The notes below the pieces were generated by a model that searched no databases, had not been told where the DNA came from, and saw only the letters and a program-made list of their open reading frames with translations. Shown piece by piece: positions 1-64,000 of a DNA stretch of 64,000 nucleotides (positions are counted from its first letter, which is position 1; every line of letters starts with the position of its first letter). The position numbers were made by a program, and so were the translations under genes. Origin of the DNA: Acidobacteriota bacterium (GTDB taxonomy: Bacteria; Acidobacteriota; Terriglobia; Terriglobales; Acidobacteriaceae); assembly GCA_021785495.1 (NCBI GenBank), contig JAJYFB010000002.1, positions 1 through 64,000 of the forward strand, in the 5' to 3' direction.

Positions 1-43
1 CGGTAAATGCGAAGTGCAGCCGGTGAATCGTCTCGGCGTTCAT
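1..43 (-). CDS. cydA: Cytochrome bd ubiquinol oxidase subunit I, N-terminus only (runs off window edge)
   Basis: Reverse complement of 1-43 reads ATGAACGCCGAGACGATTCACCGGCTGCACTTCGCATTTACC = MNAETIHRLHFAFT, typical of the CydA N-terminus; AGGAGG-like SD just upstream. Only 14 residues visible. Confidence 0.6.
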   Translation of the reverse strand, partial: MNAETIHRLHFAFT

Positions 44-269
44 CAACAAGCCTCCTGCCCGGGACGCACCGGGCGGCCGCAATCAGAATACGCTTTTTGA
101 TTCGAGGCGACACAGAGGAAACGGCTCCACGCGCCCGCAGAGCCGCGGGCGGCGGCGGCGCTCATCGCGGCAAAAAGCAGTATCTATTTGCTGCGGGCAA
201 GGCCCTGTTTCGTGGCCAGACTCGCGCGGCGGCGCCTTTGCAGATTTTTTCCCTGCAGCCGATGGCGCG

Positions 270-1100
270 ATGCACACTGAATGGATGGACGCACATCTCC
301 GGCGCAACGCGCCGCTCGCAGTTCTGCTGATTGAGGACGATCCGGTTGGACGTGCCATCATCGCGACGCTTCTGGCCGCACTGGGCTGCACGGTAGACGC
401 CGTGGCGAGCGGCGAGGAGGCACTGGCCCGAAGGATGACCGCCGCCGGCCACCCGGAAGCCCTCGCGCCCGACGCAATCCTGATGGACGCGCAGATGCCC
501 GGCCTGAGCGGCTGCGCATTGATCGCCGCACTGCGCGCCCGCAGCTTCGCTTCCATCTACGTGGTCAGCGCCAGCCCGCCCGCGCCGGAGATCATGGCCG
601 CCGCCGATGGTTTTCTGCAGAAACCCTTCGACGCCGCGGCCCTCGCGCAGCTTCTCGATCGCTGCCAATCCGCACCCGGGCCGTCGCTGCTCGACGGAGC
701 CGATCCGGCGATCGACGCCGCGGTGCTGGCCCAGTTTCGCGCGCTGATGCCCGAGCCGGCCGTGCGCGAGATCTACGAGCAGGTCGTCGCCGATCTCGAC
801 CGCCGTATCGGCCTGCTCGCCGCAGCCTTCGCCCAGGACGATCAGGCCGAGGCCCGCCGCATTGGCCACGCCATCAAGGGCGGCTGCGGCATGGCCGGAG
901 CCGTCGAGGCCGCGCGTCTGGGCGCGCTCGTCGAAGCCTGGGACCGCAAGACCGGGGATAACCAACTGGATGACAGCGGGCGTTTCCTGCGCGATTTGCG
1001 CGCCGCGGCCCGGCGCTTACGGAATATGCTGAATGCGGAGATGTTTGCTTCGTCCGCCGCCGCGCCCGCTGCGCGGCAGAGCCGGAGCGGAGAACAATAG
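270..1100 (+). CDS. Response regulator receiver (REC) domain fused to a C-terminal Hpt domain
   Basis: LLIEDDPVGRAI...DAILMDAQMPGLSG...FLQKPFD REC motifs, then an Hpt-like helix bundle with the motif GHAIKGGCGMAGA. Confidence 0.85.
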   Translation: MHTEWMDAHLRRNAPLAVLLIEDDPVGRAIIATLLAALGCTVDAVASGEEALARRMTAAGHPEALAPDAILMDAQMPGLSGCALIAALRARSFASIYVVSASPPAPEIMAAADGFLQKPFDAAALAQLLDRCQSAPGPSLLDGADPAIDAAVLAQFRALMPEPAVREIYEQVVADLDRRIGLLAAAFAQDDQAEARRIGHAIKGGCGMAGAVEAARLGALVEAWDRKTGDNQLDDSGRFLRDLRAAARRLRNMLNAEMFASSAAAPAARQSRSGEQ

Positions 1101-1105
1101 ACGCG

Positions 1106-1771
1106 ATGGATCGAACGATTCGAATTGTTCTGGCCGACGACCACCCGGTTGTCCGCGTTGGCGTGCGCAACATGCTGGCGGCCATGGAGGGTTTCGCGGT
1201 GGTCGGCGAAGCCGCCGACGGCGACGAGGCCATCACCGAAACTCTCGACAAGCAGCCGGACATTCTGCTTCTCGACGTGACGATGCCGCGCCTTCCGGGC
1301 CTGGACGCGATGCGCGCCATCGTGAACGGGCCCTCCACGGCCAAAATTCTGCTGCTGACCTCGACCATCACCTCGCAGCAGATCATCGAAGCGCTGCAGA
1401 TCGGCGCCCGCGGCATCGTCCACAAGGACGCGCTGGCCAGCCACCTGCAAACCGCCATTCGCACGGTTCACACGGGCGACTACTGGATCGGCGGCCGGCG
1501 CGTGGTCAATCTGGTTTCCGCCCTGCACGAGCTGATGCAGCAGGCCGCCGCGCCGCAGCACAAAACCTACGGCCTGACCCCGCGCGAACTCGATGTGGTC
1601 GGCTGCATCGTCGAGGGCTGCTCCAATCGTGACATCGCCAGGCAGTTCAGCCTGAGCGAAGAGACCGTCAAGCGCCACCTGTCGAACATCTTCGACAAAA
1701 CCGGCGTCTCCACGCGCCTCGAACTGGCTCTGTTCGCCATCGCGCATCATCTGGTCACGCCGCAGGCCTGA
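1106..1771 (+). CDS. NarL/FixJ (LuxR-type HTH) response regulator
   Basis: IVLADDHPVVRVGVRNML...DILLLDVTMPRLPGL REC plus LTPRELDVVGCIVEGCSNRDIARQFSLSEETVKRHLSNIFDKTGV HTH. Confidence 0.93.
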   Translation: MDRTIRIVLADDHPVVRVGVRNMLAAMEGFAVVGEAADGDEAITETLDKQPDILLLDVTMPRLPGLDAMRAIVNGPSTAKILLLTSTITSQQIIEALQIGARGIVHKDALASHLQTAIRTVHTGDYWIGGRRVVNLVSALHELMQQAAAPQHKTYGLTPRELDVVGCIVEGCSNRDIARQFSLSEETVKRHLSNIFDKTGVSTRLELALFAIAHHLVTPQA

Positions 1772-1913
1772 GCCGCAAGGGCGAAGTTGCTCGTCGCATC
1801 CTGCCGCGGCCTCCATGTACGATGGGAGAGAATTGCCGGAGCGCCGGGCGCTGGCGTGGCTCGTCCTGCGCAGGCCGCCGGCCCGATCACTCCGCCCGTT
1901 TCGAGGTGAGCGC

Positions 1914-2366
1914 GTGGGAGAACTGAGCAGAATCGGCATCGCTCTCGACTCCGAACTTCTGGAGCGGTTTGACCGCTCCATCGCCAAGAGCGGCTACACC
2001 AACCGTTCCGAGGCCTTTCGCGACCTGATCCGCGACCGGCTGGTCCGCGAGCGCACGGCCGCCTCCGGCGCAACGGTCGTCGGTTCGGTCACGCTCATCT
2101 ACAATCATCACGCCTCGGGCATCAGCGAAAAACTGACCGAAGTGCAGCATGCGCACCACGACCTTGTCGTCTCCACCACGCACGCCCATCTCGACCTCGA
2201 TTCCTGCCTCGAAGTTCTGATCGTCCACGGCAAGGCCGAGCGCGTCGAACGCTTCGCCGACCTGCTCATCGGCCTGAAGGGCGTCGCGCATGGCCGGCTG
2301 GTGATGACCGTTCCCTCGCTCGACGCCGGGGCTGCGCACCGTCCCGCGCATCCCCGCGGCCATTAG
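1914..2366 (+). CDS. nikR: Nickel-responsive regulator NikR (ribbon-helix-helix + ACT-like domain); GTG start
   Basis: SRIGIALDSELLERFDRSI..YTNRSEAFRDLIRD RHH; metal-ligand spacing H-x10-HxH-x5-C (QHAHHDLVVSTTHAHLDLDSC) matches NikR H76/H87/H89/C95. Confidence 0.93.
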   Translation: MGELSRIGIALDSELLERFDRSIAKSGYTNRSEAFRDLIRDRLVRERTAASGATVVGSVTLIYNHHASGISEKLTEVQHAHHDLVVSTTHAHLDLDSCLEVLIVHGKAERVERFADLLIGLKGVAHGRLVMTVPSLDAGAAHRPAHPRGH

Positions 2367-2506
2367 ACGGCGTCAACATGCAGTTCAATCAGGCGGTTAC
2401 GGGGTCGTAATCTTCATCGTGTTACATTTGACTTTCCGGCAAATCAGGTATTTAATTCTCCTGTCTGCGCGAATGTAAACGATCTCATACTCAAATCAAG
2501 CATGGC

Positions 2507-4573
2507 ATGAGGACAACTCGTATGATGCGGAAACCACATTTCTATCGTTCAGCGTTGGCGGCAATCACACTGGTTTTGAGTGGATGCTCGGGATCGAAGC
2601 TGCCCATTTCCGTCACCTTGTCTCCTGCTACCGCCCAAGCCATCGATCAGGGGTCGTCGGCGACTTCGGTGACGATCATGGCGTATGTGACAAACGATAC
2701 GTATTTCCAAGGGGTCACATGGAGTCTGAGCGGTTCGGGCTCGCTCGTCAGTCAAAATAGCTCATGGGCGACGTACAATGCTCCCACCTCGCCTCTTGCC
2801 AGCGGACAGAAGGTCACGGTAACCGCCACATCCGTGGGGGATCCAAGCAAGACAGCCTCGTTGACGATTACCGTCAATCCCCAGCCATCGATTTCCGGGT
2901 TATGGGGCCAGGCGCTTGCCAGCGGGACGGTGGGCACGTCATATAGCGAGACGGTTTCCGTCGCAGGCGGGACGGCTCCATTCCAGTGGAGCATCGACAA
3001 TCAAGCCGGCATGGCCAGCGCTTTGCCAGACGGATTGACGCTTGACGCCAGCACCGGAACGATCAGCGGAACGCCCGCTGCGGCAGGTACGTGGGACTTC
3101 AGTGTAAATACGACCGACGCCAAGGGGATGAACGCCCTGCAGAATTTCAGCATCGCAATCAATCCGCAACCGACGGCTGTGGCCGGCAATCCAGTGCCGT
3201 TTCTGAACCAGTCGCTCACGCCAACCGCCGTTGCGCCCGGCGGTCCGCAATTTACGCTGAATGTAAGCGGAACGGGCTTTATTTCCAGCTCGGTCATCGA
3301 TTGGAACGGCGCACCCCTCACAACGCAGTTCGTCGATGGCCAGCATCTGACCGCGCTTGTGCCCGCGGCGAATATTGCTGCGGCAGAGACCGCCTTGGTA
3401 ACCGTTGTCAGCCCGGCTCCAGGCGGTGGCGCGTCGAACGCGGTCAACTTTCAGGTGGGCGCTCCGCAGACGATGGTACGTTTTGCGAGCGCTGTAACGT
3501 TCACGCCAAAGACCTCCGAGTTGTTTGCTTTGGCGGTTGCCGATTTCAACCAGGATGGAAAGCCGGACCTTGCGATTGGCGGCAATGAGCTCGATGTGGA
3601 ACTCGGCAATGGCGACGGTACATTCAAGACCGCCCCCGGCTCTCCGGAACAGATGCAGTGTCCTGCTTTCGACGGATCGTGCGAACAGGGAGTCACCAGT
3701 TTGACAGTGGGCGATTTCAATCACAGCGGTCATCTCGGACTCGCGGTCCCGATCCCCATGAGCACGGGGATCGATATACTTCTGGGAAATGGGGACGGAA
3801 CGTTGTCGCCTTCGTCGGCGGGCAATGCATACACGCAGGGATATTCACTCGCGGCGCAAACAGCCGATTTCAGCGCCGACGGCAACCTGGGCCTGGCAAT
3901 CCTGAATGGCGCGTCCGCGGGAATAATAAGTTTCGATCTGGGATACGGGGATGGGGCGTTCAACCAAGCGGGAAGCATCACTCTGAACAACGGGAACTTC
4001 TTCCCGGATGCATTGGCCGTAGGCGATTTCAACGGCGACGGCAAGCTGGATCTTGCTTTGGCAAGTTCGGGAACAAAAACATACCCGTATTCGGGCGTTG
4101 ACATCTTGCTTGGGAACGGCTACGGAGGATTCGCGCCCGCGAATGGCGCACCGGTTTCTGCCGGCCAATCCCTCTCTGCAATTGTCGTTGGGGATTTCAA
4201 CGGCGATGGAAAACAGGATTTGGCTGTGGCCGATTCCGCGGGCAACGCGGTTCTCGTTTTACTGGGCAATGGCGATGGAACATTCCAGACGCCGATCACG
4301 ATTCCCGTCGGTAACCAACCCTGGGCATTAGTCGAGGGAGATTTGAATAACGACGGGAAGCTCGATCTCGCCGTAGCCAACTATGGCGATAACACGGTCA
4401 CGCTTCTGCTCGGCAATGGCGACGGAACCTTTACCGAGGCGGCAGGGTCTCCTTATCCGGTGGGAATGAACCCGAGTCAGATTGTCGCCGCCGATTTCAA
4501 CGGGGATGGCAAGCTCGATCTCGCCGTAGGCAACAGTGGCGACAACACGGTATCGATCCTGCTGCAACAATAA
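2507..4573 (+). CDS. Secreted lipoprotein with Ig-like domains and C-terminal FG-GAP/VCBS repeats
   Basis: LSGCSG lipobox; repeated (A/G)DFNGDGKLDLAV...LLGNGDGTF units. Confidence 0.85.
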   Translation: MRTTRMMRKPHFYRSALAAITLVLSGCSGSKLPISVTLSPATAQAIDQGSSATSVTIMAYVTNDTYFQGVTWSLSGSGSLVSQNSSWATYNAPTSPLASGQKVTVTATSVGDPSKTASLTITVNPQPSISGLWGQALASGTVGTSYSETVSVAGGTAPFQWSIDNQAGMASALPDGLTLDASTGTISGTPAAAGTWDFSVNTTDAKGMNALQNFSIAINPQPTAVAGNPVPFLNQSLTPTAVAPGGPQFTLNVSGTGFISSSVIDWNGAPLTTQFVDGQHLTALVPAANIAAAETALVTVVSPAPGGGASNAVNFQVGAPQTMVRFASAVTFTPKTSELFALAVADFNQDGKPDLAIGGNELDVELGNGDGTFKTAPGSPEQMQCPAFDGSCEQGVTSLTVGDFNHSGHLGLAVPIPMSTGIDILLGNGDGTLSPSSAGNAYTQGYSLAAQTADFSADGNLGLAILNGASAGIISFDLGYGDGAFNQAGSITLNNGNFFPDALAVGDFNGDGKLDLALASSGTKTYPYSGVDILLGNGYGGFAPANGAPVSAGQSLSAIVVGDFNGDGKQDLAVADSAGNAVLVLLGNGDGTFQTPITIPVGNQPWALVEGDLNNDGKLDLAVANYGDNTVTLLLGNGDGTFTEAAGSPYPVGMNPSQIVAADFNGDGKLDLAVGNSGDNTVSILLQQ

Positions 4574-4597
4574 CGCCGGCAAGTCCATGCCGGCGTT
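4572..4597. terminator. Hairpin shared by convergent genes (possible bidirectional terminator)
   Basis: AACGCCGGC-aagtccat-GCCGGCGTT perfect 9-bp stem between/overlapping the two convergent stop codons. Confidence 0.6.
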
Positions 4598-5922
4598 TAC
4601 CGGGGCAAGGCGATGCGAACGCCGCTGGCGGCTTCGATCTCCGCGTAGGATGGGCGCAGCCGTTCGCCGTCCTGGGGATCGTAGTACTGCGGGTCGGGCC
4701 GCCAGCAGAGCGTGGCGATCTCCTCGGTCCATTCTTCGCCGCGCGCCAGAGCGTGCTGCTTGAGGATGGCATTGAGCGTCCGGGAGCTTCCGACGCAATC
4801 GATGCCGTTTTCGATGGCCCATGCCCGCGGCTGGTACTGCGCCGCAGTTGCGACAAACTCGCGAATCTGCGCAGCCAGGTTTCTGTGCCGCAGCAGGCGG
4901 CCGGTCTGCGGGTTGATGAAGACGCGCGAGCCGATGGCCGCATCCTCGAAAAGGCCTACGGGCGTATTCGCAAAGAGCGATTCGACGGCGACGACGCAGG
5001 AGCCTTCGCGGCGGGAGAGCACGAGGCTGACCTTGGCGCGCGTCATGATGCTTTGCAGCTCGTCGTACGGCACGTCCTGGCGCAGCTCGAACCGGCCGGC
5101 GACGCCGTAAAGCGCCGCCTCGCGCAAAATGCTTTCCCGCGTGCGTCCCGCCTCGTCCTGGCCGACGAGCAGAATTTTGTACTCGCGCGGAAGATCGCGC
5201 AACGCGGAAAAAAAGACAAAGTGCCGCTTGAACTTGCCGAAGTTGGCGACCATCAGAATGTCGATGTCTTTCGCGCGCTCGCCTGCCTGCGGGTACAGGC
5301 GCGCATCGACCCAGTTGGAGGCGTAGAGCGGCACGGGGATATATTGCCCATCGATGCGCGGAAAGGCGTGCAGATCGCTGAGATTGCTGAGGAGGCAGAA
5401 GATCGGGGCGCGGTAAAGCCGGGGAAAAAGATAGGAAACGACCGAATGCGGCGGCGACCAGGAGGGCGCGAGAACCAGCGTGTAGCGGCGCGCGAACTCG
5501 CGCAGGTTGGCCGCCCTGGCCAGGCGCGCCATCTGATTGTCAAAGGAGACGAAGACCACGCCCTTTTCGCGCTCGCTCACGCGGCGTTTGAGCACGATGG
5601 CCTTTTGCACGGCCGCCGCTTTGTCGAAGCCGGGCAGAAACTCGGACCAGGGCACGGCTGCGGGGTCGATCGCCGGCAGGAGCCGCTCGATCGCCGCTTC
5701 CGTGCGAAGCATGGCCGCCTGCGAGGGCGCCAGCCGGGCCGCCTGGCAAAGACGATGGACGAGCCGCGCCGCATCGGCCGTGTTCGCGGCCGGAGCCGGT
5801 CGCGACTTGAGGAGAATCGACGCCGCCAGCGCGCTGCGAACGGCGGGATGATAACGCAGCAGATCTTCGGCGTGAATCCTCAGTTTGCCGAGCAACGCGC
5901 GCATCTCCCCGCTCCGGTCCAT
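4597..5922 (-). CDS. Glycosyltransferase (GT1/GT4-like)
   Basis: IDILMVANFGKFKRH...KVSLVLSRREGSCVVAVESLFANTPVGLFEDAAIGS C-terminal GT-B features; neighbours are polysaccharide genes. Confidence 0.75.
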   Translation of the reverse strand: MDRSGEMRALLGKLRIHAEDLLRYHPAVRSALAASILLKSRPAPAANTADAARLVHRLCQAARLAPSQAAMLRTEAAIERLLPAIDPAAVPWSEFLPGFDKAAAVQKAIVLKRRVSEREKGVVFVSFDNQMARLARAANLREFARRYTLVLAPSWSPPHSVVSYLFPRLYRAPIFCLLSNLSDLHAFPRIDGQYIPVPLYASNWVDARLYPQAGERAKDIDILMVANFGKFKRHFVFFSALRDLPREYKILLVGQDEAGRTRESILREAALYGVAGRFELRQDVPYDELQSIMTRAKVSLVLSRREGSCVVAVESLFANTPVGLFEDAAIGSRVFINPQTGRLLRHRNLAAQIREFVATAAQYQPRAWAIENGIDCVGSSRTLNAILKQHALARGEEWTEEIATLCWRPDPQYYDPQDGERLRPSYAEIEAASGVRIALPR

Positions 5923-5952
5923 CCGAAAAATTCACCCCGCCAACGAGAGAAC

Positions 5953-7212
5953 CTACGCAATCCGGGTCAGGTCGAGCAGCGGCAACCCGCTGGCGATCAG
6001 CCGCTCGCGCGACGCGGCGTCGGGCCTTTGCGCAATCACGAGCGCGCCGGAAAACTCGACGAGCCGATCGAGACTCTTGACCAGAAGTTTGCCGATGTGC
6101 GGCAGCGCGGAGACCACGAAACTCAGGTTCGCGCCGTAGATCTCGTCCAGTTGAATGTGCGGATCGAAGACATGCACCTCGCGGCCCTTGCCGATGAGGT
6201 GCTCGATGAGGGCGATCACCGGGCTCTCGCGCAGGTCGTCGGTTCCCTCCTTGAAGGCCAGGCCGAAGATGCCGATGCGCGGCGAGGGCAATTCAAGCGC
6301 CTGGCGGATGCCGCGCCGCAGGTGCTCCTCGTTCGCGCCGAGGACCGAATCGAGCAGCGGCAGCTTCAGGTCCAGCCGCGAGGCGCGATAGGTGAGGGCG
6401 CGCAAATCCTTGGGCAGGCACGATCCGCCGAAGGCGAAACCGGGCTTGAGATAGGCGGTCGAGATGTTCAGCTTCTTGTCAAGGCAAAGCGTGGCCATCA
6501 CCTGCGCGGGATCGGCGCCGAGGCTCGAGGCCAGCGAGCCGATCTCGTTGGCGAAGCCGATCTTGACGGCGTGGAAGGCGTTGCAGGCGTACTTGATCGT
6601 CTCGGCCGTGCGCAGCGTGACCACCGAAGCCGCGACGGGCAGCCCGGCGTAAAGATCGGCGACGGCGACGGCGGCTGCATCCGTGCTGCCGCCCACGACG
6701 AGCAGCGACGGCTCCAGGAAATCCTTGATGGCCGTGCCTTCGCGCAGAAATTCGGGGTTAGAGACGATGCTCACCTCGGGATGGCGCGCGAAGTACGTGT
6801 CGAGAATGGCCTCGCAGGAGCCGGGAAACACGGTGCTGCGGATGGTGACGGCCAGCGGCTTCGCGCGCGGGGCGAGCAGCGCGGCCATCTCGCCGCAGGC
6901 GCGGTGCATGTGGCTGAGGTCGATGTTGCCGTTGGCTTGCGAGGGCGTGCCGATGCACAGCAGCACCACGTCGGCCTCGGCGAGACGCTCGGCCGTGAGC
7001 GCGCCGGCTTGCAGGCGGCCGGCCTTGACGTTCTTCGCAATCAGATCGTCGAGTCCCGCCTCGAAGAAAGGCGAACGCGCCTGTTCGACGGAGGCGACCT
7101 TGCTGGGATCGCGATCCACGCCGTAAACGTTGTGCCCCAGCTCGGCCAGCCCTGCGGCGCTGACGCAACCGACGTAGCCAAGTCCCATCACAATCACATT
7201 CTGCTTGCTCAT
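5953..7212 (-). CDS. UDP-glucose/GDP-mannose (or UDP-ManNAc) dehydrogenase family protein
   Basis: MSKQNVIVMGLGYVGCVSAAGLAELGHNVYGVDRD, PEFLREGTAIKDFLEP, FGGSCLPKDLRAL catalytic Cys motif, FGLAFKEGTDDLRESP. Confidence 0.93.
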   Translation of the reverse strand: MSKQNVIVMGLGYVGCVSAAGLAELGHNVYGVDRDPSKVASVEQARSPFFEAGLDDLIAKNVKAGRLQAGALTAERLAEADVVLLCIGTPSQANGNIDLSHMHRACGEMAALLAPRAKPLAVTIRSTVFPGSCEAILDTYFARHPEVSIVSNPEFLREGTAIKDFLEPSLLVVGGSTDAAAVAVADLYAGLPVAASVVTLRTAETIKYACNAFHAVKIGFANEIGSLASSLGADPAQVMATLCLDKKLNISTAYLKPGFAFGGSCLPKDLRALTYRASRLDLKLPLLDSVLGANEEHLRRGIRQALELPSPRIGIFGLAFKEGTDDLRESPVIALIEHLIGKGREVHVFDPHIQLDEIYGANLSFVVSALPHIGKLLVKSLDRLVEFSGALVIAQRPDAASRERLIASGLPLLDLTRIA

Positions 7213-7333
7213 TGCGCCGCTCGATCCTCTTTCCTTCTGGCCACGTCCATCCGGGCTGAGTTTATCATGGAGACGTGGCGCGGAAATCCGCGCCGCGCTT
7301 GCCCAGCAGGGCGATCGCATGAACCATTTTTTG

Positions 7334-7453
7334 TTTGCATCGCAGGATCGCCGCGCCCCTCCGGGGCGCGAACGGTTTTTTTTCTAGCCGTCCCAGGGTT
7401 CCGCTGTGCTCCACCCTGGCTATTTTCGCCTGTCCCTACGGGACGCAACCGGC
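7334..7453. repeat. Dispersed multi-hairpin repeat, copy 1
   Basis: TTTGCATCGCAGGATCGCCGCGCCCCTCCGGGGCGCG...CCCAGGGTTCCGCTGTGCTCCACCCTGGCTATTTTCGCCTGTCCCTACGGGACGCAACCGG; matches copies at 60437 and (inverted) 10765. Confidence 0.85.
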
Positions 7454-7567
7454 GGGCAGAGCAAACACGGAGTCCGTTCCGTGCTCTGGCTTCGTTCATG
7501 CGATGGTCCTGGCTTGCGCAGGCGACGACCACGGCACAGCCACCGAGGAGGATTCTCCGCACTCGCC

Positions 7568-8794
7568 ATGAAGATTCTCTGGGTATCGCCCTTCTTTCTT
7601 CATCCTACCGATCGCGGCGCCCAGATCCGCACCCTCGGCACCTTGCGCGAGTTGCACAAGCGGCACGAGATTCACTTTGCGGCGCTGAACCCGCCGCGCA
7701 ATCTCGAGGGCCCTGCGCGCAGCAATGAGTACTCCAGCCGCGCCATCGTCGAGGAGCACGCCGCTCCGGGCCGGCGCTCGCCGGCCATCGTGCCGCAGTT
7801 GCTGAAGAGTCTGGTCGATCCTGTCCCGCTGGCCGTCTCGCGCTATGCCTCGGCCGGGCTGCGGCAGAAGATCGACGCCCAGATCGCCGCCGAAAGATAT
7901 GACGCGATCGTCTGCGATTTTCTGGCCGCCGCGCCCAGTTTTTCCGATCTGCGCCGTGCGGTGCTCTTCGAGCACAACGTGGAGACGACCATCTTCGAGC
8001 GGCACGTGGAGCAGAGCCGTTCGTTTGTGAAAAGAGCCTTCTTTCGGATGCAAGCCGCCAAAATGGAGGCCTACGAGCGAACGGTTTGCCGCGCGGCCCG
8101 GCACGTCGTCGCCGTTTCGGAGATCGACGCCGCGCGCATTCGCGAGCGGTTCGGCGTCGAGCGGGTTTCGAGCGTGCGTACGGGCGTCGATCTGGAGTAC
8201 TTCGCGCGGCCAGCCGATGCGCCTCCGGCCGCAGGCATGGTCTTCTGCGGCTCGATGGACTGGCTGCCGAATGTGGACGGCGTCGTCTATTTTCTGCGAG
8301 AGATTCTGCCGCGGATTCGTGCAAAACTGCCCGACGCCGCCTTCACGATCGCCGGACGCTCGCCCGACCCGAAGGTGCTGCGCGCCGCCGAAGAGGTCGA
8401 AGGCGTCCTTGTCACCGGAAGGGTGGACGATATGCGCTCGTACCTGTGGAGAGCGAAGGTTTCCGTGGTTCCTCTGCGCATCGGCGGAGGCACGCGGCTG
8501 AAGATTTACGAGTGCATGGCGGCCGGCGTGCCCGTGGTTTCCACGCCCATCGGCGCCGAGGGCTTGCGCTACACCGATGGCGAAGACATTGTGCTCGCGG
8601 GTGATCCCCAGCTCTTTGCCGATGCATGCATTCGCCTGCTCACGAGCGAGACCGAACGCCTGGCGCTGGCGCAACGGGCGCGCGCGCGGGCCGTCGCGGA
8701 GTTCTCGTGGGAGGCGGTCAGCCGCGAGTTCGAAAGCATCCTCGCGCAGAATCCGGCCTCGGCAAGCGAGGTTTCGAGCGAGTTGAAACGATGA
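7568..8794 (+). CDS. Glycosyltransferase family 4 (EpsH1-like sugar transferase)
   Basis: MKILWVSPFFLHPTDRGAQIRTLGTLREL...KVSVVPLRIGGGTRLKIYECMAAGVPVVSTPIGAEGL. Confidence 0.9.
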   Translation: MKILWVSPFFLHPTDRGAQIRTLGTLRELHKRHEIHFAALNPPRNLEGPARSNEYSSRAIVEEHAAPGRRSPAIVPQLLKSLVDPVPLAVSRYASAGLRQKIDAQIAAERYDAIVCDFLAAAPSFSDLRRAVLFEHNVETTIFERHVEQSRSFVKRAFFRMQAAKMEAYERTVCRAARHVVAVSEIDAARIRERFGVERVSSVRTGVDLEYFARPADAPPAAGMVFCGSMDWLPNVDGVVYFLREILPRIRAKLPDAAFTIAGRSPDPKVLRAAEEVEGVLVTGRVDDMRSYLWRAKVSVVPLRIGGGTRLKIYECMAAGVPVVSTPIGAEGLRYTDGEDIVLAGDPQLFADACIRLLTSETERLALAQRARARAVAEFSWEAVSREFESILAQNPASASEVSSELKR

Positions 8795-9963
8795 AAATCG
8801 CTGTCGTTACACGATATTTCCCCAGTTCCGCCGAGCCCACGCAGGGCCGCTCTCTCTATGAGAAGCTGAAAATTCTCGGCCGTAGCGCCGAGGTTCACGT
8901 CTTTTTTCCGAACGCAGCCTATCCCCGGCTGCTTCGGCCGCGCAGCAGAACCTACGCCAGGCTGGATCCCACCTTTCGCCCGCCCGAGGCCAACGCAAGC
9001 TACTACGATTACTCCGCGTTGCCGCTCGTCTCGCGCCCGCTGAATGGCTGGATGGCCGCGCGTGCGCTCCTGCCGCACGTGCGCGCCTTTGCGCCCGACC
9101 TGGTGGTGGGCTGCTTCGTCTACCCCGAAGGCTACGCCGCGCTGAAGATTGCCCGCGCCCTCGGCCTGCCGGTTGCGGTCATGAGCATCGGCTCGGATCT
9201 GAACCGGATTGGAGATTTTTTTTCGGCGCGGCTGACGCGCACCGTCCTCCAAGAGGCGGATGCCGTTCTGACGGCGAGCGAAGATCTGCGCGGAAAAGCC
9301 GTGGCGATGGGCGCTTCAGCCAGCACGACGCGCGCTGTGCTCAATGGATGCGATCTGGAGGTCTTTCAGCCGCGGGATCGCGGCCAGGCGCGTGCGCGGC
9401 TGGGCGTTGATCCCGCCTGCGAAGCCGTGATGTACGTCGGCCGGATGGACCTGAGAAAAGGCCTTCGCGAACTGGTCGCGGCCGTGGCGTCCTTGCGCCC
9501 GCACCGGCCGCGCCTGCATTGCTACATGATCGGCAAGGGACCGGACCGTCCTGCCGTCGAGCGAGAGATCGCCGCGCTTGGCGCTGGCGAGTTGATCCAT
9601 TTGGTTCCGGGCTGCACCTTCGACGATGCAGCCGTCTGGATGGCCGCCGCCGACGTGGTGACCCTTCCGAGTTACATGGAAGGGCTTCCGAATGTCGTCA
9701 TCGAGGCGCTGGCCTGCGGCCGCCCGGCTGTGGCGACCGCGGTCGGCGGCATTCCCGAGCTGCTCGACGCCTCCTGCGGAAGGCTCGTCCCGCCGCGTGA
9801 TCCGGTCCGTCTGGCCGAGGCGCTCGGCTCCGTGCTCGACGCCTCCTGGGACGCCCAGGCGGTCGCCTCCCACTGGCGGCGGGATTGGGCCGCGCCCGCC
9901 AGCGAAATGCGGGCGATCTTCGAGGGGCTCGTTGTCAATCGGCCAGCAAAGGCACGCGGTTGA
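8791..9963 (+). CDS. Glycosyltransferase family 4
   Basis: MKIAVVTRYFPSSAEPTQGRSLYEKL...VVTLPSYMEGLPNVVIEALACGRPAVATAVGGIPELLD; ATGA overlap with upstream gene. Confidence 0.92.
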   Translation: MKIAVVTRYFPSSAEPTQGRSLYEKLKILGRSAEVHVFFPNAAYPRLLRPRSRTYARLDPTFRPPEANASYYDYSALPLVSRPLNGWMAARALLPHVRAFAPDLVVGCFVYPEGYAALKIARALGLPVAVMSIGSDLNRIGDFFSARLTRTVLQEADAVLTASEDLRGKAVAMGASASTTRAVLNGCDLEVFQPRDRGQARARLGVDPACEAVMYVGRMDLRKGLRELVAAVASLRPHRPRLHCYMIGKGPDRPAVEREIAALGAGELIHLVPGCTFDDAAVWMAAADVVTLPSYMEGLPNVVIEALACGRPAVATAVGGIPELLDASCGRLVPPRDPVRLAEALGSVLDASWDAQAVASHWRRDWAAPASEMRAIFEGLVVNRPAKARG

Positions 9964-10005
9964 TCACCGTTCGCCACCGACGCTGTTTCACTGCCGTTAC
10001 AATGG

Positions 10006-10701
10006 GTGAAAGGAGTTGTTTCAACATCTATGCGACCTGTCTTTGCCGCTGGATCTTTCGTGCGCCTCAAACCGATTCGCCTCGCACTGGCCTTGCTGCC
10101 CGCCGTGATGCTTTTCTTCGTGCCCGCGGCCCGTGGCCAGTTTGGCGAGCCGGAGACCACGCCCGTTCATGACGCCTCTGCGCTCAAACCGCCGGCCGGC
10201 GCGCGCGTGGCCATCGTCGAGTTCGCCGACATGGAGTGCCCGATGTGCGGCCGGGAAAATCCTCTGCTCATGGAGGCGGCCCAGAAGTATCACATTCCGT
10301 GGATTCGCCACGATTTCCCGCTGCCCTACCACGCCTGGAGCTACCAGGCGGCCATCAATGCGCGTTATTTTGACACCATCAGCAAGGCGCTGGGCGATGA
10401 GTACCGCAATTACATCTTCGCCAATCAGATTTCCATCGAAACCCGTCCTCAAATGAGCGTTTGGACGCGGAGCTTCGCCGCCGCGCACAAGATTGCGCTG
10501 CCATTCGCCATCGATCCGATGGGCAAGCTGGCGCAGCAAGTCGACGCCGACCGCGCCCTTGGCGAAAAGATTGGCATCAATCACACACCGACGATCTGGA
10601 TCGTCGCCAACGCTCCGCACGTTCCGCCGTATACGGAAGTCGTCGATCCGAACAAGCTCTTTCAGGTGATCGATCAGGTGATGGCCGCGGCACACAAGTA
10701 G
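10006..10701 (+). CDS. Exported DsbA-like thioredoxin-fold protein (CPMC active site)
   Basis: Signal-like N-terminus (LALALLPAVMLFFVPAARG), VAIVEFADMECPMCGRENP, GINHTPTIWI cis-Pro region. Start could be 10002-10030. Confidence 0.82.
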   Translation: MKGVVSTSMRPVFAAGSFVRLKPIRLALALLPAVMLFFVPAARGQFGEPETTPVHDASALKPPAGARVAIVEFADMECPMCGRENPLLMEAAQKYHIPWIRHDFPLPYHAWSYQAAINARYFDTISKALGDEYRNYIFANQISIETRPQMSVWTRSFAAAHKIALPFAIDPMGKLAQQVDADRALGEKIGINHTPTIWIVANAPHVPPYTEVVDPNKLFQVIDQVMAAAHK

Positions 10702-10764
10702 AGAGCGGGCAGCGAGCTGGGCAATCGCATCTGAAGAGGAGTGTGTAGCTTTTGCTGGAGCGGC

Positions 10765-10860
10765 CCTGTCCCGGAGGGACGCGACGAGAATAGCCCAGGG
10801 CGGAAGCCCTGGGAAATGATACGCATTTCCTCGTTTGCGCCCCGGAGGGGCGCTGCGAAT
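10765..10860. repeat. Dispersed multi-hairpin repeat, copy 2 (inverted)
   Basis: CTGTCCCGGAGGGACGCGACGAGAATAGCCCAGGGCGGAAGCCCTGGG...GCGCCCCGGAGGGGCGC; reverse complement aligns with the copy at 7334. Confidence 0.8.
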
Positions 10861-11010
10861 CGGGCTTCCGATTTCTCAATAGGGTCAACTGCAATTGCCC
10901 TGGAACAGCAAGAGACTGCTGACCACTCTCAAAGAAGTTTTACTCGATCCACAGGGAGCCGGTAGCACCGGCTGCCCGGCTGGCTGGAGCGCGGCGCAAT
11001 TCTATCCTGG

Positions 11011-12054
11011 CTATCGCTCGCCGGCTGTCTGCGGCGTTTGAATCTTCACCAGATTCTGGCCGCCGGGCGCGATCGTGCGCGTTTGCGGAGCGCGCCAGTG
11101 GTCGATGTAGCTGATGCGGTGCACGCAGCCGATGGTGCAGTGCGGCGAGCAGCTTTTGCCGGTCAGGAACTCGCGCTTCACGTCCGCGCGCGCGTACTCG
11201 GCCACGGGAACGCCGGGAAAGCCCCGCTGCTGCGAGCAGTAATGCACCAGTCCATCCTCGCAGACGTAAAGATAGCGCGCGCCGGCGCGGCAGCGCCAGA
11301 CGTTCGGTTGCCCCTGGACGATCGCCTCCTGGAACTGGTCAAACTGCGCGTAGTTCGTCTTCCTGCGATTGGTCATCGCGTGATAGACGCGCGCCTCGTC
11401 CGGCGTGAGCGGCTTCAGTTGCCCGTCGCCGTCATGAATAATGCCGATCGTCGACTCGAAGCCAAGCTCCAGCGCGCGGCGGCCGACGATGAGCGCGTCG
11501 TTCGGATCGCGAATGCCGCCCCCCACCACCGAGTTGATGTTGACGTGGAATTCGGCATTCTCAGCCAGCATCTCCAGGCGTTTGTCGAGCGTCTTCAGCG
11601 ACTTCTTCGATACCTCGTCGGGCTCCAGATTGTCGATGGAAATCTGCATGTGGTCGAGTCCGGCCTCGTTCAGCCGCTCAATCCGCTCGGGATTCAGCAG
11701 AAATCCGTTGGTGATCGTGCCGGCGATGGCGCCCGTCTGCCGGATGCGCCGAACGATGGCGTCCAGATCGGGATGGGTCAGCGGCTCGCCGCCGGAGATG
11801 CCGATCATCGCCGTGCCGAGCCGTCCCAGCGCGTCGATCCGCCGCAGCATCTCGTCGAGAGCGACCGGCTGGCTGACTTTGTCGTATTCGTTGCAATAGG
11901 CGCAGCTCAGGTTGCAGTAGCGCGTGGGCACGATCTGCGCCAGCACCGGGTGCGCGGTCGAGGCCAGCGCGCGGGCGACCATTGCGTACTCGCGCACCTT
12001 CCGTTGGGCGGCAATCCACCGCCCCCTGATTGTCGATCTCCGTGGCGTCCCCAT
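11011..12054 (-). CDS. Radical SAM protein with SPASM/twitch-like C-terminal Cys motif
   Basis: TRYCNLSCAYCNEYD (CxxxCxxC), GISGGEPLTHPDL, C-terminal C-x12-G-x4-C (CRAGARYLYVCEDGLVHYC) and CSPHCTIGC. Confidence 0.9.
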   Translation of the reverse strand: MGTPRRSTIRGRWIAAQRKVREYAMVARALASTAHPVLAQIVPTRYCNLSCAYCNEYDKVSQPVALDEMLRRIDALGRLGTAMIGISGGEPLTHPDLDAIVRRIRQTGAIAGTITNGFLLNPERIERLNEAGLDHMQISIDNLEPDEVSKKSLKTLDKRLEMLAENAEFHVNINSVVGGGIRDPNDALIVGRRALELGFESTIGIIHDGDGQLKPLTPDEARVYHAMTNRRKTNYAQFDQFQEAIVQGQPNVWRCRAGARYLYVCEDGLVHYCSQQRGFPGVPVAEYARADVKREFLTGKSCSPHCTIGCVHRISYIDHWRAPQTRTIAPGGQNLVKIQTPQTAGER

Positions 12055-12304
12055 CTGTTCTATTGAAACACGGCCGGTCGGTGGCCGGAAGACCGCCAGG
12101 TTCCTGTTCTCTTCGGGGTCTTTTGCATCGACGGCAAGATTCGCTCAACTCAAGAGCCACTTGCAAAATTCAGTTTTCCGTCCCTCCCGCGGGAAGAAAA
12201 TCTCCCTCAGGGGTAAAGCCCTGTTGATTGCATGAGCTTTATGGCGCGGCTGAAGTCGTGCCCCTTCCAATCGAGTGATTGTCGGTGATATTTCGCAAGT
12301 GGCT

Positions 12305-12937
12305 CTATGGACCAGCGACTAGCGGCGAAGGCCGGGAATCTTCCGCGTTCGTCCCTGCCGCGGCGCGACGCCAATCGCGCAGGCCGAGAACGGCCAGGGC
12401 GACCAGCCCGGCGTAGAGCAGCGCGGTCAGGCGCAAATCCTTATAGATGTACTCGCCCACATAAACCATGTCGATGGCGATCCAGAGCCACCAGTTGGCG
12501 AGGTGTTTGCGCGCGCCCCACCAACTGGCGACGAGCGAGTAGCTGGCGAGCGCGGCGTCGAGGTGCGGCAGCGCGGCGCCCATGCGGACGGCGAGCAGCC
12601 CCAGCAAATAGCTGCCCACGGCTCCAGCGGCCACGGCGGCGATCATGCTGGCGCGCGGCAGGGGCGCAACGCGCACCTCGCCCTCTTCGCGCACGCCGCG
12701 CCACCAGTGCCACCAGCCGTAGAATGTGAAGGCGAGGAAAAAAATCTGGAGCAGCGCGTCGGAGTAGAGCCTGGCGCGATAGAAAACGACGAGATAGAGC
12801 AGATCGGAGACCAGCGTCACCGGCCAGCAAATGAGCAGACGTTTCGTGGTCAGCCAGATGCCGAGAACCGTGGTGACGACGCCGGCCAGTTCGAGGCCGT
12901 GCGCGGCAAGATAGGCGACAAAGGCGGTTGTGTTCAT
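12305..12937 (-). CDS. pnuT: PnuC-family transporter, predicted thiamine transporter (PnuT) by operon context
   Basis: MNTTAFVAYLAAHGLELAGVVTTVLGIWLTTKRLLICWPVTLVSDLLYLVVFYRARLYSDALLQIFFLAFTFYGWWHW...NWWLWIAIDMVYVGEYIYKDL; start overlaps the upstream stop (ATGA); downstream of a TPP riboswitch operon. Confidence 0.88.
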   Translation of the reverse strand: MNTTAFVAYLAAHGLELAGVVTTVLGIWLTTKRLLICWPVTLVSDLLYLVVFYRARLYSDALLQIFFLAFTFYGWWHWWRGVREEGEVRVAPLPRASMIAAVAAGAVGSYLLGLLAVRMGAALPHLDAALASYSLVASWWGARKHLANWWLWIAIDMVYVGEYIYKDLRLTALLYAGLVALAVLGLRDWRRAAAGTNAEDSRPSPLVAGP

Positions 12938-14106
12938 CGGCAACTCTCCTTGCGCGCGCGGTCTCCCTGCCGAAGCACGTCGAGCAGCTTGCGTCCGGCC
13001 GCGCAATGAAACCATCGCGCGTGGCCGACGAGCCAGCCGTCGTAAGCCATCGTGGCCCGTGGCTCGGAAGCGAGCGCGCCGAGAAAATAATCGGACTCGG
13101 AGAGCGCGAACTCGGCGTGGCAGAGAGCGGCCATGGGCGCGAGCGCGGCAGCCTCCACCGCCGAGAGCGGGCGGATGGATTCGTAGCCGTCGAGCAGCGC
13201 TTCGAGATGGTCGAAGTGGATGGGAACATCGTCTGGATGCGCGGGATCGTTCACCAGGACAAGCCATTCGACGATGTTGCGCTCGATGGTGTGGGCGAGG
13301 TCGTGGACGGCGTTGGTGCGATCGGCCATGCCAAAGTCGATGGCCGCCGTGGCGCGCGCCTCACGTGTGCGCTCGCTCCAGAAAAGATTGGAAGCGTGCA
13401 GATCGTTGTGCGTCCAGAGCGGGCTGAGCGCGGGCGCGAGCGGTGCAAGCTCGGCGTGAAAGGGCGCGAGAAGTTCGATGGCCTGGGCCGCACAGGCGCG
13501 AAGGGCTTTGTAGCCGGTGAGCGAGGGACGGAGGCTGAGATAACGATCCATCTCTTCGACGGGATTGCCGGCGGCAAAGATGGTGAAGCTGGCCACCAGT
13601 GGACGCGGCTTGCGCGGCGGTGCGGCAAAATCGCGCGCGGCGCAATGCAGGCGGGCGAGCATCTCTCCGGCCGAGCGCGCGTGGGCCGCGGTTTGAAAGG
13701 GCGTCCACGAAATTGCTTCGTCGTAGAGATCGACGCCCGCGGGCGTTTCGTGAACCTCGTAAAGAGAATCGCCGATTGCGATGGCGGTTTCTCCCCGCGC
13801 CGAGGCGAGCACAAGCGGAACCGGAGCGCCATGCGCGTGCAAATGGGCAAGAAATCGGTGCTCTTCAAGCAAGCCCTCGCGGTCGCGCACCGAATGGTGA
13901 TGGCGTTTGACGAAAACCGGTCCGCTGGCCGTGGCGATGACGCCGGCCGCCGAGAAGGGACGCGGACTGACGCTGAGAATGCGCGTGGGAGCGCCCAGCG
14001 CAGGAAAATCGGCAAGGAGGGCGCGCAGCTCGTCCAGCGAGAGCGGCGGCCAGTCGGGGGCCACAAGTGCGCCATCCATGCCGTGTGCGATTGCGGTGGT
14101 TGTCAT
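12934..14106 (-). CDS. APH/choline-kinase-like phosphotransferase, candidate thiamine salvage kinase
   Basis: SPLWTHNDLHASNLFW (HxDxxxxN) and AAIDFGMAD kinase motifs; sits between TPP-riboswitch TonB receptor and pnuT. Confidence 0.82.
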   Translation of the reverse strand: MTTTAIAHGMDGALVAPDWPPLSLDELRALLADFPALGAPTRILSVSPRPFSAAGVIATASGPVFVKRHHHSVRDREGLLEEHRFLAHLHAHGAPVPLVLASARGETAIAIGDSLYEVHETPAGVDLYDEAISWTPFQTAAHARSAGEMLARLHCAARDFAAPPRKPRPLVASFTIFAAGNPVEEMDRYLSLRPSLTGYKALRACAAQAIELLAPFHAELAPLAPALSPLWTHNDLHASNLFWSERTREARATAAIDFGMADRTNAVHDLAHTIERNIVEWLVLVNDPAHPDDVPIHFDHLEALLDGYESIRPLSAVEAAALAPMAALCHAEFALSESDYFLGALASEPRATMAYDGWLVGHARWFHCAAGRKLLDVLRQGDRARKESCR

Positions 14107-14114
14107 TGTGTTCG

Positions 14115-14149
14115 TAGCTTCTAGCTTCTAGCTCCTAGCTTCTAGCTCA
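14115..14149. repeat. Heptamer tandem repeat (TAGCTTC)x5, imperfect
   Basis: tagcttc tagcttc tagctcc tagcttc tagctca directly upstream of the kinase start codon at 14106 (minus strand). Confidence 0.9.
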
Positions 14150-14218
14150 TCGCGCGCCCCCTCCGGGGCGCTTTCGCGAGGCTTTCGAAGTTCGAGGCTA
14201 GCAGCAGGACGCCTCGTC

Positions 14219-16717
14219 TCAAAATCGGTAGTGGGCCGACAGGCGCACGGTTGTGGGCGCGCCCAGCCAGAGAAACATGTCGCCATAGTTGGCGCCGGTG
14301 TCCGACCAGTAGAGCTTGTTGGTGATGTTGTTGGCGTAAATGCGGAAGGTGATGCGGCCCTGGTCGCCGCCAGGCGTATACCGCGCGCCAAGATTCAAAA
14401 GATTGTAAGCGGGCACGCTGACGGAGTCGTCGAAGAGCGCCTCCTTGCGCGAGGTGAAGTTCCAGCCGGGCATCAGGTGCAGCCCGCGAATCCGCGGCAC
14501 GGTGAGATCGGCAAAGAGATCGACGCGCAGGTGCGGCACGTTGATGACCTGCTTGTTGTCGTAGCTGGGCGTGCCGGTATTCGTCGCGATTGCGTTCATG
14601 GCCGTGGCCGAGGCATTCAGGCTCAGCCAGCGCGCGGCCTGCCCCTGGGCGTTCAGTTCGACGCCGTTGTGCGTCTCGCGGCCCTGCTGCTCGAAACAGT
14701 AATCGCCGGGGTTGCCGTTGGGACAGGCGCTGTCGGGGCCCGTGAGCGGTTTCGAGTAGATGAACGGCGCGCGCATGTGGAAGAGCGCCGCGGTGAGCAG
14801 AATGCTCTGCGCGGGTTCGTACTTGGCGCCCACTTCGACTTGGCGCGTGTGGAAGGGGGCGAGAAACTCGTTCGCGTTATCGACCCACCACGGCCCTTGC
14901 ACGCCGAGCGAAAGAATCTCACTGTAATTCGAGTAGAGCGTGAGGTTCTCGATGGGATTGTAGGTAACGGCGTACTGCGGCAGCCAGACAAGATCGTCGT
15001 GAGGAATCGGCTTGGCAAGAACGGAGTCTGGATTGCTCGCCGTGGCGCAGGGATCGCCGGCCGGACCGGGCGTGAGGCTGGTTACGCAGGGAGTTTTGGC
15101 AACGAGAGAATAGTTGTTGTCGCGCAGCGAATCCAGGCGGCCGCTGGCCAGAAGCTGAATGCGGCCGGGAAGATGAACGCGGTCCTGCAGAACGAGCGCG
15201 GATTGATGGCTGTCTTCGTAGAGGCGGCGCGGACCGGCCTTCTGCGCGGTGGATTCGAGCGAGTTCGCGTTGCCCGGGGCCGCGAAGGTGGTCATCGGCT
15301 GGTAGATATTTTCCGCGCCCACATAGGCGTAGACCGCGCCATTCTGCACAACTCCGTTGGGATCGGAGGGGTTTTGCACGGTGAAGTAGCCGGGCATTTG
15401 CACGCTGCGCAGGAAGACATTTCCGCCCGCGACGAGATCCTCGGTGACCGTGCCTGTACGAATGTGGCCGATGAGCATGGCTTCCGCCGAAGAATCGATG
15501 CGCAACTCGCCGGGATTGCGATAGTCGTAGATGCCGTAGCTGCCGTCGGGACAGAAGAAGAACGCTGGAGCGTTCGGCGCGCCGGGGCAGTCCACATTGC
15601 CATTCGCATCGAAGGGCGTTCCGTAGGCGTAGATCACGTTGTCCTGAATCAGCGAGTGGCTGAAGTTGGCTGCGGCGAAGGCGGACCACGCAGGCGAAAA
15701 GCTGCGGTCGAGGCGCGCGTCGGTGTTGAAGGTGTCGTAGGTGTCGGGCGGACCCCAGGGCTGGTCGCCGAGCATGGTCGAGCGGTAGATACGGTGAATC
15801 TCCGGCAGCGCCGCGCCGCCCAGCAGTTGATAGCCCGAGCCGTCGCGCTCGGTCTTGTGCTGGTACTCGAAGTCGCCCTTGAGCGTGGTGGCCGCATCGA
15901 TCTTCCAGTCGGCCGCGCCCGCGCCCACGGCGCGCCATCCCTCGGTGTCGTTCATGTACGGAACGATGCGCTCGCCGGCCAGATTGACGCGCGCGCCCAC
16001 CTGTTTGCGGCTGCCAAAGAGATGGCCGAGATCGGTGGCGCCATAGGCCGCGCCGCGTTCGTCGGTGGCCATGTCGAGAGCGCCGACATTGGCCGGGCGC
16101 TTGGTGACAAAGTTGATGAGGCCGCCGGCGTTGGCCACGCCGCTCTCGACGCCGGCGATGCCCTTCAGAATTTCCACGCTCTCCTTGTTTTCGAGCGGAA
16201 CGTCCTGCTCGCCGGCGATGGTCATGCCGTTGACTTCAAGGCCGGTGGCGAGATCGATGGGAAAACCGCGAATCATGTACCAGCCGTAGTAGCCCACGGC
16301 CACGTAGTCGTCGCCGACCGAGGCGTCGTTGGCCACGACGTCCGAAAGCAGGCGCGTCACCTGGTCCGAGAGCAGGCTGCGTGTGAAGACGCTGACCGAA
16401 AGCGGAGCCTGCTGGATGGGTGCGCCGTCGAGCGTGCCCACGGTGACCGATTGAGGCAGATACGTGTCCGCGGTTTTATCCATCACGACGACCGTGGTGG
16501 TGACCGGCTTCAGTTTTTGCTGCGCGTTCGCGGGCGCTTGCGCAGAGGGCATGGATTGCGCGGGCGCAGGCGTCTGCGCGGCGTGCCCGGATGCAGTCGA
16601 TGGCTGCTGTGCGGTTTGCGCGTACGCAGGGGGCAAGAAAAAAATTCCGGCGAGCAGCGCGGAGAGGATTAGCGAGCGGGAGTTGCGAATCTCTGGGGAG
16701 GTGGTTGCGTGCGTCAT
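14219..16717 (-). CDS. TonB-dependent outer-membrane receptor, predicted thiamine(-phosphate) receptor
   Basis: Signal peptide, plug (YMIRGFPIDLATGLEVNGM...ESVEILKGIAGVESGVANAGGLINFVTKRP), C-terminal RLSAHYRF; start MTHATTSPEIRN at 16717; TPP riboswitch in leader. Confidence 0.9.
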   Translation of the reverse strand: MTHATTSPEIRNSRSLILSALLAGIFFLPPAYAQTAQQPSTASGHAAQTPAPAQSMPSAQAPANAQQKLKPVTTTVVVMDKTADTYLPQSVTVGTLDGAPIQQAPLSVSVFTRSLLSDQVTRLLSDVVANDASVGDDYVAVGYYGWYMIRGFPIDLATGLEVNGMTIAGEQDVPLENKESVEILKGIAGVESGVANAGGLINFVTKRPANVGALDMATDERGAAYGATDLGHLFGSRKQVGARVNLAGERIVPYMNDTEGWRAVGAGAADWKIDAATTLKGDFEYQHKTERDGSGYQLLGGAALPEIHRIYRSTMLGDQPWGPPDTYDTFNTDARLDRSFSPAWSAFAAANFSHSLIQDNVIYAYGTPFDANGNVDCPGAPNAPAFFFCPDGSYGIYDYRNPGELRIDSSAEAMLIGHIRTGTVTEDLVAGGNVFLRSVQMPGYFTVQNPSDPNGVVQNGAVYAYVGAENIYQPMTTFAAPGNANSLESTAQKAGPRRLYEDSHQSALVLQDRVHLPGRIQLLASGRLDSLRDNNYSLVAKTPCVTSLTPGPAGDPCATASNPDSVLAKPIPHDDLVWLPQYAVTYNPIENLTLYSNYSEILSLGVQGPWWVDNANEFLAPFHTRQVEVGAKYEPAQSILLTAALFHMRAPFIYSKPLTGPDSACPNGNPGDYCFEQQGRETHNGVELNAQGQAARWLSLNASATAMNAIATNTGTPSYDNKQVINVPHLRVDLFADLTVPRIRGLHLMPGWNFTSRKEALFDDSVSVPAYNLLNLGARYTPGGDQGRITFRIYANNITNKLYWSDTGANYGDMFLWLGAPTTVRLSAHYRF

Positions 16718-16792
16718 GGGCATCCTTTGCTTCGGAATGGCTGAAACAAAGGCGCATGAGCGGGAGTGGCCGAAGAACGGCCGCTCAAGCCG

Positions 16793-16878
16793 GAGAAAGC
16801 TTCCCACGCCGGTATTATCCGGATCGGGTTCGAGGGTATTTCTCAGCCCCGCGACTGAAGCGGAGCACCCCTGTTTCA
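16793..16878 (-). ncRNA. TPP (THI-box) riboswitch
   Basis: Minus strand reads GAAACAGGGGTGCTCCGCTTCAGTCGCGGGGCTGAGAAATACCCTCGAACCCGATCCGGATAATACCGGCGTGGGAAGCTTTC; contains GGGGTGC, GGCTGAGA, ACCC, GAACC(C)GATCCGGATAATACCGGCGTGGGAA THI-box blocks. Confidence 0.96.
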
Positions 16879-17129
16879 ATAACCTGATTGAAACATTTTT
16901 TTTGAGTGAAGGCAAGCGGGCTTCGAGTCATTGCAGGAAGAAATCAGGCAGAAAGGGCGAATCCCCGGCGGTGCGGGGCGGCTTGCCATTGCCTCCGGTC
17001 CGAGCAGAGGGGCGTGCAGCCGTGGCGAATGGCTGCCGAAAGGATCAGGATAAAACGCGCCTCCGATGGGGCTTTCATCGTGCGATCCGTGCTCTTGCGT
17101 TCGGGATGAACCGGCAGGACACCCTCAGA

Positions 17130-17171
17130 CTGCGCGGGGTGGGCTTCCGTGGTGGAGCCCACCCCGCGCAG
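17130..17171. terminator. Strong 16-bp perfect hairpin (terminator-like or REP-like) downstream of the DUF1761 gene
   Basis: CTGCGCGGGGTGGGCT-tccgtggtgg-AGCCCACCCCGCGCAG. Confidence 0.6.
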
Positions 17172-17207
17172 CCTTGATCGCCGTGCGCGTGCGCAGAGCG
17201 TTGCGGC

Positions 17208-17609
17208 CTAGCGGAATACCGCCAGGATGGCGCTGCCGATGCCCATCGCCATCAGCCAGTAGGTCATGTTGATGGCCAGCAGATTGGCGCGGCGTCCCTC
17301 GAGAATGTGCTGCGCGATCAGCGGCGGAGCCATGAATCCGAGCCAGCAGAGAACGCCGATGCTGAAGCCCTGATTCCAGAGCCTCACTCCGAACACGGCA
17401 AAGATGTGCGCCATGACGAAGGAAAGAAGCAGGCAAACCACAAAGCCGGAGATCAGCGCCAGCATTTGAAATTTCGGTTTCTCTCCGGTGGCCAGTCCCA
17501 CCAGCTTTGGCCAGGATTTTCTGAAGATGACGCCGTACCAGAGAATTCCCAGCAACCACTGCACGAGCGCCGCAACCACAACCCAAAGGTAGCTGACATG
17601 CATTTGCAT
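17208..17609 (-). CDS. DUF1761 family integral membrane protein
   Basis: MQMHVSYLWVVVAALVQWLLGILWYGVIFRKSWPKLVG; four hydrophobic segments. Confidence 0.8.
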   Translation of the reverse strand: MQMHVSYLWVVVAALVQWLLGILWYGVIFRKSWPKLVGLATGEKPKFQMLALISGFVVCLLLSFVMAHIFAVFGVRLWNQGFSIGVLCWLGFMAPPLIAQHILEGRRANLLAINMTYWLMAMGIGSAILAVFR

Positions 17610-17905
17610 TCTTCATTCCCTCGCAATCGAATTGACGTCACCTAGCGCAGGAGCCGAGACCGGCAGGAATTTGAAGGATGGTTCGGCCTGAAAGGAGTCG
17701 CCGCAAACACTCTGCGGGAGCGGCCGGAGCCATGTCAAGCGAAATCGGTGGGCTGGCGGGGGGAAGAGGACGCTCTCGTAACGAGCGGGCATGGACTGGG
17801 CTGACAAGCGGGGCCCTACGCAAGCCGCGCGTTCCTCTCTGCCGGGAGACGGCCGCAGAGAACAAAGGGCATTTGGCGAGGACGCTCCGTAACCGCTGTG
17901 GCGCC

Positions 17906-19465
17906 TCAAAAATCGATGTGCGCGCGGACGGTCGAGACGTACACCGGGCCGCGATCGCGGTTATAGCCGGGGTCGGCAATCTGCGTTCCGCCCACCATGA
18001 CGTAGAGCCCGCGCCATAGATGCGCGTTGTAATACCACTCGACGATATTTTCGCGGCCGTAGTTCAGGTTGCCGTCGCCCAGCAGGAAGCCGAGACCGCC
18101 GTAGTGCAAATAGTTCTGGTGGTCGCGCTTGATGGCGTTCGAGACAAAGGCCAGACCGATCTTGTCATTCGGCCTGCGCCAGTCGCGGCCGCCGTAATCG
18201 CCGCCGAACAGAACCGTCTGCGCCACTTCGGTGTAGGCGAAGGACTCGTTGCGATCGTCGTTCCAGCCGAAACGCGCGAACAGCCGCAGGCTGCCGGTGA
18301 CTTCCTGCTCCGTGTTGAGGCCGAAACCGTACTTGACCGCGCCGAAACGCTCCGTGGCGAGAATGCTCGGCTTGGCGACGTTGCCTTCCAGATACTGATC
18401 GACCGACTCGCGGTAGTTGCCCATGTGCGCGTGGTTGACGTAATTCAAAATGCGGATCGCGCCTTCGCGTTTGGACTTCCCGAAGAGATTCAGCAGCCCC
18501 TTGCGCAGTTCAAACTCGCCGTTCTGCCCGTTGGCGCGGCTGAAGGCCCAATCGAGGTCCATGCCATTGGCCACCGTGGGCATGGCGGCGATTCCGTAGC
18601 GCGCCGACCAGAGCTTGTCGTCATACTCCAGAATGCCGCCCACGGTGTAGCCGCGCGTATCGGCCGCGTAGTCCCAGGCGCCGTTGTTGTCGATGGTCCA
18701 GTTGGTGAACTGCAGGTGACTGTCGGAGCCAACCGCGTTCACGTCGAAGGTGTCGGGCAGCGTCATCTTGCCGATGCGAATCTCGAAGCGGCGTTCGGGA
18801 ACGCGCGTCGCCAGCGCCAGGGGGCCCCGCTCCTGCGCGACCATCTCGTCCGTCAGTCCGATGGTTTGATGAATCTCGCCGCGGGCAAGATAGGGCGCGC
18901 TGCTCAGGTTGGGGTTGCGCACCACGTCGAGGTTGGTCGCCCCGGCCAGTCCCAGCGCCTGCGAGATGCCGCGCCCGCCGGCATTTTCGAAGTCCACAAT
19001 CAGATCCGTGTTCCAGCGCGAGTTCGGCCGCAACTGGTAGCCAAGATACAGCGTGGCGACCTCGGAGGCCTTGGTTTCGACATCGTCAATCAGGCTGTTC
19101 GCGCCCTGGTAGGGCGAGTGGAAATGCCCATGCGCCTGAAAGATGCTGTTGGCCTGCCCGGAGACCCAGTCGCGCGCGCGCTCCGAATGCGGCGCCATGG
19201 TGAGCAGGGGGGCGTCGTCGTCGACGCTTTCAGCCGCGCTCCCGCCGGCGCCGTCCTCGCCCGCGCCAGGCGCAAGATCGGCAGATAGAGGCGCGAACGC
19301 CCAGGCGATCGGTTGCGCCGGAACGGACGGCGCAGCCGCCTGGAGTTGCGGCTGCGGCGCGGAGGGCAATTCTGCCGGCCTTTGCGCGGCAACCGGCAGG
19401 CCGACCAGCGCGCAGAGGGCGACAGTCGCAGCCAGGCCGGTCGGGTTGGAGATGCGAAACGGCAT
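17906..19465 (-). CDS. Outer-membrane porin (carbohydrate-porin/OprB-like)
   Basis: Signal peptide; beta-barrel-like sequence with IGKMTLPDTFDVNAVGSDSHLQFTNWTIDNNGAWDYAADTRGYTVGGILEY; C-terminal VRAHIDF. Confidence 0.8.
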   Translation of the reverse strand: MPFRISNPTGLAATVALCALVGLPVAAQRPAELPSAPQPQLQAAAPSVPAQPIAWAFAPLSADLAPGAGEDGAGGSAAESVDDDAPLLTMAPHSERARDWVSGQANSIFQAHGHFHSPYQGANSLIDDVETKASEVATLYLGYQLRPNSRWNTDLIVDFENAGGRGISQALGLAGATNLDVVRNPNLSSAPYLARGEIHQTIGLTDEMVAQERGPLALATRVPERRFEIRIGKMTLPDTFDVNAVGSDSHLQFTNWTIDNNGAWDYAADTRGYTVGGILEYDDKLWSARYGIAAMPTVANGMDLDWAFSRANGQNGEFELRKGLLNLFGKSKREGAIRILNYVNHAHMGNYRESVDQYLEGNVAKPSILATERFGAVKYGFGLNTEQEVTGSLRLFARFGWNDDRNESFAYTEVAQTVLFGGDYGGRDWRRPNDKIGLAFVSNAIKRDHQNYLHYGGLGFLLGDGNLNYGRENIVEWYYNAHLWRGLYVMVGGTQIADPGYNRDRGPVYVSTVRAHIDF

Positions 19466-19507
19466 ACAATGAAAGGAAGGCGGGAACGTCCTTGAGGAAT
19501 TTATACC

Positions 19508-19524
19508 ATACCCCCGGTGGGTAT
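19508..19524. promoter_or_regulatory. Predicted CsoR/RcnR-family operator
   Basis: ATACCC-CCGGT-GGGTAT perfect 6-bp arms, G/C tract core, in the divergent intergenic region; overlaps TATAAAT-like -10 for the porin on the minus strand. Confidence 0.65.
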
Positions 19525-19565
19525 CGTCAAGGCGATCGAAAAACATTCCGCCGCGAGGCCGCATC

Positions 19566-19838
19566 ATGTCGCATGGAGATCGGGAAAAGTTGAAGCTGCT
19601 GCAGCGCGTGAAAAAACTGCGTGGTCAACTGGACGCCGTCGAGCGCCTGCTCGCGGGCGAAGAGGACTGCGGCGACCTGCTGATGCTGCTGGCCGCAGTG
19701 CGCGGCGGCGTCAACAGCCTCATGGGCGAGGTTCTGGAGATGCACATCCGTTTTCACCTGACCGATGGCGCCAAAGAGCAGATTGCTCCCGAACTGGCCG
19801 AAGACCTGATCGATCTGGTGCGCGCCTACCTGAAGTGA
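19566..19838 (+). CDS. Metal-sensing transcriptional repressor, CsoR/RcnR/FrmR family; RcnR-like ligand set
   Basis: MSHGDREKLKLLQRVKKLRGQLDAVERLLAGEEDCGDLLMLLAAVRGGVNSLMGEVLEMHIRFHL: H3, C35, H60, H64 as in E. coli RcnR. Confidence 0.9.
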   Translation: MSHGDREKLKLLQRVKKLRGQLDAVERLLAGEEDCGDLLMLLAAVRGGVNSLMGEVLEMHIRFHLTDGAKEQIAPELAEDLIDLVRAYLK

Positions 19839-19999
19839 TCCGGGTTTCCGCCTCCGGGCGAACGAATGCGAGGCAAACTGCCTGGTCGCCAGCCGCTATC
19901 GCTTGTTTTTCATCGTAGCCGCCTGACCCTGCGGCACGGTCGCGCAGGACCGCTCGAACCGCCTCTCCGGTTTTGCGAGATGCCATGCGATGGCGCTGC

Positions 20000-20989
20000 C
20001 TATCGTGCCCGCGGATGCGTGCGGTCGTAGACCGCGGCCAGTTGCGCGGTGGTGAGCTGCGTGTAGCGCTGCGTGGTCGAGAGCCGTTCGTGGCCAAGCA
20101 ATTCCTGAATGGCGCGCAGGTCGGCGCCTTCTTCGAGCAGGTGCGTGCCGAAGGCGTGACGCAGCGTGTGCGGATGCACGTCGGCGGAGAGGCCGCGCAG
20201 CAGGGCGATGCGCTTGACGATGCGGCCGACGCTGCGCGTGGTCAGGCGCGCGTTGCCGCCCTGGGCGAGGCCGCGCAATTGCAGGTTGAGAAAGAGCGCC
20301 TGCGTGCGGAGCGCTGCGCCGTGGGCCTCGGCGGCCAGCCGCGCATCGCGCTCCTGAAGATAGGCGCGCACGGCCGCCGCGGCGGCATCGCCCAGCGGCA
20401 CGTAACGCTGCTTTTGCCCTTTGCCGCGCACCAGGATCGCCTCGTTGGCCCAGTGGATGTCGTCGAGATCGAGCGCCGTCAACTCCGCGTTGCGGATGCC
20501 GCAGCCGTAGAGCAGTTCAAGAATGGCGCGGTCGCGGGCCGGCCAACTGGCCGCGTCGTTGCCGATCGAATCGACCACACGGTTCATCTGCTCGATCGAG
20601 GGCACGCGCGGCAGGTGCTTCGGCAGGCGCGGCGTGGAGACAAGCGCGGCCGGATTCTGCTCGATGAGCCGGCGGCGCGCCAGCCACTTGAACCAACTGC
20701 GGATGGCGGCCAGCGCGCGCGCCGCCGAGGCCTTCGAGAGTCCGCGCGCATAGAGCGCGCCGAGATAGGCGCGAATCTGCGTGTGTTCGATGGACGCGGC
20801 CTCCGTCGCGTGCTCGCTGGCCGCCAGCCATGCGGCAAACTCGCGCAGCTCGCGCGCGTAGGCGCGCTGCGTATGCGGTGAGGCGCCGCGTTCGCCGCCG
20901 AGCACGCGCAGATACTCCTCGACCAGCCGGCCGATGGAAGAAGACGCCGTCGCGGCAGAGGCGATTGGCAGATCGGCCGCAGCGCTCAT
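20000..20989 (-). CDS. xerC: Tyrosine recombinase XerC-like
   Basis: [69 protein letters not shown]. Confidence 0.9.
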
Positions 20990-22059
20990 TGCTGCGTCTC
21001 TCTCGCGCCATCCTCATCCGCATCGCGCGCCGCGATCGGGTTGCGCACGACCAGACGCGGGCCGGGGCGCGCGGCCTCTTTGGCGGCGAACTCCGCTGCA
21101 GTCGCCTGCGGCCGTTCCTTCGCGCGCGGATGATACGTGCGATACACCTCTTTGAGCCGGCCCAGCGCAAGGTGCGTGTAGACCTGCGTGGTGGAAATGT
21201 CGGCGTGGCCCAGAAGCGTCTGCACGCTGCGCAGGTCCGCACCGTGCTCGACCATGTGCGTGGCGCAGCTGTGGCGCAGCGTGTGCGGGCTGGCGGCGCC
21301 ATCGGCCGTCTTCACCAGCTTCCAGGCCCACTGGCGCGTGAGCGGCATGCCGCGCAGCGAAAGAAACAGCCAGGCCCGCTCCGGTTTTGGCGCGGCGGAC
21401 CGTGTTTTGCCGCGGCGTGCCGAGCTGATCCGCGCCAGGTGCGGTCTTCCCTCGCGCAAATACTGCTCCAGGGCAAGAAGTGCGGCGCGTCCCAGTGGCA
21501 CGATGCGTTCCTTGTCGCCTTTGCCGCGCACGCGCACCAGACCTGCGTCGAGGTCAAGGTCGCTCGTGGCCAGCGCAACCGCCTCGGAGACGCGCAGCCC
21601 GCCCGCATAAAGCAGTTCGAGAAGGGCGCGGTCGCGCATCGTTGTGGCCTTGGCCTGCGGATGCGCAACGGCCAGCGCAGCTTGATCGAGCATCCCGGCC
21701 ACTTCCGACTCGGCCAGCGACTTCGGCAGCACCTTCCATGTCTTCGGCGATTCGATGTTGACCGTGGGATCGCGCGGAATGCGCCGGTCGAGCAGGAGCC
21801 ACTTGTAGAAGCCGCGCAGGCAACTGAGCTTGCGCGCCGAGGAGCGCGCGTCGACGCCGTGATTGCGCAGATGCTCGATCAGGCCGGCCACATCGGCCTG
21901 CGTGGCCGTTGCGAGCAGCGCGTTGCGGCCCTCCAGAAACTCGGCAAAGATGCGCAGATCGCTCAGATAGGCTTCGCAGGTGAGCGGGCGCAGCCCCTTT
22001 TCCACGCGAAGGTAGGTGGCAAACTCGCGGATCAGATCCAGATTGTTGCCGCCATTCAC
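20986..22059 (-). CDS. xerD: Tyrosine recombinase XerD-like
   Basis: [94 protein letters not shown] overlap with downstream xerC. Confidence 0.9.
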
Positions 22060-22159
22060 ATCTTCGATTATCCGCGCCCGGAGGGTGCGCGCGACGCGAT
22101 GCGCATCGCGCGCGAACCATGTTCATTACGGGGGCAGCATCGTCCATACGCGCGCCGCT

Positions 22160-22474
22160 TCAATACCCCGGCCCCGGCGCTGGGTGCATCGCCGCGTGGT
22201 AGCCGGCGCGGAAGCCCTGCCGGTACTCCTCGAAAGCCGGCGGTGGCACCGGCGGATTGCGGAAGCGGGGATGCCGCCGCACATCGGGCGGCAATGCACG
22301 GCGAATATCGTTGCGTGCGGCCCAAAAGCCGTCGTGATAGCCCTGTTGCGCGGCCGGGCTCATCGCCGGCGGCGGCGGAGGCGCATCAACCACCGGGCGC
22401 GGATGCGCGCATCCGGCCGCGGCCAGTGGCAAAAACAATGCGGCCAGGGCCGCGAACCTCTTGAGTTTCGTCAT
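22160..22474 (-). CDS. Small putative lipoprotein
   Basis: MTKLKRFAALAALFLPLAAAGCAHPRPVVDAPPPPPAMS lipobox; downstream of nothing conserved recognised. Confidence 0.6.
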   Translation of the reverse strand: MTKLKRFAALAALFLPLAAAGCAHPRPVVDAPPPPPAMSPAAQQGYHDGFWAARNDIRRALPPDVRRHPRFRNPPVPPPAFEEYRQGFRAGYHAAMHPAPGPGY

Positions 22475-22670
22475 GAAAAACCTCGGAATTTGGATGAAAT
22501 GCAGCGCCGTCCATGCGAATCGACGCACGTTGCTTCAAACCCGACTGCGTAAAAAATGTTGCACGGAAACGCTGAGCCGGCCGGCGACTTTCATGAAGCC
22601 GCGCGCGGGCGGACTCTTGCTGGCCGTCCGCGCGCCCGGCGCGTTTGCGCAACTCCCGGCAAAAAACGTC

Positions 22671-23426
22671 TTACCGTTTCACAATCTTCGTCAGGCGTGG
22701 ATCGTTCCACAGCGCGGAAAATTCCTTCTCTTTGTACACGTCTGCGAGATCGGGATAGAGCCTGTTCTTGGCGCGCTGCAGGTAGTCGAGGGCGCCGTCG
22801 AGATTGCCACGCATGGCATAGGCCCTGGCGATCAGAAAGTCGATGCGCGCCTCCTGCTGCGGCGTCCTGACCTCGGCCGTGACGCCGTCGTTCGACGAGG
22901 CCAGAACATCCGGATCCAGTTCGAGAGCTCGCCAGTATTCCTTCATGGCGCGGTCCATCTTTTTCAGACCCAGCCAGGCCTCGGCCAGATTCACGTGGGC
23001 CGCTGCATTCGATTCGTCGAGCGCGAGGGCCTTCTTCAGATAGCGCACGGCCGGTTTGTATTTCCACTCAAGAACGCTGAGAGCGCCCAGATTGGTCAGT
23101 GCCGCCATGTTCTGCGGATCGTATTTGAGGGCCAGTTTGAAGTTTTTGCCCGCACCCCACTGGTCGTTGAGCTTCAGATCGGCGATTCCCAGCTTGTTAT
23201 AGAGTTGGGGATTTCTGGGATCGTAATGCAATGCCTTTTGGTAGTCGATTGCGGATTGCAAGTATTCGCCCTTGAGTCGCGCCAGATCGCCTGCCTGCTC
23301 GGCGTTCTTGGCGGCTTGCGGCAAAGTTGCGGCAGTGTGAGCGCCTGGACCTGATTCTGCCCAGATATGTGGACCCGCGCTGACGGCCAGGCTCAGGATT
23401 GCAAGCGGCATGACAAGTTTGTGCAT
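22671..23426 (-). CDS. Exported TPR-repeat protein
   Basis: MHKLVMPLAILSLAVSAGPHIWAESG signal; QSAIDYQKALHYDPRNPQLYNKLGIADLKLNDQWGAGKNFKLALKYDPQNMAALTNLG TPRs; GGAGGATG SD. Confidence 0.85.
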   Translation of the reverse strand: MHKLVMPLAILSLAVSAGPHIWAESGPGAHTAATLPQAAKNAEQAGDLARLKGEYLQSAIDYQKALHYDPRNPQLYNKLGIADLKLNDQWGAGKNFKLALKYDPQNMAALTNLGALSVLEWKYKPAVRYLKKALALDESNAAAHVNLAEAWLGLKKMDRAMKEYWRALELDPDVLASSNDGVTAEVRTPQQEARIDFLIARAYAMRGNLDGALDYLQRAKNRLYPDLADVYKEKEFSALWNDPRLTKIVKR

Positions 23427-23728
23427 GGAGCATCCTCCTTTTGGGCTGGGACTTTCGCTGCGGGAACCGGCGCATCGCCGGTTCGGCGGCCCATCGTGCC
23501 TCCAGTAGAGCGCGAATCGGCGCGGCCCGGCAACGCTACGCCCGCTACCACGCGATGGGGCGCGGATCTGCCGGGCCAGCGAAGGCGGAAGCCGTTTTTT
23601 TGCACAAGTTTGCCCGGCCGCCGGAAGCGGCTGCGACGGCTGGTGCAGCCGCTTCCGGCCGGGGTTACCGGCCGTTACTCCACAGGGCCGGCCGGCCATG
23701 CTACCGTTACATCACGCGAAATCCCGCC

Positions 23729-25420
23729 ATGGGCGCTATAGTGGAATCGCTTGAATCATTTCCACCCTCAGGTGCGCAAGGCTCTATGGCCGCTGCCCAA
23801 ATCGATTCCGTGGACGAGAAGGCGATGCGCGCCGAGCTGCGCGCGGTGCTCGCCGCGGCCGAGTTTGCGCGCGCCCCGCGCATGGCGCGCCTGCTGGCCT
23901 ACCTTTGCGAGAATCTTTTTGCCGGCAAGACAGCCCAGATCAAAGAGTATTCCATCGGCGTCGAGGTCTTCGAGCGCGGCGACTCCTTCGATCAGGATGC
24001 GGACTCGATTGTGCGCGTGGAAGCCAACCGCCTGCGCAAGCGCCTCGCCGAGTATTACGCGGGAGCAGGCGCAAAACATGCTCTCCAGATTACGATTCCG
24101 GTCGGCCAATATGTGCCCAGGTTTACTCCGGTCGTGCGCGATCCCGGCGAAGGCGCAATCCGGAAGCAACCGGAAGAGTCCGGTCAGGCCCGGCCGGCCA
24201 TGGACGCCGCAGCACAGTCGGTTTCCGCCGCAAATCCACTGGCGGCGTCGCTTGCGGACCGTCCCGCCTGCATTCCGGCGAAGACGGTGCGCCGCGGCTA
24301 CCGCCTGCTCTGGAGCCTGGCGGCGGCCGTGGTCGCGCTTCTCGCGGTTGCCTATGCCTGGCGCGTGTCGCTGAAAAAAGCGGAGACTTCGGCTTCGCAG
24401 CGGATGACGGCTCCAGTCCCATCGGAAGAATTTCTGCTTGGCCCGCCCGCCGGCCCGGAGATTCGCATCCTCGCCGGCGCTCGCCGCAGCCGGGTCGATC
24501 ACGCCGGCAAGCTGTGGAGCGCGGACGCCTGGTTTACCGGCGGCACAGCCGTTACAAGCGCCGTTCTCCCCATCGCGCGCACGCAGGATCAAGCCTTTTA
24601 TCGCACCAGCCGCCAGGGCCTCTTCTTTCGCTACGACATTCCGCTCAAAAAAGGCGTCTACGAGTTGCGCCTGCACTTTGCCGAAACGGTGTACAACCCG
24701 GAGGCGGCCGACGCGGGCGCCGAAGGCCGCCGGTTGATGACGGTGCGCGCCAATGGCAAAACCCTGCTCTCCGGTTTCGACATCGTCGCCGACGCGGGCG
24801 GCAGCCAGACCGCCGATGTCAAAATCTTTCCGGGTACGGTTCCGGCGGCCGACGGCGCGCTGCATCTGGAGTTCGCAAGCGAAAACGGCGAGCCGGCCAT
24901 CCTTTCGGCCATTGAGATTTTGCCCGGACTCAACAGACGGGCGCTGCCGGTGCGCATCCTTCCGCGCCAGACGCCGTATTACTCCGACGACAGCCGCTGG
25001 TGGAGTCCGGATAACTACGAGGTAGGCGGCCGGATGGCCGCCTACAGCGCGCCCGTGGCCGGAACCGACGATCCCGAGTTGTTCGCCTCCGAACGCTGGG
25101 GCAATTTCACCTACGCCATTCCCGTTCCCGCGGGAAGGTACACGGTGACGCTCTATTTTGTGGCGCGTCGCGTCGATCCGGACCAGCCGTCGCTTTCCGG
25201 CAGCGAAGCGAAACGGGCCGCCGCCCGCGTCTTCAACGTTTTTTGCAACGGCAAAACGCTTCTGGAAAATTTTGACCTCGCCAAGGAGGCGCGCCAGACA
25301 AGCGTGGTGCAGCGCCGGTTCACCGATCTTGCGCCAAACGCGCAGGGCAAGCTGTTCCTGAGCTTTGTGCCTGTCGCTGGCTATGCAACCGTCAGCGGAA
25401 TCGAAGTGCTGGCGGAGTAG
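23729..25420 (+). CDS. Membrane protein: N-terminal winged-helix-like domain, one TM helix, two C-terminal malectin-like domains
   Basis: N-terminal ARMARLLAYLCENLFAGKTAQIKEYSIGVEVFERGDSFDQDADSIVRVEANRLRKRLAEYY; TM LLWSLAAAVVALLAVAYAW; two repeats of the malectin type (F(R/T)YDIPLKKGVYELRLHFAE...RLMTVRANGKTLLSGFDI and FTYAIPVPAGRYTVTLYFVA...RVFNVFCNGKTLLENFDL). Start could be 23786. Confidence 0.78.
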   Translation: MGAIVESLESFPPSGAQGSMAAAQIDSVDEKAMRAELRAVLAAAEFARAPRMARLLAYLCENLFAGKTAQIKEYSIGVEVFERGDSFDQDADSIVRVEANRLRKRLAEYYAGAGAKHALQITIPVGQYVPRFTPVVRDPGEGAIRKQPEESGQARPAMDAAAQSVSAANPLAASLADRPACIPAKTVRRGYRLLWSLAAAVVALLAVAYAWRVSLKKAETSASQRMTAPVPSEEFLLGPPAGPEIRILAGARRSRVDHAGKLWSADAWFTGGTAVTSAVLPIARTQDQAFYRTSRQGLFFRYDIPLKKGVYELRLHFAETVYNPEAADAGAEGRRLMTVRANGKTLLSGFDIVADAGGSQTADVKIFPGTVPAADGALHLEFASENGEPAILSAIEILPGLNRRALPVRILPRQTPYYSDDSRWWSPDNYEVGGRMAAYSAPVAGTDDPELFASERWGNFTYAIPVPAGRYTVTLYFVARRVDPDQPSLSGSEAKRAAARVFNVFCNGKTLLENFDLAKEARQTSVVQRRFTDLAPNAQGKLFLSFVPVAGYATVSGIEVLAE

Positions 25421-25722
25421 GTCGCGCATTCGATTCGCGCCCGGCGAAACCACAATGGCGATAAGAAATCCAGAGCATTTTCGCTTTCTTCATGGGTTCC
25501 TTATGCGTCGCGTGAAACAGTAGGGCAATCGCACTCCTTTTGAGCGGGCTGGCGCATGGTGCGTCCGGCCGGCTCGTGCGCGATTTCTTCTTCGGCGTTC
25601 CTCGTTGCATCCGATCGGGACGCCGGGGTCTTTCTGTGTCTTTGCACCGGAACGGCGGCCGGTACTCCGCCGCAGCGCCAGGCGTTCCCACGCGCCTTTG
25701 TCTCAAGGGAGTTGAAAACCGC

Positions 25723-27132
<1,410 letters not shown>

Positions 27133-27244
27133 AGCAAAACCAGAGTGACTGCGTCCTCACCGAAAATGTGCCAGGTCGCCGCTTCCTGATGGTCGCGTCG
27201 ACTGGAGGACACGGCCTCAGAGAGATACCCACTCTGGTTTTGCT
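27133..27244. repeat. 112-bp element bounded by perfect 15-bp inverted repeats
   Basis: AGCAAAACCAGAGTG (27133-27147) ... CACTCTGGTTTTGCT (27230-27244); internal GTCCTC/GAGGAC complementarity. Confidence 0.9.
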
Positions 27245-27273
27245 ATAACGCCCGCCGCAACGGGAGTTGATAA

Positions 27274-27678
<405 letters not shown>

Positions 27679-27754
27679 GCGCTTCGCCTCACCCGAAGGC
27701 AACGTACGGAGCTTCGGGGAAATTTTCGGACGTCCGCGGCGCACAGGAAGTAGA

Positions 27755-29158
27755 ATGGGATGCATGAAGAGGTCCTACCACACATTCCTCGCCCTCGCCG
27801 CATGGCTCGCTGTTCCGATCTTGCTGAACGCGCAGGACACGCGCACCGTCGTCGAACCTGTCTTCCCGCAGCCCTGCGCGACGCTCGAAGCGCAGTTGCA
27901 GAGCATCGGGCGCACGCTGGCCCCGGCCGACGAACAAAAGCTTGACACGGCGCGTATCCAGAATGCCATCGACGGTTGCGCGGCGGGTCGGGCCGTCGTG
28001 CTGCGCAAGAACGGCGTCAACGATGCGTTTCTCTCCGGGCCGCTGCATCTGAAAAGCGGTGTTGCGCTGCGCGTGGACCGGGGCGTGACGCTCTTTGCCT
28101 CGCGCGATGCCTCGCTCTACGCGATCCGGCCCGGCAGTTGCGGTCGGGTGACGCACACTCCCGGCCCGCGCGGATGCAAGCCATTGATCGCCGTGGACGA
28201 CGCGCCCCGCTCCGCCGTGATGGGCGAGGGCGCGATCGACGGGCGCGGCGGCGAGAAGATCCTTGGTTCGTCGGACTCCTGGTGGGATCTGGCCGAGCAG
28301 GCTCGCGCGGGCGGTTACCAGCAAAATCCCCGCCTGATCGTCGTCAACCGCTCGGACAACTTCACGCTCTACCGCATCACGCTGCGCAACTCGCCGAACT
28401 TCCACGTCACGTACAACCAGGGCGACGGCTTCACGGCCTGGGGCGTCAGGATCGACACGCCGCAGCGGTTGGCGCGCAACACCGACGGCATCGATCCCGG
28501 CGACGGCGCGAAAAATGTCACGATTACCCACTGCTCGATCCGCACCGGCGACGACAATGTGGCCATCAAGGGCGGGGCGGGCGGCGCCACGCAGATGACC
28601 ATCAGCCACGATCACTTCTACTGGGGTCACGGCATGTCGATCGGCAGCGAAACCAGCGGCGGCGTCAGCCAGATTCGCGTCTTCGACCTCTCGCTCGACG
28701 GGCCGGACAACGGCATCCGCATCAAGTCGAACGGCTCGCGCGGCGGCCTCACCCGCGACGTGGTCTACAGCGACGTGTGCATCCGCAACTCGCCCAACCC
28801 CATCGCGCTCGACACCGGCTATACCGACGCCGGAACGCTCAAAGGCAACTCGCCGCCCTCGATGCGCGAGATCACCCTGCGCAACGTGCGCGTCCGCGGC
28901 GGCGGCACGATCAGCTTCGTCGGCTACGCGCACGAAGACCGCATCGCGGCCCGTCTCGACGGCGTCGAGATTACCGATCAGGCGCAGTATCGCTACCGGC
29001 TCGCTCACGCCGATCTGACCCTCGGTCCCGATCCGACCAATCTGCAACTGCCGGCAGGACCCGCCGTAAAAGCCGCCGACTCGACGATCCTGGGAAAGCC
29101 CGCACAGGGCCATCCGGCCTCCTGCGCAGCGATCTTCGCGCCGTTTCCGCAGGACTGA
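27755..29158 (+). CDS. Glycoside hydrolase family 28 (polygalacturonase-like), exported
   Basis: Signal peptide; NTDGIDPGDGAKNVTITHCSIRTGDDNVAIKGG and SHDHFYWGHGMSIGSETSGGVSQIRVFDLSLDGPDNGIRIKS GH28 motifs. Confidence 0.93.
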   Translation: MGCMKRSYHTFLALAAWLAVPILLNAQDTRTVVEPVFPQPCATLEAQLQSIGRTLAPADEQKLDTARIQNAIDGCAAGRAVVLRKNGVNDAFLSGPLHLKSGVALRVDRGVTLFASRDASLYAIRPGSCGRVTHTPGPRGCKPLIAVDDAPRSAVMGEGAIDGRGGEKILGSSDSWWDLAEQARAGGYQQNPRLIVVNRSDNFTLYRITLRNSPNFHVTYNQGDGFTAWGVRIDTPQRLARNTDGIDPGDGAKNVTITHCSIRTGDDNVAIKGGAGGATQMTISHDHFYWGHGMSIGSETSGGVSQIRVFDLSLDGPDNGIRIKSNGSRGGLTRDVVYSDVCIRNSPNPIALDTGYTDAGTLKGNSPPSMREITLRNVRVRGGGTISFVGYAHEDRIAARLDGVEITDQAQYRYRLAHADLTLGPDPTNLQLPAGPAVKAADSTILGKPAQGHPASCAAIFAPFPQD

Positions 29159-29369
29159 TCCTGCGCGGAGCAGAACCGGGTCAGTTTTGCGCGCAAGGGC
29201 GCGAGCGGATCCACACGCGACGCCAATCAGCGAGGCCGATTGCGTTCTCCGGCCTTGTTTCTGCGATCACTTTGATGCGCCGCCGCCTGCCGCTGCGCGG
29301 GACTTCCATCTGCGATGATAAAGATGGTAGAGTCCCAAAATCCATTGCGCGAGAGGAGCGGCCGCCCAC

Positions 29370-30329
29370 GTGAAAACCTCCATGCGTCGCGTGGCGCTGA
29401 TCTACAATCCGGCCTCCGGCCAGCGTTCCGCACGGCGGAAGGCGGCCATTGAACAGGCGCTGGCGGTTTTTCGTGCTTCGGGCGTCGTCGCCGAGGCGAT
29501 CGCGACCGCGCGGGCGGGGGAGGCAACGATCCATGCGCAGCGGGCCATCGGCGCGGGCTGCGACACGGTGCTGGCCTGCGGCGGCGATGGCACGGTGCAC
29601 GAGATGGTGCAAGGGCTGGTGGGCACGGAGGCGACGCTTGGCGTGATTCCGCTGGGCACGGCCAATGCGCTGGCCGCGAGCCTCGGCCTCGTCGGCCGTC
29701 CGGCCAAAACAGCGCGCAGGCTGCTTGACGCCGCGCCCAGACGCATCTCCGTGGGGCGCATTCACTTTCGCGATCTGAACGGAAATCCCGCCTCGCGCTA
29801 TTTTGTCGTGGCCGCGGGCATCGGCGCCGACGCGCTCGTCATGGCGCGCATGGACGCGAGGCTCAAGCGGCGGCTGGGCTACCTGCTCTACATCTTCGAA
29901 TGCTTCCGCACCTGGGCGACCTTCCCGTTTCCGCTCTTCGAGGCGGCTCTGCCGGCCAACGGGCACGACAGCCGCGTGGTCGATGTCTCGCAGTTGCTGG
30001 CCGTGCGCGTGCGCTCCTTCGGCGGGGTTCTGGGCGCGCTGGCGCCGGGCGCTGGCCTTTGCAACGATCGCCTCAACCTGCTGGCTTTCAAAACCCGCAA
30101 AAGACTGCACTATCTCACTTTCATGATGAGCGCTGTGGCCGGCAAACACAACTTCAACGGCGCGGTTGAACTGATGGAAACGCCGAGCATCGAGTGCCGC
30201 GCCCGCAACGGCGCCCGCGAATCATTCCTGGTCGAGGCCGACGGCGAACTGCTCGGCAGCCTTCCGGTGCGGCTCGAAATTGTGCCCGACGCACTGACGC
30301 TGCTGGTTCCACCGGGCGCAAAACCGTAG
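29370..30329 (+). CDS. Diacylglycerol kinase family lipid kinase
   Basis: RRVALIYNPASGQRSARRKAAIEQAL, VLACGGDGTVHEMVQGLVGTEATLGVIPLGTANALAASLGL. Confidence 0.93.
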   Translation: MKTSMRRVALIYNPASGQRSARRKAAIEQALAVFRASGVVAEAIATARAGEATIHAQRAIGAGCDTVLACGGDGTVHEMVQGLVGTEATLGVIPLGTANALAASLGLVGRPAKTARRLLDAAPRRISVGRIHFRDLNGNPASRYFVVAAGIGADALVMARMDARLKRRLGYLLYIFECFRTWATFPFPLFEAALPANGHDSRVVDVSQLLAVRVRSFGGVLGALAPGAGLCNDRLNLLAFKTRKRLHYLTFMMSAVAGKHNFNGAVELMETPSIECRARNGARESFLVEADGELLGSLPVRLEIVPDALTLLVPPGAKP

Positions 30330-30382
30330 GGATTCGCATTGATCCGGGCGCGTGTCATCCGCGTGCAGCGCCGGATGCGGCG

Positions 30383-31414
30383 CTACGGCAGTTGCGCGGC
30401 TGCCGCTGCCGGATCCCAATGGTCTGTGCCGGCCAGGAAGACGCGCGGCAGAAACTGCGCCGCCTGGCTCTTCGTCAGTTGATGCGACCAGGCGATGCGG
30501 GCCGCGGGGTTCGCGCCCGGCCCCTTCGAGTGGAACTCGGCGTAGTCGGCCAGCGGCGTTTTGTCCCGGTTGTTCCACGGACTCCACCCTTGCGGGATCA
30601 CGTTGGCAGGTAACTCGGTGTGGATGTAAATCACGCGGGCAAAGGGGCGCCACGGGCGGCCGAGACTGATCGTGTTACGCGGCGCGCCGGCCGGAATGCC
30701 GCTGGTCACCGTGCTGTTGAGAATGACGTAGCCAGTACTCTGCGCGGGCGAGGTGCGCGATTGCGCGGTCAGGTAGCCGGGGCCGATGGCGTGAATCTCC
30801 GTGCGATCGAAGACCGCCGCGGCGTTGCCGAAGAGGAAGTCCACGGCGCCTTCAATGTACGAATGAACATAATACTGGCGGCCGTAGTCGGCGAAGAGCG
30901 TGTCCTGGTAGCCGAGGAACCGGCAATTCTTGAAGACGGCGCGGTCGGAGCGCACGGCGGCGGCCACGGCCTGGCCGGTGTTGCCGGCTGTGTTCGCAAA
31001 GGTCAGATTGTCGGCCTCAAAGCCGTCGCCGTCAATCTCCGCCGTCGCTGTCAGGAACGTGCCGCCAGCCTGTTTGGCGTTGAGGCTGTTGGTGATGACC
31101 ACGTCGGCGGGCGATTTGCCTATACCAACGAGAGTAACGTTTGCATGATTGCGCGTCACGATGATGCGCTCGTGATAAACGCCGGGCGCGATCTCGATGT
31201 AAACGCGGCCGGGTTTGCCGTGGGCGTCCTTGCTGGCGAAGGGATGGTGATCGAGCGCCATCTGGATCGTCGGAAATTCAGTGGTTCCGGCGATTCCGGT
31301 TTTCACATCGGGCGAAACGCGCACATGCACGTCCTGCGCGCCAGCCGGCAGGAGCCATCCCGCCAGGCTGGCCAGAGCCATCATTCTTGTCATCCGCGCC
31401 AATCGGTTGCGCAT
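30383..31414 (-). CDS. Pectinesterase (CE8), exported
   Basis: TVQ-like EFPTIQMALDHHP, GTFLTATAEIDGDGFEADNLTFANTAG, FKNCRFLGYQDTLFADYGRQYYVHSYIEGAVDFLFGNAAAVFDR. Confidence 0.93.
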   Translation of the reverse strand: MRNRLARMTRMMALASLAGWLLPAGAQDVHVRVSPDVKTGIAGTTEFPTIQMALDHHPFASKDAHGKPGRVYIEIAPGVYHERIIVTRNHANVTLVGIGKSPADVVITNSLNAKQAGGTFLTATAEIDGDGFEADNLTFANTAGNTGQAVAAAVRSDRAVFKNCRFLGYQDTLFADYGRQYYVHSYIEGAVDFLFGNAAAVFDRTEIHAIGPGYLTAQSRTSPAQSTGYVILNSTVTSGIPAGAPRNTISLGRPWRPFARVIYIHTELPANVIPQGWSPWNNRDKTPLADYAEFHSKGPGANPAARIAWSHQLTKSQAAQFLPRVFLAGTDHWDPAAAAAQLP

Positions 31415-31538
31415 CGCCGTATGTCTCCTTCATGGACGGAGCCGTCCCGTGTGATAGCCTGATCTGCGGCGCGGCCAAGGCACTGCGGGCTTCTCAGCCT
31501 GCAAACGCCGCCGGGCCGCGTCCTTCCAGAGGTGCTGA

Positions 31539-33644
31539 ATGCACGTTTTTCGATTGGCTCCCGTCGTTTTCATTGTGGCTGCTGGCATGGCGCTTGCGCA
31601 AACCGCGCCTGCTCCCAAGCCGGCTCCCGTTGCGCAGGATGTGTCGGCCCGGCCGACGCCTCCGCCGGAGATTTCCAGCCTCGATCTGTCGGCGATCGAC
31701 CATGGCGCCGACCCCTGCGTCGATTTCTATCAGTACGCCTGCGGCAACTGGAAGAAGGCGCACGCCATTCCCTCCGATCAGGTCGTCTGGGCGCGCTCGT
31801 TCTCGCAACTGGCTTTGCGCAATCAGTACCTGCTGTGGAAGGATCTGGACGCGGCGGCCCGGGATCCGAAGACGCCGCTGCAAAAACAGTACGGCGACTT
31901 TTACGCCGCCTGCATGGATACGAGCGCGATTGAAAAGCAGGGCATCGAGCCCATCGAAGGCGCCTGGAAGCAGATTGGCGCGTTCCAAAGCGTTGGCCAG
32001 ATTCCCGCCCTGCTCTCCTGGCTCGAAGACCGCGGCATCCCCGACGGCTTTTTCGGGTTCAGCGTTGAGCAGGACGAAAAGGACTCGTCCCAGCAGATCG
32101 CCGAGGCCGATCAGGGCGGCATCTCGCTGCCCGATCGCGATTATTACCTCGTCGATTCACCGCACTTCGCCCAGATTCGCGCCGAGTACGTGGCGCATGT
32201 GACGAAGATGTTCGTGCTGGCCGGCGACGCGCCGGCAGAGGCCGCCCAAGAGGCCGCCTCGGTGATGACCATCGAGACCGCGCTGGCCAAGGCCTCCATG
32301 TCGCGCGTCGATCTGCGCGATCCCGAAAAGATCTATCACATCTACACCGTCGCCGATTTTCAAAAGCTGACGCCGCAATTCGACTGGAAACCCTACTTTG
32401 ATGCGATCGGTATCGGCCACTTCGACACGCTCAACGTCTCGGCTCCGGATTTCTTCAAGGGCCTGAATGCGGCGCTGGCGAGCGAGCCGGTTTCGGCCTG
32501 GAAGAGCTACCTGCGCTGGCAGGTGCTGCACGGCGAAGCCTCAAACCTGTCGAGCGCCTTCTTCGAGGAGGACTTCCGCTTCTTCGGCCAGACGCTGGCC
32601 GGACAGAAGGTGCCGCAGCCGCGCTGGAAGCAGTGCACGCGAGCCACCGACGAGGCGCTGGGCGAAGCCGTGGGCCAGGACTGGGTCAAAGAAAATTTTC
32701 CGCCCCAGGCCAAGGCCAGCATGGACAAACTGGTGGCCGCGCTCGAAAAGGCCCTGGGCGACGATATGCGCCAGTTACCGTGGATGAGCGCCCCGACGAA
32801 GAAGGCCGCTGAAGAGAAGCTGGCCATGATCCGCAACAAGATCGGCTACCCGGAGAAGTGGCGCGATTATTCGAGCATGAAGGTCGTGCGCAGCTCGTTT
32901 GTCGCCGACCAGGAGCAGGCTGCGCTGTTCGCCCGCAACTACAACTACGCCAAGCTCGGCAAGCCGGTGGACGAAAAAGAGTGGGGCATGACGCCGCCCA
33001 CGGTCAACGCCTACTACGATCCCTCGTTCAACGACATCAACTTCCCGGCCGGCATCCTGCAGCCGCCGTTCTTCAACTTCAAGGCCGATCCGGCGGTGAA
33101 CTTCGGCGGCATTGGCATGGTGATCGGCCACGAGATGACGCACGGTTTCGATGACGAGGGCTCGCACTTCGACGGCAAGGGCAATCTGCGCGAGTGGTGG
33201 ACGGCCAGCGACCGCAAGGCCTTCACCGAACGCACCGGCTGCCTGGCCGACGAGTACAGCGGCTTTGAGAGCCTCCCGGCCAAGGGCGATGCCAAGGCCG
33301 TGCATCTCAACGGCAAGCTGACGCTCGGCGAAAACACGGCCGACAACGGCGGCCTGCGCATCGCCTACCAGGCGCTGGTCGACACCCTGGCCGCCGAGCA
33401 CGAGAGCCTCGACGAGAAGATCGACGGCTATACCGAGGCGCAGCGCTACTTCCTCGGCTTCGCGCAGGTCTGGTGCGAAAACCGCACCGATGCCATCGCC
33501 CGCGTCCGGGCGCTCACCGATCCGCACTCGCCGGGCCGCTGGCGCGTCAACGGCTCGGTCCAGAACTTCGACGGGTTCGGCAAGGCCTTCGGCTGCAAGA
33601 AGGGCCAGCCGATGGAGCCGGAGAACTCCTGCCGCGTCTGGTAG
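31539..33644 (+). CDS. M13 family metallopeptidase (neprilysin/PepO-like), exported
   Basis: IGMVIGHEMTHGFDDEGSHFDGKGNLREWWT zinc motif; LTLGENTADNGGLRIAYQAL; C-terminal CRVW. Confidence 0.95.
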   Translation: MHVFRLAPVVFIVAAGMALAQTAPAPKPAPVAQDVSARPTPPPEISSLDLSAIDHGADPCVDFYQYACGNWKKAHAIPSDQVVWARSFSQLALRNQYLLWKDLDAAARDPKTPLQKQYGDFYAACMDTSAIEKQGIEPIEGAWKQIGAFQSVGQIPALLSWLEDRGIPDGFFGFSVEQDEKDSSQQIAEADQGGISLPDRDYYLVDSPHFAQIRAEYVAHVTKMFVLAGDAPAEAAQEAASVMTIETALAKASMSRVDLRDPEKIYHIYTVADFQKLTPQFDWKPYFDAIGIGHFDTLNVSAPDFFKGLNAALASEPVSAWKSYLRWQVLHGEASNLSSAFFEEDFRFFGQTLAGQKVPQPRWKQCTRATDEALGEAVGQDWVKENFPPQAKASMDKLVAALEKALGDDMRQLPWMSAPTKKAAEEKLAMIRNKIGYPEKWRDYSSMKVVRSSFVADQEQAALFARNYNYAKLGKPVDEKEWGMTPPTVNAYYDPSFNDINFPAGILQPPFFNFKADPAVNFGGIGMVIGHEMTHGFDDEGSHFDGKGNLREWWTASDRKAFTERTGCLADEYSGFESLPAKGDAKAVHLNGKLTLGENTADNGGLRIAYQALVDTLAAEHESLDEKIDGYTEAQRYFLGFAQVWCENRTDAIARVRALTDPHSPGRWRVNGSVQNFDGFGKAFGCKKGQPMEPENSCRVW

Positions 33645-33988
33645 GGCAGGGAAGAGGCGCCATCCAGAGCCCGGCCGGCGGCGGAAATCCTCTCCGCCGC
33701 CGTGCGGGCTCAATTTTCTTCGCCCGCCCCGCTCCCCTTTGCCGGTGCGCCAGCGTCTATACTGCCATTACATCCGATTTGCGGGTTTGTGGAGAGAAAA
33801 CGGGGCAGGCTGTCCGGCGGAGGCATTCTCGGCCGCAAAAGTTCGCGGCGCTGGCGTCGTTCGGCGCGGAAACTAGGCACAACCTGCCCTCGCCTTTTAC
33901 AATGCATCAGGGATTCCATCCCAACCCAGCACTGCTCGGGGAACGACCAAACTTGGCGGCGAACGCCGAACCAGGATGAAGGAATAGC

Positions 33989-35383
33989 ATGAGGTTCATG
34001 AAATTCGGCAAGGCGCTGTTCTTGGGCGCTCTCTCGGTGGCTATCGTCTGCGGCGTAACGTCCTGTATCGAGAGCTATACGGTGGGCTACCTGTACGTCA
34101 CAGGAACCGTCACGGCTTCGACCGGGAGCAACGGCCTTATCACCGGCTATCAGATCGACCACAATACGGGCCAGTTGACGCCGATCAATGCGTTGCCGGT
34201 CGCTTCGGGCGGAGCCAATCCGGTGCGGGCCGTCCTGACCCTGGGCAGCCGCTTCATCTATGTCCTCAATCGCGGCGCCAACGCCGCGGGATCGGCCGAT
34301 TGCTACGGTACGGACCCCAGCACCGAGTGCCTGAACGCCAATATTACCCAGTTCGCCGTCGGCGGCAACGGCATGTTGACCGCCGAGGAGACCTTTTATA
34401 CGCAGGGTCTCAACCCGTTTCGCATGGCTGTCGATGGATCGGGCAACTACCTGATGGTGCTCGATCACGATGCGCCCGACAACGCCAACCCGTCGGCAGG
34501 CGATGCCTGCGCGCTGGCGCTGCAAAACCTGGGACAGGGTGGCTCCAATGTAACCACCTGCGGCGACGTCACCATCTTCAGCATCAACCAGACCACGGGA
34601 CGCCTGTCGCTGGTGCAGAATGCGCAGGTCACGATGAACGGCAAGCAGTTGACCTACTTCCCGGTGCCGGCCAATCCCGTGGACTTTGTTCTGACCGGAA
34701 GCTCTCTGCTGACGCTGACCGGAGGCGCCACGCCGGCCTCGTTCCCGTACACGGGCGCAACTTCGGTCTGGCCCTACAGCTACAACGGCAGCAACGGCCA
34801 GTTGACCCTGAGCCAGAACAGCGTGCAGCCGCTTGGCATCAAACAGGGCACGGCCATCGTCTACACCAACGGCGTCGTCTATGTCCTCGACAACGAGCCG
34901 GTGACGGTTGACTTCAATGGCACATCCACGAACTCGCAGAGCCAGATTTTGCCGTATACCGTTGGTGCGGCCGGAGCCCTGCAGGCTGAACCCACCGGCG
35001 TGATTCCCGACGATCCCACGCTCGGCAACCCCATCCAGTTGCTCGTCGAGTCCAAGGGCCATTATCTTTACGTGGCCAACCAGGGCAATAACACCGTCGG
35101 CAACAATCCGGAGAGCGGCCTCGCCGGTTATTACATCACGACCTCGCCAGCCTACCAGTTGACCTTCCTTCCGCATGAACCGTTTGGTTCCGGATCGGGA
35201 CCGCAGTGTATCGTCGAGGATCCGACGGATCAGTACATCTACGAGGCCAACGAGTACGATTCGACGGTCACCGGACGGCTTCTCGATCCCACCTCCGGGT
35301 ACCTGGACAACATGAGCCGCGTCCAAACCTACACGCTCCCCGGCCCGGCGTCCTGGTGTCTGATCGACGGGCGCACCAATTAA
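33989..35383 (+). CDS. Beta-propeller (lactonase/YVTN-like) lipoprotein, tandem paralogue 1
   Basis: VTSCIES lipobox-like; repeated fIYVLNRG / YLYVANQGNNTVG blades. Confidence 0.78.
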   Translation: MRFMKFGKALFLGALSVAIVCGVTSCIESYTVGYLYVTGTVTASTGSNGLITGYQIDHNTGQLTPINALPVASGGANPVRAVLTLGSRFIYVLNRGANAAGSADCYGTDPSTECLNANITQFAVGGNGMLTAEETFYTQGLNPFRMAVDGSGNYLMVLDHDAPDNANPSAGDACALALQNLGQGGSNVTTCGDVTIFSINQTTGRLSLVQNAQVTMNGKQLTYFPVPANPVDFVLTGSSLLTLTGGATPASFPYTGATSVWPYSYNGSNGQLTLSQNSVQPLGIKQGTAIVYTNGVVYVLDNEPVTVDFNGTSTNSQSQILPYTVGAAGALQAEPTGVIPDDPTLGNPIQLLVESKGHYLYVANQGNNTVGNNPESGLAGYYITTSPAYQLTFLPHEPFGSGSGPQCIVEDPTDQYIYEANEYDSTVTGRLLDPTSGYLDNMSRVQTYTLPGPASWCLIDGRTN

Positions 35384-35559
35384 CCGCCAGACTGCGTTCC
35401 GGCCGGGCGCTCCCGGACCGGTTGCAGGCCGGTTGCAACGCTTGGGCGGCCATACCGCCTGAGCCCAACGGAGAATCGCGGGAGACGGTTCAACGCCGCC
35501 CGCGATTCGGTCGCAGAGAATGGATTGTACGGAACTGGCAACAGTTCCGCCCACGAAAG

Positions 35560-36822
35560 ATGCACATGAAGCTATCCAGATCGAGCCAGCTTGCGCTGGT
35601 TGTCGCGGCCAGCCTGGGAGTGGCGTCGCTGATTACTGCCTGTCAGCAGGTTACCCAGACGCTGACCGTCGATTTTGTCTATGTGGCCAGCGCCCAGGCC
35701 GCCGGCGCAAATCAGTACGGCGAGATCGACGTCTTCGAGATCAACTCCGAGTCCGGCCTCATGCGTCCGATTCCCACCTCGCCCTTCCCCTCCGGCGGCC
35801 GCGATCCGGTGGCCGAGGCTGTCTCCTCCGACAACGCCAATCTGTTTGTCGTCAATCAGGACGACAACAACATCACCCAGTTCGGCATCGGCACCGATGG
35901 CAAGCTCTACGCCAACCAAACCGTGAACACGCCGGGCATCTTCCCGCTGGCGGTCGCGGCCAGCGCATCCAATCTTTTTGTCGTCGATCTCTACCAGCCG
36001 CTGCCGATCTGTTCGACGGCCAATCCCTGCTCGGGTTCGATCTCCGTGTTTCAGTTCGTGCCGCCGTCGAGCGGCAGGTGTACTTCCACCATTTGCATGG
36101 GCTTGCCTGCCAATAATGCGGCGGTGAACGGCCAGTACTGGCCCTTGACGGTTTCGAGTGCGCCCAGCGACGTGATCGTCCCCACCGCCGTCAATGTGCT
36201 CGCCAATGGCAACTTCGTGTATGTCACGGCGTACGATTCGACCCCCTCGACGCCGGTGGGTTATGTCTTTGCCTTCGCGGTTGGCTCCGGCGGCGGGCTG
36301 ACGGCCGTGCCCGGCTCGCCCTTCTCGGTCGGCTCGCAGCCTTCCGCCCTCGCCAGCGACAGCAAGAGCGCCAACGTCTACGTGGCGGATGCCCGCGGGG
36401 CCGATGTGCATGGCTATGCAGTGGGAGCCAATGGAGCGCTGACGGAGATGAGCGGCAGTCCCTTCCCGGCCGGCAATCAGCCCAGCGCCATCGTCGTCGA
36501 TCCTTCGTACGCGTATGCCTATGTCGCCAATGCGCAGGATGCGACCGTGACGGCCTACTCCATTTCGAGCACGGGCGCGCTGTCCAGAACCGGCAGTTAC
36601 GCAACCGGCCAGCAGCCGGTCGCCATCGGCATCGATCCCTCGACCAACCACTTTTTGTATGTCGCCAACTTCCTGGGCAACACGGTTTCGGGCTTCGAGC
36701 TGAGCACGACGGATGGATCGCTGCTGGACTCGCAGCTCTCTCCGTATGCCTCCGACGCCAATCCCACGGCTGTGGCGGCCATTCCGCACAACGGCACCGG
36801 AGCTGGCATCCAGACGCAGTGA
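35560..36822 (+). CDS. Beta-propeller (lactonase-like) lipoprotein, tandem paralogue 2
   Basis: SLITACQQVTQTLTVDFVYVASAQAAG; AYAYVANAQDATVTAYSIS...HFLYVANFLGNTVSGFEL. Confidence 0.82.
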   Translation: MHMKLSRSSQLALVVAASLGVASLITACQQVTQTLTVDFVYVASAQAAGANQYGEIDVFEINSESGLMRPIPTSPFPSGGRDPVAEAVSSDNANLFVVNQDDNNITQFGIGTDGKLYANQTVNTPGIFPLAVAASASNLFVVDLYQPLPICSTANPCSGSISVFQFVPPSSGRCTSTICMGLPANNAAVNGQYWPLTVSSAPSDVIVPTAVNVLANGNFVYVTAYDSTPSTPVGYVFAFAVGSGGGLTAVPGSPFSVGSQPSALASDSKSANVYVADARGADVHGYAVGANGALTEMSGSPFPAGNQPSAIVVDPSYAYAYVANAQDATVTAYSISSTGALSRTGSYATGQQPVAIGIDPSTNHFLYVANFLGNTVSGFELSTTDGSLLDSQLSPYASDANPTAVAAIPHNGTGAGIQTQ

Positions 36823-36950
36823 AGGTTGCATGCGGGTTCGCCGGCCTGACCGGATGGTGGCAATACCCCTCGGGCCGCTTTTACAATAGCCTGAGGTCAA
36901 CATAATCGAGATCTTTTACGGGCTCCAGCGGCCCCTCACGAAGGAAGCGC

Positions 36951-38231
36951 ATGAAGTTCAGCAAATTGAGTCAGCTCGCGTTGGTTTCAGGCATCAGCCT
37001 TCTGGCTGCCTCACTCCTGGCGGGCTGCTATCTGATCACCATCGACTACGTCTTTGTGGCCAGCTCGGCCAGCTCGACGGCCGGTAGCCAGGGACAGGTC
37101 CATGCCTATGCCGTGGATGCCGAGTCGGGAGCCATCCGCGACGTCCTGGGAACGGTCGCATCGGGTGGCGTCAATCCCGTTGCCATGACCACAACCTCGG
37201 ATTATTACAATCTGTACGTCGCCAATCAGGGCAGCAACACCGTGGTCCATTTCTCGATTCAGAACGACGGCGGCCTCACGCAGATGGACTCCATCACGCT
37301 GCCCGGGCCACCGGCGGCCCTGGCCGTGAATCAGGCGGATACCTATCTTTATGTGGTCTCCGGCAGCAACACGGCGACGCTGACCGAATACGCGCTCGCC
37401 AGTGGAACCGGGGCCATCGGCGCGCCGGTGCAGACGGTCAATCTCAGCCTGAACTGCAACGCCAGCAAGATCGCCAACTATCCCAGCGACGCGATGGTGC
37501 CGACCGGCGTCGCCGTCCTGCCCGGCAATGGCGGCGTATTCGTCACGGCCTATGACCAATCGGCCTACAACCCCAACCTGGCCGTGGCCACGCCCAGCAG
37601 CGCCAATCCCGGCTGGCTCTTCGGCATGGCTGTCGGCGCAAACGGGGCCCTTGCCCCGGCGGCCCAAAACTGCGCCAGTTCCACCGGCTTGAAGCCCTAT
37701 GATGTGTACGAGGCCGGCGTCCGGCCTTCGGCTCTGGCCATCGATCCCACCGGCCGTTTTGTCTACATCACCGACTATGCCTCGAATACCCTGATCGGCT
37801 ACAGCGTGCTTTCGACGGACTCTTTGACGCTGATGCTCAACGGGCCCTTCAAGACCGGAAACGAACCGACGGCCGTCCTTGTCGATCCCCGCGGCCTCTA
37901 CATTTACGTGACCAATTCGCTCGATAACACCGTCTCCGCCTATGCCATCACGCTGGCCACCGGCACGCCGACGAATGTTGTCAACACCAGCGGATCGGCC
38001 TCCAACAATACCGACTCCACTCCGGTGGCGATGACCGTCGAGCCCTCGCTCGGGCGCTTCCTCTTCACCGCCAATCGCCTGGGTGACTCGGTCTCCGGCT
38101 TTCTGATCAATCCGAACAATGGCGCCCTGTCCGCCTTGCAGGATACGCCCTATCCCATCGCAGGAAGCTTTCCGACGGCGGTCGTTGCCGTTCCTCACGG
38201 AAACCACGCCTCGGAGACGGTTGCACCGTAG
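36951..38231 (+). CDS. Beta-propeller (lactonase-like) lipoprotein, tandem paralogue 3
   Basis: AASLLAGCYLITIDYVFVASSASS; LYIYVTNSLDNTVSAYAI...RFLFTANRLGDSVSGFLI. Confidence 0.82.
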   Translation: MKFSKLSQLALVSGISLLAASLLAGCYLITIDYVFVASSASSTAGSQGQVHAYAVDAESGAIRDVLGTVASGGVNPVAMTTTSDYYNLYVANQGSNTVVHFSIQNDGGLTQMDSITLPGPPAALAVNQADTYLYVVSGSNTATLTEYALASGTGAIGAPVQTVNLSLNCNASKIANYPSDAMVPTGVAVLPGNGGVFVTAYDQSAYNPNLAVATPSSANPGWLFGMAVGANGALAPAAQNCASSTGLKPYDVYEAGVRPSALAIDPTGRFVYITDYASNTLIGYSVLSTDSLTLMLNGPFKTGNEPTAVLVDPRGLYIYVTNSLDNTVSAYAITLATGTPTNVVNTSGSASNNTDSTPVAMTVEPSLGRFLFTANRLGDSVSGFLINPNNGALSALQDTPYPIAGSFPTAVVAVPHGNHASETVAP

Positions 38232-38253
38232 CCAGGCAACCTGGTTTTACGGC

Positions 38254-38284
38254 AAAAGGCCCAGCCCTCCGGCTGGGCCTTTTG
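38254..38284 (+). terminator. Rho-independent terminator
   Basis: AAAAGGCCCAGCC-CTCC-GGCTGGGCCTTTT shortly after the paralogue-3 stop. Confidence 0.85.
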
Positions 38285-38354
38285 TGCGCTTGCCCTGCGC
38301 GCGCACGGCCGTTTCCCCATCCCTGCACCGGTGCTTTCCTGCTACTCTCGTAAC

Positions 38355-39458
38355 GTGGGCTTCCATGATTTTCTCGGCAACGCGGCCACGGTCGCGCACC
38401 TGCGCGAGAGCGTGCGCGCGGACCGTTTTCCGCACTCGATGATTCTGGCCGGGCCGCGCGGCGCAGGCAAGTACACGCTGGCGCTCATGCTGGCCCAGGC
38501 CGTTAACTGCCTCAACCCGCCGGAGACCGGTGGCCTGCCGGATTTTTGCGGCATGTGCCGCAACTGCACGCGCATCGCGGCATCGGCCAACCTCGACGCG
38601 CTGGTCGCCGCCGCCGTTGAGGCACGGGAAGAACTGCGCGAAACCGACAAACGCGAGACGCGCATTCTCATCGAGACGCACCCGGACGTGCTCGTCATCC
38701 CGCCCGACCCGCCGCAGCTTCTCATCAAGCTCGGCCAGGTGCGGCAGGCCATTCACGCGGCCTACTACCGTCCGCCCTCGGAAGCCAAACGCGCGTTCAC
38801 GATCTTCACCTCGTCGGCGTTTATGAAGGAGGCGGCCAACAGCCTGCTCAAACTGCTCGAAGAGCCTCCCGACCACACAACGCTGATTCTGCTCACGGAG
38901 AATCCCCAGGAGCTGCTGCCGACCATCCGCTCGCGGGCGGTCGTCCACCGGTTGGGCGCCTTGCCCGTGGCCGAACTCGAGTCGCTCCTCGCCGTGCGCC
39001 GTCCTGAGCTCCGGCCGCAGCCGCGCGCGCTGGCCGCACGCCTGGCCGAGGGCGCCGTGGGCCGCGCGCTCACCATCGATCTGGACGCCTACATCGTCAG
39101 CCGCAAGGATGCGCTCACCCTTCTGCGCACCGCGCTGCGCGAGCCCGACTATAGTGAACTTTTCCGCGCCACGGAAACTTACCGCGCCGGGGCCGAAGGA
39201 CAGGAAAAGACCGTCCACTTGCTGCGCGCGCTCGGCAGCCTGGTGGAAGACCTGCTCCTGATTCAGGCCGGCACGCCCGGCCTGATCCGCAATCTTGATC
39301 TGGAGTCCGAACTGACGCGCCTGGCCGAGGGGCTCACCCTTGATTGGATCGACGGAGCCGCCCGCGCTCTGACGCAGGTCGAGCAGGGCATGCGCCGCAA
39401 CCTGCTGCGTTCGCTTTCGCTCGACGCCATGGCCGTGGGGCTTGGCCGCCAGGCCTGA
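38355..39458 (+). CDS. holB: DNA polymerase III delta' subunit; GTG start
   Basis: VGFHDFLGNAATVAHLRESVRADRFPHSMILAGPRGAGKYTLALMLAQAVNC; C-x8-CxxC zinc motif; FTSSAFMKEAANSLLKLLEEPPDHTTLILLTENPQELLPTIRSRA. Confidence 0.92.
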   Translation: MGFHDFLGNAATVAHLRESVRADRFPHSMILAGPRGAGKYTLALMLAQAVNCLNPPETGGLPDFCGMCRNCTRIAASANLDALVAAAVEAREELRETDKRETRILIETHPDVLVIPPDPPQLLIKLGQVRQAIHAAYYRPPSEAKRAFTIFTSSAFMKEAANSLLKLLEEPPDHTTLILLTENPQELLPTIRSRAVVHRLGALPVAELESLLAVRRPELRPQPRALAARLAEGAVGRALTIDLDAYIVSRKDALTLLRTALREPDYSELFRATETYRAGAEGQEKTVHLLRALGSLVEDLLLIQAGTPGLIRNLDLESELTRLAEGLTLDWIDGAARALTQVEQGMRRNLLRSLSLDAMAVGLGRQA

Positions 39459-39499
39459 CGGCCACCATCGCGGCCCACAAGCCAGTTCCGTCCGCAATC

Positions 39500-40175
39500 C
39501 ATGCCGCACCTGGTGCGTAGGTGGTGCGCAGGAGCAGAGAAAAGGATGGATCTGCTGGCAAGTGGTAGAACCCCTCTGGAGAGTGCTGGATCGAGAAGTA
39601 AGACAATTGTCGGGATGAAGCCGTACGCTCGATGAAAACGGCCGTTTCCCCACCCGGACTCGCCTGGGAGCGTCCCGCCTTGCACGACGGGAAGGCGAGA
39701 AGCCCAGGTTGGGTAGCCCATGAAGCAACCATTTCCTATTCAATAGGATGAAGCGAGTTCGCGCGGAGGCTGCAACGCAGATGGGCCCAGCGCGGCTACG
39801 GCTGGGCACGGCCTCGGCGGTGGCCTCGGTCCATCTGCCGGCGCCTGCGATGTCTCAACCCCAGAGGCAAGACGGTGGACGAAGAGAGACTCTGCGCCGA
39901 GGGGAACTTCCTGTAGTCGGAGGGAGAAACTGAATGGGCATTCATGAGAGATTTCTATAAATTATTGTTGCTAAAAGCGTTAGATTTTTCTAATTTACCC
40001 GCCCCCCTGCCCGTTTCGCCGCCAGGCCCTGCCAACGGGCCGCGCAATCGGGACCGAATGAGGCGGGCCACTCGGCCATTTGGAGTGCTGCAACAGCCTC
40101 GTCGGGCAAAATCTGGCCATCTCCCCATCGTCTGAAGAAAAATCGTTAATTTTGATTGCGATTTTTCTTGCCAGC
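39500..40175. other. Structured non-coding region of unknown identity
   Basis: No credible CDS; multiple stems: CTCGCC..TCCCG/CGGGA..GGCGAG (~39659-39704), CCTAT/ATAGG (~39737), CAGATGG/CCATCTG enclosing GCCCAGC/GCTGGGC (~39778-39838), AAGAAAAATCG/CGATTTTTCTT (40135-40169); local AT-rich pocket at ~39945-40000. Confidence 0.4.
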
Positions 40176-40357
40176 GCAAGCAAGAATGGGGTACCTTATT
40201 GTGGTCTGACCTGTACGCTCATTTTGGCCGTCCCCGAGATGGAGAGCCCGTCAGATGGATTCCTCGGGACGGGTCAGGTCGCCGCGCAGCGGGCACGGCG
40301 ATGTTGCATCGTTCGCAGGCCCGCGCCCAACAGTATTCATTTTGGAGGTAACAAGGA

Positions 40358-43300
40358 ATGCAGCACACAGTCGAGAAAGCAACCGTGCGCTCCTTCGGTC
40401 CTTTGGATTCAGCGTCCCTGCTGCAACAGGGCATGGGTGCGCTGACAAGGTTCCAGGCGCGTACTTTTGGCACGATCGTTAGCCTAACCCTACTGATCTG
40501 CGGTTTGATGCTTCTGCCGCAGCACGCACGCGCGCAGGAGTTCCGCGCCACCATCAGCGGCGCCATCACCGACGCCACTGGGGCCGTTCTGCCCGGCGCA
40601 AAAGTCGAGGTGAAGGAAACATCCACCGGCACCATCAGCCGCACCGTGAGCGACAATGCCGGCCAGTACGTGGTGCCCTTTCTGCTCCCCGGTGACTACA
40701 CCATCACCGTCACTGCAAAAGGCTTCCAGACCCTCAAGCGGGCCGGAATTGCGCTGCAGGCGCAGGAGCACCCGATCCTCAATCTGGCCTTGCAGGTCGG
40801 TTCCACCAGCCAGACGGTGACCGTCACCAGCGCGGCTCCGTTGCTCGACCTGGCCAACGCCTCGGTCGGCTCGGTCATTCCCACGGCGGCCGTTGCCGAC
40901 CTGCCGTTGAACGGCCGCACGCCGGTGACCCTGCTGGAACTGGCTCCTGGCGTCGTCAGCACCGCGCCGCCCCAGCAGATTCACCCCTTCGATAACAACG
41001 CGGGCAACTCCTGGTCCATCGGCGGCACGCCGAACCAGGTCAGCGAAAGTCTGCTCGATGGTTCGCCGAACGAGACCCTGCTCGGCGCCACGGCCTTCAA
41101 CCCTTCGGAAGACACCGTCAAGGAAGTTTCGGTCCAGCCCTTCGCCACGGATGCTTCGTTCGGCCATACCATCGGCGGCGTCGTCAACCAGGTGACCAAG
41201 AGCGGCACCAACATGATCCACGGCACCGCCTACGAGTTTGGCCAGATCTCCGGCATCGACTCCAACCTGTACTTCAACGGCGCCTCCTTCAACAAGGGAA
41301 CGCAGAAGCCGCTGCCGGTCTTCCACTTCAACCAGTACGGACTCACTGCCGGCGGTCCGGTCATGATTCCCAAAGTGTATGATGGCCGCAACAAGCTCTT
41401 CTTCTTCTTCGCTTGGGAAGGTTTGAAGGATTCAAGCCCGGCCGCGACAGCGCTGACCGTGCCGACCGCAGCCGAAACCAGCGGCGACTTCTCGCAGCTT
41501 CTGGCCGCGGGCTGCCCTGCCGGCTTCGCCAGCAATACGGCGGCGCAGGGCGCAATGTGTAACCCCTACGGCTCGCATACCTCGGTCTACAATGATCCCG
41601 AACAGCTCTTCAACCCCTACAGCCCGACGGGTTATGTGGGCGGCAAGGTCGTCCGTACGCCGATCTACAACAACCAGTTGACCTCGGTCATGCCGACGCT
41701 GGATCCTGTGGGCGTCGCCCTTGCCAAGCTCTATCCGAGTGCGAACGCCACCGGAACCTCCACCGGCCAGGATAACTACAACAGCAATGCGCCCAGCGTC
41801 GACAACTTCAACAGCGAATTCGGCCGCATGGACGCCAACCTCTTCTCGAACGATCACCTCTTCGTCGACGTTCGTCACAACCTGCGCGGCCAACTGAAAG
41901 AGCAATACTTTGGCACGAACAACGACGCGGAAGGCGTCACGCTGACCCGTGAAAACTGGGGCATCGTGGCCGATAACGTCTATACCATCAACACCTCCAT
42001 GGTCCTCGATACCCGCCTGAACTGGATGAAGTTCGGCGAAGCGCATGGCTCGCCGGCCCAGGCTCTGAGCCCGGCCAGCGTGGGACTGCCCAGCGCCTTG
42101 GGCACCGAGAGCACCATGGTGCAGTTGCCCTACATCAACTTCAACGCCACCGGCAGTTGCTCCAAGTCCAGCTTCATGTGCCTGGGCAACAACGGCGCGG
42201 CGATCGATCCCAGCACCAGCTATCAGGTCTTCACCGATCTGATCAAAATTGCCGGCCGCCAGACGATCAAGGTGGGCTTTGATGGCCGTCTCTATGGGAT
42301 GAGCATCACCAACTACGGTTACTCCTCCGGCAGCTTCAAGTACGACACAAGCTGGACCAACGCAGGAACGGGCGGCACCACCAACGAGCTGGGCTACGAT
42401 CTGGCCGCCATGCTGCTCGGCGTGCCCTCTTCGGGTGAGTACGATCTGGAAGCGCGCGGCGACTACCATCAGTACTATGTGGGCGTCTTCGCGCAGGACG
42501 ACATCCGCGTCAACGACAAGCTGACCGTCAACCTTGGCCTGCGTTTCGACATCAACACGCCGTTTGAAGAGCGTGCGGGCCGCACCGTCAACGGCTTCGA
42601 TCCCACCGCGACGGTGAACTACAGCGCCAACCCGGTATGGGCCTCCACGACAGAGACCGCTCCGGATGGAACGGCCTACACCATTCCCAGCATCAACACC
42701 TTTGGCGGCCTGACCTTTCCCAATGGCAGCAATGGAGCGGTCTTCGCCACCAACAACGGATTCTTCAGCCCGCGCGCCGGTTTCTCCTACGCGCTGGACA
42801 ACAACACCGTCCTCCGCGGCGGCGCGGGCATCTTCGTGATGCCGGAGACGCTGTCCAACCTCAACTCCGCAGGCGTCACCTCCTCGAATGCTCTTAGCAA
42901 CCAGGAAGGCTTCAGCGCCAGCACCTCCTACGTCACCTCCACGCTGGGCTACGCTCCGGGCGGCGCGGGCTCGAACACCCAGGACAATCCCTTCCCGACG
43001 CTGACGCAGCCGGTGGGGAATGCGTATGGAGCCAGCACCTTCCTCGGCTCGCCGTCGGAGATCCAATTCCTGGCGCCGAACGAGTCCGATCCCTACTCCG
43101 AGCGCTGGAACATCGGCGTGCAGCGCACCCTCAGCAACAACCTGCTGGTCGAGGCGCTCTACGAGGGCAACCACGGCGTGCACCTGCCGGTGGGCGCGCA
43201 CAACATCAACGCGGTGCAGATGCAATATCTCTCCACGGCGCCCTACTTCAACTACGACCTGAACACCGAATATGGAATCAAGGTCAACAACCCGTTCTAC

Positions 43301-44185
43301 CAGACGCTGAATGTGAATGGCGTGGCGAATACCACGGGCCTGAACACCAGCCCCACCACGAACTTTGGCAGCTTTGTCGTGCCCTTCCCGCAGTACAACA
43401 CCACGACGATCAACGAAGAGAACATGACCATTGGCCAGTCCTGGTTCCATGGCGTGGTCTTCCACGTGGAAAAGCGCGCCAGCCATGGCCTGACTCTGAC
43501 CGGAAACTACAGCTTCACCAAGCTGATCGAGAAAGACAGCTTCCGCAACGATCAGGACAGCTTCCTGGAAAAACGCATCTCGCCCTACGACTATACCCAT
43601 CACGTGACGGTGGGCGGCGTCTATGAACTGCCTGTGGGCAAGGGCAAGATGTTCAGCCTCGGCGGCAATCGCTGGCTGGATGAGTTCCTTGGCGGCTACG
43701 TCATCAATGGAATCTATCAGTTCCAGAGCGGCCCGCCGATCGAATTCACCAGCGATATTCCGCTGGCGCCGACGGTTACCTCGCTGCGCCAGATCAGCAA
43801 CAATCACCGTCAGATCACCGGCCAGGCCCTCAGCGTGTCCGATTTCGTGACCAGCTCGAATCCGAAGAGCTGCACCGGCGTCTGCAACGGAACGGTGAAC
43901 ATCGGCGGCCAGTACGTCGATCACTACCGCACGCTGCCGACGACCATGTCGTGGGTGCGTTCGGACGGCTACAACAACCTCGATGCTTCGATCCTGAAGA
44001 ACTTCGATCTGCCGCGGGGCACCTACTTCCAGCTCCGCTTTGAGACCTTCAACACCCTCAACCACCCGGTCTTCGCCGCGCCGAACGTTTCCAGCGCGAC
44101 GGCCAGCAACTTCGGCGAGATCACCGCAACCGAGAAGAACAGCCTGCCCCGCCAGATCCAGATCGGCGGCCGTCTGGTCTTCTAA
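40358..44185 (+). CDS. Oar-like TonB-dependent receptor with N-terminal carboxypeptidase-regulatory-like domain
   Basis: ATISGAITDATGAVLPGAKVEVKETSTGTISRTVSDNAGQYVVPFLLPGDYTITVTAKGF; plug and barrel; C-terminal LPRQIQIGGRLVF; GGAGG SD upstream. Confidence 0.93.
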   Translation: MQHTVEKATVRSFGPLDSASLLQQGMGALTRFQARTFGTIVSLTLLICGLMLLPQHARAQEFRATISGAITDATGAVLPGAKVEVKETSTGTISRTVSDNAGQYVVPFLLPGDYTITVTAKGFQTLKRAGIALQAQEHPILNLALQVGSTSQTVTVTSAAPLLDLANASVGSVIPTAAVADLPLNGRTPVTLLELAPGVVSTAPPQQIHPFDNNAGNSWSIGGTPNQVSESLLDGSPNETLLGATAFNPSEDTVKEVSVQPFATDASFGHTIGGVVNQVTKSGTNMIHGTAYEFGQISGIDSNLYFNGASFNKGTQKPLPVFHFNQYGLTAGGPVMIPKVYDGRNKLFFFFAWEGLKDSSPAATALTVPTAAETSGDFSQLLAAGCPAGFASNTAAQGAMCNPYGSHTSVYNDPEQLFNPYSPTGYVGGKVVRTPIYNNQLTSVMPTLDPVGVALAKLYPSANATGTSTGQDNYNSNAPSVDNFNSEFGRMDANLFSNDHLFVDVRHNLRGQLKEQYFGTNNDAEGVTLTRENWGIVADNVYTINTSMVLDTRLNWMKFGEAHGSPAQALSPASVGLPSALGTESTMVQLPYINFNATGSCSKSSFMCLGNNGAAIDPSTSYQVFTDLIKIAGRQTIKVGFDGRLYGMSITNYGYSSGSFKYDTSWTNAGTGGTTNELGYDLAAMLLGVPSSGEYDLEARGDYHQYYVGVFAQDDIRVNDKLTVNLGLRFDINTPFEERAGRTVNGFDPTATVNYSANPVWASTTETAPDGTAYTIPSINTFGGLTFPNGSNGAVFATNNGFFSPRAGFSYALDNNTVLRGGAGIFVMPETLSNLNSAGVTSSNALSNQEGFSASTSYVTSTLGYAPGGAGSNTQDNPFPTLTQPVGNAYGASTFLGSPSEIQFLAPNESDPYSERWNIGVQRTLSNNLLVEALYEGNHGVHLPVGAHNINAVQMQYLSTAPYFNYDLNTEYGIKVNNPFYQTLNVNGVANTTGLNTSPTTNFGSFVVPFPQYNTTTINEENMTIGQSWFHGVVFHVEKRASHGLTLTGNYSFTKLIEKDSFRNDQDSFLEKRISPYDYTHHVTVGGVYELPVGKGKMFSLGGNRWLDEFLGGYVINGIYQFQSGPPIEFTSDIPLAPTVTSLRQISNNHRQITGQALSVSDFVTSSNPKSCTGVCNGTVNIGGQYVDHYRTLPTTMSWVRSDGYNNLDASILKNFDLPRGTYFQLRFETFNTLNHPVFAAPNVSSATASNFGEITATEKNSLPRQIQIGGRLVF

Positions 44186-44205
44186 CCTGAATCACTGTAT
44201 GGCCC

Positions 44206-44251
44206 GCGGCGCGGCGTCCGGCTTCTCCGGATTCCGCGCCGCAATTTTTTT
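44206..44251 (+). terminator. Rho-independent terminator
   Basis: GCGGCGCGG..TCCGG-cttct-CCGGA..CCGCGCCGC followed by AATTTTTTT. Confidence 0.9.
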
Positions 44252-44351
44252 GCGCCGGAGGAGTCGCTCTGCACGCGCAGTAAAATGAACCTGTCGGCGC
44301 AAGGCAAACCGCCGGCCAGGGGCTGAAAGCCATGCACCGGGGTGACCCAAG

Positions 44352-45182
44352 ATGAAGACCGTCCAGATGGCCGATGCGGTGCGCTTTCCGCGCATGACGA
44401 CGGCGGAACTGCGCGAGAGCTTCCTGCTCGATGCGCTCTGCCAGCCCGGCCAACTCCATCTCAACGCCGTCGATCTCGATCGCGCCGTCGTGGGCTTTGC
44501 CGTCCCGCCCGATGATCCCCTTGAGCTTCCCGCCGATCCCGCTCTTCGCGCCGCATATTTCACCGAACGCCGCGAGCTGGGCGCGCTGAACATCGGCGGC
44601 GCGGGCGCAATCGAGGTCGAAGGCAGAAGCTACGATCTTCATCCGCTGGATGTGCTCTACATCGGCCGCGGCAACAAGCAGATTCGTTTTCTCTCGAACG
44701 ATCCGTCCGCGCCGGCGATTTACTATCTTCTGAGTTATCCCGCGCACGCCGTCTATCCGGTGGCGCTGGTGCGCAGGAAAGAAGCGCAGCCCACCGAACT
44801 CGGCAGCCTCGAAGACTGTAACAAGCGGACGATCTGCAAGTATATTCACCTTCAGGGGGCGCGCAGTTGCCAGCTCGTCCTGGGCGTCACGCATCTTGCG
44901 CCCGGAAGCAACTGGAACACCCTGCCGCCGCACACGCACAGCCGCCGCTCGGAGATTTACATGTACTTCAACCTGGCCGCGGATGCGCGCGTGATGCACT
45001 TCATGGGCCCGCCCGAGGAGACCCGCCACCTGGTCGTCGCCGACAAAGGCATCGCCGTTTCGCCCGGATGGTCCATTCATGCCGGCGCCGGCACACGCGC
45101 CTACAGCTTCTGCTGGGGCATGGGCGGCGAAAATCAGGACTACGCCGACATGGAGCCCGCGCCGGTCGACCGGTTGCGTTGA
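44352..45182 (+). CDS. kduI: 5-dehydro-4-deoxy-D-glucuronate isomerase (KduI)
   Basis: RRELGALNIGGAGAIEVEGRSYDLHPLDVLYIGRGNKQIRF; LPPHTHSRRSEIYMYFNLAADARVMHFMGPPEETRHLVVADKGIAVSPGWSIHAGAGTRAYSFCWGMGGENQDYADM. Confidence 0.96.
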   Translation: MKTVQMADAVRFPRMTTAELRESFLLDALCQPGQLHLNAVDLDRAVVGFAVPPDDPLELPADPALRAAYFTERRELGALNIGGAGAIEVEGRSYDLHPLDVLYIGRGNKQIRFLSNDPSAPAIYYLLSYPAHAVYPVALVRRKEAQPTELGSLEDCNKRTICKYIHLQGARSCQLVLGVTHLAPGSNWNTLPPHTHSRRSEIYMYFNLAADARVMHFMGPPEETRHLVVADKGIAVSPGWSIHAGAGTRAYSFCWGMGGENQDYADMEPAPVDRLR

Positions 45183-45475
45183 GACCGCCCGATTGAATCG
45201 CGCTTTCGAGAAAGGCAACGGCGGCGTCTTTTCGATGGCGTTCGCCGCCGCTTTCTCCGATCCGGATAGAAAGATCGCCTCGCACTCTCGATCCCTGCGC
45301 AATTCGCCGCGCCAGTGAGAAATTACTCATCCGCGCGCATTGCAATGGGTTCCTGTTTCGCTTCTCTTGCTTGCCTAGGCCGATCGGTTGCAGCGAAACG
45401 AAGAGGCAAGGCGATTTTTTCCGCTTTTCTCTCGACGATTTGTCTGGCTGGCCGATAGGTCACTGAGAGAACGCG

Positions 45476-46750
45476 ATGAGCACAGGGCCAATCCCGCTGG
45501 AGAGTCCCGTTGCATCGGCAGAGCCCCGGACCAGTCCGCACGCCGTGGTGCGGCGTCCGGTTCTCGATGCGCGCGGCCGCGTGCAGGCCTTTGAGCTGCT
45601 GGGCTGGCCTTCAGCAGGCGCGGACCGTGCAAAGAGCGTGGCGGCCCAGGGATTGCTCGACGCCATCGCCTGTTACCGGCTCAACCGGCCGAGCGAGCTG
45701 AAGAAGCTGACCGGGGGGGTCCATGCCTTCGTATGCTGCCCGGAGTGGAGCGCATTTGCGTCCCTGCTGGAGACGATGCCCGCCAACCTGACCTGGCTGG
45801 GAGTGCCTGCCGCCCTCGATCCCAGCGAGGAAAACCTTGGCCTTCTCAAGGCGGCGAAGGAACGAGGATTTCATCTTGTGCTGACCGTGGACGCCTGGGA
45901 TGCGGGCCTGCGGCCTATCGTGGAGCTGGCCAACGTTGTTGCCGTCGATTACGCGGCCTGCGACACGGCGCGTTTGCGCACGCTTGTGGCCGAGACGCGC
46001 AGAGAGCAGGCCGTGCGGATGGCGCGCAATGTGCAAACCCCGGAGCAGCAGCGCCTGGCGCAGGAGGCGGGCTTCGCGCTCTTCGAGGGATGTTACTTTT
46101 GCCAGCCGCCGCTGCAGAGAAACCGGCGGCCTCCGGTCAATCAGATGCTGCGCATCGAGCTGCTGAAGGTGTTGCAGCGGCAGCCGCTGGACATCGCCAG
46201 AACCACGGATCTGGTCCGGCGCGACGGGCCGCTGGCCTATCAGGTTCTGCGCCTTGCCAACTCGCCGCTGTGGGGGCTCTCCGGCGAGGTCGCGTCGATC
46301 GAGCGCGCGCTGCTGACCATCGGCGACGAGCGCTTTCGCCGCATCGCGACCACGGCCATCGCCGCCGAGTTCAACGGCGGGCAGCCGGCGGAGCTGCTCT
46401 GCATTGCGACCATCCGGGCGCGCTTTTGCGAAGAGGCTGGCCGTCAACGCGGGATGGACGGCTTCACGCAGTATCTGCTGGGTTTGTTGAGCCTTTTGCC
46501 GGCAATGCAAGGGCAATCGATGGCCGATCTGGCGGCGACGCTGCCGCTGGCCGAAGGGCTGCGCGAGGCGCTGCTCGGCGAGCCGAACGCCGAGCGGATC
46601 CTGCTCTGCTGGCTGGAGTTCTTCGAGCAGTCGCGCTGGGACCATTGCGACGCCTGGGCGCAGGAGCATGGGCTCGATCAAGCGACGCTCGCGCAGCTCT
46701 ATCTGGATTCGGTTGCGTGGTCCGAGGCAACCTTACACGCTTTCAAATGA
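45476..46750 (+). CDS. EAL-HDOD domain protein (YuxH-like), degenerate EAL
   Basis: RRPVLDARGRVQAFELLGW; HDOD region QRQPLDIARTTDLVRRDGPLAYQVLRLANSPLWGLSGEVASIERALLTIGDERFRR. Confidence 0.85.
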   Translation: MSTGPIPLESPVASAEPRTSPHAVVRRPVLDARGRVQAFELLGWPSAGADRAKSVAAQGLLDAIACYRLNRPSELKKLTGGVHAFVCCPEWSAFASLLETMPANLTWLGVPAALDPSEENLGLLKAAKERGFHLVLTVDAWDAGLRPIVELANVVAVDYAACDTARLRTLVAETRREQAVRMARNVQTPEQQRLAQEAGFALFEGCYFCQPPLQRNRRPPVNQMLRIELLKVLQRQPLDIARTTDLVRRDGPLAYQVLRLANSPLWGLSGEVASIERALLTIGDERFRRIATTAIAAEFNGGQPAELLCIATIRARFCEEAGRQRGMDGFTQYLLGLLSLLPAMQGQSMADLAATLPLAEGLREALLGEPNAERILLCWLEFFEQSRWDHCDAWAQEHGLDQATLAQLYLDSVAWSEATLHAFK

Positions 46751-46862
46751 TTCAAAGGGTAGAGCGTCCAGCTTTCGGACGGAACCAGCGAGACCGCAGG
46801 CGGGGACGTTCCTGTCCCGTTCGATCGCGACAACCAATCCATACGCAAAGGCGAGGTGAACC

Positions 46863-49367
46863 ATGCACGAAGAGCCGATCGGAGCTCCGTCGCAGTTCGA
46901 TTCCCAACGGCATTCCAGAACCGCGCTGACGGCCGAGGCGCTGGCCCAGTCCTTTCTGGACAATTTGTACTTTGTGCAGGGCCGATCGCTGGAGCGGGCC
47001 ACCGTCAACGATCTTTATATGGCGCTGGCGCACACCGTGCGCGACCGCATTCTGGAACGCTGGATCCACACGGTCAGAAACTACCAGGCGCAGGATGTGC
47101 GCGTGGTGTGCTATCTCTCGGCCGAGTTCCTCACCGGCCCGCACCTGGGCAACAACCTCGTCAATCTGGGCATCTACGACGCGGCCGAGGAGGCGATGCG
47201 CCAGTTGGGCCTCGACCTGAGCGCGTTGATCGACCAGGAGGAGGAGCCGGGCCTGGGCAATGGCGGCCTGGGCCGGCTGGCCTCCTGCTTCATGGACTCG
47301 CTGGCCACGCTCGATATTCCGGCCATCGGCTACGGCATTCGCTACGAGTACGGCATCTTCAACCAGCAGATTCGCGACGGCTGGCAGGTCGAGTCCACCG
47401 ACAACTGGCTGCGTTTTGGCAATCCGTGGGCCCTCGAACGGCCCGAGGACCGTTTCGACGTGAAGCTGGGCGGCCGCACCGAATCGCACACCGACGCGCA
47501 CGGCCGCTTCCGCGTGGAATGGATTCCGCAAAAGGTGGTCAGCGGCGTTCCTCACGACACGCCGATTCTCGGCTACGGCACGAACACCGCCAACACCATG
47601 CGCCTGTGGGCTGCGCAGGCCGTCCAGAGCTTCGACTTCGGCACCTTCAACCAGGGCGATTACTGGGGCGCCGTCGCCGAGAAGGTTTCCTCGGAGAATC
47701 TCTCGAAGATTCTCTATCCGAACGACGACGGCCTGCAGGGCAAGGAACTGCGGCTGGCCCAGCAGTACTTTTTTGTCTCGTGCAGTTTGCAGCACATCCT
47801 CCATATCCAGAAGTCGCAGAACCGCTCGCTGGCCGAACTGCACCGCAACTTCGCCATCCAGATGAACGACACGCATCCGGCCATCGCCGTGGCGGAGCTG
47901 ATGCGGCTGCTCATCGACGAAAACGAAATGGAGTGGGAACGCGCCTGGCACGTGACGCAGAACTGCCTCTCGTACACCAATCACACGCTGCTGCCCGAGG
48001 CTCTCGAACAGTGGCCGCGCGAGCTGTTCGCCCGGCTTCTGCCGCGCCATATCGAGATTGTCGAGGAGGTCGATCGCCGCCATCTGGCTGAGGTGCGCAG
48101 CCGTTTTGCCGGCGACGAGGCGCTGGCAGAGCGGCTGGCGCTGGTCGGCGTCAAAGGCGATAGCGGCGAGCGCTTTGTGCGCATGGCCCACCTGGCCTCG
48201 CTCGGCAGCCATGCCATCAACGGCGTGGCCGCGCTGCACACCGAACTGCTGAAGTCGAGCGTGCTGAGCGATTTCTACCGGATTTCTCCGGAAAAGTTCT
48301 CGAATAAAACCAACGGCGTCACGCCCCGGCGCTGGATGGCGCTGAGCAATCCGCTGCTGGCCGAGTTGCTGACGGCACGGCTCGGCGCCGGCTGGCTGCG
48401 CGACGCGGAAAAACTGCGCCGTCTGGAAGCGGCGGTCGACGAAACCGACTTCTGCGAGGAGTGGCGCGCCATCAAGCGCAAGAACAAGCAGCGGCTCTCG
48501 GCCTACATTCACCACCAGCTCGGCATCTTCGCCGATCCCGATTCCATCTTCGACGTGCTCGTCAAGCGGATGCACGAGTACAAGCGCCAGCACTTGCAAC
48601 TGCTGCACATCCTCACGCTCTTCAAGCGGATTCAGCATGATCCCGACGCCGAAATCGTTCCGCGCACCTTCGTCTTCGGCGGCAAGGCCGCTCCCGGCTA
48701 CTGGATGGCCAAGCTGATCATCAAGCTGATCCATTCGGTGGGCTCGGTCGTCAACTCCGACCCCAGGGTGCGCGGCCGGCTGAAGGTCGTCTTCCTGCCC
48801 AACTACAACGTCAAGCTCGGCCAGCGCGTCTACCCGGCGGCCGATCTCTCCGAGCAGATCTCGCTGGCTGGCAAGGAAGCCTCGGGCACGGGCAACATGA
48901 AATTCGCCATGAACGGCGCGCTCACCATCGGCACCCTCGACGGCGCCAACGTCGAGATTCGCGAGGAGGTGGGCGCAGAGAACTTCTTCCTCTTTGGCCT
49001 CACCGCCTCCGAGGTCGAGGAAAAAAAGCGCGCCGGCTACAATCCTCGCGCGTATTACGAAGAGAACGCCATGCTGCGCGAGGTTCTCGATTCGCTGGTC
49101 GGCGGAGAATTTTCCTCCGGCGACAAGGGGCTTTTTGCGCCGCTCTTTGACGCCCTGCTCCACCGCGACGAGTACATGCTGTTGGCCGATTACCAGTCGT
49201 ACATCGATGGCCAGGACAAGGTGGGTCAGGTCTACATGCGCCCCGAGGAGTGGACGCGCATGTCGATTCTGAACGTAGCCCGCATGGGCAAATTTTCTTC
49301 CGACCGCGCAATCAAGGATTACTGCGCCGAGATCTGGAAGACCTGGCCGGTCAGCATCAAGCTGTAA
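46863..49367 (+). CDS. glgP: Glycogen/starch phosphorylase
   Basis: LGNGGLGRLASCFMDSLATL; NTANTMRLWAAQAVQSFDFGTFNQGDYWGAV; FVFGGKAAPGYWMAKLIIKLI; EQISLAGKEASGTGNMKFAMNGALTIGTLDGANVEI. Confidence 0.98.
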   Translation: MHEEPIGAPSQFDSQRHSRTALTAEALAQSFLDNLYFVQGRSLERATVNDLYMALAHTVRDRILERWIHTVRNYQAQDVRVVCYLSAEFLTGPHLGNNLVNLGIYDAAEEAMRQLGLDLSALIDQEEEPGLGNGGLGRLASCFMDSLATLDIPAIGYGIRYEYGIFNQQIRDGWQVESTDNWLRFGNPWALERPEDRFDVKLGGRTESHTDAHGRFRVEWIPQKVVSGVPHDTPILGYGTNTANTMRLWAAQAVQSFDFGTFNQGDYWGAVAEKVSSENLSKILYPNDDGLQGKELRLAQQYFFVSCSLQHILHIQKSQNRSLAELHRNFAIQMNDTHPAIAVAELMRLLIDENEMEWERAWHVTQNCLSYTNHTLLPEALEQWPRELFARLLPRHIEIVEEVDRRHLAEVRSRFAGDEALAERLALVGVKGDSGERFVRMAHLASLGSHAINGVAALHTELLKSSVLSDFYRISPEKFSNKTNGVTPRRWMALSNPLLAELLTARLGAGWLRDAEKLRRLEAAVDETDFCEEWRAIKRKNKQRLSAYIHHQLGIFADPDSIFDVLVKRMHEYKRQHLQLLHILTLFKRIQHDPDAEIVPRTFVFGGKAAPGYWMAKLIIKLIHSVGSVVNSDPRVRGRLKVVFLPNYNVKLGQRVYPAADLSEQISLAGKEASGTGNMKFAMNGALTIGTLDGANVEIREEVGAENFFLFGLTASEVEEKKRAGYNPRAYYEENAMLREVLDSLVGGEFSSGDKGLFAPLFDALLHRDEYMLLADYQSYIDGQDKVGQVYMRPEEWTRMSILNVARMGKFSSDRAIKDYCAEIWKTWPVSIKL

Positions 49368-49469
49368 ACCGCAGAGGGGTTGGGATCGGCCGCCGCCGCG
49401 ACGACTGGTCCGGCGCACCGGTCGCGGTGCGTCCGTCCCTCTGCTCCGGCAGAAAAACGCGGGGGTCTT

Positions 49470-49517
49470 CCAGCCATTTCCGCTTCCAGTCATTTCCGTT
49501 CCCAGCCATTTCCGTCA
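49470..49517. repeat. Three ~16-bp tandem repeats flanked by 10-bp direct repeats
   Basis: ccagccatttccgctt / ccagtcatttccgttc / ccagccatttccgtca, flanked by AAAACGCGGG at 49454-49463 and 49517-49526. Confidence 0.85.
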
Positions 49518-49589
49518 AAACGCGGGAATGGCCGGGTGCGGCAAGCTGTGCGGGCGAAAGCAGGAAGCATTCCGCCGGAGGCGCTGGAA

Positions 49590-50831
49590 TTACCCGACCA
49601 TCACCACCGATTGCGCCCAGTCCATCGCCTTCCAGTAAGCCTGGGCGATGAAATCCTGCTCGATGGCCATCTGCGCGGCCAGAGCCTCAATGCGCGGCCA
49701 GATGCCAGCTTCCATCGCCAGCATCAGTTCGTAGATGGGCGCCAGCGGGCCCTTGTTTTCCAGCAGAACGGTCTTGGCGTTTTCGTCGAGCGGCAGTCCA
49801 TCGAGCACCTCGCGCATGGGGATCTCCAGAATCGCGTCCATCAGCGAGAGCAGCCCCATCTGAAAGAGGTCGGTGTTGCCGGCCTCGATCCGCGCGCTCA
49901 ACTCCTCGCCGAAGCGGGCGCGCACCAGCGAGGCCAGAGCCAGGTCGGAGGGCTTGTTGCGCGATAGTTCGAGCATTCCGCTCAGACGGCACCAGCGGCG
50001 AATCTCGTCCTCGCCGAGGATGGTCAGCGCCTGGCCGATGGATTTGACCTCGCCGCGCAGTCCGAACAGGGCCGAGTTCAGATAGCGCAGCAGCCGGTAG
50101 TAGAGCATGGGATCCGACTTGATAACCTGTTCGAGTTCCTTCCAGTCCAGGGCCGGCTTGGAGATGGCCGCCAGCAGCCGCAGGTAAACCGTGCGATAGG
50201 ATTGCGCGCCACGCGCGCGCATCGTCTCCGGCTTGCGGAAGAAGTAGCCTTCAAAAAAAGTGAAGCCCTCGTTTTTGGCGAACTCGAAGTCGTCGCGCGT
50301 CTCGACGTGTTCGGCGATCAGGCGCGGTCCGCGGGTGCGAAATCGCCGCGCCAGTGCGGCGGTCTCGGCCACGGTCGAGCCCTTGACATCAATCTTGATG
50401 TAGTCGGCGATCTCGGCCAGATCCTGCCGCGGGTCGCTCGGCCGGAAGTTGCAGAGCGCGATCCCGAAGCCGGCTTTCTTCATCGTCTCGCAGGCGGCCA
50501 GCACCTCGGCCTCCGGCGCAACCGCATCAGGAATCTCCGCAATCACCTTCTCGGGCGGCAGCAGGGCGAGATACTCGCCCAGCAGAATCTCGCGTGTGGT
50601 CACGATGAAGGCCGGCAGGCCATTCGACAATGTCGCCAGGCCGATCAGGCTCGACATGTCGATCACGCTGCGGCTGGCCGTATCGCCATCCACGGACGGA
50701 ATGTAGTTCCCCAGCCCAGTGCGAAACAGCAATTTGTAGGCGAACACCTTTTCGTCTCTGGTCAGGATGGGCAGCCGGGCGGCAAAGCGCGCGGGCTTCG
50801 GGTCGTCTGCGTTGAAATCGTACATGGCCAT
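49590..50831 (-). CDS. EAL-HDOD domain protein (YuxH-like), degenerate EAL
   Basis: ARLPILTRDEKVFAYKLLFR; GPRLIAEHVETRDDFEFAKNEGFTFFEGYFF; HDOD region IKSDPMLYYRLLRYLNSALFGLRGEVKSIGQALTILGEDEIRRW. Confidence 0.9.
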   Translation of the reverse strand: MAMYDFNADDPKPARFAARLPILTRDEKVFAYKLLFRTGLGNYIPSVDGDTASRSVIDMSSLIGLATLSNGLPAFIVTTREILLGEYLALLPPEKVIAEIPDAVAPEAEVLAACETMKKAGFGIALCNFRPSDPRQDLAEIADYIKIDVKGSTVAETAALARRFRTRGPRLIAEHVETRDDFEFAKNEGFTFFEGYFFRKPETMRARGAQSYRTVYLRLLAAISKPALDWKELEQVIKSDPMLYYRLLRYLNSALFGLRGEVKSIGQALTILGEDEIRRWCRLSGMLELSRNKPSDLALASLVRARFGEELSARIEAGNTDLFQMGLLSLMDAILEIPMREVLDGLPLDENAKTVLLENKGPLAPIYELMLAMEAGIWPRIEALAAQMAIEQDFIAQAYWKAMDWAQSVVMVG

Positions 50832-51007
50832 GCAAGCCCCTAAGCGCCTATCGGTTCAAAACCCCGCGTCCTTTAATCTCCCGCCGCTGGACGCCGGCCC
50901 AAAAGTACCATGGTCAGACGGGCGCGTCATCGTGGCGAAAAACGCCAGCGCGGCCGGCCGGGCGGGCGCTAGAAGCCCGCGGCCGAAAGCGGTATACTCG
51001 CAGCACG

Positions 51008-51715
51008 ATGCAAGTCTTTGTCATCCTCCCCGCGGCCGGTTTGGGCACCCGGATGGCGGGTCCGCAACCGAAGCAGTTTCTCGCCCTTGCGGGCGTGCCC
51101 ATTCTTGTTCACTCGCTAGGCGCCTTTGCCGCCGCCCCGCGCGTCACGTCGATCTACGTGGCCGTGCGCAAGGCCGAAATGGAGCGCGCCCAGGCGCAGA
51201 TCGACGAGTACGGTTTTGCAGGGCGCGTCCATGTGGTCGAGGGCGGCGAAAAACGCCAGGAGTCGGTGGCCAACGCGCTCCGCTCGCTGCCGGCCCAGCC
51301 CGACGACATCGTTCTGGTGCATGACGCTGTCCGGCCGCTGATCGACGTGGCCACCATCGAGCGCACCATCGACGCCGTCGCCGGGCACGGCGCGGCCATC
51401 GTCGGCCTGCCGGCGGTGGACACGATCAAGCAGGTCGAGCGCACCGCGCACGGTGCGCTGGTGACGGCGACCATCCCACGCGAGTTCGTGGTGCAGGCGC
51501 AGACGCCGCAGGGATTTCGCTACGGCCTCTTCGCGCGCGCCCTGGCCGAGGCCACGGCCGATGGATTTGTGGGCACCGACGAGGCCTCGCTGCTCGAGCG
51601 CGCCGGCGTGCCCGTCGCTGTGGTTCACGGCTCGCCGGTCAATCTCAAGATCACCCAGCCCGGCGACCTGGACCTGGCCGAGTTCTATCTGAAGCAGCGG
51701 GATCCGCGGAGTTAG
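51008..51715 (+). CDS. ispD: 2-C-methyl-D-erythritol 4-phosphate cytidylyltransferase
   Basis: VILPAAGLGTRMAGPQPKQFLALAGVPILVHSL; DDIVLVHDAVRPLID; QTPQGFRYGLF. Confidence 0.97.
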   Translation: MQVFVILPAAGLGTRMAGPQPKQFLALAGVPILVHSLGAFAAAPRVTSIYVAVRKAEMERAQAQIDEYGFAGRVHVVEGGEKRQESVANALRSLPAQPDDIVLVHDAVRPLIDVATIERTIDAVAGHGAAIVGLPAVDTIKQVERTAHGALVTATIPREFVVQAQTPQGFRYGLFARALAEATADGFVGTDEASLLERAGVPVAVVHGSPVNLKITQPGDLDLAEFYLKQRDPRS

Positions 51716-51736
51716 CGGGATCCGCGGAGTTGGCGG
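51697..51736. repeat. Short tandem repeat, 18-bp unit at the ispD 3' end
   Basis: gcgggatccgcggagtta gcgggatccgcggagttg gcgg. Confidence 0.9.
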
Positions 51737-52004
51737 GGCAAAACGCAACCATGGTTGCTGTCGTCTGATCGCGGTTCTGGAACAACGGCACGGCTTCAAA
51801 GGCTGCGAAACCGCTTGAAAGGGCCTTGCACGAGCGGCACGGCTTTCGTCGGGCCACACGCCGGGCAAAATCAATGGGGTTTTTACCCCTGCTTTCACGT
51901 TTTTTGTCGTTTTCGCTTGTTTTTCGGAGTTTTATGGCAGCCTCCTTTGGCCCGAGGGACGGTTTCCTCCAATTTTTTATCGCTTCTACAGGCTGGTAAG
52001 AACG

Positions 52005-52631
52005 ATGGCAAAGTCGGACACACGCATCGGATTTGGCTACGATTCGCATGAATTCAGGGCGGGTGTGCCGCTGCGTCTTGGCGGCATGGCGCTCGACCAC
52101 CCGGAGGGTCTGGCCGGCCACTCGGACGGCGACCTGCTGTTGCACGCCATCACCGATGCGCTGCTGGGCGCGGTGGCGGCCGGTGACATCGGCAGCTTTT
52201 TCCCGCCCGGCGATCCCCGCTGGAAGGACGCCGACTCGGCCATCTTCCTCAAGCTGGCGCTGGAAGAGTTGCGGCACGCCGGTTACCAATTGGTCAACCT
52301 CGACGCCACGCTGATCCTGGCCAAGCCCAAAATCTCGCCCATCGCCGCCGAGATGCGCGGCCGCGTCGCCGATCTGCTCGGCGTCGCGATCGACCGGGTG
52401 AGCATCAAGGCCAAGACACCCGAGGGGCTGAACCTGGATCATGTCGCCCAGTGCCACGCTGTCGCGCTGGTCGAGCGCGTCGAGGAGAACGACGAACTGA
52501 AGAGCATGGAGGCGGTCATCGAAAGCCAGCGCCAGCTTGAAGACGTGGTGGACGACCTGCTGACCTCGGTCCACGGCGTGCCCCGGCGGCGCGCCATCGC
52601 ACCCGTTTTCGACACCGACGACATCACCTAA
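52005..52631 (+). CDS. ispF: 2-C-methyl-D-erythritol 2,4-cyclodiphosphate synthase with a ~45-50 aa C-terminal extension
   Basis: TRIGFGYDSHEFRAGVPLRLGGMALDHPEGLAGHSDGDLLLHAITDALLGAVAAGDIGSFFPPGDPRWKDADS; extension ENDELKSMEAVIESQRQLEDVVDDLLTSVHGVPRRRAIAPVFDTDDIT. Confidence 0.93.
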   Translation: MAKSDTRIGFGYDSHEFRAGVPLRLGGMALDHPEGLAGHSDGDLLLHAITDALLGAVAAGDIGSFFPPGDPRWKDADSAIFLKLALEELRHAGYQLVNLDATLILAKPKISPIAAEMRGRVADLLGVAIDRVSIKAKTPEGLNLDHVAQCHAVALVERVEENDELKSMEAVIESQRQLEDVVDDLLTSVHGVPRRRAIAPVFDTDDIT

Positions 52632-52692
52632 ACAGGCTGCGGGGAGCAGCTTTCAGAGATCGGCGGGCAGAGGTCTGGGCATGGCTCCACGC

Positions 52693-53064
52693 TTACAGGT
52701 GCGGAACCTGATAGCGCAGAATCTGCTCGTCCACCGTGACCAGCGTCAACCCCTCCATCTGTGCCTGGGCCACAAGCAGGCGGTCGAAGGGATCGCGATG
52801 ACGCCGCGGAAGCGAGCCGGCACGCTCCGCATGTTCAACGGTAACCGGCAGCGCTGAAAATCCATGCTTTTCAATCGCCCGGACGGCAGATCCGCGAAAG
52901 GCCAGCTTGCCGGTGGCGCGCTTGATTGCGATCTCCCAGACCGTCGCCGCGCTGACATAAACCGGGTTTCCTGGCCATGAGATGGCGTCGTGAAAAGCTG
53001 AGGACAAACGCGCCTCGCCAGTTTCCCACCAGAGAAAAACGTGCGTATCCAGCAGCAGCTTCAT
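52693..53064 (-). CDS. PIN-domain toxin (VapC-type)
   Basis: MKLLLDTHVFLWWETGEARLS...VSAATVWEIAIKRATGKL...RDPFDRLLVAQAQMEGLTLVTVDEQI. Confidence 0.92.
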   Translation of the reverse strand: MKLLLDTHVFLWWETGEARLSSAFHDAISWPGNPVYVSAATVWEIAIKRATGKLAFRGSAVRAIEKHGFSALPVTVEHAERAGSLPRRHRDPFDRLLVAQAQMEGLTLVTVDEQILRYQVPHL

Positions 53065-53067
53065 TGT

Positions 53068-53349
53068 TTACAGCCCAAAATCCAGAAGCGCGTCCTCTGG
53101 CAACGGAGCGTCGAAATCCTCTGCAATGTAAGTGATGTCCATGAAGTTTTTCCCGGGCAAGCGCGGCGATTCGTTTGCTTCCGCCGGGGCCACCAGCCGC
53201 GCCATCGGCTTACCGGCCTTGGCGATTACGATCACCTCGCCATTCGCCGCCCGTTCCACCAGACTGGAGAGCTGTGTCTTGGCTTCGTACAGATTCACCT
53301 GTACGGGCTTGGCAGTTTTTTTCGGCTTGGGGATGGGATGGGCAGCCAT
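53068..53349 (-). CDS. Antitoxin, Phd/YefM-like
   Basis: VQVNLYEAKTQLSSLVERAANGEVIVIAKAGKPMARLVAP; 3-bp from downstream toxin. Confidence 0.9.
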   Translation of the reverse strand: MAAHPIPKPKKTAKPVQVNLYEAKTQLSSLVERAANGEVIVIAKAGKPMARLVAPAEANESPRLPGKNFMDITYIAEDFDAPLPEDALLDFGL

Positions 53350-53547
53350 CGTCGGGCTCCTTGGCTTGATTGTGCGGCAAACTCGCCTGGTTGGTCAAGT
53401 TGGTCAAGTCGCGTCCTTGCGGCGGTCCGTCCTGCCGTTCGAGAGCGCTCCTGGCGGAAGCAAGGCCGCCGCGGATTTTTGTTGCGCATTTTCTCTGTTG
53501 TCTGTACCTTGGCTGCAACGATTTTTCCTTTCTTGGGAGCGCTCTCG

Positions 53548-53865
53548 ATGAACCTGCTGGCTGCGATTCTTCAAACCACGCCTGATCCGGCCGTCGTGCA
53601 ACACGTCCTGGCGGTCATGCTTCCCATTCTGTTCGCCGTGATCGTCGTCGGTCTGGCGATCGTTCTCATTCCCTTCTGGTTTATCTGCAAAAAGGCCGGT
53701 TTTTCGCCTTGGCTGACCTTCATCAACCTGGTGCCGATGGGCAATCTGGCGCTGATTTACATTCTGGCCTTCGCCGAGTGGAAAGTCACGCCAGCGCCGC
53801 CGGTCTATCCGTATGCGCCGCCCGTACCGCCGCCCGTGCCGCCGCCCGTGCCGCCCACGATCTGA
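53548..53865 (+). CDS. Small membrane protein with proline-rich tail
   Basis: Two hydrophobic segments (AVMLPILFAVIVVGLAIVLIPFWFICKKAGFSPWLTFINLVPMGNLALIYILAFAEW) and a VPPPVPPPVPP tail. Confidence 0.65.
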   Translation: MNLLAAILQTTPDPAVVQHVLAVMLPILFAVIVVGLAIVLIPFWFICKKAGFSPWLTFINLVPMGNLALIYILAFAEWKVTPAPPVYPYAPPVPPPVPPPVPPTI

Positions 53866-53898
53866 AATGCGGACCCCGCGCGCGGGCGCAATGTTTTA

Positions 53899-53929
53899 GC
53901 ATCGTGAAAGAAAGAATTTTTCACGATGC
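53899..53929. promoter_or_regulatory. Perfect 11-bp inverted repeat enclosing the gltX start codon
   Basis: GCATCGTGAAA-gaaagaatt-TTTCACGATGC; ATG of gltX is 53926-53928 inside the 3' arm. Confidence 0.7.
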
Positions 53930-55419
53930 CCGAACCGACTCCCGCAATTTCCGCGCCCTTGCGCGTCCGTTTTGCGCCTTCGCCCACCGGCTATCTCCAC
54001 GTCGGCAGCGCGCGCACGTTTCTCTTCAACTGGCTCTACGCCCGCCACAATCACGGCGCCATGGTGCTGCGTCTGGACGACACGGATGTCGAGCGCAACA
54101 CCGAGGCCAGCGTGCAGTCCATCTTCGAGGGGCTGCGCTGGCTGGGTCTCGACTGGGACGAGGAGTACAGGCAGTCCGAGCGGCTCGATCTGCACCGCAA
54201 GGCGGCCGAAGCCATCTTCGCGCGCGGCCTGGCCTATCGCGATTTCACGCCAGCTCGCGCGGGCGAGGACAACCAGTCGGGCGCGCAGGGCGCATGGCTG
54301 TCGAATCCCGGCATGCGCGATTTGCCGCGCGAAGAGAGCGATCGCCGCGCCGCCGCGGGCGAGCCCTTTGCGCTGCGCTTTCGCGTGCCGCGCGGCGAGG
54401 GCCGCATCCTGCGCTTTGTCGATGCCGTCTACGGCGCACAGTCGCGTCCGGCCGACGAGGTCGAGGACTTCGCCCTGCTGCGCTCGGATGGCAACCCGAC
54501 CTACCATCTCGCCTCCTGCTGCGACGACGCCGATCTCCGCATCAGCCACATCATCCGCGGCCAGGACCACCTGACGAACACTTTCAAACACCTGCTGATC
54601 TTCGAGGCCCTCGGCGCGGCCGCCCCGCAGTTTGCGCATCTGCCGCTGCTGGTTGCCCCCGACGGCGCCAAGCTGTCCAAGCGCAAGCACGGCCCGGTCG
54701 TCAGCGTCACCACCTATCGCGACGCGGGATTTTTGCCGCAGGCCTTCGTCAACTTTCTCTGCCTGCTCGGTTGGTCGCCCAAGAACGACCGCGATTTTCT
54801 GGCTCTGGACGAGATTCGCGCTCTGTTTACGCTCGAAGGCATCCATCGCGCCAACGCCGTGGTGAACTTCACCGAGGAAGACCCGTTCGACGCCAAGGCC
54901 GTCTGGCTCAACGCCGAACACATCCGCGCCCTGCCGGTTGAGGAGCTGAGCCGCCGGCTTGAGCCGTTCTTTGCGCAGGCTGGCTTTCATGCCGCGCCGG
55001 AAAAAATCGCCGCCGTCGCGCCGCTCATCCGCGAGCGCATCAGGCTCCTCGGCGAGGCCGCCGCCGCCGCCGATTTTTTCTTCGTCTCCGAACTGGCTCC
55101 GTACGACGCGGCCGAGTTGATTCCTCTCAAAAAGGGAGAATCGGCGGGCGACCCGGCGCTGGCAAGGCGCGTGCTCGAAACCGCCCACAAGGTTCTGGCA
55201 GAAACGCCTTTCGAGCACGATGCGCTCGACAAGGCGCTGCGCGAGGCTGCCGCCGCGCTCGGCCTCAAGGCCGGGCCGATGTTTCAGCCCATCCGCGTGG
55301 CCGTCTGCGGGCGCAAAAACGCGCCGCCTCTCTTTGAAACGCTGATGGTTCTGGGGCGCGCGACCTGCCTGGAGCGCATTGCTCAGGCCATAGAAAGGCT
55401 GGACGCTTCTCCAGCGTGA
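53926..55419 (+). CDS. gltX: Glutamyl-tRNA synthetase
   Basis: [66 protein letters not shown] (KLSKR). Confidence 0.97.
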
Positions 55420-55501
55420 AGTATTGCGCGGGAGCGAGTTTATCGGGGCTTTCGCGCCAGCTCGGCCGCAAAATTCTCTCCGTACCGCCTTCCGGCAGCG
55501 G

Positions 55502-56293
55502 CTAGAGTTGTGTGATGGCTTCGGCGCTTCGCAGTTTGCGCTCGAGATGTCTCTCGAGTGTGCCCATGGCGAAACGGCGCAGATCGCGCCCGCGCCGGCG
55601 CGGCCAGGGCTCGACGGCGAAAGCGGCGATGGGGGAGCGGAGGATGCGCTGGGCCAGTTGCCACGAGTCGGCCGAAAGTTCGTGGGCTGCGCCGTGAGCG
55701 TGCAAGGCGCAGCAGAGGCCGTCGGCATGGCTGGAAAACCAGATTCCGTCCGGTTGCAGCGCCTCACCGCAGACAATGCAGCGGCCCAGGTCAGGCAGAA
55801 GGCCCATCAGGCGTGTCATCCACAGCGAAAAATAGGTGAGCGCCATCCATGGCTGGCGGGCTTGGGCGGTTGCGGGTTCGCCGGGGCGGAATGCGGATGG
55901 CTCCGGCTCGATGGCCGCCGTCTGCTCCAGAACGGAGACGGTCAGCCGGAAGACGGCGTCCTGCGGATCGCGCTCCGGCAGCGCCTCGTCGAGCAATTCG
56001 GCGTAAAGGCTCAACGCAGCCATGCGGGCCGGATCGACGGGCGCCGAAAGCGGCGAGCGTACGATCTCCAACTGGTCGAGCCGGACCAGTTCCTGCCGCG
56101 GCCGCTCGGCGAACCAGGCCCGCGCCAACGTCATCGGCTCCAGCGCGCCGCCAAAGCGCTTGCGGCTCTTCAGCGCGGACTTGGCGATGCCGCGCATCCG
56201 CCCGTAGTCGCGCGTAAAAAAGCTGACGATCAGATCCGCCTCTTGCACCGGCCAGGTGCGCAGAACCACGGCTTCCGAGGTGAGGACGGGCAT
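55502..56293 (-). CDS. recO: DNA repair protein RecO
   Basis: MPVLTSEAVVLRTWPVQEADLIVSFFTRDYGRMRGIAKSALKSRKRFGGALEPM; zinc motif CIVCGEAL. Confidence 0.95.
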   Translation of the reverse strand: MPVLTSEAVVLRTWPVQEADLIVSFFTRDYGRMRGIAKSALKSRKRFGGALEPMTLARAWFAERPRQELVRLDQLEIVRSPLSAPVDPARMAALSLYAELLDEALPERDPQDAVFRLTVSVLEQTAAIEPEPSAFRPGEPATAQARQPWMALTYFSLWMTRLMGLLPDLGRCIVCGEALQPDGIWFSSHADGLCCALHAHGAAHELSADSWQLAQRILRSPIAAFAVEPWPRRRGRDLRRFAMGTLERHLERKLRSAEAITQL

Positions 56294-56303
56294 GGAGCTA
56301 TTA

Positions 56304-56640
56304 TCGCCGCTTGCCGTGTGGATGACTCTTCGGCGCTGACCGAGGAGGAACCAGGCTGGGTCAGTCTCGCTACGGTTCTGGAACTTGTTTGGGCATTGAG
56401 CCGAAAGATGCGCGATGCCCGGCCGGTGGTCTCAGCGGTGCTCGACAAATGACTCGCGGTCGATACGATCGTTATGGAAAACGATGCGACGGTTGCGCAG
56501 GCTGTCGAGCGATTTCGCACGACGCAAGCCGATTTTGCCGATTGCCTGATTGCAGCCTCGGCGCGCGCGGCCGGCTGCGGCAGGGTGGTCACGTTCGACA
56601 GAATCGCCGCGCGCGACGCGGGGATGGAACTGCTCGCGTA
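56304..56640 (+). pseudogene. Remnant PIN-domain (VapC-like) toxin: 5'-truncated, in-frame TGA
   Basis: One frame reads VDDSSALTEEEPGWVSLATVLELVWALSRKMRDARPVVSAVLDK*LAVDTIVMENDATVAQAVERFRTTQADFADCLIAASARAAGCGRVVTFDRIAARDAGMELLA*; C-terminal ADFADCLIA...GCGRVVTFDR PIN motifs. Confidence 0.8.
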
Positions 56641-56788
56641 ACGGCGCCAAGACGGGGGCGGTCAGGGGTTGAAAAGGGTGGGCCAGGGGCTCTTTGCAGA
56701 AAGCGCCGTCCAGACGGAGCGCAGACACCAACGCGCGCTTCGTCCCTGCGAAACGCGCGCTGCGGGCGGTTGAAGGTGACTTCCGCGA

Positions 56789-57049
56789 TTAACGGCCGTA
56801 GTGCTTGGCGTTCTTCTCGGCAAAGTGGGCCCACTTCTCCGGCAGGTCGTCCTGCGAGAAGATGGCCGAGACCGGGCAGACGGGCACGCAGGCGCCGCAA
56901 TCGATGCACTCGGCTGGATCGATAAACAGTTGATCGGCGTCGCCGTGAGCGGTTTCGTCCTTCTTGGGGTGGATGCAATCGACGGGACAGGCGTCCACGC
57001 AGGCGGTGTCCTTGGTGCCGATACAGGGTTCTGCAATGACGTAGGCCAT
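56789..57049 (-). CDS. 7Fe/8Fe ferredoxin
   Basis: MAYVIAEPCIGTKDTACVDACPVDCIHPKKDE...FIDPAECIDCGACVPVCPVSAIFSQDDLPEKW. Confidence 0.95.
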   Translation of the reverse strand: MAYVIAEPCIGTKDTACVDACPVDCIHPKKDETAHGDADQLFIDPAECIDCGACVPVCPVSAIFSQDDLPEKWAHFAEKNAKHYGR

Positions 57050-57369
57050 TTTCACTTCTCTCCGGGGATCTGGAGCGGACCCGCTTGCGCGCGCCGCTTT
57101 GCACTGCTCGACGCTGATAGTAGCACACGGCCCCACCGGCGGCGAAAGGCCGGAGGGTGTGGAATCTCACAAGCGGAAGACGGAGTGCGCCCGGTTGGGG
57201 AAGGGTTTTGAAAAGGCACACTTGCGGCGGCGGCAAGAACACCTGCGGCCCAGTGGCAAATCGCTGGGAACGCGCGGCGGCAGGGAGCCGGTTCACTTCG
57301 CCTTCGCCGGAATGCGCTATTCTGAGCGGAGAAGCGCCGCATTTTCCGCACAGGCAAGGCCGGTAACCT

Positions 57370-58155
57370 ATGGCGATCCAGACCGTCGACCGCACCGCCC
57401 GACAGATCGTGCTTACGGTTCAGGAGTATTCCCTGTTCGCCTGGCGCGCCTGGACCAATCTCTTCCGGCCGCCCGTCTACTGGGCGGATTTTCTCTTGCA
57501 GGCCGACATTATCGGCGTTGGCTCGCTGCCCATCGTGATTCTTGCGGGATTCTTTACCGGCGGCGTGCTGGCGCTGCAATCGGCCACCACGCTGGCCGTC
57601 TTCGGCGCCACGGCGGTCACCGGCCAGTTCGTGAGCCTGACGATGATTCGCGAGCTGGGCGCGGTGCTGACGGGAATCATGGTCTCCGGCCGCAACGCCT
57701 CGTCGATGGCCAGCGAGTTGGGCTCGATGGTCGTCACCGAACAGATCGACGCCATGCGCGCCCTGGGCGTCGATCCCATGCGCAAGCTGGTGACGCCGCG
57801 CCTGTTCGCCACCATCACGATGCTGCTCTTCCTCACCGTCGTCGCCGACACTTTCGGCATTCTGGGCGGGGCCGCGGTCACCGTCTTCCTGAATCATCAG
57901 AACGGCACGCAGTACCTGCACATGGCCTATCTGCATTTGCACTACGCCGACATCGCGCAGGGACTCGTCAAACCGCTTTTCTTCGGCTACATCATCGCCT
58001 CCATCGGCTGCTTTTACGGAATGCGGACGACCGGAGGCACCGAAGGCGTGGGCCGCTCGACGATTGCGGCCGTGGTCAACTCCGCCGTGCTGATCATTTT
58101 CGTGGATTTTCTCATCACGCGCATTTTGCTCTCGGTCCTGCCGTACGGATCGTAA
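57370..58155 (+). CDS. mlaE: MlaE-family ABC transporter permease
   Basis: LQADIIGVGSLPIVILAGFFTGGVLALQS...LTMIRELGAVLTGIMVSGRNASSMASELGSMVVTEQIDAMRALGVDPMRKLVTPRLFA. Confidence 0.93.
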   Translation: MAIQTVDRTARQIVLTVQEYSLFAWRAWTNLFRPPVYWADFLLQADIIGVGSLPIVILAGFFTGGVLALQSATTLAVFGATAVTGQFVSLTMIRELGAVLTGIMVSGRNASSMASELGSMVVTEQIDAMRALGVDPMRKLVTPRLFATITMLLFLTVVADTFGILGGAAVTVFLNHQNGTQYLHMAYLHLHYADIAQGLVKPLFFGYIIASIGCFYGMRTTGGTEGVGRSTIAAVVNSAVLIIFVDFLITRILLSVLPYGS

Positions 58156-58160
58156 ACCGC

Positions 58161-59000
58161 ATGAACCACTCCGCATCGCCCATGCCGATTCCACTTCTCG
58201 CTCCCCGAGAGCCCATGCCCGTCGTTACCCTCCAGAGGGTTGCCGCGGCCTTCGAAGGGCCGCCGGTTTTCGAGGAGGTGAGTTTTTGCGTGGCTCCGGG
58301 CGAAACGCGCATTCTGCTGGGTCCGGTTGGTTGCGGCAAAAGCGTTCTGCTCAAGCTGATTCTTGGCTTGTTGCGACCGGCCGCGGGAAGTGTTCAGCTT
58401 TTTGGCGAAGAGATTGCCCATCTGCCCGAGGAGGCTCTTTTTCCCCTGCGGGCGCGCGCGGGGATGGTCTTTCAGGAGGGCGCGCTCTTCGACTCGCTCA
58501 CGGTGCGCGACAATGTTGGCTACCAACTGCTCCAGGAGCGACGACCCGACGCGGAGATTGACGCTCGCGTGCGCGAGGCGCTGCGCTTTGTCGGCCTGGA
58601 GCAGACCTTTGCACTCTTCCCATCGAGCCTGTCGGGCGGCATGAGGCGTCGCGTGGCCATCGCCCGCGCTCTCATCCACCGGCCGGAGCTGATTCTTTAC
58701 GACTCGCCCACCGGAGGCCTCGATCCGGTCACTTCGGAGACCATCCTCGAACTGATCGTCAAGCAGCGCGACGTGCGCGCGACCCCAGCGCTGGTTGTCA
58801 CGCATCGCCTGCAGGACGCCTTCGCGCTCTGCACCCATCGCTTCGACAGCGAGCAGGGACGCATGGTTCCGCTTGCCGGGGGCGAGACCCATCCAACCAC
58901 GACGTTTCTCATGCTGAACGAGGGCCGGCTGATCTTCGATGGCTCGCTGCGCGAACTGCTCGGCTCGCGCGATCCCTTTGTGCGCGAATTTCTGGAGTAG
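58161..59000 (+). CDS. mlaF: MlaF-like ABC transporter ATP-binding protein
   Basis: TRILLGPVGCGKSVLLKLILGLLRPAAGSVQLFG (Walker A), LSGGMRRRVAIARALIHRPELILYDSPTGGLDP. Confidence 0.93.
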   Translation: MNHSASPMPIPLLAPREPMPVVTLQRVAAAFEGPPVFEEVSFCVAPGETRILLGPVGCGKSVLLKLILGLLRPAAGSVQLFGEEIAHLPEEALFPLRARAGMVFQEGALFDSLTVRDNVGYQLLQERRPDAEIDARVREALRFVGLEQTFALFPSSLSGGMRRRVAIARALIHRPELILYDSPTGGLDPVTSETILELIVKQRDVRATPALVVTHRLQDAFALCTHRFDSEQGRMVPLAGGETHPTTTFLMLNEGRLIFDGSLRELLGSRDPFVREFLE

Positions 59001-59123
59001 GCGCAGAGATCGCGCCGGCTTCCTGGCCGGAGTGAGCGCGCAGCCGGAGTCGGCGCGAAACGCCCACTCGATGCTTCCCGAATCCATCTTCTCGAAGCCT
59101 GAAAGCAATGGCGCGCCGCCGCG

Positions 59124-60353
59124 TTACCGGCGTCTTCCGCTTTTGCGTATCTTTGCGGATTTTTCCGGCTTTTTGGGGTTGTGCTGGTCGAGAAACGGAA
59201 TGGGGGCAAGATCGGGTCCCATCCGTTCGACGCGCGTATCGATCATTTTGTAGTCAATGGTGCGCAGGGTTGCCGGCCGCGCCACCCCACCGGCCGGTTC
59301 GATGGCGATATGGCTGCCGCCGGCGATCTCGAAGCGGAAGGCGGGCGCCGGGCCGTTGGCCGTCTCCGCGGTCAAGACGCGCACCGGCAGATAGCCCGCG
59401 ATGGGATGCAAACGGAAGGCCGTCTCGTAGCGATGGTGGCGCAGACTCCAGGTAAAGACGCGCAACTGATCGAAGTCGTACGGCAGCCCGTTGGCGGGCG
59501 CGGCCAGCGCCATCAGGTATTCCGGAATCTCATGGCTGGGCAGATCCGGATCGGGATCGTTGACCTTCTTGAGCACCCAGGCGCCGACAATGCGCTGGCC
59601 CTCGGCGTACTGCGCCACGTCGTCGGGCACATCGATGAAAAGACGATTCGCCAGCAGCCATCCCACCCGCCCGTGCGCGTCGCGCGCCAGCCACCAGTCG
59701 TCCATGGCGGGCGGTTTGGCCTCTTCGGCCACAGCGGAAGACGGAGTTTGCGGCGACGCCGAAGCGGCCACGGCCTTCGCGGGCGCTTTTGCCGCCGCCT
59801 TGGCGGAGTGTGCGGCAGGAGGCTGCGGCAAAGACGCGGCGCTCTCGCCAGCATCCTTCGGCGCAGTGGCCCGCGCCAGCAGCTCCACCTTGCTGTTGCC
59901 GGGAATCAGGTAAAACCGGGGCGACATTCGGCCTGGCCTCAGGTGCATGGCGAGGTCGTCGAAGAGCGTCCCGGTGGCCGCCACTGGCGTGTCCTTGTTC
60001 TCTTCGGCCAGTTGGGCAAAGTCCTCGTACGTTGCTTCGTCGATGGTGGCGCGCTCTTCGATCCAGCCGGTCTGCTTGTCGCCTGTCTCGACCTTGAGAA
60101 AGCGCCGCCAGTGCTGCAAAACCTGGAGAGCTTCTCCGTTCGTCACCTGGCAGACGCGCGTCGAGACCGGAGCCACGCGGTCGCGCAGAAACATCGGCCG
60201 TACCGAGGCGACGTAGACCGTCTCGTGGCTCTGGCTGCGAAAACGGCCGCAGCCGGCCAGAAGGCAAAGCCCGAACAGCGCCAGAGACGATGCCGAAATC
60301 GCTCCGCAGCGCCGGGGAAATGAAGAGGAAACGATTGGAAAATGAGTGGACAC
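59124..60353 (-). CDS. Lipoprotein with SH3-like domains, function unknown
   Basis: LFGLCLLAGCGRFRS lipobox; RVCQVTNGEALQVLQHWRRFLKVETGDKQTGWIEERAT and WWLARDAHGRVGWLLANRLFID SH3b-like blocks. Confidence 0.75.
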   Translation of the reverse strand: MSTHFPIVSSSFPRRCGAISASSLALFGLCLLAGCGRFRSQSHETVYVASVRPMFLRDRVAPVSTRVCQVTNGEALQVLQHWRRFLKVETGDKQTGWIEERATIDEATYEDFAQLAEENKDTPVAATGTLFDDLAMHLRPGRMSPRFYLIPGNSKVELLARATAPKDAGESAASLPQPPAAHSAKAAAKAPAKAVAASASPQTPSSAVAEEAKPPAMDDWWLARDAHGRVGWLLANRLFIDVPDDVAQYAEGQRIVGAWVLKKVNDPDPDLPSHEIPEYLMALAAPANGLPYDFDQLRVFTWSLRHHRYETAFRLHPIAGYLPVRVLTAETANGPAPAFRFEIAGGSHIAIEPAGGVARPATLRTIDYKMIDTRVERMGPDLAPIPFLDQHNPKKPEKSAKIRKSGRRR

Positions 60354-60436
60354 GGCCGCGCTTGCCTAGAGAATACCACCGTGCGCCGGGCGGAATCGGC
60401 GTTCGGACCGGAAGGCTCAGGGAGATCGCAGGAATG

Positions 60437-60563
60437 TTTTTGGGCTTGCATCGCGGGATCGTCGCGCCACTCCGGGGCGAGAATAGTTTTTTCCACGCTG
60501 TCCCAGAGGCTCGCTACGTTCCACTCCGGGCTGCTTTTTCTGTTCCCGTGGGACGCAACCGGC
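60437..60563. repeat. Dispersed multi-hairpin repeat, copy 3
   Basis: TTTGGGCTTGCATCGCGGGATCGTCGCGCCACTCCGGGGCGAGAATAGTTTTTTCCACGCTGTCCCAGAGGCTCGC...TTCCCGTGGGACGCAACCGG, aligned with copy 1. Confidence 0.85.
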
Positions 60564-60766
60564 CGACCGATCAAAGGTGGATTGGAAGCCGGTTGTGTTT
60601 CGCGCTTTGTTTTGCAGCGGCTGAAGCCATGCCCTTGCGAAGTGGTTCCCGGCGGCCATGCGAACTGCCCATGCGATGGTTCTGTCGGAGAGAATGGTTT
60701 TTGCGTTTCGTTTTTGACGCGATGCGATAGGCTGAATAGAGAATTTGCGTCTTCTGGAAGGGTTCC

Positions 60767-62092
60767 TTGGCCAAGCAGACAACCGCATCCTCGCGTCCAT
60801 TTTTCTATCCGCAGGCAGGCGCTGCGCTGCATTGCGGCGAGGTCTCGATCGAGTCGCTGGCGCGGCGTTTCGGCACCCCGCTCTACGTCTACTCGGGCGA
60901 CCAGATTGCCGGGCGGCTGGGCCTTTTTCAGCAGGCTCTCGCAGGCCGGGAGCACCTGGTTTGCTATGCGGTCAAGGCCAACTCGGCGCTGGCGATTCTG
61001 CGGCTGCTGGCCGCGCGCGGCGCGGGCTTCGACATCGTTTCCGGCGGCGAACTGCAACGCGTGCTCGCCGCCGCGCCCGAGGCCGCCAGCCGCGTGGTCT
61101 TCTCCGGCGCGGGCAAGACGGAGGCCGAGATCGACCTTGCGCTCCAGAGCGGAATTTTGCAGTTCAACGTGGAGAGCGAGGCGGAGCTGAAGCTGCTGGC
61201 CGCGCGGGCGCGCAAGCTCAAGGTGCGCGCCCGCTTCGCGCTGCGCGTCAATCCCGACGTCTTCGCCGAGACGCATCCGTATATCTCGACCGGCCTCAGC
61301 GAGCACAAGTTCGGCATTGCGATCGACCGCGCGCGGGCCATCTACAAGGAAGCCGCCAACGAGCGCTGGCTGGAGGCGCACGGCGTGAGCGTGCACATCG
61401 GCTCGCAGATTCGTTCCGCCGGGCCGTTCGGCGCGGCCGTGGCGCGCGTAGCCGGGCTCGTGCGCACGCTGCGCCGCGCCGGCATCGCGCTCAAGGCCAT
61501 CGACGCCGGCGGCGGACTGGGAATCGATTATCACGCGCTGGTCGCGACGGCGACGCAACCGGTTCACGCGCAGAAAAATGGCCCATGCGACGCTACGGTC
61601 AAGGTCGCCGAGTACGCGGCGGCGCTCGAAGAGGCGCTGGGCGGCTTCGACGGGCGGCTTTTGATCGAGCCGGGCCGGTTTCTGGTCGCGCCGGCCGGGG
61701 CGCTGGTGGCGCGCGTGCTCTACGTCAAGCGCAACGGCAAAAAGACCTTCGTGATTACCGACGCGGCGATGAACGACTTGATCCGCCCCGCGCTTTACCA
61801 GGCATGGCACGAGATTGCGCCCGTGCGGCCAAGGGCGGGAAGGCCGCGCGCCGTCGATGTGGTCGGGCCGGTTTGCGAATCGGGCGACTTCTTCGCCCAC
61901 GACCGCAAACTTGCGCCGATCGCGCCGGGCGACCTGCTGACCGTGCTCGACGCGGGCGCTTACGGAATGGCGCAGAGTTCCAATTACAACTCGCGGCCGC
62001 GGCCGGCCGAAGCGCTTGTCGAGGGAGCGAAGGCGCGCCTCATTCGCCGCCGCGAAACCGTGGCCGATCTGCTCGCGCCGGAGCTGCTCTGA
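60767..62092 (+). CDS. lysA: Diaminopimelate decarboxylase; TTG start
   Basis: FGTPLYVYSGDQIAGRLGLFQQAL...LVCYAVKANSALAILRLLAARGAGFDIVSGGELQR; SVHIGSQI; VGPVCESGDFFAHDR. Confidence 0.96.
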   Translation: MAKQTTASSRPFFYPQAGAALHCGEVSIESLARRFGTPLYVYSGDQIAGRLGLFQQALAGREHLVCYAVKANSALAILRLLAARGAGFDIVSGGELQRVLAAAPEAASRVVFSGAGKTEAEIDLALQSGILQFNVESEAELKLLAARARKLKVRARFALRVNPDVFAETHPYISTGLSEHKFGIAIDRARAIYKEAANERWLEAHGVSVHIGSQIRSAGPFGAAVARVAGLVRTLRRAGIALKAIDAGGGLGIDYHALVATATQPVHAQKNGPCDATVKVAEYAAALEEALGGFDGRLLIEPGRFLVAPAGALVARVLYVKRNGKKTFVITDAAMNDLIRPALYQAWHEIAPVRPRAGRPRAVDVVGPVCESGDFFAHDRKLAPIAPGDLLTVLDAGAYGMAQSSNYNSRPRPAEALVEGAKARLIRRRETVADLLAPELL

Positions 62093-62188
62093 GAGCGGAA
62101 CTGTTGCGATGGCCTTGTCACGAACCGTGCGGCACGGCTTCCTGCCGCGCGGCCGATTTGCTATGGTGTTGTGCGGGAGAAATTTGCC

Positions 62189-63727
62189 ATGGTGAGCCGT
62201 TTGAAGTTCGTTGCAGCGCTGCTGGGCGTGGCGCTGGGAGCGATGCTCCATGCCAATTCGCTGAAGGTAAAGGTCGAGCAGGGCAAGTTGCAAGGCAAGT
62301 TCGTCAACGAGGGCCGGGTGCGCGCCTTTCTCGGCATTCCGTATGCCGCGCCTCCGCTGGAGGCTTTGCGTTGGCGCGCGCCCGCACCGGCCGCGCACTG
62401 GAAGGGCGTGCGCCAGGCGAGACGATACGGCGCGCATTGCGAACAGTTTCCCTTTCCGGACATGATCTTTCCGGACGCGGACATGAGCGAGGATTGCCTT
62501 TTTCTGAACGTGTTTACGCCCGCTCACGCAAAAAATAGCAGCAAATTGCCGGTGATGTTCTGGATTCACGGCGGAGCCTATTTCGCCGGGTCGGCTTCGG
62601 AGCCGCGGCATGACGGCGATTTTCTGCCGGCCAAAGGCGTCGTGCTGGTGACGATCAACTACCGGCTGGGCGTCTTCGGCTTTCTCGATACGGACGAATT
62701 GATCGCCGAGGGCGATGGCTCGGCCGGTAACTACGGATTGATGGACATGATCGCCGCTCTGCGCTGGGTGAAGGCGAATATCGCGCAGTTTGGCGGCGAC
62801 CCGCAGAAGGTGACGATCTTCGGCGAAAGCGCGGGCTCCTTTGCTGTGAGCACGCTCATGGCTTCGCCCATGGCCAAGGGGCTCTTCATTCGCGCCATCG
62901 GCGAAAGCGGTTCGGCGCTGGGCGGGGGATTGGGCGGCCAGGCAGCGGCCAAAGCCGCACCGGCTGAAACCGCCTGGGTGCGTGAGGCGCTGGGCGTCAA
63001 GTCCCTGGCTGAGTTGCGGGCCATGCCTGCCGAGGCCATCCTGGCGGCGACGCGCAAACATGGAGCGCCCGCCTTTGCGCCGGTTGTCGATGGCAAGGTG
63101 CTGACCGAGCCGGTTGCCGCAACTTACGCCGAAGGCAAGCAGGCGCACATTCCGCTGCTGGCCGGCTGGAACCGCGACGAGGGCAGTTTCTCCGCTCCCA
63201 AGGAGATGACAGCGGAGAAATGGAAGGCCGCCGCCGAAAAGCGATTCGGCGACCAAGCCGCGGCGTTTCTCAAGGCCTACCCCGGAGCCGACGACGCCGA
63301 GGCCGAGCGTGCGTCGATCGACTACGCCGGCGACATGTTCATCGCCTTCGGCACGTGGAAATGGATCGAGGCCCAGTCGAAAACCGGTGAAGCGCCCGTC
63401 TATCGCTACCACTTCGAGCTGGCCGCCCCGCCCAGCAAGTTTCACGACGCCACGGCCTACCACTCCGACGAGATCGAGTACGTCTTCGGCACGCTGGCGA
63501 CACGCCCCGGCGCGGAGTGGCGGCCGGAGGATCGCAAGCTGAGCGAAGAGATGATGAGCTACTGGACGAACTTCGCGAAAACCGGCGACCCCAACGGACC
63601 GGGGCTGCCCGCATGGCCGCGCTTCGATAAAACCGGCGAGGTGATGCACCTGGATCGGGATTCGCAGGCCACTCCCGACACGACACGGGCGCGATACGAG
63701 TTCCTGCTGAAGACGGCGAAACGCTGA
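62189..63727 (+). CDS. Type-B carboxylesterase, exported
   Basis: FLGIPYAAPPLEALRWRAPAP; EDCLFLNVFTPA; VMFWIHGGAYFAGSA; VTIFGESAGSFAVSTLMAS. Alternative start 62171. Confidence 0.94.
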   Translation: MVSRLKFVAALLGVALGAMLHANSLKVKVEQGKLQGKFVNEGRVRAFLGIPYAAPPLEALRWRAPAPAAHWKGVRQARRYGAHCEQFPFPDMIFPDADMSEDCLFLNVFTPAHAKNSSKLPVMFWIHGGAYFAGSASEPRHDGDFLPAKGVVLVTINYRLGVFGFLDTDELIAEGDGSAGNYGLMDMIAALRWVKANIAQFGGDPQKVTIFGESAGSFAVSTLMASPMAKGLFIRAIGESGSALGGGLGGQAAAKAAPAETAWVREALGVKSLAELRAMPAEAILAATRKHGAPAFAPVVDGKVLTEPVAATYAEGKQAHIPLLAGWNRDEGSFSAPKEMTAEKWKAAAEKRFGDQAAAFLKAYPGADDAEAERASIDYAGDMFIAFGTWKWIEAQSKTGEAPVYRYHFELAAPPSKFHDATAYHSDEIEYVFGTLATRPGAEWRPEDRKLSEEMMSYWTNFAKTGDPNGPGLPAWPRFDKTGEVMHLDRDSQATPDTTRARYEFLLKTAKR

Positions 63728-63899
63728 ACGTTTCCTTGCGGCAGACGGGTGAATGCGCGGTTCTTTCGCCCGCATGCGCCGGCGTTTGATCGGCGCGAGC
63801 ATCCTTTGGCGCGGTCTTCTCGCTATGCTCATGCGGACCGATTGAGATCGACCGGTCGCTTGGAACCGGAATCCGTGGGCTCGATGCACGAATGGCGCT

Positions 63900-64000
63900 A
63901 TGATGGCAAGTGAGGTCACCGTGGACGATCGGATCACAATCGAACCGGACAAACGATCGGGCCAGCCTGCATTCGCGGGCTGCGGATTACCGTCTGGGAC
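63900..64000 (+). pseudogene. DUF433 family antitoxin 5' portion with an apparent 1-nt deletion (truncated by window end)
   Basis: Frame 1: MMASEVTVDDRITIEPDKRSGQP; then frame +2: CIRGLRITVWD; together DRITIEPDKRSGQPCIRGLRITVWD is the DUF433 signature. Confidence 0.75.

Follow-up and report, generated by a model that had tools for sequence, protein, structure and literature searches.

A predicted thiamine salvage operon with an APH-fold kinase under a TPP riboswitch in Acidobacteriaceae

The window analyzed here is a stretch of 64,000 nucleotides (contig JAJYFB010000002.1 of assembly GCA_021785495.1) from a member of the Acidobacteriaceae whose genome sequence comprises 2.94 Mb and is 98% complete. 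On its minus strand lie, in this order, a TPP riboswitch and the genes for a TonB-dependent outer-membrane receptor, predicted to be a thiamine receptor (14219..16717), an APH-fold kinase, predicted to convert thiamine to thiamine monophosphate (TMP) (12934..14106) and a PnuC-family inner-membrane permease, predicted to be a PnuT-like thiamine facilitator (12305..12937), whose start overlaps the kinase stop by 4 nucleotides via ATGA. A preliminary description of this DNA had read a minus-strand operon here, led by a clear THI-box and consisting of a TonB receptor, a kinase with HNDLHASN and IDFG motifs and a PnuC permease joined to the kinase by the ATGA overlap, and the operon is confirmed as real. 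A covariance-model search places the THI element, an aptamer with a reduced P3 arm, at 16784-16882 (minus strand), where the whole RF00059 model (1-105) scores 63.0 bits (gathering score 54.3; E 5.4e-10), the sole such match in the host genome. Each protein matches its Pfam family: barrel PF00593 (1.7e-33) and plug PF07715 (5e-9) for the receptor, APH PF01636 (3e-24) for the kinase, in which both motifs are present, and NMN_transporter PF04973 (3.9e-46) for the permease. By sequence inspection, the receptor starts at ATG 16717 or at an alternative ATG at 16723; the listed start of the TonB open reading frame at 16915 was rejected as an artifact, as it lies upstream of the aptamer and its frame runs back through the riboswitch.

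Genes for radical SAM, DUF1761 and OprB proteins neighbor the operon in the window and do not accompany it in relatives. The radical SAM protein (11011-12054, minus strand, downstream of the operon) belongs to the MoaA/PqqE/HpnH superfamily and scores far under every equivalog cut-off shown. The window also contains, at 10767-10813 of the minus strand, an Acido-Lenti-1 RNA (RF01687; 40.4 bits vs. 37), from a family of small RNAs without a known function.

Directly 5' of the receptor start codon, a predicted expression-platform hairpin (16724..16752, minus strand) is conserved in the leaders examined: an arm resembling CUCCUUUGUUUC, which in the window reads CCUUUGUUUC (16743-16752), pairs with the Shine-Dalgarno (SD) arm GAAGCAAAGG (16724-16733). 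Paired cells of the hairpin amount to 94%, vs. 92% in shuffles, none of 500 of which reach 94%, and compensatory cells to 11, vs. 6.5 in shuffles, 14 of 500 of which reach 11; formal covariation support for the SD-hiding hairpin is only moderate. A second possible partner of the anti-SD arm is the complementary 5' strand of the aptamer, UGAAACAGGGG, with a mean of -12.7 kcal/mol vs. -5.8 kcal/mol for shuffles in 56 leaders, the complementarity in single leaders other than that of the window sometimes being not beyond shuffles. In the window leader the two pairings are of equal strength (-11.5 and -11.6 kcal/mol). No terminator-like site was found for the window operon, and intrinsic-terminator control was rejected for it, the SD-hiding hairpin by contrast being conserved.

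The hairpin and the alternative pairing suggest translational OFF control, and we predict that the leader binds TPP and acts in the following way. Plentiful TPP would bind the aptamer and lock its 5' strand and P1; the anti-SD arm could then mask the ribosome-binding site of the receptor, whose translation would fall, while without TPP the nascent aptamer 5' strand would capture the anti-SD arm. Translation of the kinase and the permease would probably be coupled to that of the receptor. Since equilibrium folding of the window leader favors the hidden state of the SD whether or not ligand is present, such a switch could only work kinetically, during transcription.

The same arrangement is found in many relatives. 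Among 100 genomes of the order that were surveyed for gene content, the kinase is present in 11, all of which are among the 15 genomes with RF00059. The riboswitch-receptor-kinase-permease order is kept in 10 of these 11; in the remaining one, G075, one contig has the receptor behind the riboswitch and another has the kinase and permease together. A scan of 85,462 species genomes yielded 80 loci that were kept, a few of which are the same records as surveyed genomes. The preliminary description had pointed to genome context as a check, and the permease adjoins the kinase in 77 of the 80 loci, with a TonB receptor upstream in 74. A TPP element is present in 55 of the 58 loci that contain the receptor 5' end, so that the receptor orthologs lie behind TPP riboswitches in relatives rather than lacking them beside iron genes, and the ATGA or GTGA overlap between kinase and permease recurs in 55 of 62 loci. 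As gene order and riboswitch thus recur in dozens of species, together with the 4-nucleotide overlap, the operon is far beyond chance. Apparent kinase-permease fusions in loci L151 and L158 were rejected, since their open frames cross stretches of N. In L082 (8605-9582) and L168 (8750-9718), acidobacterial kinase-permease pairs that are divergent and have no receptor next to them have in common a downstream open reading frame that starts near IKEFIKHHYRHFNAA.

Homologs of the kinase with 34-48% identity are also found on 35 plasmid records, and kinase, TonB receptor and permease are all present in each of the 10 proteobacterial plasmid loci opened and in Azospirillum sp. B4. Three gene orders occur: sphingomonads and Azospirillum have receptor-kinase-permease, Acinetobacter has kinase-receptor-permease and Burkholderia has receptor-permease-kinase. 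RF00059 is present in four of five sphingomonad loci (66-72 bits), in which the receptor has no significant match to that of the window, i.e., it represents another TonB lineage. That the three genes recur together although their order varies and the receptor lineage differs speaks for a functional unit. No TPP element was detectable in the Acinetobacter, Burkholderia and Azospirillum loci, and no iron genes were found nearby in the three annotated loci among them. The Acinetobacter plasmid cassettes L183, L187 and L197, all in kinase-receptor-permease order, have a GntR regulator gene upstream, and in L187 the cassette is followed by a gene for an e(P4)-type acid phosphatase that may remove phosphate from TMP or TPP on the outer side of the inner membrane. 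The e(P4) phosphatase is a partner of PnuC in Haemophilus. On a Novosphingobium plasmid (L184, 57-112), a sul1 RNA (RF03058, 76 bits) precedes a gene for a SulP-family transporter beside arsenic genes.

The preliminary description had expected that the receptor would probably be mis-annotated as iron-related. The receptor does exceed the NCBI siderophore-receptor cut-off (TIGR01783, 254.6 vs. 223.5 bits), its nearest solved structures are FemA and BauA, and the plasmid homologs of the three proteins are annotated as TonB-dependent siderophore receptor, nicotinamide riboside transporter PnuC and phosphotransferase. The operon context and the riboswitch argue against a ferric siderophore as its cargo. 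A misleading name is likely for the permease as well, which passes the cut-off of the NCBI nicotinamide riboside transporter model (TIGR01528 PnuC) and whose structural model has the PnuC/SemiSWEET-like membrane fold (TM 0.72 to the PnuC structure 4qtn). The cargo of a Pnu protein is nicotinamide riboside, thiamine or riboflavin and can be predicted from the class of riboswitch ahead of its gene (PMC7749635). The permease gene of the window is the third behind a TPP riboswitch and overlaps the kinase gene, as is repeated in related loci, and we predict from this context that it encodes a PnuT-like thiamine facilitator.

The kinase is 390 amino acids long, with K67, H233, D235, N240 and D257 as its key residues. 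Its AlphaFold2 model (pLDDT 91.6) has as its best PDB matches homoserine kinase 2ppq, YihE, aminopropanol kinase and other APH-fold enzymes. ThrB2-type homoserine kinase and YihE/SrkA are the nearest matches in both sequence and structure, but the window kinase reaches only 60 bits against the ThrB2 equivalog cut-off of 271, and its context is unrelated to threonine synthesis. As in ThiK-type enzymes, the APH fold carries a catalytic HxDxxxxN motif and a metal-binding Asp, and the active site is intact: K67, E82, H233, D235, N240, D257 and G259 are invariant in 40 kinase sequences from Acidobacteriota and Proteobacteria. The kinase has no match at E 0.001 to the ThiK equivalogs TIGR02721 and PRK10271, to which E. 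coli ThiK itself scores 338 and 554 bits, respectively, and in profile comparison its alignment with E. coli ThiK is limited to the HxDxxxxN catalytic-loop region. It is not an ortholog of E. coli ThiK, and these profiles indicate that it belongs to a distinct enzyme family.

E. coli ThiK makes TMP from thiamine, and ThiL then completes TPP. APH-fold enzymes transfer one phosphate, and pyrophosphoryl transfer is not known for this fold. As the APH fold belongs to monophosphoryl transferases, TMP would be the expected product of the window kinase, and by analogy the likelier function is that of a thiamine (mono)kinase whose product is passed on to ThiL. The proposed family of thiamine-phosphorylating enzymes falls outside the ThiK and thiamine pyrophosphokinase models used, and its members are now generically annotated as phosphotransferases.

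The strongest evidence for the thiamine reading, which the preliminary description missed, is the loss of de novo thiamine synthesis. Full-length thiG is found in one of the 11 kinase genomes and in 13 of 13 others, and full-length thiD follows the same split. For thiC, the counts are one of 11 vs. 18 of 19 (Fisher 3.8e-6), a test that ignores kinship, nine of the 11 kinase genomes belonging to one genus so that the counts are not phylogenetically independent. The thiM gene is absent from every kinase genome and was found only in G012. In all, 10 of the 11 kinase genomes are without thiC, thiG, thiD and thiM, the exception being G001, where the operon is present and thiC, thiG and thiD are kept. 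The catalytic domain of thiamine pyrophosphokinase (PF04263) was detected in none of the 100 genomes of the order, including the host, while seven of 14 control genomes match. ThiL, by comparison, is over its cut-off in 99 of the 100 genomes and in 10 of the 11 kinase genomes, host included.

Genomes without the cassette present the reverse picture. G093, of the same genus, lacks the kinase and the permease, and its TPP riboswitch lies in front of thiC on a contig that also holds thiG, thiE and thiD (L084). The contrast is repeated in another genus, where G062 has a riboswitch-thiC locus, likewise with thiG, thiE and thiD on one contig (L087), and its sister G075 has the uptake cassette without thiC. 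In both genera the remaining species surveyed carry the uptake cassette. These contrasts indicate that the riboswitch controls either synthesis or uptake and that the cassette accompanies the loss of synthesis; the two riboswitch-thiC loci look as if uptake had taken the place of synthesis, or synthesis that of uptake. A ThiE/TenI homolog with recognizable motifs is kept in the genus despite the lost thiC, thiG, thiD and thiM (G000 contig C120, 12450-12962; L178, L179 and L180). It has no obvious substrate in the predicted auxotrophs, and G093 has it alongside another ThiE, encoded on the riboswitch-thiC contig.

As these genomes lack the means to supply HMP-PP or thiazole phosphate, the only TMP available to ThiL is that made by phosphorylating imported thiamine, and the operon holds a kinase. 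Although this core argument, in which imported thiamine phosphorylated by the operon kinase would feed ThiL, is an inference, it is a tight one. We propose that thiamine would cross the outer membrane by way of the TonB receptor, that the PnuT-like permease would let it equilibrate across the inner membrane, that the APH-fold kinase would phosphorylate it to TMP and thereby trap it, and that ThiL, encoded elsewhere, would make TPP from TMP. Thiamine auxotrophy is predicted from the absence of genes in mostly draft genomes. The thiamine reading of the operon is strongly supported by these comparisons, and it is, in our judgment, highly probable that this riboswitch-led operon serves thiamine salvage in a host auxotrophic for thiamine. 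Counting against this reading are the full operon in G002 without detected ThiL, the synthesis genes kept in G001, the persisting ThiE homolog and the Acinetobacter, Burkholderia and Azospirillum cassettes in which no TPP element was detectable. The uptake and trapping locus analogous to that of Bacteroidetes, which the preliminary description had proposed, agrees with the riboswitch in 55 of 58 loci and with the lost synthesis genes.

That description had further supposed that the APH-like kinase replaces a pyrophosphokinase, a part that is probably incorrect. Were the kinase a true pyrophosphokinase making TPP directly from thiamine, the operon would be self-sufficient without ThiL, and in favor of this are the position of the kinase in the slot of the Bacteroidetes pyrophosphokinase (PMC5613172), the absence of PF04263 throughout the order and genome G002, the only one of the 100 without ThiL over the cut-off despite a full uptake operon. 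Although G002 is estimated to be 100% complete (in about 100 contigs), ThiL was not detected in it even with the protein of a congener as the query, so that TMP could not be carried on to TPP in this genome, unless thiL is absent from the assembly only; an assembly gap is the simplest explanation. The fold and nearest structures of the kinase are those of monophosphoryl transferases, and ThiL, which would be needless beside a pyrophosphokinase, is kept in 10 of the 11 kinase genomes including the host. Direct synthesis of TPP is consequently quite unlikely. If true, however, it would make the cassette a self-sufficient, plasmid-portable unit for acquiring vitamin B1 with which a host could lose ThiL as well as de novo synthesis, G002 then being an example.

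We consider it very unlikely that the cargo is a precursor or breakdown product of thiamine, namely HMP or hydroxyethylthiazole, with the kinase replacing ThiD or ThiM and the retained ThiE homolog making TMP. The ThiE-like protein kept in genomes that lack thiC, thiG and thiD would fit such a route, but with thiM absent too both halves of the molecule would have to be imported and activated by one kinase, and while thiamine has known carriers of the Pnu type, none are known for HMP or thiazole (PMC7749635). That the annotated names are correct, i.e., that a siderophore receptor, a nicotinamide riboside permease and a nucleoside-type kinase are only incidentally under thiamine control, agrees with the TIGR01783 and TIGR01528 scores and with the phosphatase gene behind one Acinetobacter cassette, but is extremely unlikely in view of the TPP riboswitches in 55 of 58 acidobacterial and four of five sphingomonad loci, the co-occurrence of the cassette with the loss of thiamine synthesis and the two receptor lineages in the same slot.

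Under the thiamine salvage reading, proteins now named siderophore receptor and nicotinamide riboside transporter would be reassigned to vitamin B1. The host genus (Acidobacteriaceae) includes Terracidiphilus gabretensis S55, a species that was moved to Occallatibacter by a 2026 paper (PMC12935467), and most of the Terracidiphilus/Occallatibacter clade of soil acidobacteria is predicted to be unable to make thiamine and to rely on its neighbors, which would bear on the cultivation of soil acidobacteria and on community cross-feeding. The cultures described in two papers were grown with vitamin or yeast-extract supplements, which speaks neither for nor against auxotrophy (PMC12935467, PMC6252331). 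In one lichen metagenome study, whose MAGs included Acidobacteriaceae, no bacterial MAG analyzed had a complete thiamine pathway (PMC11542873).

Parts of the system have known counterparts. E. coli ThiK (YcfN) shares with the window kinase the APH/choline-kinase superfamily and the predicted thiamine-to-TMP step that ThiL finishes, but it is 274 amino acids long vs. 390, and the window kinase is riboswitch-controlled and encoded with transporters. PnuT of Shewanella woodyi (Jaehme 2018, as cited in PMC7749635) has the PnuC-type fold in common with the permease, for which the thiamine assignment comes from the riboswitch context. In the available passages of an earlier survey, predicted thiamin TonB receptors fall into several unrelated clusters, including siderophore-type receptors co-localized with pnuT like that of the window, and are assigned by the neighboring pnuT, an assignment that the survey itself calls unproven; linkage to an APH kinase does not appear in those passages (PMC2771747). 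No earlier description of the APH-kinase variant was found in the open-access literature searched, which leaves out most subscription journals, so that priority is not established. The closest system is the OMthi-pnuT-tnr3 operon of Bacteroidetes, which likewise combines a TPP riboswitch, a TonB receptor, a Pnu permease and a thiamine-phosphorylating enzyme (PMC5613172). That enzyme is a pyrophosphokinase, whereas the window operon, in a different phylum, encodes a PF01636 APH-fold kinase, and B. thetaiotaomicron keeps de novo thiamine synthesis, whereas the window host is without it (PMC5613172). The TonB-PnuT-kinase type of salvage operon is thus known, and the new part would be the APH-fold family of predicted thiamine kinases.
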